Assembly (NCBI GenBank): GCA_013360745.1
Contig: JABWBA010000012.1
Location: forward strand, 1-58,178
Length of the DNA: 58,178 nt
Source: Chthonomonadales bacterium
Lineage (GTDB): Bacteria > Armatimonadota > Chthonomonadetes > Chthonomonadales > CAJBBX01
Direction: 5' to 3'
The notes below the pieces were generated by a model that was not told the origin of the DNA, did not search any database, and was given only the letters and a program-made list of their open reading frames with translations. This document shows, in pieces, positions 1 through 58,178 of the stretch. Position 1 is the stretch's first letter. Each line of letters begins with the position of its first letter. The position numbers and the translations under genes were made by a program.

Positions 1-878
<878 letters not shown>

Positions 879-920
879 TCACGAGAGGGGTTGGAACACA
901 CCGAGCGAAAGGGAGCCTAT

Positions 921-950
921 AGTTTAGCTATGATAAGTGTTCCGTGTCAA
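921..950 (-). promoter_or_regulatory. Putative sigma70 promoter of metY
   Basis: On the minus strand a perfect TTGACA (945-950) is followed after 18 nt by TAAACT (921-926). The start codon is about 80 nt downstream. The rest of the 843-1097 gap shows no other gene, and I could not see the conserved core of a SAM riboswitch. Confidence 0.5.
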
Positions 951-1097
951 TCTCATGACCACGCATGACCGCCGATCTCCCGTTCGGCAGGAACCGCTCG
1001 CGGGTTCGGCCTGTCCCGAACGGTCCGGCGCGAGGCTGGCAGCAGCAGCGCATGACGCCTTCGGCCGCCCTGGCCGCCGCATAGTTCTCCGGCTGCG

Positions 1098-2036
1098 CTA
1101 AGCTGCAGATCCCGACAGCAATCGGCTCAGGCCATACCAGCGAACGGCATTCTGACTGAAGAGTTTCCGGCGCTCATCGTCCGGCCATCCCGCGACGATC
1201 CGTTGGAGCGCCGTAACCCACTCCCGCAAGCTCGCCACCATCGTACACACCGGCCAATCGGAACCGAACAGGATACGATCCGGGCCGAAGGCCGCCCGGC
1301 AATGCTCGATGAAAGGGGCGAGATCCTCCGCGGCCCAGGCCCCTCTGCGTGCCGTTGCCACAATACCGCTGATCTTGCAGGCGACGTTCTTCCGGCGCGC
1401 CACAGCATCGATGGCGCGGCGCCAGGAGTCCGCAGGACCCTCCTGCACGTTCGGATTGCCGCAATGGTCAAGGACGAACCGCGTATCGGGACAGGCGTCC
1501 GCCAGTTGACGGGCATCGTCAAGAAACGGAGCGGGGAGACAGATGTCGAAAACCAACCGCATCCGCCCGAGCAATCGTATGCCCGCGATGTAGGCGGGCT
1601 GGAGGCAATGGCCCTGGGGCGTTGCGGCCGAATGCAGGACCTGTCGGAGCCCCCTCACCCTCAGTTCCCTGCGAAAGCGCGTCACGTACGCCTCGAAGTC
1701 CGGCGAATCCGGCCGCCCGCCGAGGATGGCCCCGATCATCGGACTGCCCGGCGCCCCGCAACGTTCCAGCGCGTAGGCCGCTTCCGCCTCGTGCTGCTCC
1801 GGTGCGACGTCGACCTCCATATAGAGGGTCCTCGTGATCCCCAGACCGTCGGCCTCGCGGATATAGTCCTCGAGACGGTGATCTCCGGCCAGCGGCCCGC
1901 TCGTCGGCAGCCATGGCAGGCTCAGACGCTTGAGGTCCCATAGATGCTGATGCGTGTCGACGATGGGCGTTGAGCGAGACGCCTGCACCCCCGACGCCGC
2001 AAGAGCCGATGCTAGCACGAACTGCCTCCTGGTCAT
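1098..2036 (-). CDS. Amidohydrolase (TIM-barrel, COG3618 / L-fuconolactonase-like), exported
   Basis: Metal-dependent TIM-barrel hydrolase of the Amidohydrolase_2 type, 312 residues; family members open sugar lactones or related cyclic esters. The first metal-binding motif is VDTHQHLWD (HxH) near residue 27. A later DHCGNP supplies the second-half histidine, and FGSDWPV near the C-terminus carries the catalytic aspartate. I chose the ATG at 2036 because MTRRQFVLASALAASG reads as an export signal. The open frame reaches 2147, but that upstream stretch has no family similarity. GTG codons lie just before this ATG and the ribosome site is weak (GATAGGG), so the exact start is uncertain. The substrate cannot be told from sequence. 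Confidence 0.8.
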   Translation of the reverse strand: MTRRQFVLASALAASGVQASRSTPIVDTHQHLWDLKRLSLPWLPTSGPLAGDHRLEDYIREADGLGITRTLYMEVDVAPEQHEAEAAYALERCGAPGSPMIGAILGGRPDSPDFEAYVTRFRRELRVRGLRQVLHSAATPQGHCLQPAYIAGIRLLGRMRLVFDICLPAPFLDDARQLADACPDTRFVLDHCGNPNVQEGPADSWRRAIDAVARRKNVACKISGIVATARRGAWAAEDLAPFIEHCRAAFGPDRILFGSDWPVCTMVASLREWVTALQRIVAGWPDDERRKLFSQNAVRWYGLSRLLSGSAA

Positions 2037-2245
2037 CCCTATCACCACACCGCCGCGCCCGTCCGGACCGCGACACCCGGGCGTCGAACCCGAAGCGACC
2101 GGAAGCAACACCCGGAGCGAGCCTCCAACGGAACGAGTATGGCACACTCATCGTTCGACTCCGACAGGGCGGGGTATCCTCTCGGGATACGGCCTACATC
2201 GCGTGACCCGGCCGCCATCGTCATTGCTCAGGAGGACCCATCACC

Positions 2246-3157
2246 TTGGATATCACCATGCTGCCCATCGAACAGATCACCGCGGATACGGGGCAGCCCC
2301 GTTCCCATGCCGATTCCGAGGCGCTGGCAGAGCTCGCCGCCAGTATCCGGCGCCACGGGGTTCTGAATCCCATCACGGTAGCTGAGCTCCCCTCCGGCGC
2401 GGGATACCGGATCGTAACCGGGGAACGACGGTGGCGCGCCGCCCAGATGGCGGGACTTACAGCGATGCCCTGTATCATCCGGCACCTCACGGAGGAGGAT
2501 GTGCGGGTGCAGCAGCTCATCGAGAACATGCAGCGGGAGGACCTGCAGCCGCTGGATCGCGCCCGGGGCATCGTTGCCCTCCAGGACCAAACCGGCGCCT
2601 CCATACGCGACGTCGCCGCGATGCTCGGCATCTCGGAACGGAGTGTGCATAACCTTCTCGACCTCATGGACCTGCCCGGCGACATCGGCGAGCGGATCGT
2701 CTCCAGCCCGAACAAACCCGCTCATGGGCAGTTGACCGAGAAGCACGCACGCTTCATTAAACAGCTGGCGGAGGAGCCGGATCTTCAGCGACGGGTCGCC
2801 GACCGTATTCAGCGAGATCGGCTTACCAGCGGTGATACCGAAGCGATGGTCCGGGCCCTGCGCCTCAACCCGGAGGACGCAGAGGAGATCCTGACGGCGC
2901 CGCGCGAGGCGTTCTCCGGATATCTGAAAGCGAAAGACGCGTTCGCCGAGGAGCGTCGGTCCGAGCGCGCCGCTGAGGCTCAGACCGACACTTCCACCGG
3001 CGATGTGGTTCGGGCCTGCGCGGTCGCCCTGGACAATATCCATCCTGTGGGCCTCTCCCCTGCCTCTCTTGCGGATCTCCGAGCCGCGTTACACCAGGCG
3101 CGACAGATCCTGGACGCGCTGGATCGGGAGTGCGCCATGGAGATGGGCGAATCATAA
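2246..3157 (+). CDS. ParB/RepB/Spo0J family partition protein, unpaired with ParA
   Basis: 303-residue ParB-type DNA-binding protein. The N-terminal ParB/Srx fold (about residues 1-90) begins with the typical LPIEQITADTGQPR and contains GERRWRAAQMAG, the CTP/parS-clamp box, then IENMQREDLQPLDRA. A helix-turn-helix follows (about 105-150, VAAMLGISERSVHNLL). The start is the TTG at 2246 because GGAGG at 2231-2235 lies 10 nt before it, whereas the next ATG (2258) would be 22 nt away. No parA lies nearby, and the C-terminal half diverges from standard chromosomal ParB. It may be a nucleoid or regulatory paralogue. A hairpin downstream probably ends the transcript. Confidence 0.85.
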   Translation: MDITMLPIEQITADTGQPRSHADSEALAELAASIRRHGVLNPITVAELPSGAGYRIVTGERRWRAAQMAGLTAMPCIIRHLTEEDVRVQQLIENMQREDLQPLDRARGIVALQDQTGASIRDVAAMLGISERSVHNLLDLMDLPGDIGERIVSSPNKPAHGQLTEKHARFIKQLAEEPDLQRRVADRIQRDRLTSGDTEAMVRALRLNPEDAEEILTAPREAFSGYLKAKDAFAEERRSERAAEAQTDTSTGDVVRACAVALDNIHPVGLSPASLADLRAALHQARQILDALDRECAMEMGES

Positions 3158-3483
3158 ACGCCAGATCCGTGTCATCGCATCCTTCGCATCAGCCTCGTGT
3201 TCCGTTCGTCCTACGCCAGATGCCACATTGGTCCGACATCGCGGAAGGCCCGAGTTTGATATCCTAGCTGTACCGTATCGCGGTACGCGCAGAACTGAAA
3301 GCCCGGGTTCCTTATGAACTCGGGCTTTCGCCATTCATGCCGGATCGCCCGTGAGTTATGACGCACTCGGCCATGCCCATGGCCAACGCCGAAGGCTGCA
3401 TCGACCCGCCGGAGCCGCAAGAGACGCGCCGTTGCCGGCCGTGAATCGCCCCACACCCGGCGCCATACGGGGATGGCCTTCCC
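3158..3483. other. Intergenic stretch between parB-like gene and RNB gene
   Basis: No coding frame with family features is seen here. It holds two hairpins: a short perfect one (GTACCG/CGGTAC, 3270-3286, 5-nt loop) and a longer terminator-like stem (3298-3328). The remaining bases show nothing I recognise. Confidence 0.5.
3298..3328 (+). terminator. Terminator-like hairpin after the ParB gene
   Basis: AAAGCCCGGGTTC (3298-3310) pairs with GAACTCGGGCTTT (3316-3328) across a 5-nt loop, giving 13 pairs with one G-U. The stem ends in TTT but no long U-tract follows, so termination strength is unclear. Confidence 0.55.
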
Positions 3484-3512
3484 TTGACGGTCGCCGAATG
3501 TCATGGGATAAT
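3484..3512 (+). promoter_or_regulatory. Sigma70-type promoter of the RNB ribonuclease gene
   Basis: TTGACG (3484-3489), a 17-nt spacer and GATAAT (3507-3512). Transcription should start near 3519, giving a leader of about 20 nt with GGGAGG (3524-3529) before the GTG start. This rules out the upstream in-frame start at 3484, which would sit inside the -35 box. Confidence 0.7.
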
Positions 3513-3537
3513 CATCCCGTACAGGGAGGATGCCCGA

Positions 3538-5004
3538 GTGAGTAAACGGACGAATCGGATCGACCTTGCAGAACTGGCGGCGCAGGTTCTGCTGGAACGT
3601 GGACTGGAGCCGGAGTTTACGCCGGAAGCGCTCAACCAGGTGGCAAGGCTGCAGGAGCCCGCCAAACCGAAGCCGGAGGAGACGGTTCGAGATCTCCGAT
3701 CCCTCCTCTGGGCGTCGATTGATAACGACAACTCCCGGGATCTCGATCAGCTAACGGTCGCCGACGACCTGGGAAAGGGCGCTACGCGCGTTCTTGTAGC
3801 CATCGCCGATGTCGACGCCATGGTCAAGCAGAACAGTCCCGTCGACGTGCACGCGCGCAAGAACACCACATCGATCTACACCGCCGCCCGCGTTTTCCCC
3901 ATGCTGCCAGAACGGCTGTCGACCGATCTCTCTTCGCTCAATCCCGACCAGGAGCGTCTGGCGGTGGTCATCGCGTACACCGTGGACAGCGAAGGGGTCA
4001 CAAGCGATCCGGAGATCTATCGGGCGCTCGTGCATAGCAAAGCCAAACTCGCTTATAACTCCGTGGGCGCATGGCTGAACGGAGAGGAGCCGATGCCGGC
4101 CGCGATGCAGGCCGTGGAAGGGCTCGCCGACCAGATGCGTCTGCAGGATGCCGCCGCCCAGCGGCTGTGCATCCAGCGCCATCGGCATGGCGCGCTCGTC
4201 CTCGATTCCATCGAAACCCGGGCGATAATGGAGGACGGCGAAGTCCTCGATATCGAACGGGAGTCGAAAAACCGTGCCCACGAGATCATCGAGGACTTCA
4301 TGATCGCGGCGAATGGCGTCGTCGCCCGCTTCCTGGATCATCACGGCTCACCGAGCTTCCGTCGGGTCGTCCGCTCGCCGGAGCGGTGGGATCGGATCGA
4401 ATCCCTCGCTGCGGACTATGGCGAGGAGCTTCCGCCCGATCCCGATCCTGTCGCACTTCAGCGGTTTCTCCTCAAGATGCGCAAGGCCGATCCCGTCCGC
4501 TTTCCCGACCTGTCGCTGACGATCATCAAGCTGCTCGGACGAGGGGAATACGCGGTGCACGAACCGAACCAGGACGCCGATGGGCACTTCGGTCTGGCAG
4601 TGCGGGACTATTCCCACTCGACGGCGCCGAACCGACGATATCCCGATGTCATCACCCAGCGTCTGTTGAAAGCGGTGCTCGGCGGCCGAACGATCGCGTA
4701 CGGTCCGGTGGAACTAGCGGAACTGGCCCAGCACTGTACGGCGCAGGAAGACGCGGCCAAGAAGGCGGAACGCCAGATCGCCAAATCCGCCGCCGCGATG
4801 CTGCTCGCCCATCGCATCGGCCAAACGTTCGACGGGATCATCACAGGAGCAAAACCCAAGGGTGTCTGGGCTCGGATCTTCCATCCGCCCGTTGAAGGGC
4901 GAGTTGTGGAGGGCGAGGCGGGCCTCGACGTCGGCGATCGAGTCCGCGTTCGTCTCGTCGATACGGATGTACACCGCGGCTATATCGATTTCGCTATCCA
5001 ATAA
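3538..5004 (+). CDS. RNB-domain exoribonuclease (RNase II/R family)
   Basis: 3'-to-5' exoribonuclease of the RNB family, 488 residues. The catalytic domain starts near residue 55 with LLWASIDNDNSRDLDQL. Compared with E. coli RNase II (TIDSASTEDMDDAL) the first three aspartates are present, but the fourth position is Q instead of D. Later family blocks are HARKNTTSIYTAARVFPMLPERL (read in two halves), the AVRDYSHSTAPNRRYPDV substrate-channel block, and a C-terminal S1-like beta-barrel region ending DVHRGYIDFAIQ. No N-terminal cold-shock domains are present. The GTG at 3538 is chosen because GGGAGG is 8 nt upstream and a promoter overlaps the alternative start. The protein likely acts in RNA turnover. 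The D-to-Q change may mark a subfamily. Confidence 0.88.
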   Translation: MSKRTNRIDLAELAAQVLLERGLEPEFTPEALNQVARLQEPAKPKPEETVRDLRSLLWASIDNDNSRDLDQLTVADDLGKGATRVLVAIADVDAMVKQNSPVDVHARKNTTSIYTAARVFPMLPERLSTDLSSLNPDQERLAVVIAYTVDSEGVTSDPEIYRALVHSKAKLAYNSVGAWLNGEEPMPAAMQAVEGLADQMRLQDAAAQRLCIQRHRHGALVLDSIETRAIMEDGEVLDIERESKNRAHEIIEDFMIAANGVVARFLDHHGSPSFRRVVRSPERWDRIESLAADYGEELPPDPDPVALQRFLLKMRKADPVRFPDLSLTIIKLLGRGEYAVHEPNQDADGHFGLAVRDYSHSTAPNRRYPDVITQRLLKAVLGGRTIAYGPVELAELAQHCTAQEDAAKKAERQIAKSAAAMLLAHRIGQTFDGIITGAKPKGVWARIFHPPVEGRVVEGEAGLDVGDRVRVRLVDTDVHRGYIDFAIQ

Positions 5005-5046
5005 GAGCGCAGGAGTCCAGACGCCCGACCGCAGGAGACTGAGCCA

Positions 5047-8000
5047 ATGAAATCCAGTGTGTTCTTCGCCATCGCGCTCACATTCGCAGCCTGTTGCGTT
5101 GCCCAGGCCGAGCCGGGAGCCGGGAGGGCCATCGGGTCCGTCGCCCCGGCCTTCGCGCTGGAACAAAATACCGGCGCCTATCCGGACGCAGTGCGCTTCC
5201 TGGCTCGATCGCCCCGCGCTACGGTCTATCTGACGCCGGCGGAGATGGTCATGCTCCTCGACCAGCACAAACCTGGGCGCAGGTCGGCGGACGGATTCGA
5301 GTTCGGGGAGCCTCGGCAGTCGTGGCAGCGGGTCCGTTCGCGATGGGCCCGCCGCAGTTCCGTTCTGAGGATCTCGTTCATCGGCGGCGATCCTGAGGCT
5401 CCGTCGACCGGTCTTGATCGGCGTCCAGGGAGTGTGAACTACCTGCGCGGCGCAGATTCGGGAGGATGGCACACGGGCGTCCCGCTCTACGGGCAGGCGC
5501 ATTTCCAGAACGTCTATCCTGGCATCGGCGTCCAATACTACGGATCCGAGGCTGCCTCACGCCACCGGAGACCGCTCGAGTTCGATTTCGTTGTGCAGGC
5601 CGGTGCCGATCCCGGCCAGATCAGGCTCGGGTTCACCGGCGCGAGGCGGGTGCGGGTCGACGGCGGATCGCTTGTAATGACCACCTCGGTCGGCGACGTG
5701 CGTTTGAAGCCGCCGTTGGCCTATCAGGAAATCGACGGCCGGCGTGTTCCGGTAGGATGCCGCTACACGTTGAATCGCGAAGCGCCCGCGGGAGCCGTGA
5801 CGGCGGGATTGAGCGTTGACCGGTATGACGCGGCGAGGACGCTTGTCATCGATCCGATCCTCGACTTCGCCACCTTCCTCGGCGGGGCCAACGCCGATGG
5901 GGCGACGGGGATTGCCGTCGATGCGACGGGCGCATCCTATGTAACTGGCTACAGTTACGGCTCCGATTTCCCGACGACGAACAACGCCTACGATCAATCG
6001 GCCAACGGCGATCTCGATGCCTTCGTCGCCAAGGTCGCGTCCGACGGCAAATCGCTCGTATACGCAACCTACGTCGGGGGCTCCAACTGGGACTATTGCC
6101 ACGGCATCGCCGTGGATGCCTCGGGCTCCGCCTATATTGCGGGCGAGACGGTCTCGGACGACTTCCCGGTGACTGCAGGGGCCTTCCAGACCGCCCTGAA
6201 CGGAACGAACGGAGACGCCTTCACGGTTAAGCTCACGCCAGATGGCTCCGGTCTCGCCTTCAGCACCTATTTCGGCGGGACGGAATGGGAGGCGGCGTAT
6301 GGCATCGCCGTGGACGGAGCCGGTGTTGTGATCGCCGGCTACACCCAATCCCTCGATATGCCGACGTCGGTCGGGGCGTACGATACCACCTACAACGGCG
6401 GCGATAGCGATGTCTTCGCCGTGCGCTTCGCCCCGAATGGCGGTTCGCTGGTCGGCGCTACATACATCGGGGGATCCGCGGGTGACTACGGCAACGCCGT
6501 GGCGTTGGATACGGACGGGTCGATCCTGGTCGCGGGCCAGGCCTACTCGGCCAACCTTCCAACGACGGCGGGCGCCGTTCAAACGGCGTTTCAGGGCGGC
6601 GACTACGATGCGTTCGCGCTGCGGCTCAACTCCGGCTGCACCTCGCTCGTATACTGCACGTATCTGGGCGGTTCCAGCACCGAGAGCGCCGCCGGCATTG
6701 CGGCCGCGTCCAACGGCGATGCGATCGTCATCGGCAATACCGCCTCCGCTAACTTTCCAACCACCGGCGGAGGTTTCGATACGACGATCAACGGCGATGG
6801 AGACGGTTTCGCCTGCAGGGTCAGCGCGAACGGGAACTCGCTCGCCTATGGGACCTTCATCGGCGGCTCCGCGACGGACGGATGTCTGGGAGTCGCCGTG
6901 GACGGACAGAACCGGGCAAGCGTCATCGGCTACACGTATTCGACTAACTTCCCGCTCAGCCCGAATGCCTTCGACACCGCACTCCCGACCAACGACGTCG
7001 ACGCGTTTGTCCTCCTCCTATCCGCCGACGGATCGACCGCGCTCTTCTCTAGCTACATCGGCGGAGGAGGATCGGACGTCGGCTACGGCGTCGCGCTCGA
7101 CCCATCCGGCGCGGCCTATCTGACAGGCGATACGTGGTCGGCCGATTTTCCGGTCACCGCAGGCGCCTACGACACCGTTCACGGCGGAGAGGCGGATGTG
7201 TTCGTCGCGCGAGTGGTCTTCCCGCTCCTGACCAACACCTCGCTGTATACGATCGACCGGACCGGAACCATCACGGAGAACATCGCCCTCCGCTCCTACA
7301 GCCTCAAACGGCTGAGCGACAACGCATACCTGTCCGGCAAGACGATCACCTTTCGTATTGACGGAACCCCGGTCGGAACCGCGACCACCGACGTGAGCGG
7401 CAACGCTATGCTGCTCTGGACCATCACCGACGGCCCGAGCGCCCGCACGATCACGGCGGAGTTCGCGGGCGACTCCAGCTACAACGCGTCCAGCGACAAC
7501 GCGGCCCTCACGGCCGTGAGCTGGTCGACGAAGATCATCGGCTTCGATCGGACCCGGCGCATAACCGGACGAACGGAACTCAAATGCCGGCTGCTCCGAA
7601 GCGACAACGCGCCGCTATACAATAAGAACGTGAGCTTTACCGTCGACGGGACATACGTCATCACTCGCCCCACCGACGTGAACGGCTACGCTAAGTACCC
7701 CTACTACGACGTGCCGGACGGCGCCGGAGCCGGGACAAGGAGCATTCTGAGCCAGTGGGCCGGCAACGGAGGCTACGGCGCCAGCAGCAACACCGCCGTG
7801 TTGACCGTGCAGAAAGCCCTGCCCTATATCTGGGTCCTGTCGAAATCCGTGCCGTCGGGCGGCGTTGCCAACCTGTATGCCTACTTCCGACGCCTGTATG
7901 ACCTGCAGAAACAGAAGGCGAAGACCGTAACCTTCAAGGTCGACGGAACGCCGGTTCAGACTGTCGTTACCAATGATGACGGGGTCGCGCGCTACCTGTA

Positions 8001-8103
8001 TCCCACGGTCGAATCCGTCGGCAGCCATACGATCCGGTGCGAGTTCGGGGGCGATGCCTGGGTGGAGGCCGGTTATGGAAGCGGCTCGCTGACGATACTC
8101 TGA
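5047..8103 (+). CDS. Secreted SBBP seven-blade beta-propeller protein with C-terminal Ig-like domains
   Basis: 1018-residue exported protein. A signal peptide (MKSSVFFAIALTFAACCVAQA) leads into a domain of about 240 residues typical of SBBP proteins (FALEQNTGAYPDAVRF; later HFQNVYPGIGVQYYG). Seven SBBP repeats of about 57 residues follow (about residues 275-710), each with a Y/F-x-GG motif, GIAVDxxGxAYxxG and an FPxxxxAxDT box, enough for one closed propeller. Three Ig-like repeats finish the protein (about 711-1018), each with an FxVDGTxV core and an FAGDSSYNASS-like end. AGGAG precedes the ATG. It is probably a surface-attached or released binding protein. The next gene starts 56 nt downstream and may be co-transcribed. 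Confidence 0.85.
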   Translation: MKSSVFFAIALTFAACCVAQAEPGAGRAIGSVAPAFALEQNTGAYPDAVRFLARSPRATVYLTPAEMVMLLDQHKPGRRSADGFEFGEPRQSWQRVRSRWARRSSVLRISFIGGDPEAPSTGLDRRPGSVNYLRGADSGGWHTGVPLYGQAHFQNVYPGIGVQYYGSEAASRHRRPLEFDFVVQAGADPGQIRLGFTGARRVRVDGGSLVMTTSVGDVRLKPPLAYQEIDGRRVPVGCRYTLNREAPAGAVTAGLSVDRYDAARTLVIDPILDFATFLGGANADGATGIAVDATGASYVTGYSYGSDFPTTNNAYDQSANGDLDAFVAKVASDGKSLVYATYVGGSNWDYCHGIAVDASGSAYIAGETVSDDFPVTAGAFQTALNGTNGDAFTVKLTPDGSGLAFSTYFGGTEWEAAYGIAVDGAGVVIAGYTQSLDMPTSVGAYDTTYNGGDSDVFAVRFAPNGGSLVGATYIGGSAGDYGNAVALDTDGSILVAGQAYSANLPTTAGAVQTAFQGGDYDAFALRLNSGCTSLVYCTYLGGSSTESAAGIAAASNGDAIVIGNTASANFPTTGGGFDTTINGDGDGFACRVSANGNSLAYGTFIGGSATDGCLGVAVDGQNRASVIGYTYSTNFPLSPNAFDTALPTNDVDAFVLLLSADGSTALFSSYIGGGGSDVGYGVALDPSGAAYLTGDTWSADFPVTAGAYDTVHGGEADVFVARVVFPLLTNTSLYTIDRTGTITENIALRSYSLKRLSDNAYLSGKTITFRIDGTPVGTATTDVSGNAMLLWTITDGPSARTITAEFAGDSSYNASSDNAALTAVSWSTKIIGFDRTRRITGRTELKCRLLRSDNAPLYNKNVSFTVDGTYVITRPTDVNGYAKYPYYDVPDGAGAGTRSILSQWAGNGGYGASSNTAVLTVQKALPYIWVLSKSVPSGGVANLYAYFRRLYDLQKQKAKTVTFKVDGTPVQTVVTNDDGVARYLYPTVESVGSHTIRCEFGGDAWVEAGYGSGSLTIL

Positions 8104-8159
8104 TCTTGCGCACCCGCGGCCTCGAGCGCAGCCCGGGCAATCCAACAAGGGGTGACAAC

Positions 8160-10973
8160 ATGGCTGGTGTCAGACGCCGCGGCAAGACTCCGGTGGTTAC
8201 GCTGATCGGTGCGTCCGTACTTCTGGCTCTCGGCGTCGCGCTTGCCGGTCATGGAACGTTGGAGGCTGATCCACAGCGCCAGGCGGAGATCGAGGCGGAC
8301 TGGATCCAGCAGGAGGCGAGCCGAGCGTCTGGGAATCCCGCTCTGACCCCTGCTGAGGATGCGGCGGGCGCCGTGGACGGCCTCAAGGACGGCGGATACG
8401 GCTTCCACACGGGACAGGATCCGGCGCCGTGGTGGCAGGTAGACCTGGGCGGCGACGTGCCCCTGAACCGGGTTGAGGTCTATAACCGCTGCGATGTCGC
8501 CCCGAGGGCGGACCGACTGGCGGTCCAGCTGTCCCAGGACGGCACGACGTGGTCGACCGTCTACCAACACTCGGGCCCCACCTTCTACGGAGCGACGGAC
8601 GGCAAACCGCTGGTCGTCCCGCTCCGCAATCGCACCGCCCGATATCTGCGCTGCACGATCCCGGGACCGACTCCCCTGCATCTCGACGAGGTTGAAGTGT
8701 ATGGGGCTGGGAAACCGCTCGTCAACATCGCTCTCCGTAAGCCCTGCGCCCAGAGCAGCCTGAGCCAGTGGTCCAAGCCTCCCGCCCTGTCCCTCGACGA
8801 GGTTCGGCTGCCGCTCGACGCACTGATCGCCCGCGCAGCGAAACTGATCCGACGCCTCGAAGCGTCGGGGCTGAGCGCAGTCCGCTGTCGCGAGGCGATG
8901 GAATGGGCGAAACGGGTGTCGCGCGCTCCCGCTCCCATCGCCAAAGCAGCCTACGTCCGCCTGCGCTGGGAGATGCGCCGGCTCATGCTCCGTGATCCGC
9001 TGATGAAGTTCGACAGTCTGTTATTCGTCAAACGGGTCAACGGTTCATTCAACCATATGTCCGATCAGTACTACGGATGGTGGAGCCGACCGGGCGGAGC
9101 GCTGTGCATCCTGACGGGATTTCGGACCGACCGACCCGTGGTCCGCACGATCGCGACGGGACTGCCTCCCGGCAACTACCTCGATCCCGACCTTTCGTAC
9201 GACGGGCGCAAGGTTCTGTTTGCGTATTGCCGGTACTATCCCGGGCTGGCCGCGAACGGCGACAAGACCGCCAAAGATGCCATCCCGGAGGACGCGTTCT
9301 ACCATCTGTACGAAGCGAACCTGGACGGCACCGGGCTGAAACGGCTGACGCGGGGCGCCAATGATGATTTCTCCGGCAGATATCTGCCTACGGGCGCCGT
9401 GGTATTCCTCTCGACTCGGCGCGGGGCGACGGTGCAGCATGCCGGTGTGGTCGCCGACTCGGCGAATCGCCCCGACTCCTACGTTCGCTGCGGCGGTGAT
9501 CGATGGCGGCCCGTGGCGGTGTATACCCTGCATACGTTGAGCCCGGATCGTAAGACCGTCGTCGCGATCTCCCCCTTTGAGAACTTCGAGTGGACCCCGA
9601 ACGTCTGTAATGACGGACGCATCCTCTATGCGCGCTGGGACTATGTCGACAGGGACAACATGCCGTATATGAAACTATGGTCTACCAATCCGGACGGGAC
9701 CAACCCGCAGGCTGTGTACGGCAACCACACAGCCATGTTCCATAGCGCGTTTGAGGCCCGCCAGGCGCCGAACTCGCGCAAGATCCTGTTTACGGCTTCG
9801 GCCCATCACGCGGTGACGGGCGGCACGCTCATCCTCTTCGATCCGGACCGGGGCGCCGACGGGCCGGAGCCCTTACGGCGCTTGACCCCCGAGGTTTGTT
9901 TTCCAGAGGTTCAGGGATGGCCAAGGGCCTACTATGCCGCGCCCTACCCTCTTTCGGAGGAGGTGTTCCTGACATCGTGGGGCATGGGCAACCTCGCCGA
10001 CAACCCCGTGCGCGGATTGGGCATCTACCTCGGCGATGCGGATGGCAACCTTGAGCTGCTCTATCGGGACCCGACCATATCCAGCGTCTACGCCCTGCCG
10101 ATTCAACCTCGCTCGATGCCCTTCGCCGCGATGGCCGCCCCGCCGGAGAACGTCGAGGAGCGGGAACGGCCGGCAACGATGGTGGTCACCGATGTGCGCA
10201 ATGGCCTCGGCCTCGATCCGAGGTTGCGCGTGGCCCGATTGCGGATCGTTGCGGTGCCCGCCAAGACACAGCCGGAGATGAACGCACCGAACCTCGGCGT
10301 AACGTCGGACGATCCGGGCAAATGCGTGCTCGGCACCGTGCCGGTTGAAAAGGACGGCTCCGCCTCCTTCCTCGTGCCGCCGGGCGTGCCCCTGTTCTTC
10401 CAGGCGCTCGGCGAGGATGGGACCGCGCTGCAGACCATGCGGACGGTGACCTACGCCCAACCGGGCCAGACGCTGTCCTGCGTCGGATGCCACGAAGGAC
10501 GGAGCGCCGCGGTTCCGAACCGACGCCCACTGGCGATGAACCGCCCGCCGTCGCGCCTGAAGCCGGGACCGGACGGTTCGTGGCCATACCGGTACGATCG
10601 GCTGGTGCAGCCGGTGCTGGACCGAGCCTGTGTGCGCTGTCATGCCCCGGGCACATCGGGTGCGCGGTGGAATCTGCAGGGCCCGGGTTCGTACGAAACA
10701 CTCGTGGGCTATGGAAGGCCGAGCCTTCGGGACCATGTGCAGACGCGGTATCGCGAGGGTCGCTCGATCCCCGGCCAGGGGGCGGCTGCGACCAGCGCGC
10801 TGATGGCGCTCCTGCGACGGGGTCATCACTCGGTAGAGCTCACAAGGGACGACATGGAAAGGTTGAACACATGGATGGACACCTATGCCCAACGGCTGGG
10901 ATCATTCAGCCAGGATCAGGAGCGGGAGCTCATCCAGCTCAAGGGGCGCTGGCAGGCGATTCTGGAACCCTGA
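8160..10973 (+). CDS. Hydrazine-synthase-alpha-like (HzsA-related) periplasmic protein with discoidin domain and two c-type haem motifs
   Basis: 937 residues. An N-terminal membrane/signal segment (VVTLIGASVLLALGVALAG) is followed by an F5/8-type C (discoidin-like) domain, about residues 45-185, with WWQVDLGGDVPLNRVEVYNRCD and RYLRCTIPG. The central part contains PD40-like propeller strands (LSYDGRKVLFAYCRYYPG; ILYARWDYVDRDNMPYMKLW) typical of the HzsA middle domain. The C-terminal part carries CVGCH (about residue 773) and CVRCH (about 823), each able to bind haem c. AAGGGGTG precedes the ATG. Proteins of this family are common in organisms that do not make hydrazine, so the true activity is unknown; an extracytoplasmic redox or carbohydrate-associated role is possible. 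Confidence 0.78.
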   Translation: MAGVRRRGKTPVVTLIGASVLLALGVALAGHGTLEADPQRQAEIEADWIQQEASRASGNPALTPAEDAAGAVDGLKDGGYGFHTGQDPAPWWQVDLGGDVPLNRVEVYNRCDVAPRADRLAVQLSQDGTTWSTVYQHSGPTFYGATDGKPLVVPLRNRTARYLRCTIPGPTPLHLDEVEVYGAGKPLVNIALRKPCAQSSLSQWSKPPALSLDEVRLPLDALIARAAKLIRRLEASGLSAVRCREAMEWAKRVSRAPAPIAKAAYVRLRWEMRRLMLRDPLMKFDSLLFVKRVNGSFNHMSDQYYGWWSRPGGALCILTGFRTDRPVVRTIATGLPPGNYLDPDLSYDGRKVLFAYCRYYPGLAANGDKTAKDAIPEDAFYHLYEANLDGTGLKRLTRGANDDFSGRYLPTGAVVFLSTRRGATVQHAGVVADSANRPDSYVRCGGDRWRPVAVYTLHTLSPDRKTVVAISPFENFEWTPNVCNDGRILYARWDYVDRDNMPYMKLWSTNPDGTNPQAVYGNHTAMFHSAFEARQAPNSRKILFTASAHHAVTGGTLILFDPDRGADGPEPLRRLTPEVCFPEVQGWPRAYYAAPYPLSEEVFLTSWGMGNLADNPVRGLGIYLGDADGNLELLYRDPTISSVYALPIQPRSMPFAAMAAPPENVEERERPATMVVTDVRNGLGLDPRLRVARLRIVAVPAKTQPEMNAPNLGVTSDDPGKCVLGTVPVEKDGSASFLVPPGVPLFFQALGEDGTALQTMRTVTYAQPGQTLSCVGCHEGRSAAVPNRRPLAMNRPPSRLKPGPDGSWPYRYDRLVQPVLDRACVRCHAPGTSGARWNLQGPGSYETLVGYGRPSLRDHVQTRYREGRSIPGQGAAATSALMALLRRGHHSVELTRDDMERLNTWMDTYAQRLGSFSQDQERELIQLKGRWQAILEP

Positions 10974-12037
10974 GCGCTCGCGTTCTCCATCGGCGCGGAT
11001 GGGATGAACTGGCTTTGACGGTCGTTGCCGGCGTCGAGGAAACGGCCGACGAAGCGCTCCTTCGTGGTGTATCGGAGGTGCATCGCCTGGGCGCCGAGAT
11101 GGTTCGAGCGATGGGCTTCGGCGGCGTCTGCCCCGGTGGCCGCGCCGTCGCGATCCCGAGGGGAGTGCCCTTCAGTTTGGTTGAAGGGGCGCCATGCCAT
11201 AGTGGCGAGGTGGCGGGCGTCAACCTCACCGGTGTGCGGGGGTGTGAACCCACGATCTACGAGACGAACGCAGGCGCCTTCGTCAGTCTGATCGAGGATT
11301 CGCACGCGCGCAGGGTCGCGGTAACGGGCATCTCGGCGGAAGGGCTATGGGCGGATCCCGGACAACAGGCGGCCGAGACGTTTCGGCAGGCGGAGTCCGC
11401 CCTTGGACTGGTCGGAATGACCTTCCGCGACGTCTATCGCACGTGGCTCTTCCTGGACGATATCCTCAGCTGGTACGACGACCTGAATCGCGTGCGCAGC
11501 CAGTTCTTCCACGATCGAGGCGTCTTCGACGGGATGGTGCCAGCGAGCACCGGCATCGGAGCGGCCAATCCCAGAGGCGCTGCGATCACCATGGATCTGC
11601 TGGCGATGGTACCGCTTGATGACACGGTCTCGGTCCAGGCCATTCCTTCCCCCCTGCAGTGTCCCGCTCTCGAATACGGCAGCTCCTTCAGTCGAGCCGT
11701 TGAGGTGACCGAACCCGACCTGCGCAGCCTGCTCGTATCCGGGACGGCCAGCATCGAGCCAGGAGGGGGGACGATCTACGGCGACGATGTCGTCGCTCAG
11801 GTCGATCGTACCCTCGACGTCATCGAGGCCATTCTCACATCCCGAGATATGGACTGGGGCGATGTAACCCGCGCGGTGGCCTACTTCCGGTACGCTGCTG
11901 ACGCGGGAGCAATCGACGAACCGTGGCGGAATCGGGGCGGCCATCGAGATAGGTTGATCGTCACGGAGAGCACGATCTGCCGCGATGACCTTCTCTTCGA
12001 ACTCGAAATCGATGCGGTCCGAGTGGGCGTGCGTTGA
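10970..12037 (+). CDS. RidA/chorismatase-like (YjgF superfamily) protein; start codon uncertain
   Basis: About 355 residues. The body shows YjgF/RidA-type features in two halves: TFRDVYRTWLFLDDILSWYDDLN in the middle and DWGDVTRAVAYFRYA near the end, as in double-domain RidA-like or FkbO/Hyg5-type proteins. Family-like strands begin at ARVLHRRGWDELALTVVAG, but no ATG, GTG or TTG lies directly before them. The CTG at 10970 overlaps the preceding stop as CTGA and is my preferred boundary. An ATG at 10871 (100-nt overlap) and a TTG at 11015 are alternatives. The stop overlaps the next start (TTGA), so translation is coupled to the nucleotidyltransferase. Substrate unknown. Confidence 0.65.
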   Translation: MSARVLHRRGWDELALTVVAGVEETADEALLRGVSEVHRLGAEMVRAMGFGGVCPGGRAVAIPRGVPFSLVEGAPCHSGEVAGVNLTGVRGCEPTIYETNAGAFVSLIEDSHARRVAVTGISAEGLWADPGQQAAETFRQAESALGLVGMTFRDVYRTWLFLDDILSWYDDLNRVRSQFFHDRGVFDGMVPASTGIGAANPRGAAITMDLLAMVPLDDTVSVQAIPSPLQCPALEYGSSFSRAVEVTEPDLRSLLVSGTASIEPGGGTIYGDDVVAQVDRTLDVIEAILTSRDMDWGDVTRAVAYFRYAADAGAIDEPWRNRGGHRDRLIVTESTICRDDLLFELEIDAVRVGVR

Positions 12038-12879
12038 GCGGACAGAATACGGTTCGCCATGCCGTGGTACCGGCCGCGGGTTTCGGAACGAGGTTGCGGC
12101 CGCTGACCGATCATCTGCCGAAAGAGATGCTCCCCATCGGACGGATGCCCGTCATCGGGCACATCATGGAGGATCTCGCTGCGAGCGGAATCGCTACGGC
12201 GACGATCGTCCTCTCGGAAGCCAAGGAGCTCATCCGAGGATACTGCGCGGATGGGTCTCGATGGGGTATGGAATGTCGCTATGCGGTGCAGCCTGCGATG
12301 CGCGGCGTTGGGGATGCGACCCTGCGGGGCCTCAGCGAATCGGATCGACTGCCGGTTCTGGTCGCCTTCGGGGACTGTGCGGTCCTGCGCCAATGGGACA
12401 CAGCCGGCCCATCGGCGACCGAGCGACTCATCGATGCGTATCGCGATGCGAAGGCCGACGCCGCCGTTCTCTGTGAACAGGCGCCATGGGAGAGTGTCCA
12501 TCGGTACGGTGTCCTCGATCCGGCGGTCGACACCCCGGAACAACCGACCGCACCGTTCGATATTCGTGGGATCGTGGAGAAGCCCGAACGTGCCCGAGCG
12601 CCCAGCCGCCTCGTTGTCGCCGCCCGATGGATCCTCGGCTGCGCCGCGATCGAAGCGCTCCGACGAACAGAGCCGGGCTCCAACGGCGAGGTCGGCGTGA
12701 CGGAGGCTATCGCCGACGTCATCAGCCGGGGCGGCAGGGTGATCGGCGTGCCCCTCGGCCCGGGAGAACGACGCTGCGACGTTGGCAACATCCCGTCGTA
12801 CCTGGCGGCGCAGGTGTTCGCCTCGCTGAACGATCCGGAGTACGGCCCGGGCCTCCGCGAATGCGCCTCGGCCCAATGA
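12034..12879 (+). CDS. GalU-like UTP-glucose-1-phosphate uridylyltransferase / sugar nucleotidyltransferase
   Basis: 281-residue nucleotidyltransferase. The N-terminus VVPAAGFGTRLRPLTDHLPKEMLPI is the GalU signature: GxGTRL nucleotide loop, then PKEMLPI. VLVAFGDCAVL sits where the metal-binding aspartate of the family lies, GIVEKP is the sugar-phosphate site, and EVGVTEAI is the GalU-type EfQLTDAI region. The start is TTG at 12034, overlapping the stop of the RidA-like gene by 4 nt. The enzyme would activate glucose-1-phosphate (or a related sugar) for polysaccharide synthesis in the cytoplasm. The sulfatase gene follows after 76 nt. Confidence 0.82.
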   Translation: MSGQNTVRHAVVPAAGFGTRLRPLTDHLPKEMLPIGRMPVIGHIMEDLAASGIATATIVLSEAKELIRGYCADGSRWGMECRYAVQPAMRGVGDATLRGLSESDRLPVLVAFGDCAVLRQWDTAGPSATERLIDAYRDAKADAAVLCEQAPWESVHRYGVLDPAVDTPEQPTAPFDIRGIVEKPERARAPSRLVVAARWILGCAAIEALRRTEPGSNGEVGVTEAIADVISRGGRVIGVPLGPGERRCDVGNIPSYLAAQVFASLNDPEYGPGLRECASAQ

Positions 12880-12955
12880 TCCGGCCTGGATGGCCCGGTT
12901 CGGCGCAGGCCGCAGCGGAGGTTAGACATAGAACGCTAGAGGGAGGTACGCCCGG

Positions 12956-14479
12956 TTGCGCATCCTGATGCTGGATCTGGACACACTGCGGCCGGACCAT
13001 CTCGGCTGCTACGGATATCGGCGGCCTGCATCACCCAACATCGACTCCATCGCCGCCCGGGGAGTCCGTTTCGACCGCTACTACTGCACCGACGCCCCCT
13101 GCCTGCCCAGTCGCGCGGCGCTGTTCACCGGCCGCCCCGGCATCCACACCGGCGTCGTCGGGCACGGCGGCACGGCGGCAGACCTGAGGCTGGTCGGTCG
13201 ATCAAGGGGTTTCACCGATCGGTGTCGTACGGACAACCTGCCCAGCCGATTGAGGAAGGCCGGCCTCTACACGGCCTCCATCAGCCCGTTTGCGGAGAGG
13301 CACGGAGCCTGGTGGTTCAACGCCGGCTTTCGGGAGATGATCAACCCGGGCAAATCCGGCCTCGAATCGGCCGAGGAGGTGACGCCCTGCGTGCTGGATT
13401 GGCTGGGGAGGTCCGGAGCCAGCGACAACTGGTTCCTGCATGTCAACTACTGGGATCCGCATACGCCGTACCGAGCGCCGGCCGAGTTCGGCAATCCCTT
13501 TGCAGGTATGCCGACGCCCGAATGGCTGACGGAGGAGGTCGTACAGAGCCATCAACAGGCTGTCGGACCGCACACGGCCCGGGAGATCAATATGTGGGAC
13601 GACGCGCCGAATCCTCGCTGGCCGCGCCACGTCCCGGCCGTCCGCAACATGGAGGATCTGCGCCGCCACATCGATGGTTACGATTGCGGGATCGCCTACA
13701 TGGATCGGCACATCGGCATGATTCTGGCGGAGCTCGATCGGCTCGGGATACTCGAGGACACGGCGATCATCGTAACATCGGACCACGGGGAGAACCAGGG
13801 CGAGTTCGGCATCTACGCGGAGCACGCGACCGCGGATGAGGCCACCTGTCGGATACCGTTGATCATCGCATGGCCGGGCGGCCGGACGGGGATCAGCGAC
13901 ACTGCCTTACGCTGCAACCTGGACCTTGCGCCGACCCTTGCGGCTCTGACCGGTCAACCGCCGGCCGATAGTTGGGAAGGAGCGAGCTTTCATGAGGCCG
14001 TGACGGGCAACGGCGCTCCTGGTCGCGCGTACATCGCCCTCAGCCAATGCGCCCATGTGTGTCAGCGGAGCATCCGGTCGGAGCGTTATCTATACACCCG
14101 CACCTATCATGACGGTTTCCATCTCTTCCCGGAGGAAATGCTCTTCGATATGGACGCCGATCCGCATCAGCAGACGGACCTCGCGCCGGAGCATCCGGAC
14201 GAGTGCGCCCGTCACGCGGCAACGCTGGAGCGCTGGCATGCAGCGATGATGCAGACGATGCCGGACGGCTACACCGTGGATCCAATGTGGACGGTGCTGT
14301 CCGAAGGCGGTCCCGAACACGCTCGAGGTCGGCTCCGATCGTACTGCGAGCGACTGCTGGTGACGGATCGCGCCTGGGCGGCGCCTCTACTGTGGTCCCG
14401 CCATCCGCGAGATGCGAGCGTCGGCGATGGTCGTTGCCCGAGCCTCACCCCGACCTCTGATGAGGCGCCTCCGCGCTGA
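12956..14479 (+). CDS. Sulfatase (formylglycine-dependent arylsulfatase family)
   Basis: 507 residues. N-terminal MLDLDTLRPDHLGCYGY gives the metal-binding aspartates (D7, D9). CLPSR at residues 49-53 is the C-x-P-S-R motif whose cysteine becomes formylglycine. IVTSDHGENQGEFG supplies the second metal-site D-H. No signal peptide is visible, so it may act in the cytoplasm or leave by another route. The start is TTG at 12956 with GAGGGAGG about 10 nt upstream. A formylglycine-generating enzyme is not in the window. A strong bidirectional terminator follows. Substrates are sulfate or phosphonate esters, possibly of polysaccharides. Confidence 0.88.
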   Translation: MRILMLDLDTLRPDHLGCYGYRRPASPNIDSIAARGVRFDRYYCTDAPCLPSRAALFTGRPGIHTGVVGHGGTAADLRLVGRSRGFTDRCRTDNLPSRLRKAGLYTASISPFAERHGAWWFNAGFREMINPGKSGLESAEEVTPCVLDWLGRSGASDNWFLHVNYWDPHTPYRAPAEFGNPFAGMPTPEWLTEEVVQSHQQAVGPHTAREINMWDDAPNPRWPRHVPAVRNMEDLRRHIDGYDCGIAYMDRHIGMILAELDRLGILEDTAIIVTSDHGENQGEFGIYAEHATADEATCRIPLIIAWPGGRTGISDTALRCNLDLAPTLAALTGQPPADSWEGASFHEAVTGNGAPGRAYIALSQCAHVCQRSIRSERYLYTRTYHDGFHLFPEEMLFDMDADPHQQTDLAPEHPDECARHAATLERWHAAMMQTMPDGYTVDPMWTVLSEGGPEHARGRLRSYCERLLVTDRAWAAPLLWSRHPRDASVGDGRCPSLTPTSDEAPPR

Positions 14480-14518
14480 TCGGCGATCACCCATTCGGGC
14501 CTCATCCAACAATGCGTC

Positions 14519-14549
14519 GGGGCCGGTCGACGATAGGTCGACCGGCCCC
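14519..14549. terminator. Bidirectional terminator hairpin between sulfatase and htrA-like gene
   Basis: GGGGCCGGTCGAC (14519-14531) and GTCGACCGGCCCC (14537-14549) pair perfectly over 13 bp with a 5-nt loop. It lies between convergent genes. No clear U-run is seen on either side. Confidence 0.65.
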
Positions 14550-14579
14550 GATCGGTTAGTTGCGGCCCGGCATACGGGA

Positions 14580-16079
14580 CTACGGAACCTCGACGGTGAC
14601 AAGCATCCGCTGCTTGTCGCGCCGAACCACCATGGCAAGCCCGTCGCCGCTTTTCACCCGGCCGACGATGCGGCTCACGCTTTCCGAACCGGTGATCGCT
14701 TCGCCGTTGATGCGGAGGATGACGTCCCCGGTGCGGAGTCCAGCCTCATCGGATGGGCTGCCCGGCTCCACGCCAACGACCACCGCTCCCTCTTTCAGAG
14801 AGCCGAGATTGAACCGCTTGCTGAGTTCCGCTGAGATCGCCTCGACCTTGAGGCCCAGCTTCTCGACGCCCGTACGTTGTGCCGGTACTGCTGGTGCAGT
14901 CGGATCTGGAGCGGCCTCAAGCGTCGCCTTAACCGTCGTTTCCTTGCGGTCCCGCTTAATGGTCATCGTCACGGTATCCCCGGGGCCTGCGGAGGCAATC
15001 CGATTGCGGAAGTCCGCGTCATCCTCAACCGCAGCGCCGTTTACCCGGGTAATCACGTCCTCGACCTGGAGTCCAGCCCGAGCCGCGGGTGTGCCCTCGC
15101 TCACGCCCTGAACCAGCACGCCGCCCTTGGCCACGCCGTACTTATCCCGCTGCGCAGGCTCGAGGTTGGCGGGCATGATGCCGAGAAAGCCCCGGACCAC
15201 CTTGCCGGACGAGATCAGATCATCCATGACCTTGCGAGCAGTGTTGGATGGGATCGCGAAACCGATGCCGACACTGCCGCCGGTAGGCGAGGCGATTGCT
15301 ACGTTGATGCCGATCACGCGCCCCTCAATGTTGACCAGCGGACCGCCCGAGTTGCCAGGGTTGATCGATGCGTCCGTCTGAAGGAGCTCAGGATAGAACC
15401 GCCCCTCATCACCCGAGCCGATCGCCTGCTGTCGCTTCCTGGCGCTGATAATCCCCAGGGTCATCGTATCTTCAAGAGAAAGCGGCGCGCCGAAGGCGAC
15501 GGCCCACTGGCCTACTCGGACCTTGCTGGAGTCGGCGAAGTCGATCGCGGGCAGACCCGTGGCTTTGATCTTAACCACGGCGAGGTCGCTCCGAAAATCG
15601 CGACGCACCGTCCCGTCGTACTCCCGGCCGTCCTCGAGCTTCACGGTCACCTTATCAGCCCCGCCGACGACATGATCGTTGGTCAGGATCCACCCGTCCG
15701 ATCGGACGATGAGACCCGATCCGCCGCCCTGAGTTCGGAAGCGCCTCGGTATCTGGAGGCCGTTCGGAGCGTCGAACCCGAAGCCCCGGAACAGCTCGCC
15801 GAGATCCGGCGCTGTCTGTCCGACGTTGACCGTCTTACTCGCACGGATGGATACCACAGCTGGCTGGACACGCTCACCGATGGCCACGAACCCGTCTTCC
15901 AGAGACGCAAGGCCCGCCGTCCGCTGTGTCAATGCAGCGTGGGATATCCGGGCCTCCTGCTCCTGTTCCACGGCAAGACTCGGCCGCGTCAACAAGGAAC
16001 CTGTCAATGCGCATCCCACTAGAAAGGCGCTGACCAGCATGCCATATCGCACCTTTGGTTTTGTCCAGATATCGCTCAT
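14580..16079 (-). CDS. HtrA/DegP-type serine protease with two PDZ domains
   Basis: 499-residue membrane-anchored or periplasmic quality-control protease. An N-terminal hydrophobic anchor (MLVSAFLVGCALTGSLL) precedes a trypsin-like domain with the full catalytic triad: TNDHVVGGA (His), SDLAVVKIKA (Asp) and GNSGGPL (Ser). Two PDZ domains follow (GFLGIMPANLEP... and VVGVEPGSPSDEAGLRTGDVIL). The ATG at 16079 is chosen over the upstream start at 16109 because GGAGG lies 13 nt before it and the signal-like segment follows. It is the last gene of the infB cluster direction, 106 nt after ribF, so it may have its own promoter; none was obvious. Confidence 0.9.
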   Translation of the reverse strand: MSDIWTKPKVRYGMLVSAFLVGCALTGSLLTRPSLAVEQEQEARISHAALTQRTAGLASLEDGFVAIGERVQPAVVSIRASKTVNVGQTAPDLGELFRGFGFDAPNGLQIPRRFRTQGGGSGLIVRSDGWILTNDHVVGGADKVTVKLEDGREYDGTVRRDFRSDLAVVKIKATGLPAIDFADSSKVRVGQWAVAFGAPLSLEDTMTLGIISARKRQQAIGSGDEGRFYPELLQTDASINPGNSGGPLVNIEGRVIGINVAIASPTGGSVGIGFAIPSNTARKVMDDLISSGKVVRGFLGIMPANLEPAQRDKYGVAKGGVLVQGVSEGTPAARAGLQVEDVITRVNGAAVEDDADFRNRIASAGPGDTVTMTIKRDRKETTVKATLEAAPDPTAPAVPAQRTGVEKLGLKVEAISAELSKRFNLGSLKEGAVVVGVEPGSPSDEAGLRTGDVILRINGEAITGSESVSRIVGRVKSGDGLAMVVRRDKQRMLVTVEVP

Positions 16080-16185
16080 GTTCTGAGAGTAACCTCCTCG
16101 AAACCGCAAACGGTTGATGTTCTCAGCCGTTGTCGTTGAAGATTACGGACGGTTATTTGCAGCCGGTTCCCCAACGCCGTCGGAG

Positions 16186-17118
16186 TTATCGCAGGCCGAT
16201 GGACGTCTGCCGTCGAGCGGCTTCGGCGTCTATCGCCATCTGCGCGATGAGGTCCTCGAGGCGATCGAAGCGCACCTGCGCCCGAAGATGAGAGACAAAC
16301 TCAACGACAAGGGTAGAGCCGTAGAGGTCTCCCGAGAAGTCGAGCAGGTGCACTTCCAGAACACGGCGCGTGCCCCCAACTGTCGGGCGACAGCCCATGC
16401 TGCAAGCCCCGATCCAACGTTCGCCGTCGACGGCCGCAGTCACGGTGTAGACGCCGTCACCGGGCAGAATGATCCGTTCATCGGTCGCCAGATTGGCTGT
16501 CGGAAACCCGAGCGTCCGTCCGATACCGTCCCCGCGCACAACAAGACCTTCCAGTCGATAGGGCCGGCCCAGGATCGCGGAGGCCACCGACACCTCGCCC
16601 GTCAGAATCGCCTGCCTCGCCCGGCTGCTCGATGCGGGCATGCCGTCCACCACAACGGTCGGGGCGATCCGGACCTCGAATCCCAGCGCCGCACCGCCGG
16701 TCATCAGCGTCTCGACTGTCCCCGCCCGCCCCTGGCCGAACGCGAAGCGCTCACCGACGCAGACCACCGTGGCGCCGAGCCGGGACACAAGGACGTCGTC
16801 CATGAATCGCTGGGCAGACAGGTCGCGAAGCTCGTGCTCGAAATCCGCGATCACCACATGATCGACCCGCAAGGCTTCGAACAACGCGCAGCGTTCGGGA
16901 AGCGTCGTCAACAGCCTCGGCGCCCGTTCAGGCGCGATGATCTCCAGCGGATGCCGATCGAACGTCAGGACAACTGTATCGGTTCCCCGTGCGTCGGCCT
17001 CCTGTCTGGCGCGCTTGATGAGGTTCTGATGGCCGACGTGCACTCCATCGAAGGTTCCAACGGCAACCGACGTACTGTTGAGCAGCCCCCGCTCCGGCAG
17101 ACCATGGATTATCCGCAT
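16186..17118 (-). CDS. ribF: Bifunctional riboflavin kinase / FAD synthetase
   Basis: 310 residues, usual RibF length. The N-terminal FAD synthetase domain shows VAVGTFDGVHVGHQNLI (nucleotidyltransferase GxFDGxHxGH motif), LTFDRHP and the SSSRARQAILTGEV segment. The C-terminal flavokinase domain shows GRTLGFPTANL and the YGSTLVVEFVSHLR end. It makes FMN and FAD in the cytoplasm. Its start overlaps the truB stop by 10 nt, consistent with one transcript. Adjacency to truB is the common bacterial arrangement. Confidence 0.95.
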   Translation of the reverse strand: MRIIHGLPERGLLNSTSVAVGTFDGVHVGHQNLIKRARQEADARGTDTVVLTFDRHPLEIIAPERAPRLLTTLPERCALFEALRVDHVVIADFEHELRDLSAQRFMDDVLVSRLGATVVCVGERFAFGQGRAGTVETLMTGGAALGFEVRIAPTVVVDGMPASSSRARQAILTGEVSVASAILGRPYRLEGLVVRGDGIGRTLGFPTANLATDERIILPGDGVYTVTAAVDGERWIGACSMGCRPTVGGTRRVLEVHLLDFSGDLYGSTLVVEFVSHLRAQVRFDRLEDLIAQMAIDAEAARRQTSIGLR

Positions 17119-18059
17119 GGGCGTGTCTCAGGCGCCGGTTCCATCGGCGGAGCGTGCAGGACCTTATGCGGACGAAACCGATCGCCTTCGGGCATCACGA
17201 CGGCCAGCAGCTCATGCCCGATCAGCAGAACGGGCTCCGATGTCCGATTCGGCGGTCGGATCCACTCGATGGCAGATCCGCCCACAGCCCGGCCCATGCG
17301 AAGATCGTCGGCCACGATCGGATCCACCCTGCCCAGAGGCCAGGAGGCCAGGGCATCCTCCGGTCGCATCAACGGAAGCGGTCCATCATGAGGATAGGCA
17401 TCAGCGAGGCGAAATGCGCCAACCCGGGTGCGCCTGAGAGCGGCAAGGCACCCGCCGACGCCTAGGCGTTCGCCGAGGTCGTCAGCCAGCGACCGAATGT
17501 AGGTGCCGGCGGAACACCGTACGGTGACCTCAATCAGCGCCTGTCTGCCCGGTCGATAACTCCTCAGCGTAAGCTCATGGATGGTGACCGCGCGGGCCGA
17601 TCGCTCAACGGTCTCGCCTCGACGGGCGAGTTCGTACAGACGAACGCCGCCTACGCGAACCGCCGCATGCATGGGCGGTATCTGTGCGAGATCGCCGGTG
17701 AGGCTGGCCAGCGCTCGTTCAATATCGCTGAATTCGAGACCGGAGGCGTCGGCGCAGGTCCGCTGCTCTCCCGTGACATCGAGGGTCGAGGTCGTCATCC
17801 CCAGCGCTATCTCCGCCTCGTAGACCTTGTCGCCCGCGCCGATGTACTCGGCCAACCGGGTCGCCGCTCCCACGCAGCACACCAGCACTCCGGTGGCCAT
17901 CGGATCCAGCGTGCCCGTGTGGCCGATTCGTCGGGTGGAGAGGCGGCGCCGGAGCCGGTTCACGACATCATGGGACGTGATACCGGGCGGCTTATCGATC
18001 GATAGAATGCCAAAGGGCTCGCTCCCTACAGCCGGCATGTTGGCTTGCCGATCCGGCAC
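17109..18059 (-). CDS. truB: tRNA pseudouridine-55 synthase
   Basis: 316 residues. Contains GILSIDKPPGITSHDVV and GHTGTLDPMATGVL; the aspartate in the latter is the catalytic nucleophile that isomerises U55 of tRNA. CSAGTYIRSLADDLGE is the second family block. The start is taken as GTG at 18059, overlapping the nrnA stop by one base (TAGTG). An in-frame ATG at 18038 is possible, since homology begins after it. A C-terminal extension after about residue 240 is less conserved. Confidence 0.94.
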   Translation of the reverse strand: MPDRQANMPAVGSEPFGILSIDKPPGITSHDVVNRLRRRLSTRRIGHTGTLDPMATGVLVCCVGAATRLAEYIGAGDKVYEAEIALGMTTSTLDVTGEQRTCADASGLEFSDIERALASLTGDLAQIPPMHAAVRVGGVRLYELARRGETVERSARAVTIHELTLRSYRPGRQALIEVTVRCSAGTYIRSLADDLGERLGVGGCLAALRRTRVGAFRLADAYPHDGPLPLMRPEDALASWPLGRVDPIVADDLRMGRAVGGSAIEWIRPPNRTSEPVLLIGHELLAVVMPEGDRFRPHKVLHAPPMEPAPETRPCG

Positions 18060-19027
18060 TATGCGTCCTGGAGCGCCCCGAGAATGGCGGCAATCGCCTC
18101 GGTAAGCGGCATCCTGAGCGTGCAGCCCGCAGCAGCGCGATGTCCTCCGCCTCCAAAGCGTTCGGCCACGCGGCTTACATCAACATCGCGCCGCGATCGG
18201 AGGCTGACCCGGACAGAGCCGTCACCGAGCTCGCGAAGGAGAACGCCGACTTCGGTTCCCCGAACGGCGCGAATGTGCGTGACGATACCCTCCGTATCCT
18301 CGTCCGTCGCCATGAGCTCGCCGAAATCCCTGGCGGTGATGACGGACCACGAGATCCGGCCGTCCGCGGTCACCTCTAGAGCGTCCAGCGCACGGCCGAG
18401 AAGCTTGAGGCTCTGCAGTGACCTTGTCTCGAAGACCAGCTCGCTGATGGAGGCCGGGCACGCGCCGTAGGCCATGAGGGCCGCCGAGACGCGGAACGTC
18501 GCGCCCTTGACGTTCATGAAGCGATAGGAGCCGGTGTCCGTGATGATCGCGCAGAGCAGGCAGTCGGCGATGGCGCGGTTGAAGGGTAGGCGCATGTGGC
18601 GGAGCAGCGCGTATACGATCTCACCGGTGGCGGCCGCGGAGGCATCGACCAGTTGGATATCGCCGAAGCCCCCGTTGCCTTCATGATGATCGATCACCAA
18701 CGACCGCTCAGCGGTCATCGCCAGAGCGCCGACCGATCCCAGTCGGCCTGGCGTCGCGGCGTCGCAGACGATGGCCAGATCAAACGGGCCATCCGCGCTT
18801 GCCCTGATCATGTCGGCTCCCGGCAGCCACCGGTAGATATCGGGTACGGGATCAGCCGACAGCGGGTAGACCAGCTTGCCCGCGTGCTGCAGGGCATGGG
18901 TCAGAGCGAGCGTGCACCCGAGGGCGTCGCCGTCCGGGTTTTCGTGACCGGCGATGAGGATCCGTTCTGCGCCGCGGATGGCGTCCGCTGCCTCAGTCAG
19001 GGTCAGGGTGCGGGCCGTCGGTTTCAG
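18059..19027 (-). CDS. nrnA: DHH-family phosphoesterase (NrnA-type nanoRNase / pAp phosphatase), likely CTG start
   Basis: 322 residues. Motif I is AGHENPDGDALG (metal-binding H and D), motif III is VIDHHEGN (the DHH motif), and FGGGGHRAAAG is the DHHA1 substrate-binding loop. Members degrade 2-5-nt RNAs and dephosphorylate pAp. The conserved N-terminus starts upstream of the first ATG (18811), and no ATG, GTG or TTG precedes the motif in frame. A CTG at 19027-19025 lies 7 nt after AAGGAG, an ideal spacing, giving MKPTARTLTLTEAADAIRG. This start puts the first 35 nt inside the rbfA gene, which is common in this operon. Confidence 0.88.
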   Translation of the reverse strand: MKPTARTLTLTEAADAIRGAERILIAGHENPDGDALGCTLALTHALQHAGKLVYPLSADPVPDIYRWLPGADMIRASADGPFDLAIVCDAATPGRLGSVGALAMTAERSLVIDHHEGNGGFGDIQLVDASAAATGEIVYALLRHMRLPFNRAIADCLLCAIITDTGSYRFMNVKGATFRVSAALMAYGACPASISELVFETRSLQSLKLLGRALDALEVTADGRISWSVITARDFGELMATDEDTEGIVTHIRAVRGTEVGVLLRELGDGSVRVSLRSRRDVDVSRVAERFGGGGHRAAAGCTLRMPLTEAIAAILGALQDA

Positions 19028-19364
19028 CTTCGATCTCCTTGAGCAGTTCGAAGATACGCGCGCCGTGGGCGATCCCTTCGTCGGCGCGAAAGTCCAGCTC
19101 GGGAGCCACTCTCAAGCGCGCCCTCCGAGTGAACTCGCCGCGCAGGAAACCGCTCGCGCGGCGCAGCGCCTGCAGCGCTTCGTCTCGCTGATCCCCGCTG
19201 CCCAGAACGCTGACGAAGACGCGCGCGTACTTGAGATCTCGGGAGCACTCGGCTCCCGTCACGGTGACCGCCGAGAGACGAGGGTCCCGGAGGTCTCGCC
19301 TCAGCATGTCGCTCAACTCCTCCACGAGGCGCTGAGCCACTTGTTCCTGACGTATGGTGGACAT
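18993..19364 (-). CDS. rbfA: Ribosome-binding factor A
   Basis: 123 residues, typical size. Helps mature the 30S subunit by acting near the 16S rRNA 5' end. Begins MSTIRQEQVAQRLVEELSDML, has DPRLSAVTVTGAECSRDLKYARVFVSV and ends APELDFRADEGIAHGARIFELL, all recognisable RbfA blocks. GGAAGG lies close before the ATG at 19364. It is the third gene of the infB cluster and overlaps nrnA by 35 nt. Confidence 0.94.
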   Translation of the reverse strand: MSTIRQEQVAQRLVEELSDMLRRDLRDPRLSAVTVTGAECSRDLKYARVFVSVLGSGDQRDEALQALRRASGFLRGEFTRRARLRVAPELDFRADEGIAHGARIFELLKEIEAETDGPHPDPD

Positions 19365-19399
19365 GGCCTTCCATTCCGTTCAATGGTACGATCCCGCAG

Positions 19400-19678
19400 C
19401 TATAACATCTCAATGGTAGCGTCGCATACGACGAGCTCCGGTCGCGATTCGATCGCTTTGGAGACCGTATCGAGCGCCTGGCGGATGTGCGCCTGTTCGT
19501 TGGCGATGCAGGCCACGCCCAGGATCGATCGTTGATGCAGCTCCTGCAGATCCATCTCGGCAACGCTCACATTGTATTTATGACGCAGGGTCTCGATCAG
19601 ACTCCGTAACGCCTGCCGCTTTTCCTTGAGCGACTGCGCATGGGGAATATGAAGCGAGACCGTCAGGCAGCCGATCAC
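19400..19678 (-). CDS. DUF503 (YlxP-like) protein
   Basis: 92 residues, the normal DUF503 length. Begins [22 protein letters not shown] and contains the NVSVAEMDLQELHQRS segment of the family. YlxP-like proteins sit between infB and rbfA in many bacteria and have been linked to ribosome assembly. The start is the GTG at 19678, which overlaps the infB stop by four bases (GTGA). The longer open frame to 19762 lies inside infB and is not used. Confidence 0.9.
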   Translation of the reverse strand: MIGCLTVSLHIPHAQSLKEKRQALRSLIETLRHKYNVSVAEMDLQELHQRSILGVACIANEQAHIRQALDTVSKAIESRPELVVCDATIEML

Positions 19679-21606
19679 ACACGTTCCACCTGCCGGCTCT
19701 CGTACGCCTCGATGACATCGCCCTCCTGGACATCGGTATAGCCATCGAGGACGATACCGCACTCAAATCCTGTCGCCATCTCCCGGACATCGTCCTTGAT
19801 ATGCTTGAGGGAATCGATCTTACCGGTAAAGACGACATCGCGTCCACGCCGAACTCTCGCGTTGGCGTTGCGCACGACCTTGCCGTCGATCACATAGCAT
19901 CCGGCGATGATCGTCCCACGCGGCGTTCGGAAGGTCGCTCGGACCTCCGCCTTGCCCAGGTGCGCCTCCTCGTATACCGGTGCGAGGAGCCCCTTCATCG
20001 CACGCTCGATTGCGGAGCTCAGCTCGTAGATAACCTGGTAGGTGCGGATATCGATGTGTTCACGCTCGGCTGCAGCCTGCGCTTGCTGATCGGCTCGGGT
20101 ATTGAAGCCGATGATGACCGCGCCGGACGCGGCAGCGAGTTGCACATCGTTCTCGGTGATTGCGCCAACGCCGGACCGAAGGACCCTCAGATCGACTTCA
20201 TCCATGGGAAGGGTATCGAGCAAGCCCACCACGGCCTCGACCGACCCCTGGACGTCTCCTTTCACGACGATGCGCAGTTCAGGCTTCTCGCCCTGGGCGA
20301 CTCCACTCAGCAGGGACTCCAGCGTAACCCGGTTGGTCTTCTGGCTGGTCCGTACCGACCTGGCCGCCTCGGCCCGGTTCTGGGCGATCTGGCGCGCCGT
20401 TCGTTCATCACGAACGACTTCAAGAGCATCGCCCGCTTGCGGCGCCTGAGACAGACCGATGATCTCAACGGGCATCGCCGGCGCTGCACGGTTGACCCGT
20501 TCGCCCCGGTCGTCCGTCATCGCCCGGATCTTGCCCGAGGCCAATCCGCACACGATGCTGTCACCGCAACGGAGTGTCCCTTCCCGTACGAGGGCGGTCG
20601 CCACCGCGCCCCGGCCTACCTCGAGGCGCGCTTCGACGATCACACCCGTGGCTGGGGCTGCCGGATCCGCTTTCAGATCGAGGACGTCGGCAAGGAACAC
20701 CAGGTTTTCGAGAAGATCCGCAATCCCTTCGCCCTTCAACGCCGAGATGGGGATGCACTCGACTTCACCGCCGTATTCCCTCGGGACGAGCCCGATCTCC
20801 GCGAGCTGCGTCTTGATTCGATCGGGGTTGGCGTCCGGACGGTCCATTTTATTGATCGCGACGACGATCGGAACCTCGGCTGCCCGAGCATGATCGATCG
20901 CTTCCTGGGTCTGGGGCATTATGCCGTCGTCTGCGGCAACGACAAGGACCGCGATATCGGTGACCGAAGCGCCCCGCGCGCGCATCGCCGTGAACGCTGC
21001 GTGGCCGGGGGTGTCCAGAAACGTAATGCGCCGGGATTCACCCTCGACGTGAACTTCGACCTGATAGGCTCCGATATGCTGGGTGATGCCGCCGTACTCT
21101 CCGGAGACCACGTTCGTCTGCCGGATATTGTCGAGCAGCGTGGTCTTCCCATGGTCGACGTGCCCCATGACCGTAACGATGGGGGGTCGCGATTGAGGTC
21201 CAGTGGCGGGCCCCTTCCGCCTGGTCGGTGCGCCCTGGACTTTGGGCGCCACCTTGATCTTTACGGCTCTGCCGTAGGAAGCCGCGAGCTTCCTTGCGTC
21301 CTCGGGATTCACTCGCTGGTTGATCGAAGCGAGCACCCCCAGGTCCATCAGCTTTTTCTGCAGGTCGGAAGCTGCGATGCCCAGGGCTTCGGCAAGGTCT
21401 TTTACGGTTGCGTTCGCTGGAAGCTCGACTGCTTCGGCTGTCGAACCCTCAGGCGCATATAGTTCGCGTAGGTCCTGGGCCGTATCGGAGTCGATGAGCG
21501 CGGCCGGCCCTGGCACGGCAATACCCAGTTCGGTCAACGCCTGCACCATCTCGGCATTGGACATGCCGAGTTCTTTGGCAAGATCAGAGACGCGAGTACC
21601 TGCCAT
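19675..21606 (-). CDS. infB: Translation initiation factor IF-2
   Basis: 643 residues. Two IF2_N modules lie at the N-terminus ([19 protein letters not shown] and [19 protein letters not shown]), then a short basic linker and the GTPase domain with [12 protein letters not shown] (G1), DTPGH (G3) and NKMD (G4). After it come domains II-IV, ending in an IF-2 C-terminal barrel ([19 protein letters not shown]). The long acidic/PA-rich N-terminal insert of enterobacterial IF-2 is absent. The start is ATG at 21606 with GAGGTG 9 nt upstream; the open frame runs on to 22314 but without IF-2 similarity. It heads the cluster; nusA and rimP are not upstream here. Confidence 0.96.
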
Positions 21607-21915
21607 AGCTTTGTTCACCTCATTCCATAGGATGCTCTCCCAGCGTACAGTGCACCCGGACACGTCCGGGCCGACGCGTCTGCGCCGTCGTCGCATAGAA
21701 GCGTTGCAGGTTCCGGCAAACGCCGGACGAGCGAGCTGCATTGGCATATAGGCTTCCTGCGCCTTTGCGCCCGCGCCGCTGCTTGGGATCACTATACCCG
21801 ATCGAGCCGAAGGCGCCTCTGAGGGCCAGCGCTCCGATGGCTTCGGAAACCCTCTGCGCCCTATCGCGGTATGATGAAGAGTACAGTTCAGCCCTGGTAG
21901 AGGGAGGTACGTGCC
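21607..21915 (-). promoter_or_regulatory. infB leader / divergent intergenic region with two perfect hairpins
   Basis: 309 nt without a credible gene. Two perfect 6-bp hairpins, CCCGGA-CACG-TCCGGG (21655-21670) and TCCGGC-AAAC-GCCGGA (21712-21727), lie in the presumed infB 5' leader. A TATAGT hexamer (minus strand, 21791-21796) could be a -10 box but has no good -35. The region separates infB from the divergent zinc-ribbon gene. Confidence 0.35.
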
Positions 21916-22791
21916 GTGAAATGTGGGTCCTGTGGACATGAATCGGAGGCTGCCGGGGAGTTCTGCCCCCGCTGCGGCGTTCGCACATCGACAACCATGC
22001 CGCCCCTGCGAGGCGCATCGGCGAAAACGGGGCCGAATCGTGCGATGGTCGGTGTCAGCATCGTCGCGATTGCGGCCCTGGCGCTGGCGGCCTATTTCGG
22101 CTGGCGCGCGTTCGCACCGTCCGGCGAGGTCGTCAAGGCCGTGGGCAACCAGGCCCCGGTCGGACCGCTGACGGAGAGCGCCGGGAAGGTCGCGCCGACC
22201 GCGCCGATCGCCACGGCACAGGGTACGACGACACCTGAGCCGACGGAGGTGATCGACTACCTGAAGTTCCTGAAGGACATTGAACGCCGCCGCGTCCTGA
22301 CCGCCAAGTCGCAAATGGCGGAACTGCTCAAACAGAGCAGCGCCCTGACCTATGCGGGCGGGATGGCGGATTGGACCACGAACGAACCGGAAAAGAGGTA
22401 TCAGGAGATCTACGGCAAGTTCCAGCAGTCGCTAGCCCAGTGGTCCGCGCAGTGGCAGGAGCTGACGGCCGCCTTCCTGGCTTACCCCAGAGCGGTTCCG
22501 GCCTCATGCCAGACGCTGCGAGACCGGTACTACGCGATGCTGGGCGCCACGAGCACCGCCATGACGCGCGTGGGTACGAGTTTCTCAGACGCGCTCAGCG
22601 GCGACCCGAGCAAGGCGATCGACGCCCTCACCCAGATGCAGGGTTCGGGGCTGGGATCCGCGTCGCAGGAGATCCGAGAGGCGTGCGACCAGGCGGATCA
22701 GGAGCTAACCTCGGTATGCGAGAAGAACAAAATCCGCAAGGACTTCGACATCAGGGATGACCTCGGAGGCGGCAATCTCCTCGGACGCTGA
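21916..22791 (+). CDS. Zinc-ribbon membrane-anchored protein of unknown function
   Basis: 291 residues. The N-terminus MKCGSCGHESEAAGEFCPRCG is a four-cysteine zinc ribbon (CxxC...CxxC), followed by one transmembrane helix (about residues 45-65, VGVSIVAIAALALAAYF), a Pro/Thr-rich linker and a helical extracytoplasmic domain of about 190 residues with many Gln and Lys. The GTG start at 21916 has GGAGG 8 nt upstream. I recognise no enzyme motif. The layout (cytoplasmic ribbon, single helix, external helical domain) suggests a structural or sensor-like role. Confidence 0.75.
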   Translation: MKCGSCGHESEAAGEFCPRCGVRTSTTMPPLRGASAKTGPNRAMVGVSIVAIAALALAAYFGWRAFAPSGEVVKAVGNQAPVGPLTESAGKVAPTAPIATAQGTTTPEPTEVIDYLKFLKDIERRRVLTAKSQMAELLKQSSALTYAGGMADWTTNEPEKRYQEIYGKFQQSLAQWSAQWQELTAAFLAYPRAVPASCQTLRDRYYAMLGATSTAMTRVGTSFSDALSGDPSKAIDALTQMQGSGLGSASQEIREACDQADQELTSVCEKNKIRKDFDIRDDLGGGNLLGR

Positions 22792-22793
22792 GA

Positions 22794-22826
22794 CCGGGAC
22801 GGACTTGCGGCTGAGCCCGCTCCCGG
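22794..22826. terminator. Weak terminator-like hairpin between convergent genes
   Basis: CCGGGA (22794-22799) pairs with TCCCGG (22821-22826), with some further GC pairing possible inside the loop. Placement between convergent genes supports a terminator; the stem is short. Confidence 0.3.
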
Positions 22827-22829
22827 ACG

Positions 22830-23282
22830 TCAATGGATCCCTTCGGTGGGCTGGTTGTCGTCCGCAGGATCCGGCTCCGCGAGGGGCCGTGTGTTGACCG
22901 GAGGGGGTCCCTCGTAGACAGGCCTGCCTGCGGGCCGTTGGATCTGCGGCGCTGCCTGGGTCGGCGATGATGGGCGCGTGCGAGCCGGAGCGTCGGGAAG
23001 CTCGGGCAATCGGCGGGTCAGGAGATACGCGTTCCGAAGATATGAGCCGAAGGCGATGACGGCGATGGAGATGACGACGATCAGAAACGCGAGGAGCGCC
23101 CGCTGCTGCCCCTGGGTCAGAGGTCTGGGTCCCGAACGACGGCGCTTCTGCGGTTGATCGCGGCGAATGATCAGTTCATCGGCGCCCTGGGCAGTGACGC
23201 GGTCATCGTCCTGGCTCTCGTCATCGAGGACAGGGATAACCCCTGACTTCTCGGGGGTTGGATCATCGAGATTGATGCGCAT
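22830..23282 (-). CDS. Hypothetical single-pass membrane protein
   Basis: 150 residues. The N-terminal half is acidic then basic (DDESQDDDRV; RRDQPQKRRRSGPR). One clear transmembrane helix follows (about 63-83, ALLAFLIVVISIAVIAFGSYL), then a Pro-rich C-terminal tail (RTRPSSPTQAAPQIQRPAG). Basic residues before the helix suggest an inside N-terminus. AGGAGA precedes the ATG. No family recognised. The gene is convergent with the zinc-ribbon gene and divergent from the amidotransferase-like gene. Confidence 0.65.
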   Translation of the reverse strand: MRINLDDPTPEKSGVIPVLDDESQDDDRVTAQGADELIIRRDQPQKRRRSGPRPLTQGQQRALLAFLIVVISIAVIAFGSYLRNAYLLTRRLPELPDAPARTRPSSPTQAAPQIQRPAGRPVYEGPPPVNTRPLAEPDPADDNQPTEGIH

Positions 23283-23371
23283 AGGGCGTCTCCTGAGTAC
23301 CCCGCGAGTATACCTTTACGGACACAGAGCAATCGCTTCGAAACGCCCAACCATGGGAGGACCTCAACGAC

Positions 23372-24085
23372 GTGAAAAGGCCGATCATCGGCATCACCTG
23401 CGGAACCGAATACGACTCCAACCAGCAGGCAGTCGCAGACCGCCTACCGCGCAGCTATGTCCGAGCCGTGCTGGCCGCGGGCGGAGCGCCCCTTGCGATC
23501 CCGAACCTGAAGGAGTCGGAGACGGACGCACTTCTGGACATCCTCGACGGCCTCATCCTCTCCGGCGGTCGCGATATCGCCCCATCGCTCTACGGTTCCG
23601 CCGAGGCACACCCGAGCGTTGAGCTCGATCATGATCGAGATACCCGGGAACTGCCGCTCATCAGAACGGCGATCGAAATGGATCTGCCGATCCTTGCCAT
23701 CTGCCGCGGGGTTCAATCGTTGAATGTCGCCCTCGGCGGCACCCTCTATCAGGACCTACCCACCGACCGTCCCAGCGCTGTCGCACATCGACAGGATGCG
23801 GCCCGGGACGCGGCTACGCATTCGATCGCCGTTCACGGCGCCAGCCTGCTCGCCCGGTCGCTCGGCGCGACGGAACTCCGGGTCAACAGCTTCCACCATC
23901 AAGCCGTGCGGCAGCCAGCGGCGGCGTTGACCGTGGTCGGTTGGGCGGAGGATGGCCTGATCGAAGCGGTCGAGATGGAGGGCCGTCGATTCGTGGTCGG
24001 TGTACAGTACCATCCTGAGGAGATGGTCGGCGTCTGCGGGGCTTCCCGGCAGCTTTTCGGAGCGCTGATAGCGGCGTGCGGCTGA
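23372..24085 (+). CDS. Class I glutamine amidotransferase-like / gamma-glutamyl-GABA hydrolase (peptidase C26)
   Basis: 237 residues. Begins RPIIGITCGTE and has DGLILSGGRDIAPSLYG, the nucleophile elbow LAICRGVQSLNVALGGTLYQD (catalytic Cys), VNSFHHQAV, and the catalytic H-E pair in VGVQYHPEEM. These are typical of PuuD-like hydrolases that cleave gamma-glutamyl amides in polyamine degradation. No other polyamine gene is adjacent, so the substrate stays open. The GTG at 23372 is preceded by GGGAGG. Confidence 0.88.
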   Translation: MKRPIIGITCGTEYDSNQQAVADRLPRSYVRAVLAAGGAPLAIPNLKESETDALLDILDGLILSGGRDIAPSLYGSAEAHPSVELDHDRDTRELPLIRTAIEMDLPILAICRGVQSLNVALGGTLYQDLPTDRPSAVAHRQDAARDAATHSIAVHGASLLARSLGATELRVNSFHHQAVRQPAAALTVVGWAEDGLIEAVEMEGRRFVVGVQYHPEEMVGVCGASRQLFGALIAACG

Positions 24086-24221
24086 TCGGCGCTCCGTCGG
24101 GCTCGTTATAGAAAGGTCCCTAGCCGCCCGTTCCCGAATCTAATCAGGACCGCAGGTCGGCCCGACGGCAAGAACAGGCCGCTGGGCGACTCCGATGACT
24201 TCGTGCAGCGAGGAGACCATC

Positions 24222-25910
24222 ATGATGTATGCGCCCCCGGCGCCGCCCCCCATCTACACCTACACCATCGCTCATGATGAGGGCGCCGCCGGATATGACG
24301 AAGCCATGGCGATCGCGACGATCCAGGGGCTCATCAACCGGCGAGCGCCCACCCTCTACATCCTGTCGCGACGCAACAACCGCCCGGCCTACTGGCTCGC
24401 GACATTCTCCGAGCCGGGGCAATGGCTGCATGGCCGCGAACAGAAGGCCCTCGCGGATCTGGATGCCGTCGTGGCGCTGGCCGGCCGACGGCTGAAGGGA
24501 GCGATCATCTGGGATCCGGAGGTCCCCGCGAGCGTCAACGTGGCGACCACGATGGCCGGAATCTACGACGCGGTCGTGCTGAGCCCGACTATGGCCGAGA
24601 GCTGTCTGACCCGATGGAAACTGCCGGTTCTCGAGGACCTCCGAGGGCGATTCGACGGATCGGTCACCGGCAGCGCGAAGAACGATGCGATTCGATGGTC
24701 CATCAAGGCGCATCTGAACCAGGGACGATGCTCCTCGCGGCTCTTCTGTCTCTTCGAGGATTCCTACGCGACCCGAAGCCAGGCCAACATCGGCTACGTC
24801 GTTACTCGGGATCTGGCGGTGATGAAGCGGGCGTTCACCTACGATCTGTCGCCATGGGGTGACGAGGTCCCGGGCGACGATCAGGAGCAGCCTCTGGGCA
24901 CGGATCTGGCTACCTACAAGCTCCTACTCGAAGCGATGCTCCGACAGTCCGGCGGCAAGCATATGACCGAGCTGGCGGGTTTCTTCGCCTTTCATAAGTA
25001 CAGCAATATGCCAGGCCATCCGAGCCGGCATGATCCCGTGCCCACCGAATGGGAGACGGTATGGCTGATCTCGCCCTATAACTGTTATCAGAACACGGCC
25101 GCGAGCGACTGCTACAACCAGTCGTTCCACTGCCATGCGCCCCGAACGCCTCTGAAACAATCGCGCCCGGCTCCGACCCGAACGCTGGAGAACAAGACCT
25201 ACCTGTGCATCTTGATGGCGGATTACGACTCCGCCCTGCCACTCTACGATTTCCTGCCTAATCACTGGGACGATCCGGCGCGGGGGCGGCTTCCCCTATG
25301 CTGGGGCATCAACCCCAACCTGCTCGATACCTATCCGGACATCATCCGCCGAATCTACGAGACCGCTACCCCCAACGATCACTTCGCCGCCGACGCCAGC
25401 GCTGCAGGATATATGAACCCGAACAGGATCAAGCCGGAGCACCTCCCGCTCTTTATCCGCCACAACCGCAAGTACTATCGGGAAGCGGACATGTCGATGT
25501 CGCCCATGGTCCTCGACTGGGATCAGCCGTCCGAGGCCGTTAAGGATGCGTTCCGGGTGTTCTCACCGGACGGCTATGCGACCATCGTCATGGACCTGCA
25601 CGGCACGGGCGGACGGGCGCCCGACACTCAGGTATGGAAGGGGATGCCGGTCACGGAGCTGATCAACGAGGCGTGCAACTTCAGCGCTGTGGACGAAACC
25701 GCCGAGATCATGTCGTCGGCGCTCGACCGGAGATCCGCCGCCGCGCCGAGCTTCCGCTTCTTCCGCATCGTCTGGACTTCGCCCAGCAACGTAGAGAAGA
25801 CCATCGATGCGCTCCGGCGCAAACGTCCGGAGCTCAACATCGAGGTCGTGGATCCCTACACCTTCTTCCGGCTATTGAAGGAGCGTCTTGCCGCTGCGGC
25901 GCCGCGCTAG
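24222..25910 (+). CDS. GxGYxYP-family putative glycoside hydrolase
   Basis: 562 residues. The N-terminal domain starts with YDEAMAIATIQGLINRRAPTLYI, the typical opening of GxGYxYP proteins (polysaccharide-associated, function not proved). The signature near residue 400 reads AAGYMNP here, so the first G of GxGYxYP and the Y before P differ. The TTYVVMDLHGT-like end is seen as YATIVMDLHGTGG. No signal peptide is visible. ATG at 24222 or 24225 follows AGGAGA (24211-24216); the second gives better spacing. Convergent with the DUF3160 gene, 25 nt apart. Confidence 0.7.
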   Translation: MMYAPPAPPPIYTYTIAHDEGAAGYDEAMAIATIQGLINRRAPTLYILSRRNNRPAYWLATFSEPGQWLHGREQKALADLDAVVALAGRRLKGAIIWDPEVPASVNVATTMAGIYDAVVLSPTMAESCLTRWKLPVLEDLRGRFDGSVTGSAKNDAIRWSIKAHLNQGRCSSRLFCLFEDSYATRSQANIGYVVTRDLAVMKRAFTYDLSPWGDEVPGDDQEQPLGTDLATYKLLLEAMLRQSGGKHMTELAGFFAFHKYSNMPGHPSRHDPVPTEWETVWLISPYNCYQNTAASDCYNQSFHCHAPRTPLKQSRPAPTRTLENKTYLCILMADYDSALPLYDFLPNHWDDPARGRLPLCWGINPNLLDTYPDIIRRIYETATPNDHFAADASAAGYMNPNRIKPEHLPLFIRHNRKYYREADMSMSPMVLDWDQPSEAVKDAFRVFSPDGYATIVMDLHGTGGRAPDTQVWKGMPVTELINEACNFSAVDETAEIMSSALDRRSAAAPSFRFFRIVWTSPSNVEKTIDALRRKRPELNIEVVDPYTFFRLLKERLAAAAPR

Positions 25911-25935
25911 GCCGCACGAGGGACGATCGGCCGCA

Positions 25936-28119
25936 TCAACAGCCGCTGCTGTAGCTCTTGGTCCGATCGTCCTTCGGGTTCCTGGGTCCGGCGGGCAACA
26001 GGAAGGATCGGGTCCAGAACGGCGCCTTCGGCGCTTTGCCGCTGTCGAGCATCGCTCGCCACGCCTCATCGGTCAGTCGATCGTCCATCGGCTGCTGGAA
26101 CTCGTGATAGCTCATCATGGCGCCGCGCGTGAGGACCAGCTTGCCGCCTATCGGCACGATAACTAGGATCTCGATCGCTCGGCCGACCCCTTCCTGCAGG
26201 ACACGGGGCGTGGCCGTGTGCACATCGGCCACCACCGCCATGTCCTGATCCCCTTTATCGACCAGCTCCCAGTACTGGGGCTGGCCTTCGATGGTCGTTC
26301 GAGTCAGATACTCGATCTTGCCGCCGATATAGCGAATCTCCCGATTATCGTCCTCGCTGAGTTTCTCGCCCTTGAGCTCCTTCTCCGAACACCGCTTGAG
26401 GAACTTGAGCAGCGAGGCGAACTCCGTGAAGCCGTTGTCGAGTTCGTCGGTCATCAGGTCGTTCTTGCTTACGACCGACCGTGTCCGGAGCACAAGGTTC
26501 AGCAGGCGGTCATATAACGGGACGTTCGGCTCGACGTAGCCGGTTGGCGGAGGCCCTTCTTCATCGCCCCCGCACTCCACGGACGATTGCTTGCCGTAGA
26601 GGATCGTATCGTGCCGGAGCTCCGTCCACGATGCCAGAGCGGTCTGGAGCGTCTTATCGCGCCATCCTTCGTTGGTCATGAAGCTCGGATACCCCTCAGG
26701 CAGGCGATCGAGCAGGGGCTGGAGGGCGTACAGCCAGTTCCAGTAGAGCGTCGAGGTCCAGCGGCGGTCGGGTATCGACCGGTACTCCCGGACCAGCTGA
26801 TCGCGCGCTGGCCGATAGCCGGACCAGTTGTTCGGGTTGTACTGGTCCGGGTAGGCATCGAGCAGCTGGGTCGCTCGAGAAGAGCCGAGCGTCGCCATGA
26901 CGTCAAGACCGGCGGGAAACGGACGTTTGAGCGGCTCCGAGAGGGCCTGCAGAACGGCGCTGTCCGGAATCGCCCGCTGGCCCATCAGCCGTAGTTGGTG
27001 GGCAGGCCACGGCATATCAGCGCCGGAGAGCGTTTTCGCGCTGATCGATGGACCGGGCAGCGCTTCGACTCTGGATATAAACGCACTAAGGCGGTTGGCG
27101 TCGCCCAGGCCCGCAAGGCGTATGCCTCGGCCGAACACGGTTTCGGCCACGCCGAGCCATTGCGCGGGGATATGATCATCGGCGTTCCCGACGAAGAAGG
27201 TCGTCGGTTCATAGATATTGCCCCATGTCAGAAGCATGCCCGCCTGGTCCATCGCTCGGGCCATCAACAGCCCCTGCAGCGCGCTCGCCCGCGACGGGCT
27301 GTTGTCGCCGAATCGCGTCGCGAACGGGGTTAGCCCGTACCACATCATCGTCATGAAGTAGCGTTTCAGCGCTGGCGATCGGGTGTAATGCCCTCTCGGC
27401 ACGAACTGGGAATAGTCGATCTTATAGGGCAGCAGGCTCCCCTTAGCATAGCCGGCGTGTCGGCTGACGAGAGCCAACTCCGTCCGCATTAAGGCCTGGG
27501 CCGGGCCCGGCACGGCATCCGTACGGTTCAGGAGACGGCTGGCCACCCCGAAATAGGCGACGGTCTTCAGCGCGGCTGTCTTGACATCGTTCGATTGGGC
27601 CTCGCGCCATTGCGCAATGGACGCCTTGAGGCATTCGGACGTCAACTCGTTGAGGAGCGGCACGAGCTTCGCGCCTTCGATCGTCCGGAGGGCGTAATCG
27701 AAAAAGCAATGGTACAGATGGAGCGCGACGTCTGTGGTGACGAAGGACGGGAGGTTGTGGTAGTCGTTATTCTCGTACACCCAGAACAGCTGACGGTAGT
27801 CCGTGGGGGAAGCCGCGAAGAGCTGTCGGGCGAGCATCGTCCGCTGGGCATCCGTCAACTTGAGGATGCGCTCGAATGCGGCGAGATTGGCAACCTCCTT
27901 CAGGCTCGATGATACGGTGTACGGCCGCAGGGAACCGGGCCGATGCGAACTCGGTTGTTCGACGGCGAGCTGGCCGAGGGTGTCCGGCGTGCTTCTCGCC
28001 GGCGCTGCGTTCCCGGCAGAGTGTACGGGCCGCTCGGGCCTCGCGACGTTCGTGCGTTTCTTCGGACCACATCCGATCAGGATCATGCAGACTAACGCCG
28101 ACAGCGGCAATCGTCTCAC
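25936..28119 (-). CDS. DUF3160 lipoprotein
   Basis: 727 residues. A lipoprotein signal is visible (MRRLPLSALVCMILIGCG, lipobox LIGC, Cys 17), so the mature protein is anchored outside the cytoplasmic membrane. The DUF3160 core starts near residue 90 with LPSFVTTDVALHLYHCFFDYALR and includes WGNIYEPTTFFVGNADDH and LASWTELRHDTILYGKQS. The C-terminal part has TPRVLQEGVGRAIEILVIVP and GAMMSYHEF. The biochemical role of DUF3160 is unknown. It overlaps the upstream gene by 4 nt (ATGA), so the two are translationally coupled. Confidence 0.85.
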   Translation of the reverse strand: MRRLPLSALVCMILIGCGPKKRTNVARPERPVHSAGNAAPARSTPDTLGQLAVEQPSSHRPGSLRPYTVSSSLKEVANLAAFERILKLTDAQRTMLARQLFAASPTDYRQLFWVYENNDYHNLPSFVTTDVALHLYHCFFDYALRTIEGAKLVPLLNELTSECLKASIAQWREAQSNDVKTAALKTVAYFGVASRLLNRTDAVPGPAQALMRTELALVSRHAGYAKGSLLPYKIDYSQFVPRGHYTRSPALKRYFMTMMWYGLTPFATRFGDNSPSRASALQGLLMARAMDQAGMLLTWGNIYEPTTFFVGNADDHIPAQWLGVAETVFGRGIRLAGLGDANRLSAFISRVEALPGPSISAKTLSGADMPWPAHQLRLMGQRAIPDSAVLQALSEPLKRPFPAGLDVMATLGSSRATQLLDAYPDQYNPNNWSGYRPARDQLVREYRSIPDRRWTSTLYWNWLYALQPLLDRLPEGYPSFMTNEGWRDKTLQTALASWTELRHDTILYGKQSSVECGGDEEGPPPTGYVEPNVPLYDRLLNLVLRTRSVVSKNDLMTDELDNGFTEFASLLKFLKRCSEKELKGEKLSEDDNREIRYIGGKIEYLTRTTIEGQPQYWELVDKGDQDMAVVADVHTATPRVLQEGVGRAIEILVIVPIGGKLVLTRGAMMSYHEFQQPMDDRLTDEAWRAMLDSGKAPKAPFWTRSFLLPAGPRNPKDDRTKSYSSGC

Positions 28120-28766
28120 TGGTTCCTCCCATGGGATCGTATTCGACCCGAGGATGACACTGGTCTACGGACGGTCCTGTCGACCCGATCCACCACACAG
28201 ATCCGTCCGTCCGCAGCGACAGCCAGATCACCCGACGAGGTTCGGACAAGCCGAGCCGACTTCCAATCGCCCCATCGGCGCTGAAGCGTGAAACCGAAAC
28301 CGTTCCACCGGTACCGGGCAACCGTACGACGGCCGGAAGCCGTCAGCTCAATCGCATATAACATGCTCGGTTCGCCCCTGGCGGGAAACCCGGCAGCGAA
28401 ATCCGTAAACGGCCGGCTCAAGGCGGACCCGAGCCAGAACGGTTTGAGCGCTCCCCTCTGGAATCGATAGACAAAAAGGCAGTGATGAGGGCGCGGCATG
28501 TACCTCGTCGATTTATGGACTCCGACGAGGATCTCCTGCACGCCGTCGCCGTCCACATCGCCTGCCTCCACGCGCCATGGCTTCCACCGACGGGGCACCC
28601 CCGACGCGATCAGCGCCCTGCCGCGCCGAATCTGCAGGGCATCGACGCCGTCGGCGACGAGCCGGACCGTTTCGCTGCGCCCATCCGCGTCCAGGTCCGC
28701 GATAATCGGAGCAGGCCCCGAGTACGGCAGGAGCGTTGGCAGCAGGATGAGAAGGGCTGGAGTCAT
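28116..28766 (-). CDS. FG-GAP/VCBS-like secreted protein, partner of the DUF3160 lipoprotein
   Basis: 216 residues. A short N-terminal hydrophobic stretch (LLILLPTLLPYSG) is followed by IIADLDADGRSE and EAGDVDGDGVQEILVG, which match the calcium-binding DxDxDG loops of FG-GAP/VCBS repeats. Ends in a basic tail overlapping the next gene. No Shine-Dalgarno is seen, but a TATACT box lies 9 nt before the ATG, so the mRNA may be leaderless, starting at the GTG (28769) or ATG (28766). Probably extracytoplasmic and working with the lipoprotein; this is inference from coupling. Confidence 0.65.
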   Translation of the reverse strand: MTPALLILLPTLLPYSGPAPIIADLDADGRSETVRLVADGVDALQIRRGRALIASGVPRRWKPWRVEAGDVDGDGVQEILVGVHKSTRYMPRPHHCLFVYRFQRGALKPFWLGSALSRPFTDFAAGFPARGEPSMLYAIELTASGRRTVARYRWNGFGFTLQRRWGDWKSARLVRTSSGDLAVAADGRICVVDRVDRTVRRPVSSSGRIRSHGRNQ

Positions 28767-28775
28767 CACCGCTAT

Positions 28776-28781
28776 AGTATA
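28776..28781 (-). promoter_or_regulatory. -10 box of a probable leaderless promoter
   Basis: TATACT on the minus strand, with the start codon beginning 6-9 nt downstream where transcription should initiate. The -35 is weak (TTCGCA at 19-nt spacing). Confidence 0.4.
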
Positions 28782-28881
28782 CTGCGGTGTGCGAATCGCC
28801 TGCGAACGGGCGGCCAGAGACGTTCGGATGAGCGAATACAGGATGCGGACAAAAGCAACCGGGGATTTTTACGGTGCCCTA

Positions 28882-28910
28882 TTGACAAAAGGGCATCCGT
28901 GTCGTATAGT
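28882..28910 (+). promoter_or_regulatory. Near-consensus sigma70 promoter of the PEP-CTERM gene
   Basis: Perfect TTGACA (28882-28887), 17-nt spacer, TATAGT (28905-28910). It is the closest to consensus in the window and predicts a leader of about 55 nt. Confidence 0.75.
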
Positions 28911-28970
28911 ATCAGTCTATTGTAGCGCGTCTCAATCTACTTCATTGGTTACCGGTCGTGGAGGTATTAC

Positions 28971-29681
28971 ATGATGATACGCAACATCGCCGCAGTCGTT
29001 GGTCTGGCCGTTCTATCCATCTCTGTACAAGCACAATACACGAGCACATTCGACAGCAATAACGAGAGCTGGCGGTTCGCCACAATGGCATCACCTTTCA
29101 ATAGCGGCTCGGGGCCGGCGTATCCGGGAACGACCGTAGTCGGTGCGCCGTTTCTCGGTGGACTGGGTAATCCTCCTGGCTCCATCGGGGTTACCTCGGA
29201 TATCGGAGATTACCAGTATTTTCTGACACCACTCGCGTGGAACGGCAACCGCAGTTCTCTCATGAACGGCAGCATCACCTGGGATTACTACTATACGACT
29301 ACGGCCCCCTGGAACAACGCATGGGGCGATATCGCCATCCGGGACACGCTCAACAACCGGTGGATCGTCGCCGATGTGACGGCGGTGTCTCCGACTGCGG
29401 GTGTCTGGAACACTTTTTCTGTTAACCTCGATCCATCAACTGCGTGGAAGATCGGATCGACGGCCGGGGCTCTGGCTACGAACGGCCAGATTCTGGCTGC
29501 GCTCACGAACATGGGCGGAGTCTATTTTCGGGGTGAGGTCGTGGCTGGCATGGTTGAGACCTATCGGCTAGACAATGTCCACTGGAAAGGACCGGTCATT
29601 CCAGAAGCCGGAACCATGGCGTCCTTCGGGAGCTTCCTCGCCACTGGCCTCTTCTGGCTCCGACGCAGGATCAAGGCTTAG
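28971..29681 (+). CDS. PEP-CTERM sorting-domain protein
   Basis: 236 residues. A signal peptide (IAAVVGLAVLSISVQAQ) leads a beta-rich domain with many aromatic, Ser, Thr and Asn residues (SITWDYYYTTTAPWNNAWGD). The C-terminus has the PEP-CTERM layout: VIPEAG, a hydrophobic helix and a terminal RRRIK cluster, the signal for exosortase processing and surface attachment. The exosortase is not in the window. GGAGG at 28960-28964 precedes ATGATG. The strong upstream promoter and downstream terminator make it a single-gene unit, likely well expressed. Confidence 0.85.
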   Translation: MMIRNIAAVVGLAVLSISVQAQYTSTFDSNNESWRFATMASPFNSGSGPAYPGTTVVGAPFLGGLGNPPGSIGVTSDIGDYQYFLTPLAWNGNRSSLMNGSITWDYYYTTTAPWNNAWGDIAIRDTLNNRWIVADVTAVSPTAGVWNTFSVNLDPSTAWKIGSTAGALATNGQILAALTNMGGVYFRGEVVAGMVETYRLDNVHWKGPVIPEAGTMASFGSFLATGLFWLRRRIKA

Positions 29682-29710
29682 TTACCAATCCTCGATCAGA
29701 CGATTCAATC

Positions 29711-29739
29711 GAAGGCGCCGGATCTAATCCGGCGCCTTC
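29711..29739. terminator. Bidirectional terminator hairpin
   Basis: GAAGGCGCCGGAT (29711-29723) pairs perfectly with ATCCGGCGCCTTC (29727-29739), 13 bp, minimal loop CTA. It sits between the convergent PEP-CTERM and MDR dehydrogenase genes. Confidence 0.7.
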
Positions 29740-29751
29740 GGCATCTCTGCC

Positions 29752-30783
29752 TCAAAGCGGCTGCTCGTCGACAGCTCCGTCCGACGACCACCGAATCGCC
29801 GCGCCCAGAACGTCAGGATCGTTCGCCAGAATCCGACCGTACAGCCCCGGCGCATCCCGATACTCGACCCGATGGGTGATGGTTTGCTGCCACGGCAAGG
29901 CTCCGGATGTCATGGCTTTGACAACCGCCTGCCGACTCGGCTCCAATCCGTCATCACACGGGAATACCATGGTCAGGCGGCGCATGTGCGGCGGCAGGAA
30001 GTGGAAGGGAAAAGGGGCTCCACCGTAGTTTCCCTGCCAGACGAACACCCCGAGAGGGCGGCACAGTTCGATGCAGGGCAGAATCAGATCCGGGATGCCT
30101 GTGGTCTCGAAGACGGCGTCTGCGCCTTCCGTCGCGAACGCATGGATCCGTTCCCGCGCATCGGGCGCACGGGCATTGATTGCGACGTCGGCGCCGAACT
30201 TGAGGGCGACATCCGGCCGACGATCGTTGAGATCGATGGCGAGCGTCTGACAGCCCCGAAGAGCGCAGAAAGCGACCACGCCAAGGCCAATAAGCCCGAC
30301 GCCGTGCACGATCACCTTCCAGCCCAGGCGTACCTGAGCGAGATCGACGCCATGCAGCCCGACGGCCGGCATCACGAACAGGGATGCCGCATCAACAGGG
30401 CACCCGTCCGGCAGAGCCGCGAGGCCATGGGTTCTCCCGGGATGAATCACCGCCCGGCTGGCATGGACGCCGGAGACCGCGGATACCGGGGTGCCATCAA
30501 CGAGCGTCGAGGGGCGATTGTCCCGGTAGTAGACCCGATCGCCCGGGCGGAATCCACGGACGTCGGCGCCGACGCTCTCGACCACGCCCACCCCCTGATA
30601 CCCGGTACAGAGCGGGAACGGCCCCCACGTTAGCTTCTTCCGTATCAGGGCGAACTCCGTACCGATACTAACACCGGACCACAGGGTGCGCACGACGACG
30701 TCCTCGTCGCCTGGATCGGGCAGCGTGATCGGACGGACCGCGAACTCCGGTCCTTCGGCGACGATCAGCGCTTCCGCGTGCAT
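29752..30783 (-). CDS. Medium-chain dehydrogenase/reductase (zinc-type alcohol dehydrogenase superfamily)
   Basis: 343 residues. GroES-like N-terminal domain (TGYQGVGVVESVGADVRGFRPGDRV) and Rossmann domain with VIVHGVGLIGLGVVAFCALRG, then DLNDRRPDVALKFGADVAINA. The usual catalytic Cys after the first beta strands is replaced by SGVSIGTE, so it likely lacks the classical catalytic zinc, like related BchC- or sorbitol-dehydrogenase-like proteins. Last gene of a minus-strand run with xylB and an exonuclease; the neighbourhood suggests sugar or polyol oxidation. Confidence 0.82.
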   Translation of the reverse strand: MHAEALIVAEGPEFAVRPITLPDPGDEDVVVRTLWSGVSIGTEFALIRKKLTWGPFPLCTGYQGVGVVESVGADVRGFRPGDRVYYRDNRPSTLVDGTPVSAVSGVHASRAVIHPGRTHGLAALPDGCPVDAASLFVMPAVGLHGVDLAQVRLGWKVIVHGVGLIGLGVVAFCALRGCQTLAIDLNDRRPDVALKFGADVAINARAPDARERIHAFATEGADAVFETTGIPDLILPCIELCRPLGVFVWQGNYGGAPFPFHFLPPHMRRLTMVFPCDDGLEPSRQAVVKAMTSGALPWQQTITHRVEYRDAPGLYGRILANDPDVLGAAIRWSSDGAVDEQPL

Positions 30784-30796
30784 GAATCGCCGGACA

Positions 30797-31363
30797 TCAG
30801 GGGATTGATTCGGCCATACGACGCACCAGCGCCAGCGTCGCGCGACAATCGCCGATGGCCGAATGGTCAGCCACCACGGTCAGGCCCTCATGGCGGACTG
30901 CGGCGTCGAGCCGATGCCATTTGAACTCCCCGCTGCGCCTGCCCGGCTCACCCCGGTATTCGGCATACGCCAGCATCGCACAGAGCCACCGAGAGGCTTC
31001 TTCCCTCCAGTTGACGACCTGCCGATGGGCTCGCATCGATTGATGCAGAAGCCGCATATCATACTCGGCATTGTAAATGACCACCGTGCGACCCCGAATG
31101 GCCTCAAGGATCGCATCCTTGAGGTCCGGCATCGTCGGAGCTCCCGCGGCCATCGCATCGGTAATGCCGTGGATCGCCGTTGCGTCGGGCGGAATCGACC
31201 GTGTCGGGCGAACGAGCGTGTCGATCAGCGTCTCCCCGCGCGGGTCGATGATGCCGATCTGGACGATCTCGGCGCCGTAGTCGATCCCTGTCGTCTCGGT
31301 GTCCAGGACGACGAATCGGTCGGTCGGGACAACCTCCCTGATCCTCGCCAGTGCGGCGCTCAT
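30797..31363 (-). CDS. DEDDh 3'-5' exonuclease (DnaQ/epsilon-like)
   Basis: 188 residues. ExoI motif VVLDTETTG (D21, E23), IHGIT after it, ExoII YNAEYDMRLL, and ExoIII DHSAIGDCRATLAL with the catalytic His and Asp. All four acidic metal ligands and the His are present, so it should be active on DNA or RNA ends. No polymerase or GIY-YIG domain is attached. The ATG at 31363 overlaps the xylB stop (ATGA). Confidence 0.88.
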   Translation of the reverse strand: MSAALARIREVVPTDRFVVLDTETTGIDYGAEIVQIGIIDPRGETLIDTLVRPTRSIPPDATAIHGITDAMAAGAPTMPDLKDAILEAIRGRTVVIYNAEYDMRLLHQSMRAHRQVVNWREEASRWLCAMLAYAEYRGEPGRRSGEFKWHRLDAAVRHEGLTVVADHSAIGDCRATLALVRRMAESIP

Positions 31364-32889
31364 GCCATGATCCTTCCGACCTCGGCAAACGACTCACGCA
31401 GGGCTGGGTACAGCGACCGGTAGATTCCGTAGAATCGGTCATAGGCCACCCGGTTCACCGAACAGACCTCGGTGGAACCGGTCACGCGAACCACTGCACG
31501 ACAGGCCTCCGGCACATCAGGATATCGCCCGGTACCCACACCGGCGAGCAGCGCAGCTCCCAGGGCGGGGCCTTCGTCGACGGCAAGGGTCTTGTGCGGA
31601 ATGTTGGCAACATCGGTCAGAATGCTCCGCCAGAGTTCGCTGCGCGCTCCGCCGCCCGATAGGCGCACTTCACGCATCGGCAATCGGAGCTCCCGCATGA
31701 TCTCGAGCGTGTCCCGAAGGCCGTAGGCGACGCCCTCCAGCACCGAGCGCGTGAAATGCGCCTTGCTGGACCGCCGGGTGATGCCGAAGAAGACGCCCCG
31801 CGCGTAGGGGTCCGGATGCGGAGTCCGCTCGCCCGTAAGATAGGGCAGAAACAGGAGGCCCTCGGAGCCCGCCGGCGCCTCGGCGGCAGCCGCGGTCATT
31901 ACCTCATACGGGTCGATTCCCCGGGCGTTAGCCTGGGACTTCTCTTCGGCGCAGAACGTGTCGCGGTACCACTGCAGCGATCCGCCGGCGGACAGCATGA
32001 CGCCCATGACATGCCATGCGCCGGGAACGGCATGGCAAAACGTATGGAGGCGGACTTCCGGATCTAGGACCGGCCGATCCGCAAAGGCGAACACCACACC
32101 GGACGTGCCGACGGTCGACGAGACGATCCCCTCCTCGACGATTCCATTCCCCACAGCGCCGGCCGCCTGATCTCCTCCGCCGCCGACGACCGGGATGCCG
32201 ATGGGAAGGCCCGTGGCGGCGGCTGCCGTCGCCGAGATTCGCCCGGTGATCTCGGGCGACTCGAAGGCCGGCGGCATCCAGGCGGCCGGGATGCCGCAGC
32301 CGTCCAGCATCTCATCGGACCATCGACGGCGAGCGACATCGAACAGCGCGGTGCCCGACGCATCGGAGACGTCCGTGGCGTATTCGCCCGTGAGCCGCAG
32401 CCGAATATAGTCCTTGGGCAGCAGGACCCGACGCACACGGGCAAACACCTCGGGCTCATGGTCCCGCACCCAGACGATCTTGCCCGCAGTGAAACCGGTC
32501 AGAACGGAGTTCAACGTGAGCTCGACCACTCGCTGCCGACCGATCGTCTCGGTGATCCAGTCGCATTCCTTCTGGGTGCGCTGGTCGTTCCAGAGGATCG
32601 CCGGCCTCAGCGCCCGGTCGCCCTCACCGAGGAAGACAGCGCCGTGCATCTGCCCCGACAACCCGACTCCGGCGATATCCTTTGCAGCGATCCCGCTTCG
32701 ATCCAGGATCTCCCGGATCGTCACGCCGACCGCAGTCCACCAATCCTCAGGGTCTTGTTCGGACCAGAGGGGTCTGGGTGTATGGAGCGGATACTCTGCC
32801 GTGGCTCTGGCGGCCAATCGGCCTTCCGCATCCAGAAGAAGGGCTTTCGTGCCGCTGGTTCCGATATCGATTCCGAGGAGATAGGTCAC
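31360..32889 (-). CDS. xylB: Xylulokinase (FGGY carbohydrate kinase)
   Basis: 509 residues, normal FGGY length. Begins LLGIDIGTSGTKALLLD (ATP-binding phosphate loop), with GLSGQMHGAVFLG and LRPAILWNDQRTQKEC, which place it with XylB rather than glycerol kinase. The C-terminal domain has LSGGGARSELWRSILTDV. It phosphorylates D-xylulose to feed the pentose phosphate pathway. The start is GTG at 32889 with GGGAG 6 nt upstream. Xylose isomerase is not in the window. Confidence 0.92.
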   Translation of the reverse strand: MTYLLGIDIGTSGTKALLLDAEGRLAARATAEYPLHTPRPLWSEQDPEDWWTAVGVTIREILDRSGIAAKDIAGVGLSGQMHGAVFLGEGDRALRPAILWNDQRTQKECDWITETIGRQRVVELTLNSVLTGFTAGKIVWVRDHEPEVFARVRRVLLPKDYIRLRLTGEYATDVSDASGTALFDVARRRWSDEMLDGCGIPAAWMPPAFESPEITGRISATAAAATGLPIGIPVVGGGGDQAAGAVGNGIVEEGIVSSTVGTSGVVFAFADRPVLDPEVRLHTFCHAVPGAWHVMGVMLSAGGSLQWYRDTFCAEEKSQANARGIDPYEVMTAAAAEAPAGSEGLLFLPYLTGERTPHPDPYARGVFFGITRRSSKAHFTRSVLEGVAYGLRDTLEIMRELRLPMREVRLSGGGARSELWRSILTDVANIPHKTLAVDEGPALGAALLAGVGTGRYPDVPEACRAVVRVTGSTEVCSVNRVAYDRFYGIYRSLYPALRESFAEVGRIMA

Positions 32890-32918
32890 TGCGGACTCCC
32901 GTTCCTTGCATCCACGCC

Positions 32919-33590
32919 CTAGTTTTTGGAGATCTCCCGCCGTATGCTCTCCGCGTCCAGCGGCCTCGCCGTGCGCGCCTCAGCGATCTCCTGCGCTCGG
33001 GCCATGTCTCGCTCGAGGCAGGCGATCTCCTGCTGCAGCCGCTCCGCGGTGCTCGTGCTTTCGAGGAGCTCCTGACGACCCGGCAGGGGCAGCTGCAGGA
33101 TCGCAGCCACGACGAAGGACAGGTTTTCCGGATCCTCCGGCAGCTCGTAGTCCAGAGGGCGCAGGCCGGCTCGCTGAACCACGGTACCGAAGTAGAGATC
33201 GAAGAGCCGGCGAACCTGATTCGCGAGGGGGGCGAGATGCTCGGGTTCACCGGGCATATCGGATAGAGGTTCGACCAACGCCTCATCGTAGCCATCCGCT
33301 GTAGCCGTTCGACGGAGGACATAGAACCGCTCATCGCCGACGGCGAGCAGGTTAAACCGGCCCTCATGCAGCCGCTGGACCGCATGAATGCGGGCGATGG
33401 TGCCAACCCGGGCGATCTCGATGCCCCGTTCATCGGGATCGGTGGCAAGGATCACGCCGAACGGCTCTTTGGCGTCGACGCAGCGTTCCACGAGCTTCCG
33501 AAATCGTTCCTCGAATACATGCAGCGGCAATGGCATGCCGGGAAACAGCACCGTGTTCAGCGGAAAAAGCGGGACCCGACGGGGGCTCAT
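32919..33590 (-). CDS. LON substrate-binding-domain protein (Lon N-terminal domain only)
   Basis: 223 residues. VPLFPLNTVLFPGMPLPLHVFEERFRKLV is the Lon-N (LAN/PUA-like) opening, followed by GVILATDPDERGIEIARVGTIARI. The C-terminal helices are coiled-coil-like (STSTAERLQQEIACLERDMARAQEIAEA). No ATPase or protease domain follows, so it is a stand-alone adaptor-like protein. The ATG at 33590 overlaps the rnhA stop by four bases (ATGA); the open frame continues upstream inside rnhA and is not used. Confidence 0.87.
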   Translation of the reverse strand: MSPRRVPLFPLNTVLFPGMPLPLHVFEERFRKLVERCVDAKEPFGVILATDPDERGIEIARVGTIARIHAVQRLHEGRFNLLAVGDERFYVLRRTATADGYDEALVEPLSDMPGEPEHLAPLANQVRRLFDLYFGTVVQRAGLRPLDYELPEDPENLSFVVAAILQLPLPGRQELLESTSTAERLQQEIACLERDMARAQEIAEARTARPLDAESIRREISKN

Positions 33591-34090
33591 CGGTTCGCAT
33601 CCGACACACGACGATGGAGCGCTTCGTAGGCGACATCCACGGCGTCCGCGTGCGCCCGGGCGCAGCGCGTACTCAGGCGATCGCACCGCTCGTTGAGATC
33701 GTCGCCCGAATGACCGCGGACCCAGATCCAATCAATCGCATGGAGATCGTCCAGTCGGAGCAGTTCCTCCCACAGATCCGGGTTCAGAGCTTGCTCCCGG
33801 GCATTGCGCTTCCAGCCGTTGCGCTTCCAGCGGCGGGCCCATCCCTGGCGCATCGCGTTGACGACGTACTGCGAATCGGAGTGGAGTCGGACCCGCTTTG
33901 GCCCGTCCAGGACCTTCAGCCCCATGATGGCGGCGAGGATCTCCATCCGGTTGTTCGTGGTCAGCCGATAGCCGGCGGCCTTCTCTGTCTGTTCCGAGCC
34001 GATCTGGACCACCGCCGCACAGCCGCCCGGTCCGGGGTTTCCCAGACAGGCCCCATCGGTGTAGATTATCGCTTCGTCCGTTCTGGTCAT
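33587..34090 (-). CDS. rnhA: Ribonuclease HI
   Basis: 167 residues. The catalytic acids are in IIYTDGACLGNPGPGG (Asp), NNRMEILAAIMGL (Glu), LHSDSQYVVNAM (Asp) and WVRGHSGDDLNERCDRL (His, final Asp). GWARRWKRNGWKRN is the basic handle of RNase HI. Removes the RNA strand of RNA-DNA hybrids. The start is ATG at 34090 where family similarity begins; the ribosome site is weak. The 219 nt upstream (34091-34309) hold nothing I recognise. Confidence 0.93.
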   Translation of the reverse strand: MTRTDEAIIYTDGACLGNPGPGGCAAVVQIGSEQTEKAAGYRLTTNNRMEILAAIMGLKVLDGPKRVRLHSDSQYVVNAMRQGWARRWKRNGWKRNAREQALNPDLWEELLRLDDLHAIDWIWVRGHSGDDLNERCDRLSTRCARAHADAVDVAYEALHRRVSDANR

Positions 34091-34309
34091 CTCGCGCCAA
34101 TCGTTGTTTCGCCGGTCACGGGCGATTCCCTGCCGATATGGTGAAGATCCCGGGTGCGCAAAGATCGAAAACAACGGGACCAAGCAGCGGATCTAACCGG
34201 CCGAGGCCGTGAGACCGTCCTGGCGCGCGCCTGACCCACCCTCGACTTCGGGCTCCCGACTCCCCTTTGGGTACGGCAGCAGCCGTTGGGAATGGTTACC
34301 CTACAGGGA

Positions 34310-35572
34310 TCACTCGGCGAACCACGACTTCCCGCTTACGGGCACACCCTGGAGCCCCTGGATATGGCGGCCATCCGGCGTATACATCCGGAAGTGATCA
34401 TCGCCGGGTCCGCCGCCCCTGCCGGTCGCATCGACGATCAGATATCCGGAATCGAAGTACCGAAGCGAGTTCGGGTTCAGCGGCTCGACGCCGACCCACT
34501 TGCCGTTCAGATACACCTCGACCCATCCGTGCGAACCGACGGCATCCTTGAACTCGGTCTCGCCAGCCCCAAGCCGAACGCCGTGGGCCACCAGAGCCGG
34601 TACGCCGAGCGCCCGACACATGGCCACCATCAGGTTGCTCTGATGATGACAGACCCCTTTACGGTTCTTGAGGATCGAGGCCAGATCGTCGGGATATCCC
34701 GCCTCGTACTTGACGTTGGCCGCGAGCCAATCGAGCACAGCCTGAACCCGCTGCCCGGGCGTGCCGCGACGCAGCGGGGCGACCACCGCAGCCAGCTCAG
34801 GATCAGCTGGATCGTAGTCCAGATTGTTGCGGAACGGTCCGAGGGCCAGCCGGAGTTCGGGCGTGATCTGGATCGGCCCGGTTCGGTCTGCAAACGAAGG
34901 ACCGCGCACCTCGGGTTTATGGACCATGCGGGCGTGGATCGTGACCGTAGACGCCGAGCCCGGCTTGATAAACGCGACGTCCTTGTGACCGATCTTCTCG
35001 ATTCTGCTTCCCTCGGCGCCCTCAATGGTGATGGAGCTCTTCTGCCACAGATGCTCGCGGAACGGGATATTGATGATGATCTCGTCCTTCTGCACTTCAT
35101 AATCCGCGACGTTGATCGTCCATGTCAGATCGTAGACCGTGGCGACGGTCGCCGCCCGGAACGCCTTTCGCTCGGCGTCGAGAGGTTCCCGATCTCGTTT
35201 CGACTCGGGCAGATTCGCCTCATCGGCCAGGGCTTTTCGGGCTATCTCGAGATCACCGGCGGCCATTCCGGCCGCATATAGTTGCTGGAGCGACCAGGTC
35301 GTGCTGCCGTTCCTGCGAACGTTCTCCCGCGCATTATCGAGAGCGAGGCGCCACTTGCCCTGATGCATCTGCGCCCACGAAAGGCTGCGCCACATATATT
35401 CGGTACCCGGTCCAAGGCTCAGGGCCTTCGTCAACGCGGCCTCCATTGCCGCCCAATCGCCCCGTGTCTTGGCCTCCTGCGCAGCCCGGAAGGCCGCCTC
35501 ATAGTCGTTCGGCATCGCGGCGCTGACCGCGCCGATCATGATCCATGCCCCCAGTAGTGCGATGGCTCTCAT
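34310..35572 (-). CDS. Secreted transglutaminase-like cysteine protease superfamily protein
   Basis: 420 residues. A signal peptide (MRAIALLGAWIMIGAVSAA) and a TPR-like helical region (about 30-140: YEAAFRAAQEAKTRGDWAAMEAAL) precede a beta domain and a transglutaminase core. Core motifs are GVCHHQSNLMVAMCRALG (catalytic Cys), VGSHGWVEVYLNGKWVGVEP (His) and LIVDATGRG (Asp). GGAGG lies 7 nt before the ATG at 35572, which rejects the longer frame to 35659. Probably a periplasmic peptidase or cross-linking enzyme; substrate unknown. Confidence 0.87.
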   Translation of the reverse strand: MRAIALLGAWIMIGAVSAAMPNDYEAAFRAAQEAKTRGDWAAMEAALTKALSLGPGTEYMWRSLSWAQMHQGKWRLALDNARENVRRNGSTTWSLQQLYAAGMAAGDLEIARKALADEANLPESKRDREPLDAERKAFRAATVATVYDLTWTINVADYEVQKDEIIINIPFREHLWQKSSITIEGAEGSRIEKIGHKDVAFIKPGSASTVTIHARMVHKPEVRGPSFADRTGPIQITPELRLALGPFRNNLDYDPADPELAAVVAPLRRGTPGQRVQAVLDWLAANVKYEAGYPDDLASILKNRKGVCHHQSNLMVAMCRALGVPALVAHGVRLGAGETEFKDAVGSHGWVEVYLNGKWVGVEPLNPNSLRYFDSGYLIVDATGRGGGPGDDHFRMYTPDGRHIQGLQGVPVSGKSWFAE

Positions 35573-35698
35573 ATCCTTGCCTCCTCGCCTGAATGCGGTC
35601 AGGCCCGCGCCAACGGCTTCAGCGCGCTGCAGCCGGTCATTATAACGTGCCGCTGGCAACGACGGATCCCGGCGCCGCTGCAGTGCGGACGCGACGGA

Positions 35699-36172
35699 TC
35701 AGCCATCCTTCAGCTCTCTGATCACCGCAACTTCGGTGCAGTTGAGGAACTTCGGACAATGGACGCACTCGGTCCATACTTTTCTGGGCAGCAGAGCCTT
35801 ATCGATTTCGCCAAAGCCGAGACGGGCGAAGAACTCGGGCACATAGGTTAGAGCGAATACTCGGGTCACGCCCAGCGGTCGGGCTTCCCGAAGGCATGCC
35901 TCAACCAGCTCGCGCCCGTAGCCGCGTGATTGGGCGGTTGCAGCAACGGCCAGCGATTTGATCTCAGCGAGGTCCTTCCAGCTCACATGCAGGGCAGCGC
36001 AACCGACGATCTCGCCCGCTTCCTCGATCACGAAGAAGTCCCGTACGCTTTCATAGAGCTGGCTCAGGCTGCGCGGGAGCATCAACCCCTGCGCAGCGAA
36101 GCCGCTGACGATCCGCTGGATGCCGGGCACATCCGCCGTTGCCGCCTTTCGCGGTCCATACTTTATGATCAT
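35699..36172 (-). CDS. GNAT N-acetyltransferase, ArgA-type (putative N-acetylglutamate synthase)
   Basis: 157 residues. The GNAT acetyl-CoA loop is [18 protein letters not shown]. The C-terminal [17 protein letters not shown] with paired cysteines is characteristic of short ArgA-like N-acetylglutamate synthases found with arginine biosynthesis in several phyla. No other arg genes are nearby, so the arginine role is inferred. Start ATG at 36172; the ribosome site is weak. Confidence 0.82.
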
Positions 36173-36180
36173 CGTTCCAG

Positions 36181-36204
36181 CTGCATGACAAACTGCATGA
36201 CAAA
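36181..36204. repeat. Perfect 12-bp tandem repeat upstream of the pilin promoter
   Basis: CTGCATGACAAA occurs twice head to tail (36181-36192, 36193-36204). It lies 16 nt upstream of the pilin -35 box and next to the divergent GNAT start, a position suited to an activator or operator site. Confidence 0.6.
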
Positions 36205-36220
36205 TCGCTTTGCTCCGGCG

Positions 36221-36249
36221 TTGATATTCCTGATCTAGAATGGCATAAT
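36221..36249 (+). promoter_or_regulatory. Sigma70-type promoter of the pilin gene
   Basis: TTGATA (36221-36226), 17-nt spacer, CATAAT (36244-36249). The leader to the ATG at 36310 is about 55 nt and carries AAGGAGA. Confidence 0.6.
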
Positions 36250-36309
36250 CATTCCTACATCAATATGCTTCCCGCGCCAGCAGCGCGGATGGAGCAAAAG
36301 GAGACGACG

Positions 36310-37134
36310 ATGCGGTCCGTTATACGGTCGCGCCGCGGTTTCACCCTGATCGAGCTTCTCGTCGTAATCGCGATCATCGCCATTCTGGCGGCGATCCTCT
36401 TCCCGGTGTTTGCACAGGCACGCGAACAGGCGAGGCGCATCACGTGTACGAGCAACGTGAAGAACTTCGGCCTTGCGTTCCTGATGTACAACCAGGACTA
36501 CGATGAGACGTTCGTGACCCAGTTCAACGCCGACTCTCTGAACGATCGCGGCGAGTTCCAGTACCTCCTCCAGCCCTATATCAAGAACCGTCAGATCGTC
36601 TACTGCCCGTCCCGCAATCTCTATGGGTGCGACACTTCCGTCGATCCCTCGGGCCGCTGTATCGGCTATGCCCCGAACTTCGGCATCTACTCGTACATGA
36701 ACGGCAACGGTCTGTTCCATCAGCGCGAGAATGCGCCGAACCCGCCCGGCGACAGCATGTGGCGGGGAAGGGCCATGGCCGACTTCGTGCATCCGGCTGA
36801 GACCATCATGATCGGCGACACCAATGACTCGAACATGTACACGCTGGCGTTCTACTTCCAGACGGCTGACGGCACCAATCCAGGCGCCCTGCGCCACGGC
36901 ACGAACTACCAGTTCTGCTACGTGGACGGCCATGCGAAGTCGATCAAGATGGGAGCCTATTCCTTCCTTGCTGATGGGGATGACTTCGATCTAATGCCGG
37001 AGAATGGCAACCTCATCGCGCATTACTGCTACAACGTGAACGCCGTTCAGGAGCGCACGGGCGGCTATGGCTACCCGAACCCCTGCGGCGTTGTTGCCCA
37101 GATGCTCGCGGCCAATCGCGTCAAGCTCTTCTAG
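36310..37134 (+). CDS. Type IV pilin-like / type II secretion pseudopilin protein (Armatimonadota-type prepilin)
   Basis: 274 residues. Starts with a short basic leader and the prepilin peptidase site [16 protein letters not shown] (cleavage before F, E at +5), then the long pilin helix and [28 protein letters not shown] and the [19 protein letters not shown] end are the DUF1559-like features: a prepilin head with an H-x-D-G-type motif. AAGGAGA precedes the ATG at 36310; the upstream start at 36265 lacks a ribosome site. Exported and assembled, or kept as a surface pseudopilin. Two tiny genes follow in the same direction. Confidence 0.9.
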
Positions 37135-37149
37135 GGCGTGGCGCCAACC

Positions 37150-37284
37150 ATGAGATACGGCGCGAGGGCGTTGCTTGCCCTGATGGCGCTCGCGCTTCTG
37201 GGCACGATCGTTCCGGGTTGTGCGCAGAAGAAGGAGATTGAGCCGGCACAGAAGACCATCAAGGCTCAGAAGAAGGACAAGTAG
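37150..37284 (+). CDS. 44-residue lipoprotein (small gene)
   Basis: Small open frame 15 nt after the pilin stop. It reads MRYGARALLALMALALLG, then TIVPGC, a lipobox whose Cys would be the mature N-terminus, then a Lys-rich tail of 20 residues (AQKKEIEPAQKTIKAQKKDK). The signal peptide plus lipobox and the position make it a likely real gene. The ribosome site is weak (GGGCG), so it may be coupled to the pilin. Function unknown. Confidence 0.6.
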   Translation: MRYGARALLALMALALLGTIVPGCAQKKEIEPAQKTIKAQKKDK

Positions 37285-37299
37285 GTTCGGTGCGACATC

Positions 37300-37325
37300 G
37301 CGGGGCGGCCTTCGGGTCGCCCCGC
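37300..37325 (+). terminator. GC-rich hairpin between the two micro-genes
   Basis: GCGGGGCG (37300-37307) pairs with CGCCCCGC (37318-37325), with further C-G pairs inside the loop. No U-tract follows; it could act as an mRNA stabiliser or partial terminator after the lipoprotein gene. Confidence 0.4.
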
Positions 37326-37345
37326 TCGCACGAAAAGGCGCCAGA

Positions 37346-37489
37346 GTGAAACGGAACATCCATCCGGCCGTGGCCATCGCGATCATCGTTGCCGCCGTAC
37401 TCGCCGTCGGCTATCTGGTGATGCAGCGCACCCAGTACGATGTCGGTCAGACCCGCGGGCCGCGTTTCGTTAAGCCCAAAAGCAAATAA
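37346..37489 (+). CDS. 47-residue single-pass membrane protein (small gene)
   Basis: GTG at 37346 with AAAAGG 7 nt upstream. Reads MKRNIHPAVAIAIIVAAV, one transmembrane helix (about residues 8-25), then a hydrophilic tail with TQYDVGQTRG and a basic end VKPKSK. Third member of the pilin cluster in the same direction. No family recognised. The longer frame from 37220 crosses the lipoprotein gene and is not used. Confidence 0.6.
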   Translation: MKRNIHPAVAIAIIVAAVLAVGYLVMQRTQYDVGQTRGPRFVKPKSK

Positions 37490-37608
37490 CGCCGCGATCC
37501 GACGCTCCCGGTTGGCGCTGCACCGAGCGCGGAACGGACCAGGAACGCGCATATCATCACGACGACTCGGATTAGCGAGCAGGGCGAGCATCGCTCTGCC
37601 CAACGAGC

Positions 37609-38487
37609 TTAGAAGGATCCCGTCATCGTCATACGGATGGCGTAGAGCCCGCTCCCTGCAGTGATGAACAGCGTCCGACGGTCCTTGCCCCCAAAGCAGA
37701 CATTGCTGGTCCAGCGCTCGTCGGGTACGGGTATGCGCTGCACTTCGCGGCCGGTCCTATCGAAGACGACAACCCCCGGGCCGGTTAGGTAGAGATGCCC
37801 CTCCTCGTCGATCGTCATGCCGTCACTCCCCATGCTGCAGAATAGCCGACGATTCGTCAGGCTGCCCTGCTTCGCGATCGTATAGGCATACGTCTTGCCC
37901 GCTCCGATATCGGCCACGTAGAGCGTCTTGCCGTCGCGCGTGCCTACGATGCCGTTCGGCTTCTGGAGGTCGGATGCCACCCTGGTGACATGACGGCCGT
38001 CGGGCGATAGGCGATAGACCGCCTGCGGCTCCTGCAGCTCCCGCCCATCAGGCCAGTACTCACGTCGGTAATAGGGATCGGTAAAGTAGACCGCACCGTC
38101 GGGCGCCGCCCACACGTCATTCGGCCCGTTGAGGCGCCCCCCGAGGTCGTTCGCGGTAACGACGACTCTGTGGGTTCCGCTCCTGGGCGCGATGACCCAT
38201 AGCTCGTTCTTTTCATCGGCACACGCCCATAGCCTCCCCTTACGGTCGAAAAAGAGACCGTTGGACCGGCCCGCGGGCTCAAGAAACGTCTCCAGGCGAC
38301 CGTCTACGGTCCAGCGGAGGATACGGTTGTTGGGCTGATCGGTGAAATAGACGGCGCCGCTTCGATCGGCCGCAGGCCCTTCGGTAAAGGCAAAGCCGCC
38401 CGCCAACTTCCGCAGCTCGGCGCCCGGTTCAGTAACGATCGGGACCCCGCACAGGGCGATCGCCGTCAGCGCGAAGGCGTTGATCAT
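37609..38487 (-). CDS. SMP-30/gluconolactonase-like secreted protein
   Basis: 292 residues. An N-terminal hydrophobic signal (MINAFALTAIALCGVPI) leads a six-blade SMP-30 propeller: FTEGPAADRSGAVYFTDQPNNRILRW (opening Glu metal ligand), GRLNGPNDVWAAPDGAVYFTDP (Asn/Asp region), LQKPNGIVGTRDGKTLYVAD and SDGMTIDEEGHLYLTG. These supply the usual divalent-metal site for lactone hydrolysis. GGAGG lies 8 nt before the ATG at 38487. The gene is divergent from the metallophosphoesterase. Confidence 0.88.
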   Translation of the reverse strand: MINAFALTAIALCGVPIVTEPGAELRKLAGGFAFTEGPAADRSGAVYFTDQPNNRILRWTVDGRLETFLEPAGRSNGLFFDRKGRLWACADEKNELWVIAPRSGTHRVVVTANDLGGRLNGPNDVWAAPDGAVYFTDPYYRREYWPDGRELQEPQAVYRLSPDGRHVTRVASDLQKPNGIVGTRDGKTLYVADIGAGKTYAYTIAKQGSLTNRRLFCSMGSDGMTIDEEGHLYLTGPGVVVFDRTGREVQRIPVPDERWTSNVCFGGKDRRTLFITAGSGLYAIRMTMTGSF

Positions 38488-38569
38488 CCAGCGTTCCTCC
38501 ATTCTGCATCGTCGGTTCAGTGTAGCATCGGACCACCCGATACGACAGGCGGAAGGAGTCGACCGCGCG

Positions 38570-39466
38570 ATGGCGAATCGTGTCCCGGGATCGCTCATCA
38601 TGCACCGCCGAGAGTTCATTGGGCAGGCCACCGCCCTCCTTAGCATCAGCGCCGTCGCCCCCGAGATCCGATCGATCGATCGAGGGCTGCGCGTCGGCGT
38701 CTGCACGGATCTCCATTACGCGGATATCGACACGCGGGGCAGCCGGCACTATCGCCTCGGACTGGACCGTCTCAGGGACGCCGTAGAGGCCTGGAACCGC
38801 TCGGGTGTGGACATGGTGATCCACCTCGGCGACCTGATCGATGCAGGCGCTCGTACCGACGCCGACGCAGAAGAGGGGTATCTGAGGGCGGCGGCGCACG
38901 AGATCAAGAAGGCGCACGCGCCCCGGTACTACGTCCTCGGCAACCACTGCGTCGCGACGATCAAGAAGGCCCGGTTCCTCCGCATCGTCGGCCAGCGTCG
39001 AGCGCACCTGAGCTTCAACCGGGCCGGCTATCATCATGTGATCCTCGATGGATGCTACCGACGGGACGGCGTCTCCTACGATGAGGGGCCGTTTGATTGG
39101 ACGGACGCGGATATCCCGGATACACAGCGACGATGGCTCGCCGATGACCTCGCCCGAACGCGACTGCCGACGCTCGTCTACGTCCATCAGCGGCTGGACC
39201 TGCCCGCCGATCACCCGTATGCGATCCACAGCGCCGACGAGATCCGGTCGATTCTGGAACGCTCGCGCCGCGTCGTGGCGGTCGTCATGGGCCATAGCCA
39301 CGACAACGACCTGCGCCGCATCGGCGGCATCGCCTATATCACGCTCGCGGCGATGGTCGAGGGTCCGCGCGAAGCCGGCAGCGCGTTCGGCGTGCTCCAT
39401 GCGACGCGGGAAGGATCGGTGCGGCTCGTCGGGTCGGGACGCCTTTCCGATCATCCCGCCTCCTGA
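38570..39466 (+). CDS. Calcineurin-like metallophosphoesterase, exported
   Basis: 298 residues. An N-terminal Tat-like or signal region (MHRREFIGQATALLSISAVA) sits about 10 residues in. Metallophosphoesterase motifs: VCTDLHYAD (D-x-H), HLGDLIDAG (GD), LGNHC in place of the usual GNHD/E, VYVHQRLD, and VMGHSHDND (GH-x-H). The metal ligands N and H of motif III are kept; the D/E-to-C change is odd. The ATG at 38570 is preferred because GGAAGGAG is 11 nt upstream; the ATG at 38600 has no ribosome site. Substrate unknown. Confidence 0.8.
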   Translation: MANRVPGSLIMHRREFIGQATALLSISAVAPEIRSIDRGLRVGVCTDLHYADIDTRGSRHYRLGLDRLRDAVEAWNRSGVDMVIHLGDLIDAGARTDADAEEGYLRAAAHEIKKAHAPRYYVLGNHCVATIKKARFLRIVGQRRAHLSFNRAGYHHVILDGCYRRDGVSYDEGPFDWTDADIPDTQRRWLADDLARTRLPTLVYVHQRLDLPADHPYAIHSADEIRSILERSRRVVAVVMGHSHDNDLRRIGGIAYITLAAMVEGPREAGSAFGVLHATREGSVRLVGSGRLSDHPAS

Positions 39467-39571
39467 TCGGGCGCACGAGGACATGCGCGGACCGCCGGCT
39501 AATGGATTGCGAACGAATCTCGACGCCCTTGATGGGTAGTACAATCGCCTTTTCCGAAGGATGGTAACTCG

Positions 39572-42500
39572 ATGCGTTATATGATGCGAGTCCTGATCGT
39601 CTCCCTCTCGCTGGGATGGATGGTTCACGCGGAGACCGCAGGCGCCCAGGCGCTCAAGCCGCATGCGGGGATGCTCCGCTATCCGGCCATCAGCGCCGAC
39701 CGGATCGTCTTCCGGTATGCCAACCGGCTCTGGATCGTCTCCCGCGATGGGGGCGCGGCCCTTCCCCTTGCCGCGCCGAGCGGCTCGCTGGCGTTCCCGC
39801 GATTCAGCCCCGACGGAACGAAGGTAGCGTATCTCGCCAACTACGAAGGGGGCAATGACCTGTACGTCCTCCCCATCGAGGGCGGGATACCGTCGCGCGT
39901 CACGCATCATCCATCGCAGGAGATGCTCTGCGGGTGGCTCAAGAGCGATCGGCTCCTCTTCTCTGCAGGCATCAGCGGGTTGAGCCGGCAGGCCCAACTC
40001 TACACGGTGGCGCCGACGGGCGGTCTTCCGATCCAACTGCCGGTGCCCTACGGAGCCCTGGCCGATATCAGCGACGACGGCAAGCTGCTCGCCTACACGC
40101 CGCACACTCAGGACTTCGCAACCTGGAAACGGTATCGGGGCGGGATGCAGACCGATATCTGGCTCTTCGACCTGACCACCCGCAAATCGAAAAGGATGAC
40201 CGACTGGGAGGGCAACGATACCGCGCCGATGTGGATCGGAGGCAGGGTCTATTACGTCACCGACGCGGGCAAGGAACGCCGGGGCAACATCTGGGTGTAC
40301 GACCCTCAGAACGGCAAACGGTCCCAGATCACCCACTACGACGACTTCGATATCAAATGGCCGTCTAAGGGTCCCGGGCCCAGGGGCGGCGGCGAGATCG
40401 TCTTTCAGCACGGCGCCGAGCTCTGTGTGCTCGACGTCCCGACCGGCAAGGTGCGGACCGTCGAGGTGACCATCCCGGGCGAACGGCCGAACCTCGCCGC
40501 CAGAGCCGTCGACGCAAGTCGATTCATCACCGGATGGGGCATCTCCTCCACCGGCAAACAGGCGGTGATCGAAGCCCGCGGCGACATATGGACCGTACCG
40601 GCAAAGGACGGCGTGCCCCGCAACCTGACCCGCAGCAACGGCTCCAACGAGCGCGATCCCGCCTGGAGCCCCGACGGCCGCTGGATCGCCTATCTTTCGG
40701 ACGCTGCGGGCGAGTACGAGCTCTATATCACCCAATCAGACGGGCGGGGCGATACGCGACAGCTGACCAGAGACGGCGATCGTTTCCGCTATGCCCCGAC
40801 ATGGTCGCCGGATTCCAGCCGGCTCGCCTTTACGGACAATAGCGGCGCGCTCTTCGTCCATTCCGTGGCGAACGGCGAAACGAAGCTGATCGATACCGAC
40901 CCGTGGGGCGACCGGCCCCAGCCATCGTGGTCACCCGATAGCCGCTGGCTCGCCTACGCCCTGACCGACGAAACCCCGAGCCTCCATTCCATTCGGGCCT
41001 ACGATCTGAAGAACGGTCAGAAACACCGTCTGACCAGCGGCATGTTCGAAGATACGCGTCCGGTCTTTGATCGCAAGGGCGAGTACCTCTACTGGGTTAG
41101 CGGCCGGAGTTTTCAGCCTACCTACGAGGACTTCGGCACGAGCTGGATCTATACCGACAGCGAGACGCTCATGGCCGCCTCCTTGAAGGCCGACATGCCG
41201 TCTCCCTACCTGCCGAAGGTCGATCAGGAAACCTGGACCGAAACGAAGCCAGAGAAGCCGGCGCCCGCCGCCGTCGAGATCGCCCTATCGCCCGACCGGA
41301 CCTCCTCGATCCCGGCTGCACGGACGGTTCTCGCTGCGGAACCCGATGACCCCGTCTCAGGCGCCTGGAGCGGCACCGCCGATGCGGCCCCGATCGGGCT
41401 CGGGACCATCAGCTTCACCGCGCAGTTGACGCTCACAGCGGGCAACGCCATACAGGGGAGCCTGGTCACGCCGATGGGCTCTTCGAGCATTACCGGATCC
41501 TGGAATCCGGACGCGCGCAAACTGACCCTCACCGTTCCGCTGCCCATCGGGGTCGTGGCGACGATCACCGTGACCGTCACCGGCAATACAGCCGAAGGCA
41601 CCGCCGAGGCCGAGGGACAGGTTATCCGCATCCGCATGACCCGCGACGCCGCGCCGAAGGAAAAGCCCGAAGCTCCCCGGACGAAGCCGCAGGGTCCAGC
41701 GGCTCCCGCGACGGGCTCCAGGGAGGCGCTCAACGTCGTTATCGACCCGGCCGGTTTTGAGGGCCGGGCGATCCTTCTCGCCCCCAAACCCGGGGCCTTC
41801 GGCAGGCTGGCGGTCAACGACCGGAATCAGCTGATCTTCGCGCGCCGTGCATCCCTCGGAGGAGGCGATCAGCCATCCATCAAGCTCTTCGACATCAAGG
41901 ACGATAAGAAGGAAGAGAAGCTGGTCGCAGCCGGAGCCCAGGACTTCGATATCTCGGCCGACGGCAAGAAGCTTCTCGTGGCGCGGGGCGGTTCCGCCGC
42001 GATCCAGGACGCCTCGGCAGGCGGATCCGGCACAGCCGTCGCGACGGCAGGTATGACGGTCCGAATCGATCCGCGAGTCGAATGGCGACAGATCTTCAAC
42101 GAGGCCTGGCGGACAATGCGCCAGTTCTTCTATGCCCCCAATATGCACGGCGTCGACTGGCCCAAAATGAAGGCCCACTACAGCGCGATGCTCGGCGATT
42201 GCGCCAGCCGCGACGATCTGAGCTACGTCATCGGCGAACTCATCGGCGAGCTGAACGTCGGCCATGCCTACTACAGCGGCGGCGACACGGGTTCGCAGCC
42301 CTCCGTGTCGGTCGGTATGCTCGGAGCGGATTTCGAGATCAAGGACGGCGCCTATCGGATCAGCACGATCTATCGGGGCGCTCCATGGGACGCGGACGCT
42401 CGCGGCCCGCTGGGCGAGCCCGGGCTCAAGATCGGGGAAGGCGACTACTTGCTCGCCGTCAACGGCATTCCGATCGACACCACGATGGATCCATGGGCGG

Positions 42501-43297
42501 CCTTCATCGGCCTCGCCGATAAGACGGTGAGCCTGACCGTGAGCAGCAAACCGATCCGGGACGACAGCGCCCGCGATGTGCCCGTTCGTCTGACGTCCTC
42601 CGATCGGGACGTACGGTACCGGGCCTGGATCGAGCGTAATCGAGCCTATGTCGAGAAGAAGACGGGCGGACGCGTCGGCTACATCTACGTGCCCAATACG
42701 GGCGTTGCCGGCCAGAACGACCTGGTGCGCCAGCTCGTGGGCCAGAGGGGTAAGGCGGCTCTCATCATCGACGAGCGGTGGAACGGCGGCGGACAGGTGC
42801 CCCATCGCTTCGTCGAACTGCTCGAACGGCCTCTCTTCAACTACTGGACCGGACGCTACGGACAGCCGACCGCCTGGCCCCCCGATGCGCACCGCGGCCC
42901 GAAATGCATGCTCATCAACGGACTGGCTGGCTCCGGCGGCGATCTATTCCCCTACTACTTCCGCGCGGCGGGGATCGGCAAGCTCATCGGCACCCGCACC
43001 TGGGGCGGAGTCGTCGGGATCGGCGGATTCCCTGCGTTGATCGACGGCGCAGTGGTGACCACCCCGAACTTCGCTTTCTTCGAGAACGAGAAGAAATGGG
43101 GTATCGAAGGCCACGGCGTCGACCCCGATATCGAAGTGCTCGACGATCCGGCTCTGATGCTCGAGGGTGGCGATCCCCAGCTCGACGCCGCCATCAAGCT
43201 GATGCTCGACTCGATCCAGGATCGGACCTACAAGCCCATCGCCCGTCCGCCCTATCCCGACCGAAGCGGCATGGGCGTCCCGGTTCGGGAACGGTGA
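39572..43297 (+). CDS. Tricorn-type protease with an inserted beta domain
   Basis: 1241 residues with a signal peptide (VLIVSLSLGWMVHAETAGAQA), so it acts outside the cytoplasm. The first half carries two runs of WD40/PD40 blades (FPRFSPDGTKVAYLAN; DPAWSPDGRWIAYLSD). An extra segment of about 100 residues (590-695, SGAWSGTADAAPIGLGTISF) interrupts the second propeller and looks like a small beta domain. The C-terminal half has tricorn helices (NEAWRTMRQFFYAPNMHGVDW), LNVGHAYYSGG with the candidate catalytic His898, a PDZ-like region, and GLAGSGGDLFPYYFR with nucleophile Ser1121. Breaks down oligopeptides. Convergent with the KAP operon. Confidence 0.9.
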   Translation: MRYMMRVLIVSLSLGWMVHAETAGAQALKPHAGMLRYPAISADRIVFRYANRLWIVSRDGGAALPLAAPSGSLAFPRFSPDGTKVAYLANYEGGNDLYVLPIEGGIPSRVTHHPSQEMLCGWLKSDRLLFSAGISGLSRQAQLYTVAPTGGLPIQLPVPYGALADISDDGKLLAYTPHTQDFATWKRYRGGMQTDIWLFDLTTRKSKRMTDWEGNDTAPMWIGGRVYYVTDAGKERRGNIWVYDPQNGKRSQITHYDDFDIKWPSKGPGPRGGGEIVFQHGAELCVLDVPTGKVRTVEVTIPGERPNLAARAVDASRFITGWGISSTGKQAVIEARGDIWTVPAKDGVPRNLTRSNGSNERDPAWSPDGRWIAYLSDAAGEYELYITQSDGRGDTRQLTRDGDRFRYAPTWSPDSSRLAFTDNSGALFVHSVANGETKLIDTDPWGDRPQPSWSPDSRWLAYALTDETPSLHSIRAYDLKNGQKHRLTSGMFEDTRPVFDRKGEYLYWVSGRSFQPTYEDFGTSWIYTDSETLMAASLKADMPSPYLPKVDQETWTETKPEKPAPAAVEIALSPDRTSSIPAARTVLAAEPDDPVSGAWSGTADAAPIGLGTISFTAQLTLTAGNAIQGSLVTPMGSSSITGSWNPDARKLTLTVPLPIGVVATITVTVTGNTAEGTAEAEGQVIRIRMTRDAAPKEKPEAPRTKPQGPAAPATGSREALNVVIDPAGFEGRAILLAPKPGAFGRLAVNDRNQLIFARRASLGGGDQPSIKLFDIKDDKKEEKLVAAGAQDFDISADGKKLLVARGGSAAIQDASAGGSGTAVATAGMTVRIDPRVEWRQIFNEAWRTMRQFFYAPNMHGVDWPKMKAHYSAMLGDCASRDDLSYVIGELIGELNVGHAYYSGGDTGSQPSVSVGMLGADFEIKDGAYRISTIYRGAPWDADARGPLGEPGLKIGEGDYLLAVNGIPIDTTMDPWAAFIGLADKTVSLTVSSKPIRDDSARDVPVRLTSSDRDVRYRAWIERNRAYVEKKTGGRVGYIYVPNTGVAGQNDLVRQLVGQRGKAALIIDERWNGGGQVPHRFVELLERPLFNYWTGRYGQPTAWPPDAHRGPKCMLINGLAGSGGDLFPYYFRAAGIGKLIGTRTWGGVVGIGGFPALIDGAVVTTPNFAFFENEKKWGIEGHGVDPDIEVLDDPALMLEGGDPQLDAAIKLMLDSIQDRTYKPIARPPYPDRSGMGVPVRER

Positions 43298-43385
43298 TCG
43301 ACCAGAGAGAAATGCGGAGAGGCCTGCTCCAAGGAAACTCGCGCGCCTACCGACACACTCATGATAGTGGGATCGGCTCCCCGCA

Positions 43386-44717
43386 TCAAATGCCGTGTTT
43401 CCACAGTTCGGTCAGCTCGTTCTGGAGCGTTTGAATCTCGTCTCCGATTATTCCGTACGGCCAATCGCTGTCGGCAGTGAACGTCAGCGCGCCCAGATCC
43501 ACGAGCAACGTCCCCAAACTCGTGCTATCGGTGTCGATCAGGTTCGGGTTACGTATCGTATCGAGCATGCTGGAACGCCAGCGTTGATTCAGCGCATTCA
43601 CGAACACCGGCCACATGCTGTCATAAGGCGCGATCCGATCCCGGAATACGGGAAACGCCACACATAAGATCACGAGGCGCGCGAGGCGCACGGTTTTGGT
43701 CTCCATGGTCGCGCCCTTGACCCTGTTCTGTACACCGGCACCCACGGCTCGTTTCAGATCCATCCGGACGCGGGCGTGCAGCCGGCGGTTGCCGAGCACG
43801 GAATAGCTGATCTTGCCGAGAGCCTCGCCGTCGTCCGGAAAGTCGGCGCTCCAGAGGGTGGGACCGTCCGATTGCAGGATCGGCGGCAGATTGAACCGAC
43901 GCCCGAATACTTTCATCAGATACGCGTTCGGATCGAAGGTTGGCATGTCCTGAAACACGTGTCGAAGATAGTCCTCGAGGACCGGCACGTTCACCGCCCA
44001 GACGCTCTTGAGGGGCCAGTTACTAGGCTCATCGTCTTCGTGCGGCAGGATCAGATGGTAGAGATCGTGCAGAACCTGGAACGCCACATCCGGTCGCGTA
44101 CGATCCATATCGTCAACCATCAGAACGACGTTCTTCTTACCGTAAGCCTTACACAGATCCATCAGTAGCGCACGCATCGACGTGCGGTGAAGTGGTTCAG
44201 CTGGACCAGTGTCGCTAGACGTGTCAGTTGGATTAATGGGGGTTGTGGCCGCAACGCTAACGTCGAGCAATTCGTTGACACCATCGGGCAGGTCGGGGCC
44301 GCCGTATACCTTGCACAACGGCACAATCAACGGCAGCGCCCTCACCGCCGCTGTCCCGGCTGTGCGGCGTATACGCCTGAGGCGTGACCTAGCCCTTTCG
44401 CCCCACGTTTTCAATCGTTCGTTAAGGGCTTTATCGGCGCTCTTTTCGGCATGTCGAGCCAGGTGTACGAGATGGGAGGCGATGTCCAGCATTGGATCGC
44501 TGGCGCCGATAAAGGCGGACGGCTCCAGCCATATGACCCCGGTATCGGTCGGGATCAGACTCCTCAGTTGTCTCAGTGTATGGGTCTTCCCGGATCCCCA
44601 TGGGCCAGCGAGCAGGACGTTCCTGGTATCGTTGTCTTGTACTAGCTGCAGAAGCTTAGCCGCGTAATCGGGGCTGGGATCCGCCCCGGCGCTAGACATC
44701 GGTTCCACGGATCTCAT
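43386..44717 (-). CDS. KAP-type P-loop NTPase, third gene of the KAP operon (KAP-1)
   Basis: 443 residues. Walker A GPWGSGKT (38-45) near the N-terminus and Walker B VVLMVDDMDR (about 197-206) with the KAP DDxDR signature. The stretch between them holds a moderately hydrophobic segment (AAVRALPLIVPLC, about 123-135), which could be the short remnant of the membrane insertion typical of KAP proteins. The C-terminal half is helical. The start at 44717 is supported by GGAGG 6 nt upstream; it overlaps the middle gene by 26 nt. KAP NTPases occur in phage-exclusion and defence modules. Function here is inferred. Confidence 0.82.
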   Translation of the reverse strand: MRSVEPMSSAGADPSPDYAAKLLQLVQDNDTRNVLLAGPWGSGKTHTLRQLRSLIPTDTGVIWLEPSAFIGASDPMLDIASHLVHLARHAEKSADKALNERLKTWGERARSRLRRIRRTAGTAAVRALPLIVPLCKVYGGPDLPDGVNELLDVSVAATTPINPTDTSSDTGPAEPLHRTSMRALLMDLCKAYGKKNVVLMVDDMDRTRPDVAFQVLHDLYHLILPHEDDEPSNWPLKSVWAVNVPVLEDYLRHVFQDMPTFDPNAYLMKVFGRRFNLPPILQSDGPTLWSADFPDDGEALGKISYSVLGNRRLHARVRMDLKRAVGAGVQNRVKGATMETKTVRLARLVILCVAFPVFRDRIAPYDSMWPVFVNALNQRWRSSMLDTIRNPNLIDTDSTSLGTLLVDLGALTFTADSDWPYGIIGDEIQTLQNELTELWKHGI

Positions 44718-46677
44718 GACCGCCCTCCTGATGCGCCAGCAGCTGCTCGGCGGCTTGTTGAATGGTCTGTCCGTCCAGCCAGTCGATCCCGGCCCATCCG
44801 AATGCCGAGATCAGATCCTGTGCGTTCGTGATGGGCGGCCAGCAATCGGGGCTGAAGACGTGCTGAACCAGTGCGGCCCGGGGCTCCGGGGCCTCCGGGC
44901 TCTGTACGAACCTGCTCAGGAGTTCCATCGCGGTCGGATCCCTGCTTATTATCTCCCTGTATGCGTCTGCGTTATAGGGCTGGCCTGTCTGGAGGTAGGT
45001 CCACGCCTCACTGCGTCGAGCCTGGTTCCGTGGTGTATCGCCATACGCGTCGGAACAGATGAAGCTCAGGGCCACGCGGACCCGAACCTGACGTTGCCCT
45101 CTTCTTGCGATCGTCATGCCCGACTGGCTCCAGAGACCGCCGAGGATCTGGGCTCCCTGCGCTTCGACAAACGCCGGATCCATCAGATGCCCGGCATTCA
45201 TCTTTAGACCCACTGTTTCCTCAAGGGAGTCGGCCGCGCTCTCTCCAACGAGGTCGTTCGCCAAACGCAGGCTTACTTCGTAATCGGCCCCGAGCCGCGC
45301 GACACGAGCCCACCATAGGATCGTTAGCAACTGAGCCTTGACGCGCAATGCGGCATCTCGCTCGCCGATCGCCGAGTCCAGCAATGCGTTCAGCCTCGTC
45401 ACGCCTTCGCTCTGGGGCGCGAGCAGCGCCTCTGCATTGTGCAGTATCATGGCCCATGTGCGCCGGGCATGAGACGCGGAATCTAGCGACTCATGCAAGA
45501 CCTGCTCGCGGTAGTGCAGCGTGTCGCGATACAGCCGATCGATGGCGGATATTTCCTCATCCCGTATCGGATCGAGCAGGCGCACTACCTGATCCCTGAG
45601 AGTCGCCTCGTCCGTATGGAGCCCTTCCGTAAGCCGCACCGATCGTTCCTTGTCATCAAGGACATCGAGAAGGAACTCCGCATAAAAGAGGCGGATACGA
45701 TGCCTGTCGGGATCGACCTCGGAAGCCACATCGAATAGCCGATAGCACTGCAGCTCGCTGCCCGCGACGTCATCAAGCACCACGGCCAGATTCGACAACG
45801 AGGGCGCAACCGAGGCGGCGTAGAAGCGACGATGGCGCTCGAGCCACGAATCGGCATACGCCGTTGCCATCGAGGCGGCATCCACGGCGCCCGTGAGGCG
45901 TGCCTGCACCACCATGTTGGTAAAACTCGCAACCTGTTCCGCAATGGTGACTCCCGTGACCGATTGGCCCATATGGGCTTCGACCCATTCGGTGAAGGTC
46001 TGTTCTGTCTCAGCGCCAGCGGGTTCGGGAGAGTGCGGTTGGTCATTGTCGGTTATCGCAAGGATCAAAAGCTGCAGCAACAGTTCTCGTTCCTCACCCT
46101 TCTGTGGCCAGAGTGAGGGCATGTCCTGCTCGCTGAGCGATGTCGATTGCTGGACGATGGTGTGGAGATAGGCGCGGAACATCTCTGACGCCTGGGACGT
46201 TACCCGACCTCCGCCGCAGCTCTCCACCGTCGCCGTCGCCGCATGGGCGAGCAGCCGGAAGGATGCGGGATCGCACTCACGCAGCAGCGATAGAGGTCGG
46301 AAGTGCCGATCGAGCAGCGTCAGAGCCGGTCCTTCCGACGTACGCGCTTCGGCGGCGAGCAGCCGATCGCGAAGGAAAGCCTTGATCTGTCTTGGTGTGA
46401 GCAGATGAAAGAGCCGCCGATACCGGGCGCTGATCCTGGGTCCTGGAGGCCATCCGTCCCCACCCGGATCCCACACCAGGATCGTCTGCAGCGCCACATC
46501 GATCGGCGAGGTATCGTCGAAAACCGGCGACCCGATCTTGCGCTGTTTGCTGTCACTCTCTACTTTGGTAGGGTCGAGCAGGTCCGGTCCCAACGGACTC
46601 TTATCCTTCTCCGAGTCTGCACCCGATTGGGCTGGATGCCCCGCGAGTTTACTGCCGTTATCCTCTTGTTGTATCAT
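44692..46677 (-). CDS. 661-residue protein of unknown function, middle gene of the KAP operon
   Basis: I recognise no domain. The first 50 residues are polar and acidic/basic mixed (likely disordered: SEKDKSPLGPD, VESDSKQRK). The rest is predicted by eye to be alpha-helical, with repeated leucine/arginine-rich helices (HARRTWAMILHNAEALLAPQ) that resemble a helical-repeat scaffold. There is no signal peptide, transmembrane helix, nuclease motif or P-loop. The start is ATG at 46677, overlapping the KAP-2 stop by one base (TGATG); a TTG at 46680 is the alternative. The tail overlaps KAP-1 by 26 nt. Its conservation between two NTPases suggests a shared complex. Confidence 0.8.
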   Translation of the reverse strand: MIQQEDNGSKLAGHPAQSGADSEKDKSPLGPDLLDPTKVESDSKQRKIGSPVFDDTSPIDVALQTILVWDPGGDGWPPGPRISARYRRLFHLLTPRQIKAFLRDRLLAAEARTSEGPALTLLDRHFRPLSLLRECDPASFRLLAHAATATVESCGGGRVTSQASEMFRAYLHTIVQQSTSLSEQDMPSLWPQKGEERELLLQLLILAITDNDQPHSPEPAGAETEQTFTEWVEAHMGQSVTGVTIAEQVASFTNMVVQARLTGAVDAASMATAYADSWLERHRRFYAASVAPSLSNLAVVLDDVAGSELQCYRLFDVASEVDPDRHRIRLFYAEFLLDVLDDKERSVRLTEGLHTDEATLRDQVVRLLDPIRDEEISAIDRLYRDTLHYREQVLHESLDSASHARRTWAMILHNAEALLAPQSEGVTRLNALLDSAIGERDAALRVKAQLLTILWWARVARLGADYEVSLRLANDLVGESAADSLEETVGLKMNAGHLMDPAFVEAQGAQILGGLWSQSGMTIARRGQRQVRVRVALSFICSDAYGDTPRNQARRSEAWTYLQTGQPYNADAYREIISRDPTAMELLSRFVQSPEAPEPRAALVQHVFSPDCWPPITNAQDLISAFGWAGIDWLDGQTIQQAAEQLLAHQEGGHEIRGTDV

Positions 46678-47768
46678 CAATGTTTCCCCAACAACGTGGC
46701 TACGAACAGATCGGCAAGGGTTCGGTCCGATCGATCTGGTAGTTCCGACCTGAGCAGGGCCTCAAGGCCATCGATGTACGCGGACGGAAACGCGGCGCCG
46801 CGGCCCAAACGAGCGCCCATGGACGGAAGCTCCACCGCATACTGGACATATTTCTCGAGCGCGGAGTTCGGAGCGACGAGGTAGGCTCCGTCGTCTCGTT
46901 TGCCTTTGGCATCCATCCAGTCGCGAACGCCCTGCTCAAGGACGTCCCAATCGCAGGTGATCACGAAATGGACTCGTTTTCTGCCGGAGAAACGGAGCAA
47001 TAGATCCACCACCTGCATGGGCGTCTCCTGAGGGCATCGGTCGAGATCGTCCAGGAAGACGATCAGATTCGTCTCCGATTTCTTCAGCAGCTTCTGCAGA
47101 GCCATTTCGACGCCCATGGCGGCTGTGTACCGACTGGGCTCGCTCCCATCGTGACCGACCATACGGTCCTGCCACGGCAACAGCCGCCCGGGTTGCGCAT
47201 CCTGCAGCGGAGCTCGATCCGGGGTCGTGGTTTCGAGATGCCAGAAGTCCTCGGTCGCCCGCTTGAGTGCGGCGAGCTCCTCGGATGCGACTTGCTCGGC
47301 GGCATTGCCGCGACGCAGCAACGAGTCACAGATCCAGGCCAACACCACTGCGGATGCAGAAACATGAGCGCGCGATACCGCGGTCGCCATGGGAATCCAC
47401 ACGGTACGGATCTTCTTGTTACGTATTCGGTCCGCAGGCGCATCCGCGTTAGCCGCTGGAGGAGGCTCGGTCTCGCCGTTGCCCGTAGGCTCGCTGGCGC
47501 CGACGGCGCCCTTGTCGGAAGCAGGCGGCTCCAACCGCTCTTGCAGCATCCGCGCGAAGCTGGTCTTGCCCGTGCCGTACCGACCGTAGATCAGCACTGT
47601 GCAGGTCTCGTCTCTGGTCCTCAGTTCCTGAAGGATGTGCCCGGCGCTCCGGGGATTTCTGGAATCGTCCGGATCCGCGCCCCAGTAGGCAATCCACATA
47701 TCCGGGCTTGGGGATCGAGGCGACTCCGCAAGCCGCTCCAGCAGTGTTCGCTCCAGAGTTCGGTCCAT
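46677..47768 (-). CDS. KAP-type P-loop NTPase, first gene of the KAP operon (KAP-2)
   Basis: 363 residues. Walker A GRYGTGKT (62-69) and Walker B LIVFLDDLDRCPQETPMQVV (235-254), a standard KAP block. Between them is a polar, Pro/Ala-rich insertion (about 85-115) and VSASAVVLAWICDSLLR, which has the size of one amphipathic or membrane-adjacent helix. No full membrane pair. VHFVITCDWDVLEQGV is the family strand after Walker B. AGGAG is 8 nt before the ATG. It is unlike KAP-1 in sequence, so the two are not a recent duplication. Confidence 0.85.
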   Translation of the reverse strand: MDRTLERTLLERLAESPRSPSPDMWIAYWGADPDDSRNPRSAGHILQELRTRDETCTVLIYGRYGTGKTSFARMLQERLEPPASDKGAVGASEPTGNGETEPPPAANADAPADRIRNKKIRTVWIPMATAVSRAHVSASAVVLAWICDSLLRRGNAAEQVASEELAALKRATEDFWHLETTTPDRAPLQDAQPGRLLPWQDRMVGHDGSEPSRYTAAMGVEMALQKLLKKSETNLIVFLDDLDRCPQETPMQVVDLLLRFSGRKRVHFVITCDWDVLEQGVRDWMDAKGKRDDGAYLVAPNSALEKYVQYAVELPSMGARLGRGAAFPSAYIDGLEALLRSELPDRSDRTLADLFVATLLGKH

Positions 47769-47809
47769 GTCTCTTGCTCCTCAGCTGGGATATAGATTGC
47801 GCTATAAAC

Positions 47810-47832
47810 CGACCGGGCATCACCCGGGTCGT
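47810..47832. repeat. Imperfect inverted repeat in the KAP / propeller divergent region
   Basis: CGACCGGG and CCCGGGTCG face each other across CATCA, with one extra base in the second arm. It lies about 40 nt upstream of the KAP-2 start in the 248-nt divergent gap (47769-48016) and could be an operator. TATAGC and TATATC hexamers on the minus strand nearby may be -10 boxes, without a clear -35. Confidence 0.3.
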
Positions 47833-48016
47833 CGGAGAATCGAGCCTCATTGCGGACCTGAGGATCGACCTCTGGTAACGCGCCGATTGTTCGACGGCTA
47901 ACGGTATCCTCCTTCAACCCGCCGTGAACTGGTCCGGTATTGATGTTAGCGAAGGTTTGGCCGGGCCGATGTCGAACCTAGGCGATACCACAATGCTCTA
48001 TGGGAGGCCTACCAAT

Positions 48017-50362
48017 ATGGAACCCTCAGCCTGGCTCCGTCCGAGTTTCGGCCCTGCTCTCCTCAGCCTGCTCTTCGTCGCGATCACTGCGGTCATGGCC
48101 ATGGAAGCCGGCGGCGCCGCGGAACCCGAAACGCGCCGATGGAAGCCAGTGGCCGACACGCCCTATCTGCAGGAAATCGGCCAGCGCATCCGCACCGACT
48201 CATCCGTAACCGCGGTCGCAGTCCATAGGGACGAGATCTATGCCGTCGTCGACGGAGCCCTGCTTCGGCTCGAAAAGGAGACCCTGACTCCCGTGGCGGG
48301 CGCGCCGACGGGCATCAGCCGCCTTGAACATCTGGCCGGCGACCTCTGGGCCATCACCCCCAATGCCGTACATCGGCTGTCCGGCAGAGCCTGGGAGAAG
48401 GTCGCCGACCTCGCCGCGGTCGATATGATCGTGCATCTAGGCAAGGTCCATGCTGCGACGAACCAGGACCTCTACGTCTATCAGGACGGTCGGTTCGCCA
48501 ACATCAAGCCCGCAACCGGATGGCTGAGCAACAACAGCACCTTCGTCATGGACGATTTCTCACAGGTGATCGCCGATCCGATCCAGATCGGCCCGATCCA
48601 GCGCATCGCCTCCTATGGCGGCACGCTCTACATCCTGCGCCCCGGCCGCCTCGGGGTCATCGAAGGCGACACCTTCGTCGAGGATCCCATCGACTGGGGT
48701 TCGCTTCCATCGCTGACGACGCGCGACATGCTCTCCGCCGGCAGCCGCCTCGTCATCGCCACAGACCGGGGCCTCGGAGTCCTGCGGGGTATGGCCATGA
48801 CCACGGAACAGGGGCCGCAAGGGCTGCCCTACGAGGATGCCACCTGCCTCACCGATGGTTTTGACGGCGATATATGGATCGGCACCAGCCGGGGCGCCAT
48901 CCGATGGACCGGCAGCGAGCATCACTACTTCGGAGCCGATCACTGGCTGCCCGCCGACCGGGTCAACGACATCGCCGTCGGGGGCAGGACCGTCGTCGCG
49001 GCCACCGACCGCGGGCTCGGGATCATCCGCTACGAGCCGTTCACCCTCGCCCGCAAGGCTGCCTACTTCCAGAGGCTCATGGATCACTGGGGCTTCAAGC
49101 GACTGGGGTTCGTCCACAAGCTATGGTGGTCCGACGCTGACAAGGGCTGGATCCGCGAGATCAGCGATAACGACGGCGGGCACACCTCGCATTACCTGGC
49201 CGCCATGAGCTATCGCTATGCCGTCACACGGGATGAGAACCACCGCAAGGAGGCCGTCGAGGCATTCCGCGCGATGGTCTGGCTCGACGACATCACCCCC
49301 AAGCCCGGGTTCATCGCCCGCGCCATATGGTCCGAGAAGGCCGATAAGGGCCAACGGTCCACCCGGGGCTCCGGCGGACTCCCCGCCAAATGGTATCCGT
49401 CCGACGACGGCCTGTGGTCATGGAAGGGCGATACCTCCAGCGACGAAGTCAACGGACACATGTACTCCGTCTCGCTGTTCCACGACCTCGTCGCCCGAGG
49501 CGCCGAAAAAGAGCGCGCCAAACAGCACATCGCCCGGCTCTCCACCCACATCATCGACAACGGCTGGGTCCTGCGCGATATGGACGGCAAGCCCACCCGA
49601 TGGGGCCGCTGGGACCCCGACTACCTCCTGAAACCCTACGGCTTCGAGGCGCGCGGCCTCAACGGCATGGAAGCCCAGACCTATATGATCACCGCACTGG
49701 GCCTGACCGGCGATCCCCGCTACCAGGCCGGCCTCGACCAGCTCATGAAATGGCGGTACCACACCTACACCGTCCGGCAGAAGCTCACCTTCCCGCCCGA
49801 CATGGTTGTGCCCTGGGACGACGAGCTCGCCTTCCGCTGTTATCTGCCCCTGATCACCTACTGCAAAGACCCGTATCTCAGATCCATCTACCTCCGGAGC
49901 ATCGCCCGCCATTGGGAAGTCCTGCGCATGCAGAAGCTCCCCTTCTTCAACTTCATCTACGGCGCCCTGACCGGGAACGACTGCGAAGCCCCCCAGGCCG
50001 TCGACAACCTCCGCGAATGGCCCCTCGACCTCGTCAGCCACAACTTCCGCAACTCCCATCGAGCCGACCTGACGGTCGAACCCGGCTACGTCGCCTATCA
50101 GACCGCTCGCAAAGCCATCTCACCCCGCGAGAGCGAAGCCATGTGGGGCAGCCGCAGCGCCATCGAGCTCGACGGCGGCTCAGGCGGCCGGGCGGTCACC
50201 CCTCCCGCCGGCTGGCTCGAAGACTACTGGATGGGCCGCTACTACGGCTTCATCGAAGCTCCCGCCACCCGGGATCAGAAACTCCTCAGCCCCGACGGCC
50301 TCCCGATGCCCGAACCCACCGCCGCACCCTACAGCGGCCCGCCGCGGCCCGCGGCGAAGTAA
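48017..50362 (+). CDS. Secreted two-domain protein: N-terminal beta-propeller and C-terminal helical (alpha/alpha) domain
   Basis: 781 residues. A signal peptide (LLSLLFVAITAVMAMEAGGA) is followed by about 350 residues of propeller-like strands with blade ends such as DGALLRLEKETL, RGLGVLRG, GDIWIGTSRGAIRW and DRGLGIIRYEPF, as in two-component-regulator propellers. The C-terminal 400 residues are helical with WSDADKGWIREISDNDGGHTSHYLAAMSYRYA and DVNGHMYSVSLFHDLV-type blocks resembling toroid glycan-active enzymes. GGGAGG (48002-48007) places the start at ATG 48017, not 47924. It lies between the KAP operon and cas3; no link to immunity is seen in the sequence. Confidence 0.7.
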   Translation: MEPSAWLRPSFGPALLSLLFVAITAVMAMEAGGAAEPETRRWKPVADTPYLQEIGQRIRTDSSVTAVAVHRDEIYAVVDGALLRLEKETLTPVAGAPTGISRLEHLAGDLWAITPNAVHRLSGRAWEKVADLAAVDMIVHLGKVHAATNQDLYVYQDGRFANIKPATGWLSNNSTFVMDDFSQVIADPIQIGPIQRIASYGGTLYILRPGRLGVIEGDTFVEDPIDWGSLPSLTTRDMLSAGSRLVIATDRGLGVLRGMAMTTEQGPQGLPYEDATCLTDGFDGDIWIGTSRGAIRWTGSEHHYFGADHWLPADRVNDIAVGGRTVVAATDRGLGIIRYEPFTLARKAAYFQRLMDHWGFKRLGFVHKLWWSDADKGWIREISDNDGGHTSHYLAAMSYRYAVTRDENHRKEAVEAFRAMVWLDDITPKPGFIARAIWSEKADKGQRSTRGSGGLPAKWYPSDDGLWSWKGDTSSDEVNGHMYSVSLFHDLVARGAEKERAKQHIARLSTHIIDNGWVLRDMDGKPTRWGRWDPDYLLKPYGFEARGLNGMEAQTYMITALGLTGDPRYQAGLDQLMKWRYHTYTVRQKLTFPPDMVVPWDDELAFRCYLPLITYCKDPYLRSIYLRSIARHWEVLRMQKLPFFNFIYGALTGNDCEAPQAVDNLREWPLDLVSHNFRNSHRADLTVEPGYVAYQTARKAISPRESEAMWGSRSAIELDGGSGGRAVTPPAGWLEDYWMGRYYGFIEAPATRDQKLLSPDGLPMPEPTAAPYSGPPRPAAK

Positions 50363-50378
50363 AGCATCGCGACCGTAT

Positions 50379-50422
50379 TCTCCGACGACGGCGGCTTTCC
50401 GGATCCGCCGTCGTCTCGGAGA
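50379..50422 (+). terminator. Strong terminator hairpin before the cas operon
   Basis: TCTCCG plus ACGACGGCGG (50379-50394) pair with CCGCCGTCGT and CGGAGA (50405-50422), interrupted by a 2-nt bulge. It ends transcription of the secreted propeller gene and insulates cas3. Confidence 0.55.
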
Positions 50423-50437
50423 GTATGGATAGTAGAT

Positions 50438-50477
50438 CCCCATGAATGGGGCGCATGCGATCACCATGCCCCCATTC
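50438..50477 (+). promoter_or_regulatory. Competing inverted repeats upstream of cas3
   Basis: CCCCAT (50438-50443) can pair with ATGGGG (50446-50451). The same ATGGGG lies in a longer arm, GAATGGGG-c-GCATG (50444-50457), that pairs with CATGCCCCCATTC (50465-50477) across 7 nt. The two pairings exclude each other. The element ends 22 nt before the cas3 ATG, so it is either a tandem operator or an RNA switch. Confidence 0.4.
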
Positions 50478-50499
50478 ACAACCACGTTCGCCGGAGAGA

Positions 50500-52638
50500 A
50501 TGGTGTCGGATACCGAATACTACGCGCACACTCCGCCAAGATGTAAGCTGGAACCCTGGCATCGACTGACCGACCATCTCCGCGGAGTCGCGGAGATGGC
50601 CGCTGAGTTCGGCGCGGCGTTTTCCGCCGGGGATGTCTGTCGTGCCCTCGGGCTCGCGCATGATGCCGGCAAGGCAGATCCTCGGTTCCAGGCGTATCTT
50701 CGCGCTTGCCACAACGACGAAGCGGCAACGTCCGTGCCGCACGCCGTACCGGGCGCCGCCGCTGCGGAAAGGGCATTGGGACCCTTCGCACTTGCTGTGA
50801 TGGGCCATCACGCGGGGTTAACCGATAGGGCCGATGCTCGTACAATGCTCGATCGCGCCGACCGACGGTCTGTTGAAGCCGCTACGCCATGGACGGATTG
50901 CATCTCGCGGCCGGCGATACCGTCGTGGAGCAAGGAGCCCGCTGCGCTCGAACTCTTCGTCCGCATGTGCTTCAGCGCCCTGATCGATGCGGACTATCTT
51001 GACACCGAAGCCCACATGGCGCCCGAGCGTTCGCGAGAGCGACGTGCCGGTCGTCCTCTCGCATGGTACCGGAAAACCCTCGACACCCATCTTGATGCCC
51101 TGGGAGCCGCCTCCCCCGATACGCCCGTGAATCGGGTTCGCGCTGATGTCCTCAAGTCGTGCCATGCCATGGCATCGGAGCCCCAAGGGGCATTTCGTCT
51201 GACGGTGCCCACCGGCGGAGGCAAGACTCTTTCAGGCCTCGCGTTCGCGCTTCGACATGCAGACGCCTACGACCTGCGCCGCATTGTTGTTGCCATTCCG
51301 TACACCAGCATAATCGACCAGACCGCGACGGTGTTCTCCGGGGTGTTCGGACCCGAGAACATTTTAGAACACCACTCCGCGTATGATCCAGGCGGTGAAG
51401 GAGAGGATCAAGCCCCGATCGAACTCCGACGCAAGCTGGCATCCGAAAACTGGAATAGCCCGCTGATCGTGACAACCACGGTCCAGCTGTTTGACAGCCT
51501 CTTTTCGAATCGCCCTCGCGCCTGCCGGAAGCTGCATCGGATCGCTCGCAGCGTGATCGTACTCGATGAAGCCCAGACCTTACCCCCAGAGCTCCTTGGC
51601 CCGATTCTCGATGTCCTCTCAGAGCTCATATCGCACTACGGCTGTAGTGTGGTGTTCTGTACGGCCACACAGCCCGATTACTCGGGCATCGCCGACACGT
51701 TGCTGACAGAGGCGAGGCAGATTGTGCCCGATCCCGCCCGGCTTTTCTCCGCGCTGGCCCGTGTCCGTTACCATCGAGAGGAAACGCCACTCAACGTCGC
51801 GGACGTGGCTGCTCGAATAGACGGCTCAAGGCAGACCCTCTGCATCCTTAACACTCGCCGCGATGCGGTCCGTGTGGTTCGGGCGTGCCGGAAAGACGAG
51901 GACCTGTTCCACCTGAGTACGCTCATGTGCCCGAGCCATCGACGCACCGTACTGACGGAGGTCCGGGAGCGGTTGGCCGACGGGCGGCCTGTCCGACTCG
52001 TCGCAACTCAAGTGGTGGAAGCTGGGGTCGATCTCGACTTCCCCTTCGTGCTTCGCGCTGTTGGGCCACTGGATCGGATCGTCCAGGCTGCCGGGAGGTG
52101 CAACCGTGAGGGGAAGCTCGAGTCTCTGGGAGATTGTCTGGTATTCGAACTCAAAGAGGCGGGACTGCCACGCGGATGGTACACGACAGCCACCAGTCTC
52201 GCAGCCACGGCCGTGCGAGAGGACATCGATTCAATCGACCAGCCCGGCCCCATTGGCGCGTATTTCCGGGAGCTGTTCAACAAGACGAACATCGATGCCC
52301 AAGATATCCGTAAGTGCCGGCAGGAACTGGCCTATGCTCATGTGGCCAAGCGTTTCCAGATGATACCCCAGGGTTCTGTAGCGCTGATAGTGCGCGCATA
52401 TGACGACTTCGCACCCAACAAACTGCTCGCTATCCCGCCGGAGGCGAGGGACAACGGCTGGTATCGCGCCATCGCCAGATGCTCCGTGGGGGTGCCTCTC
52501 GGTGAGGCCATGCGCATGGAGCGCGAGGGTATGGTCGCAACAGAGAAAGGAGGCATGAAGGTCTACGAGGGTATCTATGATCCGCTGATCGGGATCGGTG
52601 TTGGAGACCTGCCCGACCCGGCTGACCTATTGATATGA
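50500..52638 (+). CDS. cas3: CRISPR-associated helicase/nuclease Cas3, type I-C
   Basis: 712 residues; cuts and unwinds the invader DNA after Cascade binding. N-terminal HD domain with AHDAGK (H54, D55) and MGHHAGL (H103, H104). SF2 helicase motifs: VPTGGGKT Walker A (236-243), LDEAQTLP motif II, FCTATQP motif III, VVEAGVDLDFP motif V and QAAGRCNREG motif VI. Complete and intact. ATG at 50500 and GTG at 50503 are both possible: GGAG stands 6 nt before the GTG. First gene of the cas operon; cas5c follows after 24 nt. Confidence 0.96.
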   Translation: MVSDTEYYAHTPPRCKLEPWHRLTDHLRGVAEMAAEFGAAFSAGDVCRALGLAHDAGKADPRFQAYLRACHNDEAATSVPHAVPGAAAAERALGPFALAVMGHHAGLTDRADARTMLDRADRRSVEAATPWTDCISRPAIPSWSKEPAALELFVRMCFSALIDADYLDTEAHMAPERSRERRAGRPLAWYRKTLDTHLDALGAASPDTPVNRVRADVLKSCHAMASEPQGAFRLTVPTGGGKTLSGLAFALRHADAYDLRRIVVAIPYTSIIDQTATVFSGVFGPENILEHHSAYDPGGEGEDQAPIELRRKLASENWNSPLIVTTTVQLFDSLFSNRPRACRKLHRIARSVIVLDEAQTLPPELLGPILDVLSELISHYGCSVVFCTATQPDYSGIADTLLTEARQIVPDPARLFSALARVRYHREETPLNVADVAARIDGSRQTLCILNTRRDAVRVVRACRKDEDLFHLSTLMCPSHRRTVLTEVRERLADGRPVRLVATQVVEAGVDLDFPFVLRAVGPLDRIVQAAGRCNREGKLESLGDCLVFELKEAGLPRGWYTTATSLAATAVREDIDSIDQPGPIGAYFRELFNKTNIDAQDIRKCRQELAYAHVAKRFQMIPQGSVALIVRAYDDFAPNKLLAIPPEARDNGWYRAIARCSVGVPLGEAMRMEREGMVATEKGGMKVYEGIYDPLIGIGVGDLPDPADLLI

Positions 52639-52662
52639 TTGTATGGAATACAGGAGGAGCAC

Positions 52663-53322
52663 ATGAATGGCGAAACGGTCTCCGTGCGCGTAAGCGGTGC
52701 GTTCGGATGCTTCACGAGACCGGAGAACAAAGTTGAGCGAGTAAGCTACCCCGTCATGACGCCCTCGGCGGCGCGGGGCATCCTCGAGGCGATCTACTGG
52801 CACCCTCAGTTCACTTGGCAGGTGCGCGAGATAGCCGTTCTTGCACCGCTGCGGACCTACGGAATCCTGCGCAATGAGGCCAACAGCAAGATGTCTCTGG
52901 ATCGTACGGAACCCTACTTCGTCGACGAGGACCGGACCCAGAGATACGCCCTCTGTCTTCGTGACGTCGACTATGTGATTTCTGCGCGGCCCATCGTCAA
53001 GCCCAATGTACCCGAGCCATCGGCGAAGCACCGGGCCATCTTCGAGCGGAGAGTCCGTCGCGGGCAGTGCTTCCACCGGCCGTCACTCGGAACAAGAGAG
53101 TTTGCAGCTGAGTTTGGACCCGCCGACGGCGGCCCTGAACCAGTGGACTGGTCCGAGGACCTGGGCCTGATGCTCTGGGATGTGCAGTATCCATCCGGAT
53201 CACACGATGAGGCGGGCTGGCATCCAGAAGGCAAGCCCCCCTATTGGCCGCTCTTCTTCAACGCGAGCATATCGAAGGGGGTGATGGCCGTGCCGGAAAC
53301 GCCGATCGGAGGTGAGTCATGA
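52663..53322 (+). CDS. cas5c: Cas5c (Cas5d) crRNA-processing endoribonuclease, type I-C
   Basis: 219 residues. In type I-C, Cas5 cuts the CRISPR transcript and stays in Cascade at the crRNA 5' handle. Begins VSVRVSGAFGCFTRPE and has YPVMTPSAARGILEAIYW; KHRAIFERR and GQCFHRPSLGTREFAAEF are the later family blocks. Y45 and the K122-H123 pair match by position the Tyr/Lys-His residues known to matter in Bacillus halodurans Cas5d (inference from remembered alignment). AGGAGG lies 5 nt before the ATG at 52663. The stop overlaps the cas8c start (ATGA). Confidence 0.93.
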   Translation: MNGETVSVRVSGAFGCFTRPENKVERVSYPVMTPSAARGILEAIYWHPQFTWQVREIAVLAPLRTYGILRNEANSKMSLDRTEPYFVDEDRTQRYALCLRDVDYVISARPIVKPNVPEPSAKHRAIFERRVRRGQCFHRPSLGTREFAAEFGPADGGPEPVDWSEDLGLMLWDVQYPSGSHDEAGWHPEGKPPYWPLFFNASISKGVMAVPETPIGGES

Positions 53323-55013
53323 TCCTCCGAAGGCTGGTAGAACTCGCCGAACGACTCCCCGATCTACCGCCGACGGGGTATCAGCCCGGTTTCATCACCA
53401 AGATCGTGCGTCTCCGCTCAGACGGTTCGCTCCTTGACGTGGTGCCCACCACGGGGGAAAAGCGGGGCAAGCGCGAGGGACTCACGATGATGGTTCCTCG
53501 CGAAATGCCTCAGCGAACCAGTGAAACGCGTCCTCGGCTCCTCTGCGACAATGCTAACTACGTCCTCGAGAAGACCCGAAAGAAAGATACACCGGAAAAG
53601 GTCGCCCAGCGCCATGCCGCCTATCGCGCGCTTCTGGAGGAGTGCGTACAGCATACATCGGATCCTTCGGTTAAGGCCGTACTGCAATGGGTTGACCATG
53701 GAGGTCCGGAGGCGCTGCGTGACGACCCGAAGATAGCGGAAGACGACGAGTTCGCGTTTGAGGTGGACGGGGTACGGCCGGTCGACCTGAAGTCCGTCCG
53801 CGACTTCTGGGCGAACCAGTCTCCCGCAGAGCACCGAGGCGTCTGCATCGCCACCGGGCGCAGCGGGCCCATCGTGGCTCGTATGCCGGCGCCCATCAAG
53901 GGTATACCCGGCGGACAACCCAGCGGAACCGCCTTGATCTCGGTGAACAACCCATCTGGCTGCTCCTATGGTCTCGAAGCCGCGTACAACTCTCCGATTG
54001 GTGTCAAGACTGCCGAACAGGCATCCAACGCGCTGAACTGGCTCCTGTCCGATGACCGCCACAGGCTACCGATCGGCAGAACCGTGTTCGTCTACTGGAC
54101 ACGGGAGCCAGTCGAATTCGACCTGTGGAATCTCCTACATCAACCCGATCCAGCGCACGTTGGTCGGCTCATCTCCGCGGTAAGGCGTGGCGGTACCCTG
54201 CCACAGATCGATGACTCCGACTTCTACGTACTCGCGCTCAGCGCGTACGTGTCGAGGGTCGTCGTACGCGACTACCTTGAGACAACGCTCCAACGCCTCC
54301 AGCTCTGCCTGGGTCGATGGTTCGCCCTTCTGGACCTTGTCAGCAATAACGGTGTACCGTCCAACCCTCCCGGGTTATTCGCGCTCTCAGCCTCGCTGTA
54401 CCGCGAGGTCGCGGATATGGCTCCGGATATCCCGGCTATCCTGCTGAGGAGCGCCATCACCGGCGCGCCCCTACCCGAACGTCTTCTCGCTCTCGCCATA
54501 CGACGCAACCAGTCGATGCAGGGTCCATTCTACGAGTTGAACAAGAGGCGGCGGATCAGTGAGCCGCGCATGGCGCTCATCAAAGCGCTTATCCAACAGA
54601 ATCAGAAGGAGGATATCCCCTTGGAGGCTCTCGCCACCATACATCCCGACCCCGCATACCATTGCGGACGGCTTCTTGCCGCCCTAGACCGGATCCAGCG
54701 CGCCGCGCTGGGAGATATCAATGCCACGGTCGTCGACAAGTTCTACGGATCGGCGTGCGCCAGCCCGGGCTCGGTCCTCGGCGCACTCCTCAACAACGCA
54801 CAGTCTCACCTCGCAAAGCTTCGCAAGGACAATCGCGACTACTTCCACCAGCTCCTGCTTGAGGAGATCCTCTCCGCCATCGGTCCGTCGTTCCCACGCA
54901 CCCTCAGCCTCCATCGCCAGGGCCTATTCGCCCTCGGCTTCTACCACCAGAAGGCGCACGATCGAGCCCAGGCTACCGCCAACAAAACAGCCAAGGAAGG
55001 AGCAACAGCATGA
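53319..55013 (+). CDS. cas8c: Cas8c (Csd1), large subunit of type I-C Cascade
   Basis: 564 residues, usual Csd1 size. Recognises the PAM and contacts the target. Csd1-like blocks are LIDVVPT-type opening (SLLDVVPTTGEKRGK), LLCDNANYVL, LISVNNPSGCSYGLEAAYNSPIG, LNWLLSDDRHRLPIGRTVFVYWTRE and a helical C-terminus with VLGALLNNAQSHLAKLRKD. The C-terminal region may also encode the internal Cas11c start known in type I-C; I did not pin it down. Overlaps its neighbours by 4 nt on both sides. Confidence 0.93.
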   Translation: MILRRLVELAERLPDLPPTGYQPGFITKIVRLRSDGSLLDVVPTTGEKRGKREGLTMMVPREMPQRTSETRPRLLCDNANYVLEKTRKKDTPEKVAQRHAAYRALLEECVQHTSDPSVKAVLQWVDHGGPEALRDDPKIAEDDEFAFEVDGVRPVDLKSVRDFWANQSPAEHRGVCIATGRSGPIVARMPAPIKGIPGGQPSGTALISVNNPSGCSYGLEAAYNSPIGVKTAEQASNALNWLLSDDRHRLPIGRTVFVYWTREPVEFDLWNLLHQPDPAHVGRLISAVRRGGTLPQIDDSDFYVLALSAYVSRVVVRDYLETTLQRLQLCLGRWFALLDLVSNNGVPSNPPGLFALSASLYREVADMAPDIPAILLRSAITGAPLPERLLALAIRRNQSMQGPFYELNKRRRISEPRMALIKALIQQNQKEDIPLEALATIHPDPAYHCGRLLAALDRIQRAALGDINATVVDKFYGSACASPGSVLGALLNNAQSHLAKLRKDNRDYFHQLLLEEILSAIGPSFPRTLSLHRQGLFALGFYHQKAHDRAQATANKTAKEGATA

Positions 55014-55918
55014 CCATCCCCACATCAATCACAGACCCGTCGAAGCGCTACGACTTCCTGCTCGTCTTCGATGTCACTGATGGTAATCCCAACGGAGATC
55101 CCGACGCAGGCAACCTCCCCCGCGTCGACCCTGAGACCATGCAGGGCATCGTCACCGACGTCTGCCTGAAGAGGAAGATCCGCAACTTCGTCGACCTGAA
55201 GCACAGTCCGTCGGGACCGCTCGACATGACCGAAGACCGCGCCGGGAACCAGTTCGGTATCTTCGTTCGGGATAGCGGCGTCGCGCTCAACACCAAGATC
55301 AGCAGCGCCGTAAGGGCAACTGGCGACGACGTGAAGCCTGACAAGAAGAAGTCTAATGAGAAAGGTCGGGTCGAGATGTGCCGCCGATACTACGACGTTC
55401 GTCTCTTTGGCGCGGTCCTCTCCACCGGCGATTACAACTGCGGCCAGGTGCGGGGCCCGATGCAGCTCACCTTCGCCCGATCCATCGATCCGATCGTCCC
55501 TAACGACATCGCCATCACTCGCGTTGCTATCACCAGGGAAGGCGAGGCTAAGGAGACCGAGATTGGCCGCAAGGCTCAGGTTCCCTATGGACTGTACGTC
55601 GCCAAGGGGTTCTACTCGCCCATGCTTGCCAAGGATACCGGTGTCAATGCGGAGGACCTGGAGCTCTTCTGGGAGGCGGCGATCGCGATGTTCGAGAACG
55701 ATCGGTCGGCATCTCGCGGCCACATGGAGATGCGCGCAATCGTGGTCTTCATCCATGAGAATCCGCTGGGCAACGCTCCGTCAGGAAGGCTCTTCCGACG
55801 GCTGACGGTGACTCGCAAGCCCGACGTCGAATCTCCCCGGTCGGTCCTCGACTACGAGATCGTTCTGGACCGGGACAACCTGACCGAAGGAGTAGGAATC
55901 GAATCCCTGATCGAATAG
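55010..55918 (+). CDS. cas7: Cas7 (Csd2), crRNA-backbone subunit of type I-C Cascade
   Basis: 302 residues. RRYDFLLVFDV-type start (KRYDFLLVFDVTDGNPNGDPDAGNLPRVD) is the RAMP-fold opening of Csd2, followed by GIVTDVCLKRKIRNFVDL, MCRRYYDVRLFGAVLSTG and GQVRGPMQLTFARSIDPI. QVPYGLYVAKGFYSP and the VVFIHENPLGNAPSGRLF end are typical. Several copies coat the crRNA spacer. The ATG overlaps the cas8c stop (ATGA). Confidence 0.95.
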   Translation: MTIPTSITDPSKRYDFLLVFDVTDGNPNGDPDAGNLPRVDPETMQGIVTDVCLKRKIRNFVDLKHSPSGPLDMTEDRAGNQFGIFVRDSGVALNTKISSAVRATGDDVKPDKKKSNEKGRVEMCRRYYDVRLFGAVLSTGDYNCGQVRGPMQLTFARSIDPIVPNDIAITRVAITREGEAKETEIGRKAQVPYGLYVAKGFYSPMLAKDTGVNAEDLELFWEAAIAMFENDRSASRGHMEMRAIVVFIHENPLGNAPSGRLFRRLTVTRKPDVESPRSVLDYEIVLDRDNLTEGVGIESLIE

Positions 55919-55924
55919 ATCGCC

Positions 55925-56554
55925 ATGACCTGGACCGACGACGACCTCATCATGGTCTCCGCTCTCGAGCACTACGCCTACTGCCCGAGGCAGTTCGCGC
56001 TCATCCATATCGAGAGCGTCTGGGATGAGAACGTCTTCACCCTCAAGGGCACACGCCTCCACGAGCGGATGGATGAGCCCGTCGTCGAGACAAGGGCAGG
56101 GCTTCGCGTCGAGCGGGCCCTGCCCATCTGGTCCGACCACCTCGGCCTCGTCGGACGCTGCGACATCGTCGAGTTCCAGTGCGACGGCACGCCCTACCCG
56201 GTCGAAGCAAAGCCCAGCAAGACCGCCCGCCGCATCTGCCATGACGTCCAGGTCTGCGCACAGGGCATGTGTCTTGAAGAGATGTTCGGCGTGCCGGTTC
56301 CTGCAGGAGCCATCTCCTACCTCGGCTCCAACCGCCGTCGCGAGGTGGACCTCACGAACGCCCTTCGGCACACTGTCGAGACCATGGTCGACGAGATAAG
56401 GCGGCTACTACGAACAGGGGTCACGCCCCCGCCAGTCAATGACAGCCGCTGCCCGAACTGCTCGCTCATAGACGCGTGCGTTCCCGAAGTAATCGAGCAG
56501 GTCCGCGCATCTCGCCTTGAACGCTCCCTCTACATCCCGGAGCCCGAACCATGA
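55925..56554 (+). CDS. cas4: Cas4 PAM-processing exonuclease
   Basis: 209 residues. Trims prespacers with Cas1-Cas2 so that the correct PAM end is inserted. Iron-sulfur cysteines are C20 in AYCPRQ and C176, C179, C185 in CPNCSLIDAC. The RecB-like nuclease residues H46, D80, E94 and K96 are present (RLHER; GRCDIVE; VEAKPS), though the last block is VEAKPSK instead of the common VExKxGK. Starts 7 nt after cas7. Confidence 0.94.
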   Translation: MTWTDDDLIMVSALEHYAYCPRQFALIHIESVWDENVFTLKGTRLHERMDEPVVETRAGLRVERALPIWSDHLGLVGRCDIVEFQCDGTPYPVEAKPSKTARRICHDVQVCAQGMCLEEMFGVPVPAGAISYLGSNRRREVDLTNALRHTVETMVDEIRRLLRTGVTPPPVNDSRCPNCSLIDACVPEVIEQVRASRLERSLYIPEPEP

Positions 56555-56608
56555 CCACGATCATCCGGTTCCTGAAGCCCTCTCACCCCTTGCCCCTGAG
56601 CAACAATC

Positions 56609-57643
56609 ATGTCCCGTGAACTTCTGAACACTCTGTTCATCATGAAGGAAGGGGCCAACGCCCATCTCAACGGCGACACCGTCGAGGTGACTGCGGAAGG
56701 TAGACGACTCCTCCAGGTCCCCCTGTTGCACCTCGGATCGGTCGTCCTCTTTGGCGCCACATCGATGACCCATCAGCTCATGATGCGATGCGCCGCCGAC
56801 GGGCGTGCGGTCACGCTTCTGGACTATTCCGGGCGCTTCCGAGCCAGAGTCGTGGGGCCCACTTCCGGCAACGTCCTCCTCAGGAAGGCCCAGTACGACA
56901 CACACGCGTCCTCGGACCGCTCCCGCGACATCGCCCGCTCCATTGTTGGCGCGAAGATCCGCAATGCGCGGCAGAATATCGCACGCGGGGCGCGAGATAC
57001 AGAAGACGCGGACACCGAGGCGTCTCTTCGCGAGGCAACCGCATCGCTGGACAGCCTCCTGCGCTCCCTGCCCGAAGCGGATACCGTCGACGCGATCCGA
57101 GGCATCGAGGGCCAGGCTGCTGCAGTCTCCTTCGGAGTCTTTGGGCGTCTCATACTCCGAGACAAGGCCGAGTTCGCCTTCACCGTGCGCACCCGGCGGC
57201 CGCCGCGCGACCGGGTGAATGCGCTCCTGTCCTTCCTGTACACGCTATTACAGGGAGACTGTACAGCTGCCCTCGAAGGCGTAGGCCTCGATCCGCAGTT
57301 CGGATTCCTCCACGCCCTCCGGCCTGGTCGTCCGGCGCTCGCCCTCGACCTGATGGAGGAGTTCCGGCCCTGCATCGCGGATCGTCTCGCACTCACGCTA
57401 ATCAACCGACGCCAGATCAATCCGGCGCAATTCGAAGAGCATGAAAAGGGAGCCGTCCTCCTGAACGAAGAAGGGCGCAAGATAGTGCTCACTGAATACC
57501 AGAAGCGAAAGCAAGAGGAGGTCAGGCATCCGTTTCTCAAGGAGACGACGCCGCTCGGTCTCGTGCCGCACCTCCAGGCTCGGCTCCTGGCACGGCACCT
57601 CCGGGGCGATCTCCCCTCGTATTCGCCATTCACCGTTCGATGA
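56609..57643 (+). CDS. cas1: Cas1 spacer integrase
   Basis: 344 residues. Inserts new spacers as Cas1-Cas2. Active-site candidates are E167 in IRGIEGQAA, H235 in FGFLHALRPGRPALALDLMEEF, and the acidic D247/E250-E251. The N-terminal beta part reads LNTLFIMKEGANAHLNGDTVEV, typical of type I-C/I-D Cas1. The ATG at 56609 has no obvious ribosome site; it starts 54 nt after cas4. Confidence 0.95.
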   Translation: MSRELLNTLFIMKEGANAHLNGDTVEVTAEGRRLLQVPLLHLGSVVLFGATSMTHQLMMRCAADGRAVTLLDYSGRFRARVVGPTSGNVLLRKAQYDTHASSDRSRDIARSIVGAKIRNARQNIARGARDTEDADTEASLREATASLDSLLRSLPEADTVDAIRGIEGQAAAVSFGVFGRLILRDKAEFAFTVRTRRPPRDRVNALLSFLYTLLQGDCTAALEGVGLDPQFGFLHALRPGRPALALDLMEEFRPCIADRLALTLINRRQINPAQFEEHEKGAVLLNEEGRKIVLTEYQKRKQEEVRHPFLKETTPLGLVPHLQARLLARHLRGDLPSYSPFTVR

Positions 57644-57710
57644 ACACCTCTCGGGCGTCTAATGCCGGTTCAGCGTCTCTGCCGGTCCTTGTCAGCACCG
57701 ACACAGAGCG

Positions 57711-58001
57711 ATGGACATACTCGTCTGTTACGATGTGAGTACCGAGACGCCCGACGGCCGTCGGCGTCTGCGAAGAGTAGCCCGCGCCTGCGAGGGCTCC
57801 GGCCAGCGAGTTCAACTATCTGTGTTCGAATGCACCCTGAGCGACGCGGACTATGTTCGCCTGCGTGACAAGCTCCTTGCGATCATCGATCCCGCCGAGG
57901 ACAGCCTCCGCCTCTACCGCCTCATGGCGCCTCGCGGCCAGTCCATTGAGGCGTACGGTATCGACCGTTATGTCGACTTCACCGCTCCCCTCGTGGTATG
58001 A
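57711..58001 (+). CDS. cas2: Cas2 spacer-acquisition protein
   Basis: 96 residues, ferredoxin-like. Opens MDILVCYDVSTETPDGRRRLRRVARACE, with the conserved Asp at residue 8, and contains RVQLSVFECTLSDADYVRL and AYGIDRYVDFTAPLVV. Forms the dimer core between Cas1 dimers. Sixty-seven nt separate it from cas1; no further gene follows before the leader. Confidence 0.95.
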   Translation: MDILVCYDVSTETPDGRRRLRRVARACEGSGQRVQLSVFECTLSDADYVRLRDKLLAIIDPAEDSLRLYRLMAPRGQSIEAYGIDRYVDFTAPLVV

Positions 58002-58141
58002 TGACTCCGGCGCGAACCCCTATGCCTGCCCTCAGGAGCGTGAGGTCCGCGCAGCCGCGCGAGCGTGGAGACGCCATTGTTTCGGTCCGACCCATCCTCA
58101 TCGCGGTCCTTAGCCTTCCCTGATCCCCGATCAGAGGGACA
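58002..58141 (+). promoter_or_regulatory. CRISPR leader
   Basis: 140 nt from the cas2 stop to the first repeat. A TATGAT hexamer at 57997-58002, with TCGACT 18 nt upstream, could start the pre-crRNA (weak). A palindrome CTGATC-CCC-GATCAG (58120-58134) sits 7 nt before the repeat, where leader-anchoring sites are expected. Confidence 0.6.
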
Positions 58142-58178
58142 GGTTCACCGGCCCTTCGGGGCCGGTGCGGATTGAAAC
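58142..58178 (+). CRISPR. First CRISPR repeat of the type I-C array; array continues beyond the window
   Basis: 37-nt candidate repeat starting GGTTCACCGG and ending GGATTGAAAC, the type I-C 3' end. Its core CACCGGCCC-TTCG-GGGCCGGTG is a perfect 9-bp stem with a TTCG loop. Only one copy is present, so the true 5' edge (32-37 nt) and spacer number cannot be fixed. Confidence 0.85.

Follow-up and report, generated by a model that had tools for sequence, protein, structure and literature searches.

What could be the function of an operon in which two different KAP NTPases enclose a large protein without a recognizable domain, and which lies close to a type I-C CRISPR locus? KAP NTPases recur in phage-exclusion proteins, and their working mechanism is largely unknown. 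The operon discussed here is on the minus strand of a 58,178-nucleotide stretch of DNA from a Chthonomonadales bacterium, which is referred to below as the window. A reading of the sequence alone (the sequence-only reading) had pointed to a possible role in defence, and we have followed it up by computational analysis of the three proteins, their surroundings and their relatives.

Organization of the operon and its surroundings

The operon comprises three intact ORFs, all on the minus strand: the KAP-A gene (46677-47768, 363 aa), the middle gene (44692-46677, 661 aa from the ATG at 46677; the mechanical ORF begins one codon upstream of it, at TTG) and the KAP-B gene (43386-44717, 443 aa). The sequence places a TGATG stop/start overlap of 1 nt between KAP-A and the middle gene (46675-46679, minus strand) and an overlap of 26 nt between the middle gene and KAP-B (44692-44717, minus strand), so that the ORFs and the sequence bear out the three intact, overlapping genes described in the sequence-only reading. 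The start contexts of KAP-A, the middle gene and KAP-B are gctgAGGAGcaagagacATG, ttGGGGaaacattgATG and catcAGGAGGgcggtcATG, respectively, with clear Shine-Dalgarno motifs for KAP-A (AGGAG) and KAP-B (AGGAGG). Upstream of the middle gene there is a weaker GGGG, and the ATG of this gene lies exactly at the KAP-A stop, a pattern as in translationally coupled genes. The presumed promoter site is the intergenic stretch 5′ of the operon (47769-47923), towards a divergent gene, and a promoter scan of this stretch returned no minus-strand candidate. Synonymous codon scores were positive in the called frame of all three genes, whereas the two alternative frames of the same strand scored negative; since similarly high scores were obtained for the antisense frames of KAP-A and of the middle gene, the codon test alone is no proof of strand.

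The left-hand neighbour of the operon is a convergent tricorn-protease gene (39572-43297). On the right, a divergent gene encoding an 812-aa protein without any Pfam match (47924-50362) fills the gap to a type I-C cas operon that starts with cas3 (50446) and continues with cas5 (52639), cas8c/csd1 (53319), cas7 (55010), cas4 (55925) and cas1 (56609), followed by a 96-aa ORF (57711-58001) in the position of cas2. The proximity to cas genes noted earlier therefore holds with regard to distance, as cas3 is 2.7 kb away, but an unrelated, conserved and non-defence gene (that of the 812-aa protein) lies in between. Besides the cas genes, no defence genes were seen among the window genes scanned, and all genes scanned to the left of the operon look non-defence.

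Several other features of the window were observed. The 812-aa gene probably begins further downstream than its called GTG: alignments with close homologues do not start before residues 29-51, and a signal-peptide-like stretch follows an ATG at about residue 32. A large protein encoded at 8037-10973 matches Pfam HZS_alpha (hydrazine synthase alpha middle domain, 3.9e-20) and also has an F5/8 type C domain. A repeat search of the last 579 bases of the window revealed no CRISPR array, because the contig breaks off at what appears to be the first type I-C CRISPR repeat (58145-58178, ...GGGGCCGGTGCGGATTGAAAC) and the array was lost to the assembly break.

The two closest relatives retain the tricorn gene (70% identical) together with the adjacent metallophosphoesterase gene, but the gene after these is a different one; their 812-aa gene (70%) is found on other contigs, unlinked to the tricorn gene and without adjoining cas or KAP genes. 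The GC3 of the trio (0.70-0.72) is similar to that of cas3 and cas5 (0.68-0.72), compared to 0.77-0.83 in the flanking genes. Considering these unlinked flanks and the cas-like GC3, both the KAP cassette and the cas operon seem to have been added in this lineage, and the cassette, like the I-C cas operon, is accessory.

KAP-A and KAP-B

Both outer proteins match the Pfam KAP_NTPase family (PF07693) well above its gathering score of 20 (KAP-A, E 2.4e-12 and 47 bits; KAP-B, 1e-10 and 42 bits), and both have intact Walker A and DDxDR-type Walker B motifs (GRYGTGKT and LIVFLDDLDRC in KAP-A; GPWGSGKT and VVLMVDDMDRT in KAP-B). A home-made profile of 60-odd KAPs encoded in other genomes matched residues 53-324 of KAP-A (1.4e-20) and residues 34-280 of KAP-B (9.9e-22). 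No similarity between KAP-A and KAP-B was detectable by phmmer, which agrees with the earlier observation that the outer two proteins are KAP yet mutually different; judged by its motifs and profile matches, KAP-B is a second, divergent KAP P-loop NTPase. A grouping of KAP-A, KAP-B and L038 in a tree of 60 KAP cores had very long branches, most likely reflecting long-branch attraction, and was discarded as evidence. A transmembrane insert is common, if not universal, in KAPs; none that was convincing could be found in the three operon proteins, whose best 19-residue hydropathy was 1.2-1.5. The AF2 model of KAP-B generated without an alignment (pLDDT 38) was too poor to judge. KAP-A terminates about 45 aa past the conserved 'LEKYVQYAVELP' motif and has no C-terminal helical region of its own.

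The middle protein and a possible split KAP

Searches of Pfam, NCBIfam, PADLOC, PHROGs and PDB returned no family above cut-off for the middle protein, consistent with its earlier description as a 661-residue protein without a recognizable domain. It is predicted to be all-alpha, with a disordered and charged N-terminus. A sub-threshold match to TPR_TmcB at about residues 290-350 (E 0.11 for the whole protein, 0.011 as a fragment) falls within a TPR-like patch at about residues 290-370. The AF2 model obtained without an alignment is helical but poor (mean pLDDT 43), too poor to judge, and its best local confidence (pLDDT blocks 52-82 at about residues 300-370) overlaps the TPR_TmcB stretch. 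These features are no more than suggestive of a TPR-like fold. Two weak tblastn matches of the middle protein, one inside a VirD4/HerA-like ATPase and the other in HflX, were spurious by context.

In canonical long KAPs, 'LeKivqlpfdLP' is followed by a helical region with 'npRqikrfln', and KAP-A stops short of that region; the npRqiKRfln lid motif was not recognized in either KAP-A or KAP-B. A possible KAP lid is present in the middle protein, which carries LTPRQIKAFLRDRLL (including LTPRQIKAFL) at about residues 93-108, within its first sixth. In a joined sequence of KAP-A and the middle protein, the KAP profile extends into the latter and aligns the 'npRqikrfln' motif with the same segment. 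The lid-motif score of the middle protein was matched by 2.3% of shuffles (p = 0.023) and equalled by 7 of 439 unrelated decoys (about 1.6%), and with the lid profile alone the middle protein ranks 14th of 1442 and is not singled out. The motif is not universal, as several short KAPs from other genomes score low too. Since its position and order fit, a putative KAP split over two genes, with the lid in the middle protein, is reported here as a hint and no more. The sequence would be at least as compatible with a split KAP that has a TPR-like arm as with the 'large scaffold' suggested in the sequence-only reading, which was a guess.

Distribution of relatives

The operon is known from one locus, and the searches revealed no relatives of the trio. 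Relatives of the middle protein were absent from 291 genomes of the same phylum, 388 genomes picked as relatives (mostly from outside the phylum), 195 genomes of another phylum, and plasmids and phages. Peptide-pattern scans of viral contigs (IMG/VR) and 85,000 species genomes also returned none, although these scans demand near-exact 8-residue matches and thus rule out close relatives only. For KAP-B, no relatives were detected in genome and viral contigs, in plasmids, or in 40 further genomes, and the relatives' genomes gave doubtful matches only. In two KAP censuses, in which only 6-7 candidates per genome were scored and other pairs may have escaped, the window's genome was the sole one seen with two short KAP genes so close. 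Another genome has two neighbouring pairs of census matches, which lie in much longer proteins presumed to be STAND-type NTPases. Because the operon comes from a single locus, guilt by association cannot be applied to it.

Among the candidates rejected, a KAP gene beside a 666-aa ORF resembled the operon in layout, but the ORF encodes a membrane protein; in another, the match was confined to the surroundings of the P-loop, in a secretion-system-like gene cluster. In addition, long KAP genes of several draft genomes (L007, L025, L032 and L061) are fragmented, with pieces that overlap, which is apparently due to frameshifts or assembly gaps.

Comparison with known systems

The best defence-profile match of KAP-A is QatA (PADLOC 4e-10, NCBIfam 1.7e-10), but it corresponds to part of the KAP core and reaches 40 bits against an equivalog cut-off of 600. 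The qatABCD system also differs in gene content, since qatB, qatC (QueC-like) and qatD (TatD) are absent from the cassette, whose three genes are bounded by the tricorn and 812-aa genes. It was reported that QatBC alone can give defence, the part played by QatA being unclear, and that QatA forms multimers and binds DNA but can be dispensed with in the defence against certain phages (PMC12424860). Matches of KAP-A in plasmids include several annotated QatA proteins, and in both plasmid loci inspected a protein annotated only as having a P-loop NTPase fold is located ahead of qatC and qatD. PifA, a phage-exclusion KAP NTPase, has PADLOC matches to KAP-A (1.9e-8) and KAP-B (8e-5); it differs in being a single large protein, and its 720-position profile is matched partially rather than over its full length. 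The likeness to PifA and QatA proposed earlier is confined mainly to the KAP core, with scores far below the QatA cut-off.

Both KAP-A and KAP-B also partially match PDC-S20 (about 2e-6 each), to which PADLOC gives only the status of a phage-defence candidate. PHROG 8614, a phage family with no assigned function, partially matches KAP-B (1.8e-12) and KAP-A (1.9e-6), and is therefore probably a KAP NTPase family. Tmn (PMC11846954) likewise belongs to the KAP family and is anti-phage, but it is a single protein that contains two transmembrane domains, whereas the best hydropathy of the operon proteins is ≤1.5. Operons consisting of a KAP NTPase and two Orc/Cdc6 ATPases, of which one has a disrupted Walker B, have been predicted to serve in defence (PMC10853773). 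They likewise combine different P-loop ATPases including a KAP, but here the outer proteins are both KAP, both Walker B motifs are apparently intact and the middle protein is no ATPase. The layout still matches no named system, as had been stated from the sequence.

Proposed function and alternative explanations

With QatA, PifA and PDC-S20 as the nearest defence-profile relatives, we infer a heteromeric, NTP-driven sensor/effector complex in which the middle protein would be the recognition arm. Our tentative preference, held with somewhat less than even confidence, is that the horizontally acquired and self-contained three-gene operon encodes one NTP-driven multi-subunit anti-phage machine, composed of a split KAP-A/middle unit and KAP-B. 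KAP-A and the middle protein would work as one unit, the former contributing the P-loop core and the latter providing in trans the helical lid and the TPR-like recognition arm, which are parts of the same chain in ordinary KAPs. KAP-B may join this assembly as another NTPase subunit, distinct from KAP-A. As in the analogous PifA, QatA and Tmn, the helical arm might sense a phage or mobile-element cue, and an NTP-driven rearrangement would then block infection or kill the cell; complex formation, defence and mode of action are all extrapolated in this manner.

KAP proteins also have non-defence roles, and searches of the trio with Pfam, PADLOC and NCBIfam detected no effector domain, be it a nuclease, protease, TIR, pore or other type. 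A defence role for the operon is plausible by analogy but, considering the lack of an effector domain and of homologues and the non-defence gene before cas, no more than a reasonable guess. It is possible, albeit on the unlikely side, that the accessory operon has a non-defence job, such as an NTPase complex at the membrane or on mobile-element DNA, and is near cas by chance. Not only the absence of an effector but also the non-defence appearance of the neighbouring 812-aa gene and of all scanned left-side genes would suit such a job, whereas the closest KAP profile relatives (QatA, PifA and PDC-S20) and the cas-like composition argue against it.

Alternatively, a frameshift or an assembly error could have divided a single KAP gene into KAP-A and the middle gene, in which case the locus would really contain two tandem KAPs. 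The match to the KAP profile extends further along the joined protein than along KAP-A by itself, and several KAP genes in other drafts seem to be likewise broken; however, the ATG of the middle gene exactly on the KAP-A stop and the weak GGGG upstream, together with the fact that the second piece of L007, unlike the middle gene, has no ATG near its beginning, make this quite improbable. A decaying mobile-element remnant that has lost its function would be in line with an accessory segment whose relatives were not found, but is very improbable in view of three undamaged frames, two intact NTPase sites and intact starts throughout. That the operon is an auxiliary module of the type I-C CRISPR system next to it is extremely improbable: it resembles the cas genes in composition and lies 2.7 kb from cas3, but is on the opposite strand, with an unrelated conserved gene in between.

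Regarding the multi-subunit anti-phage machine preferred above, its most specific form would be a previously undescribed heteromeric defence machine with two different KAP NTPases, one of which is split and receives its lid and TPR-like sensor arm from a separate, translationally coupled protein; in full, this is distinctly unlikely. If the core, the lid/sensor and the second NTPase are separate subunits, each step could be assayed separately.
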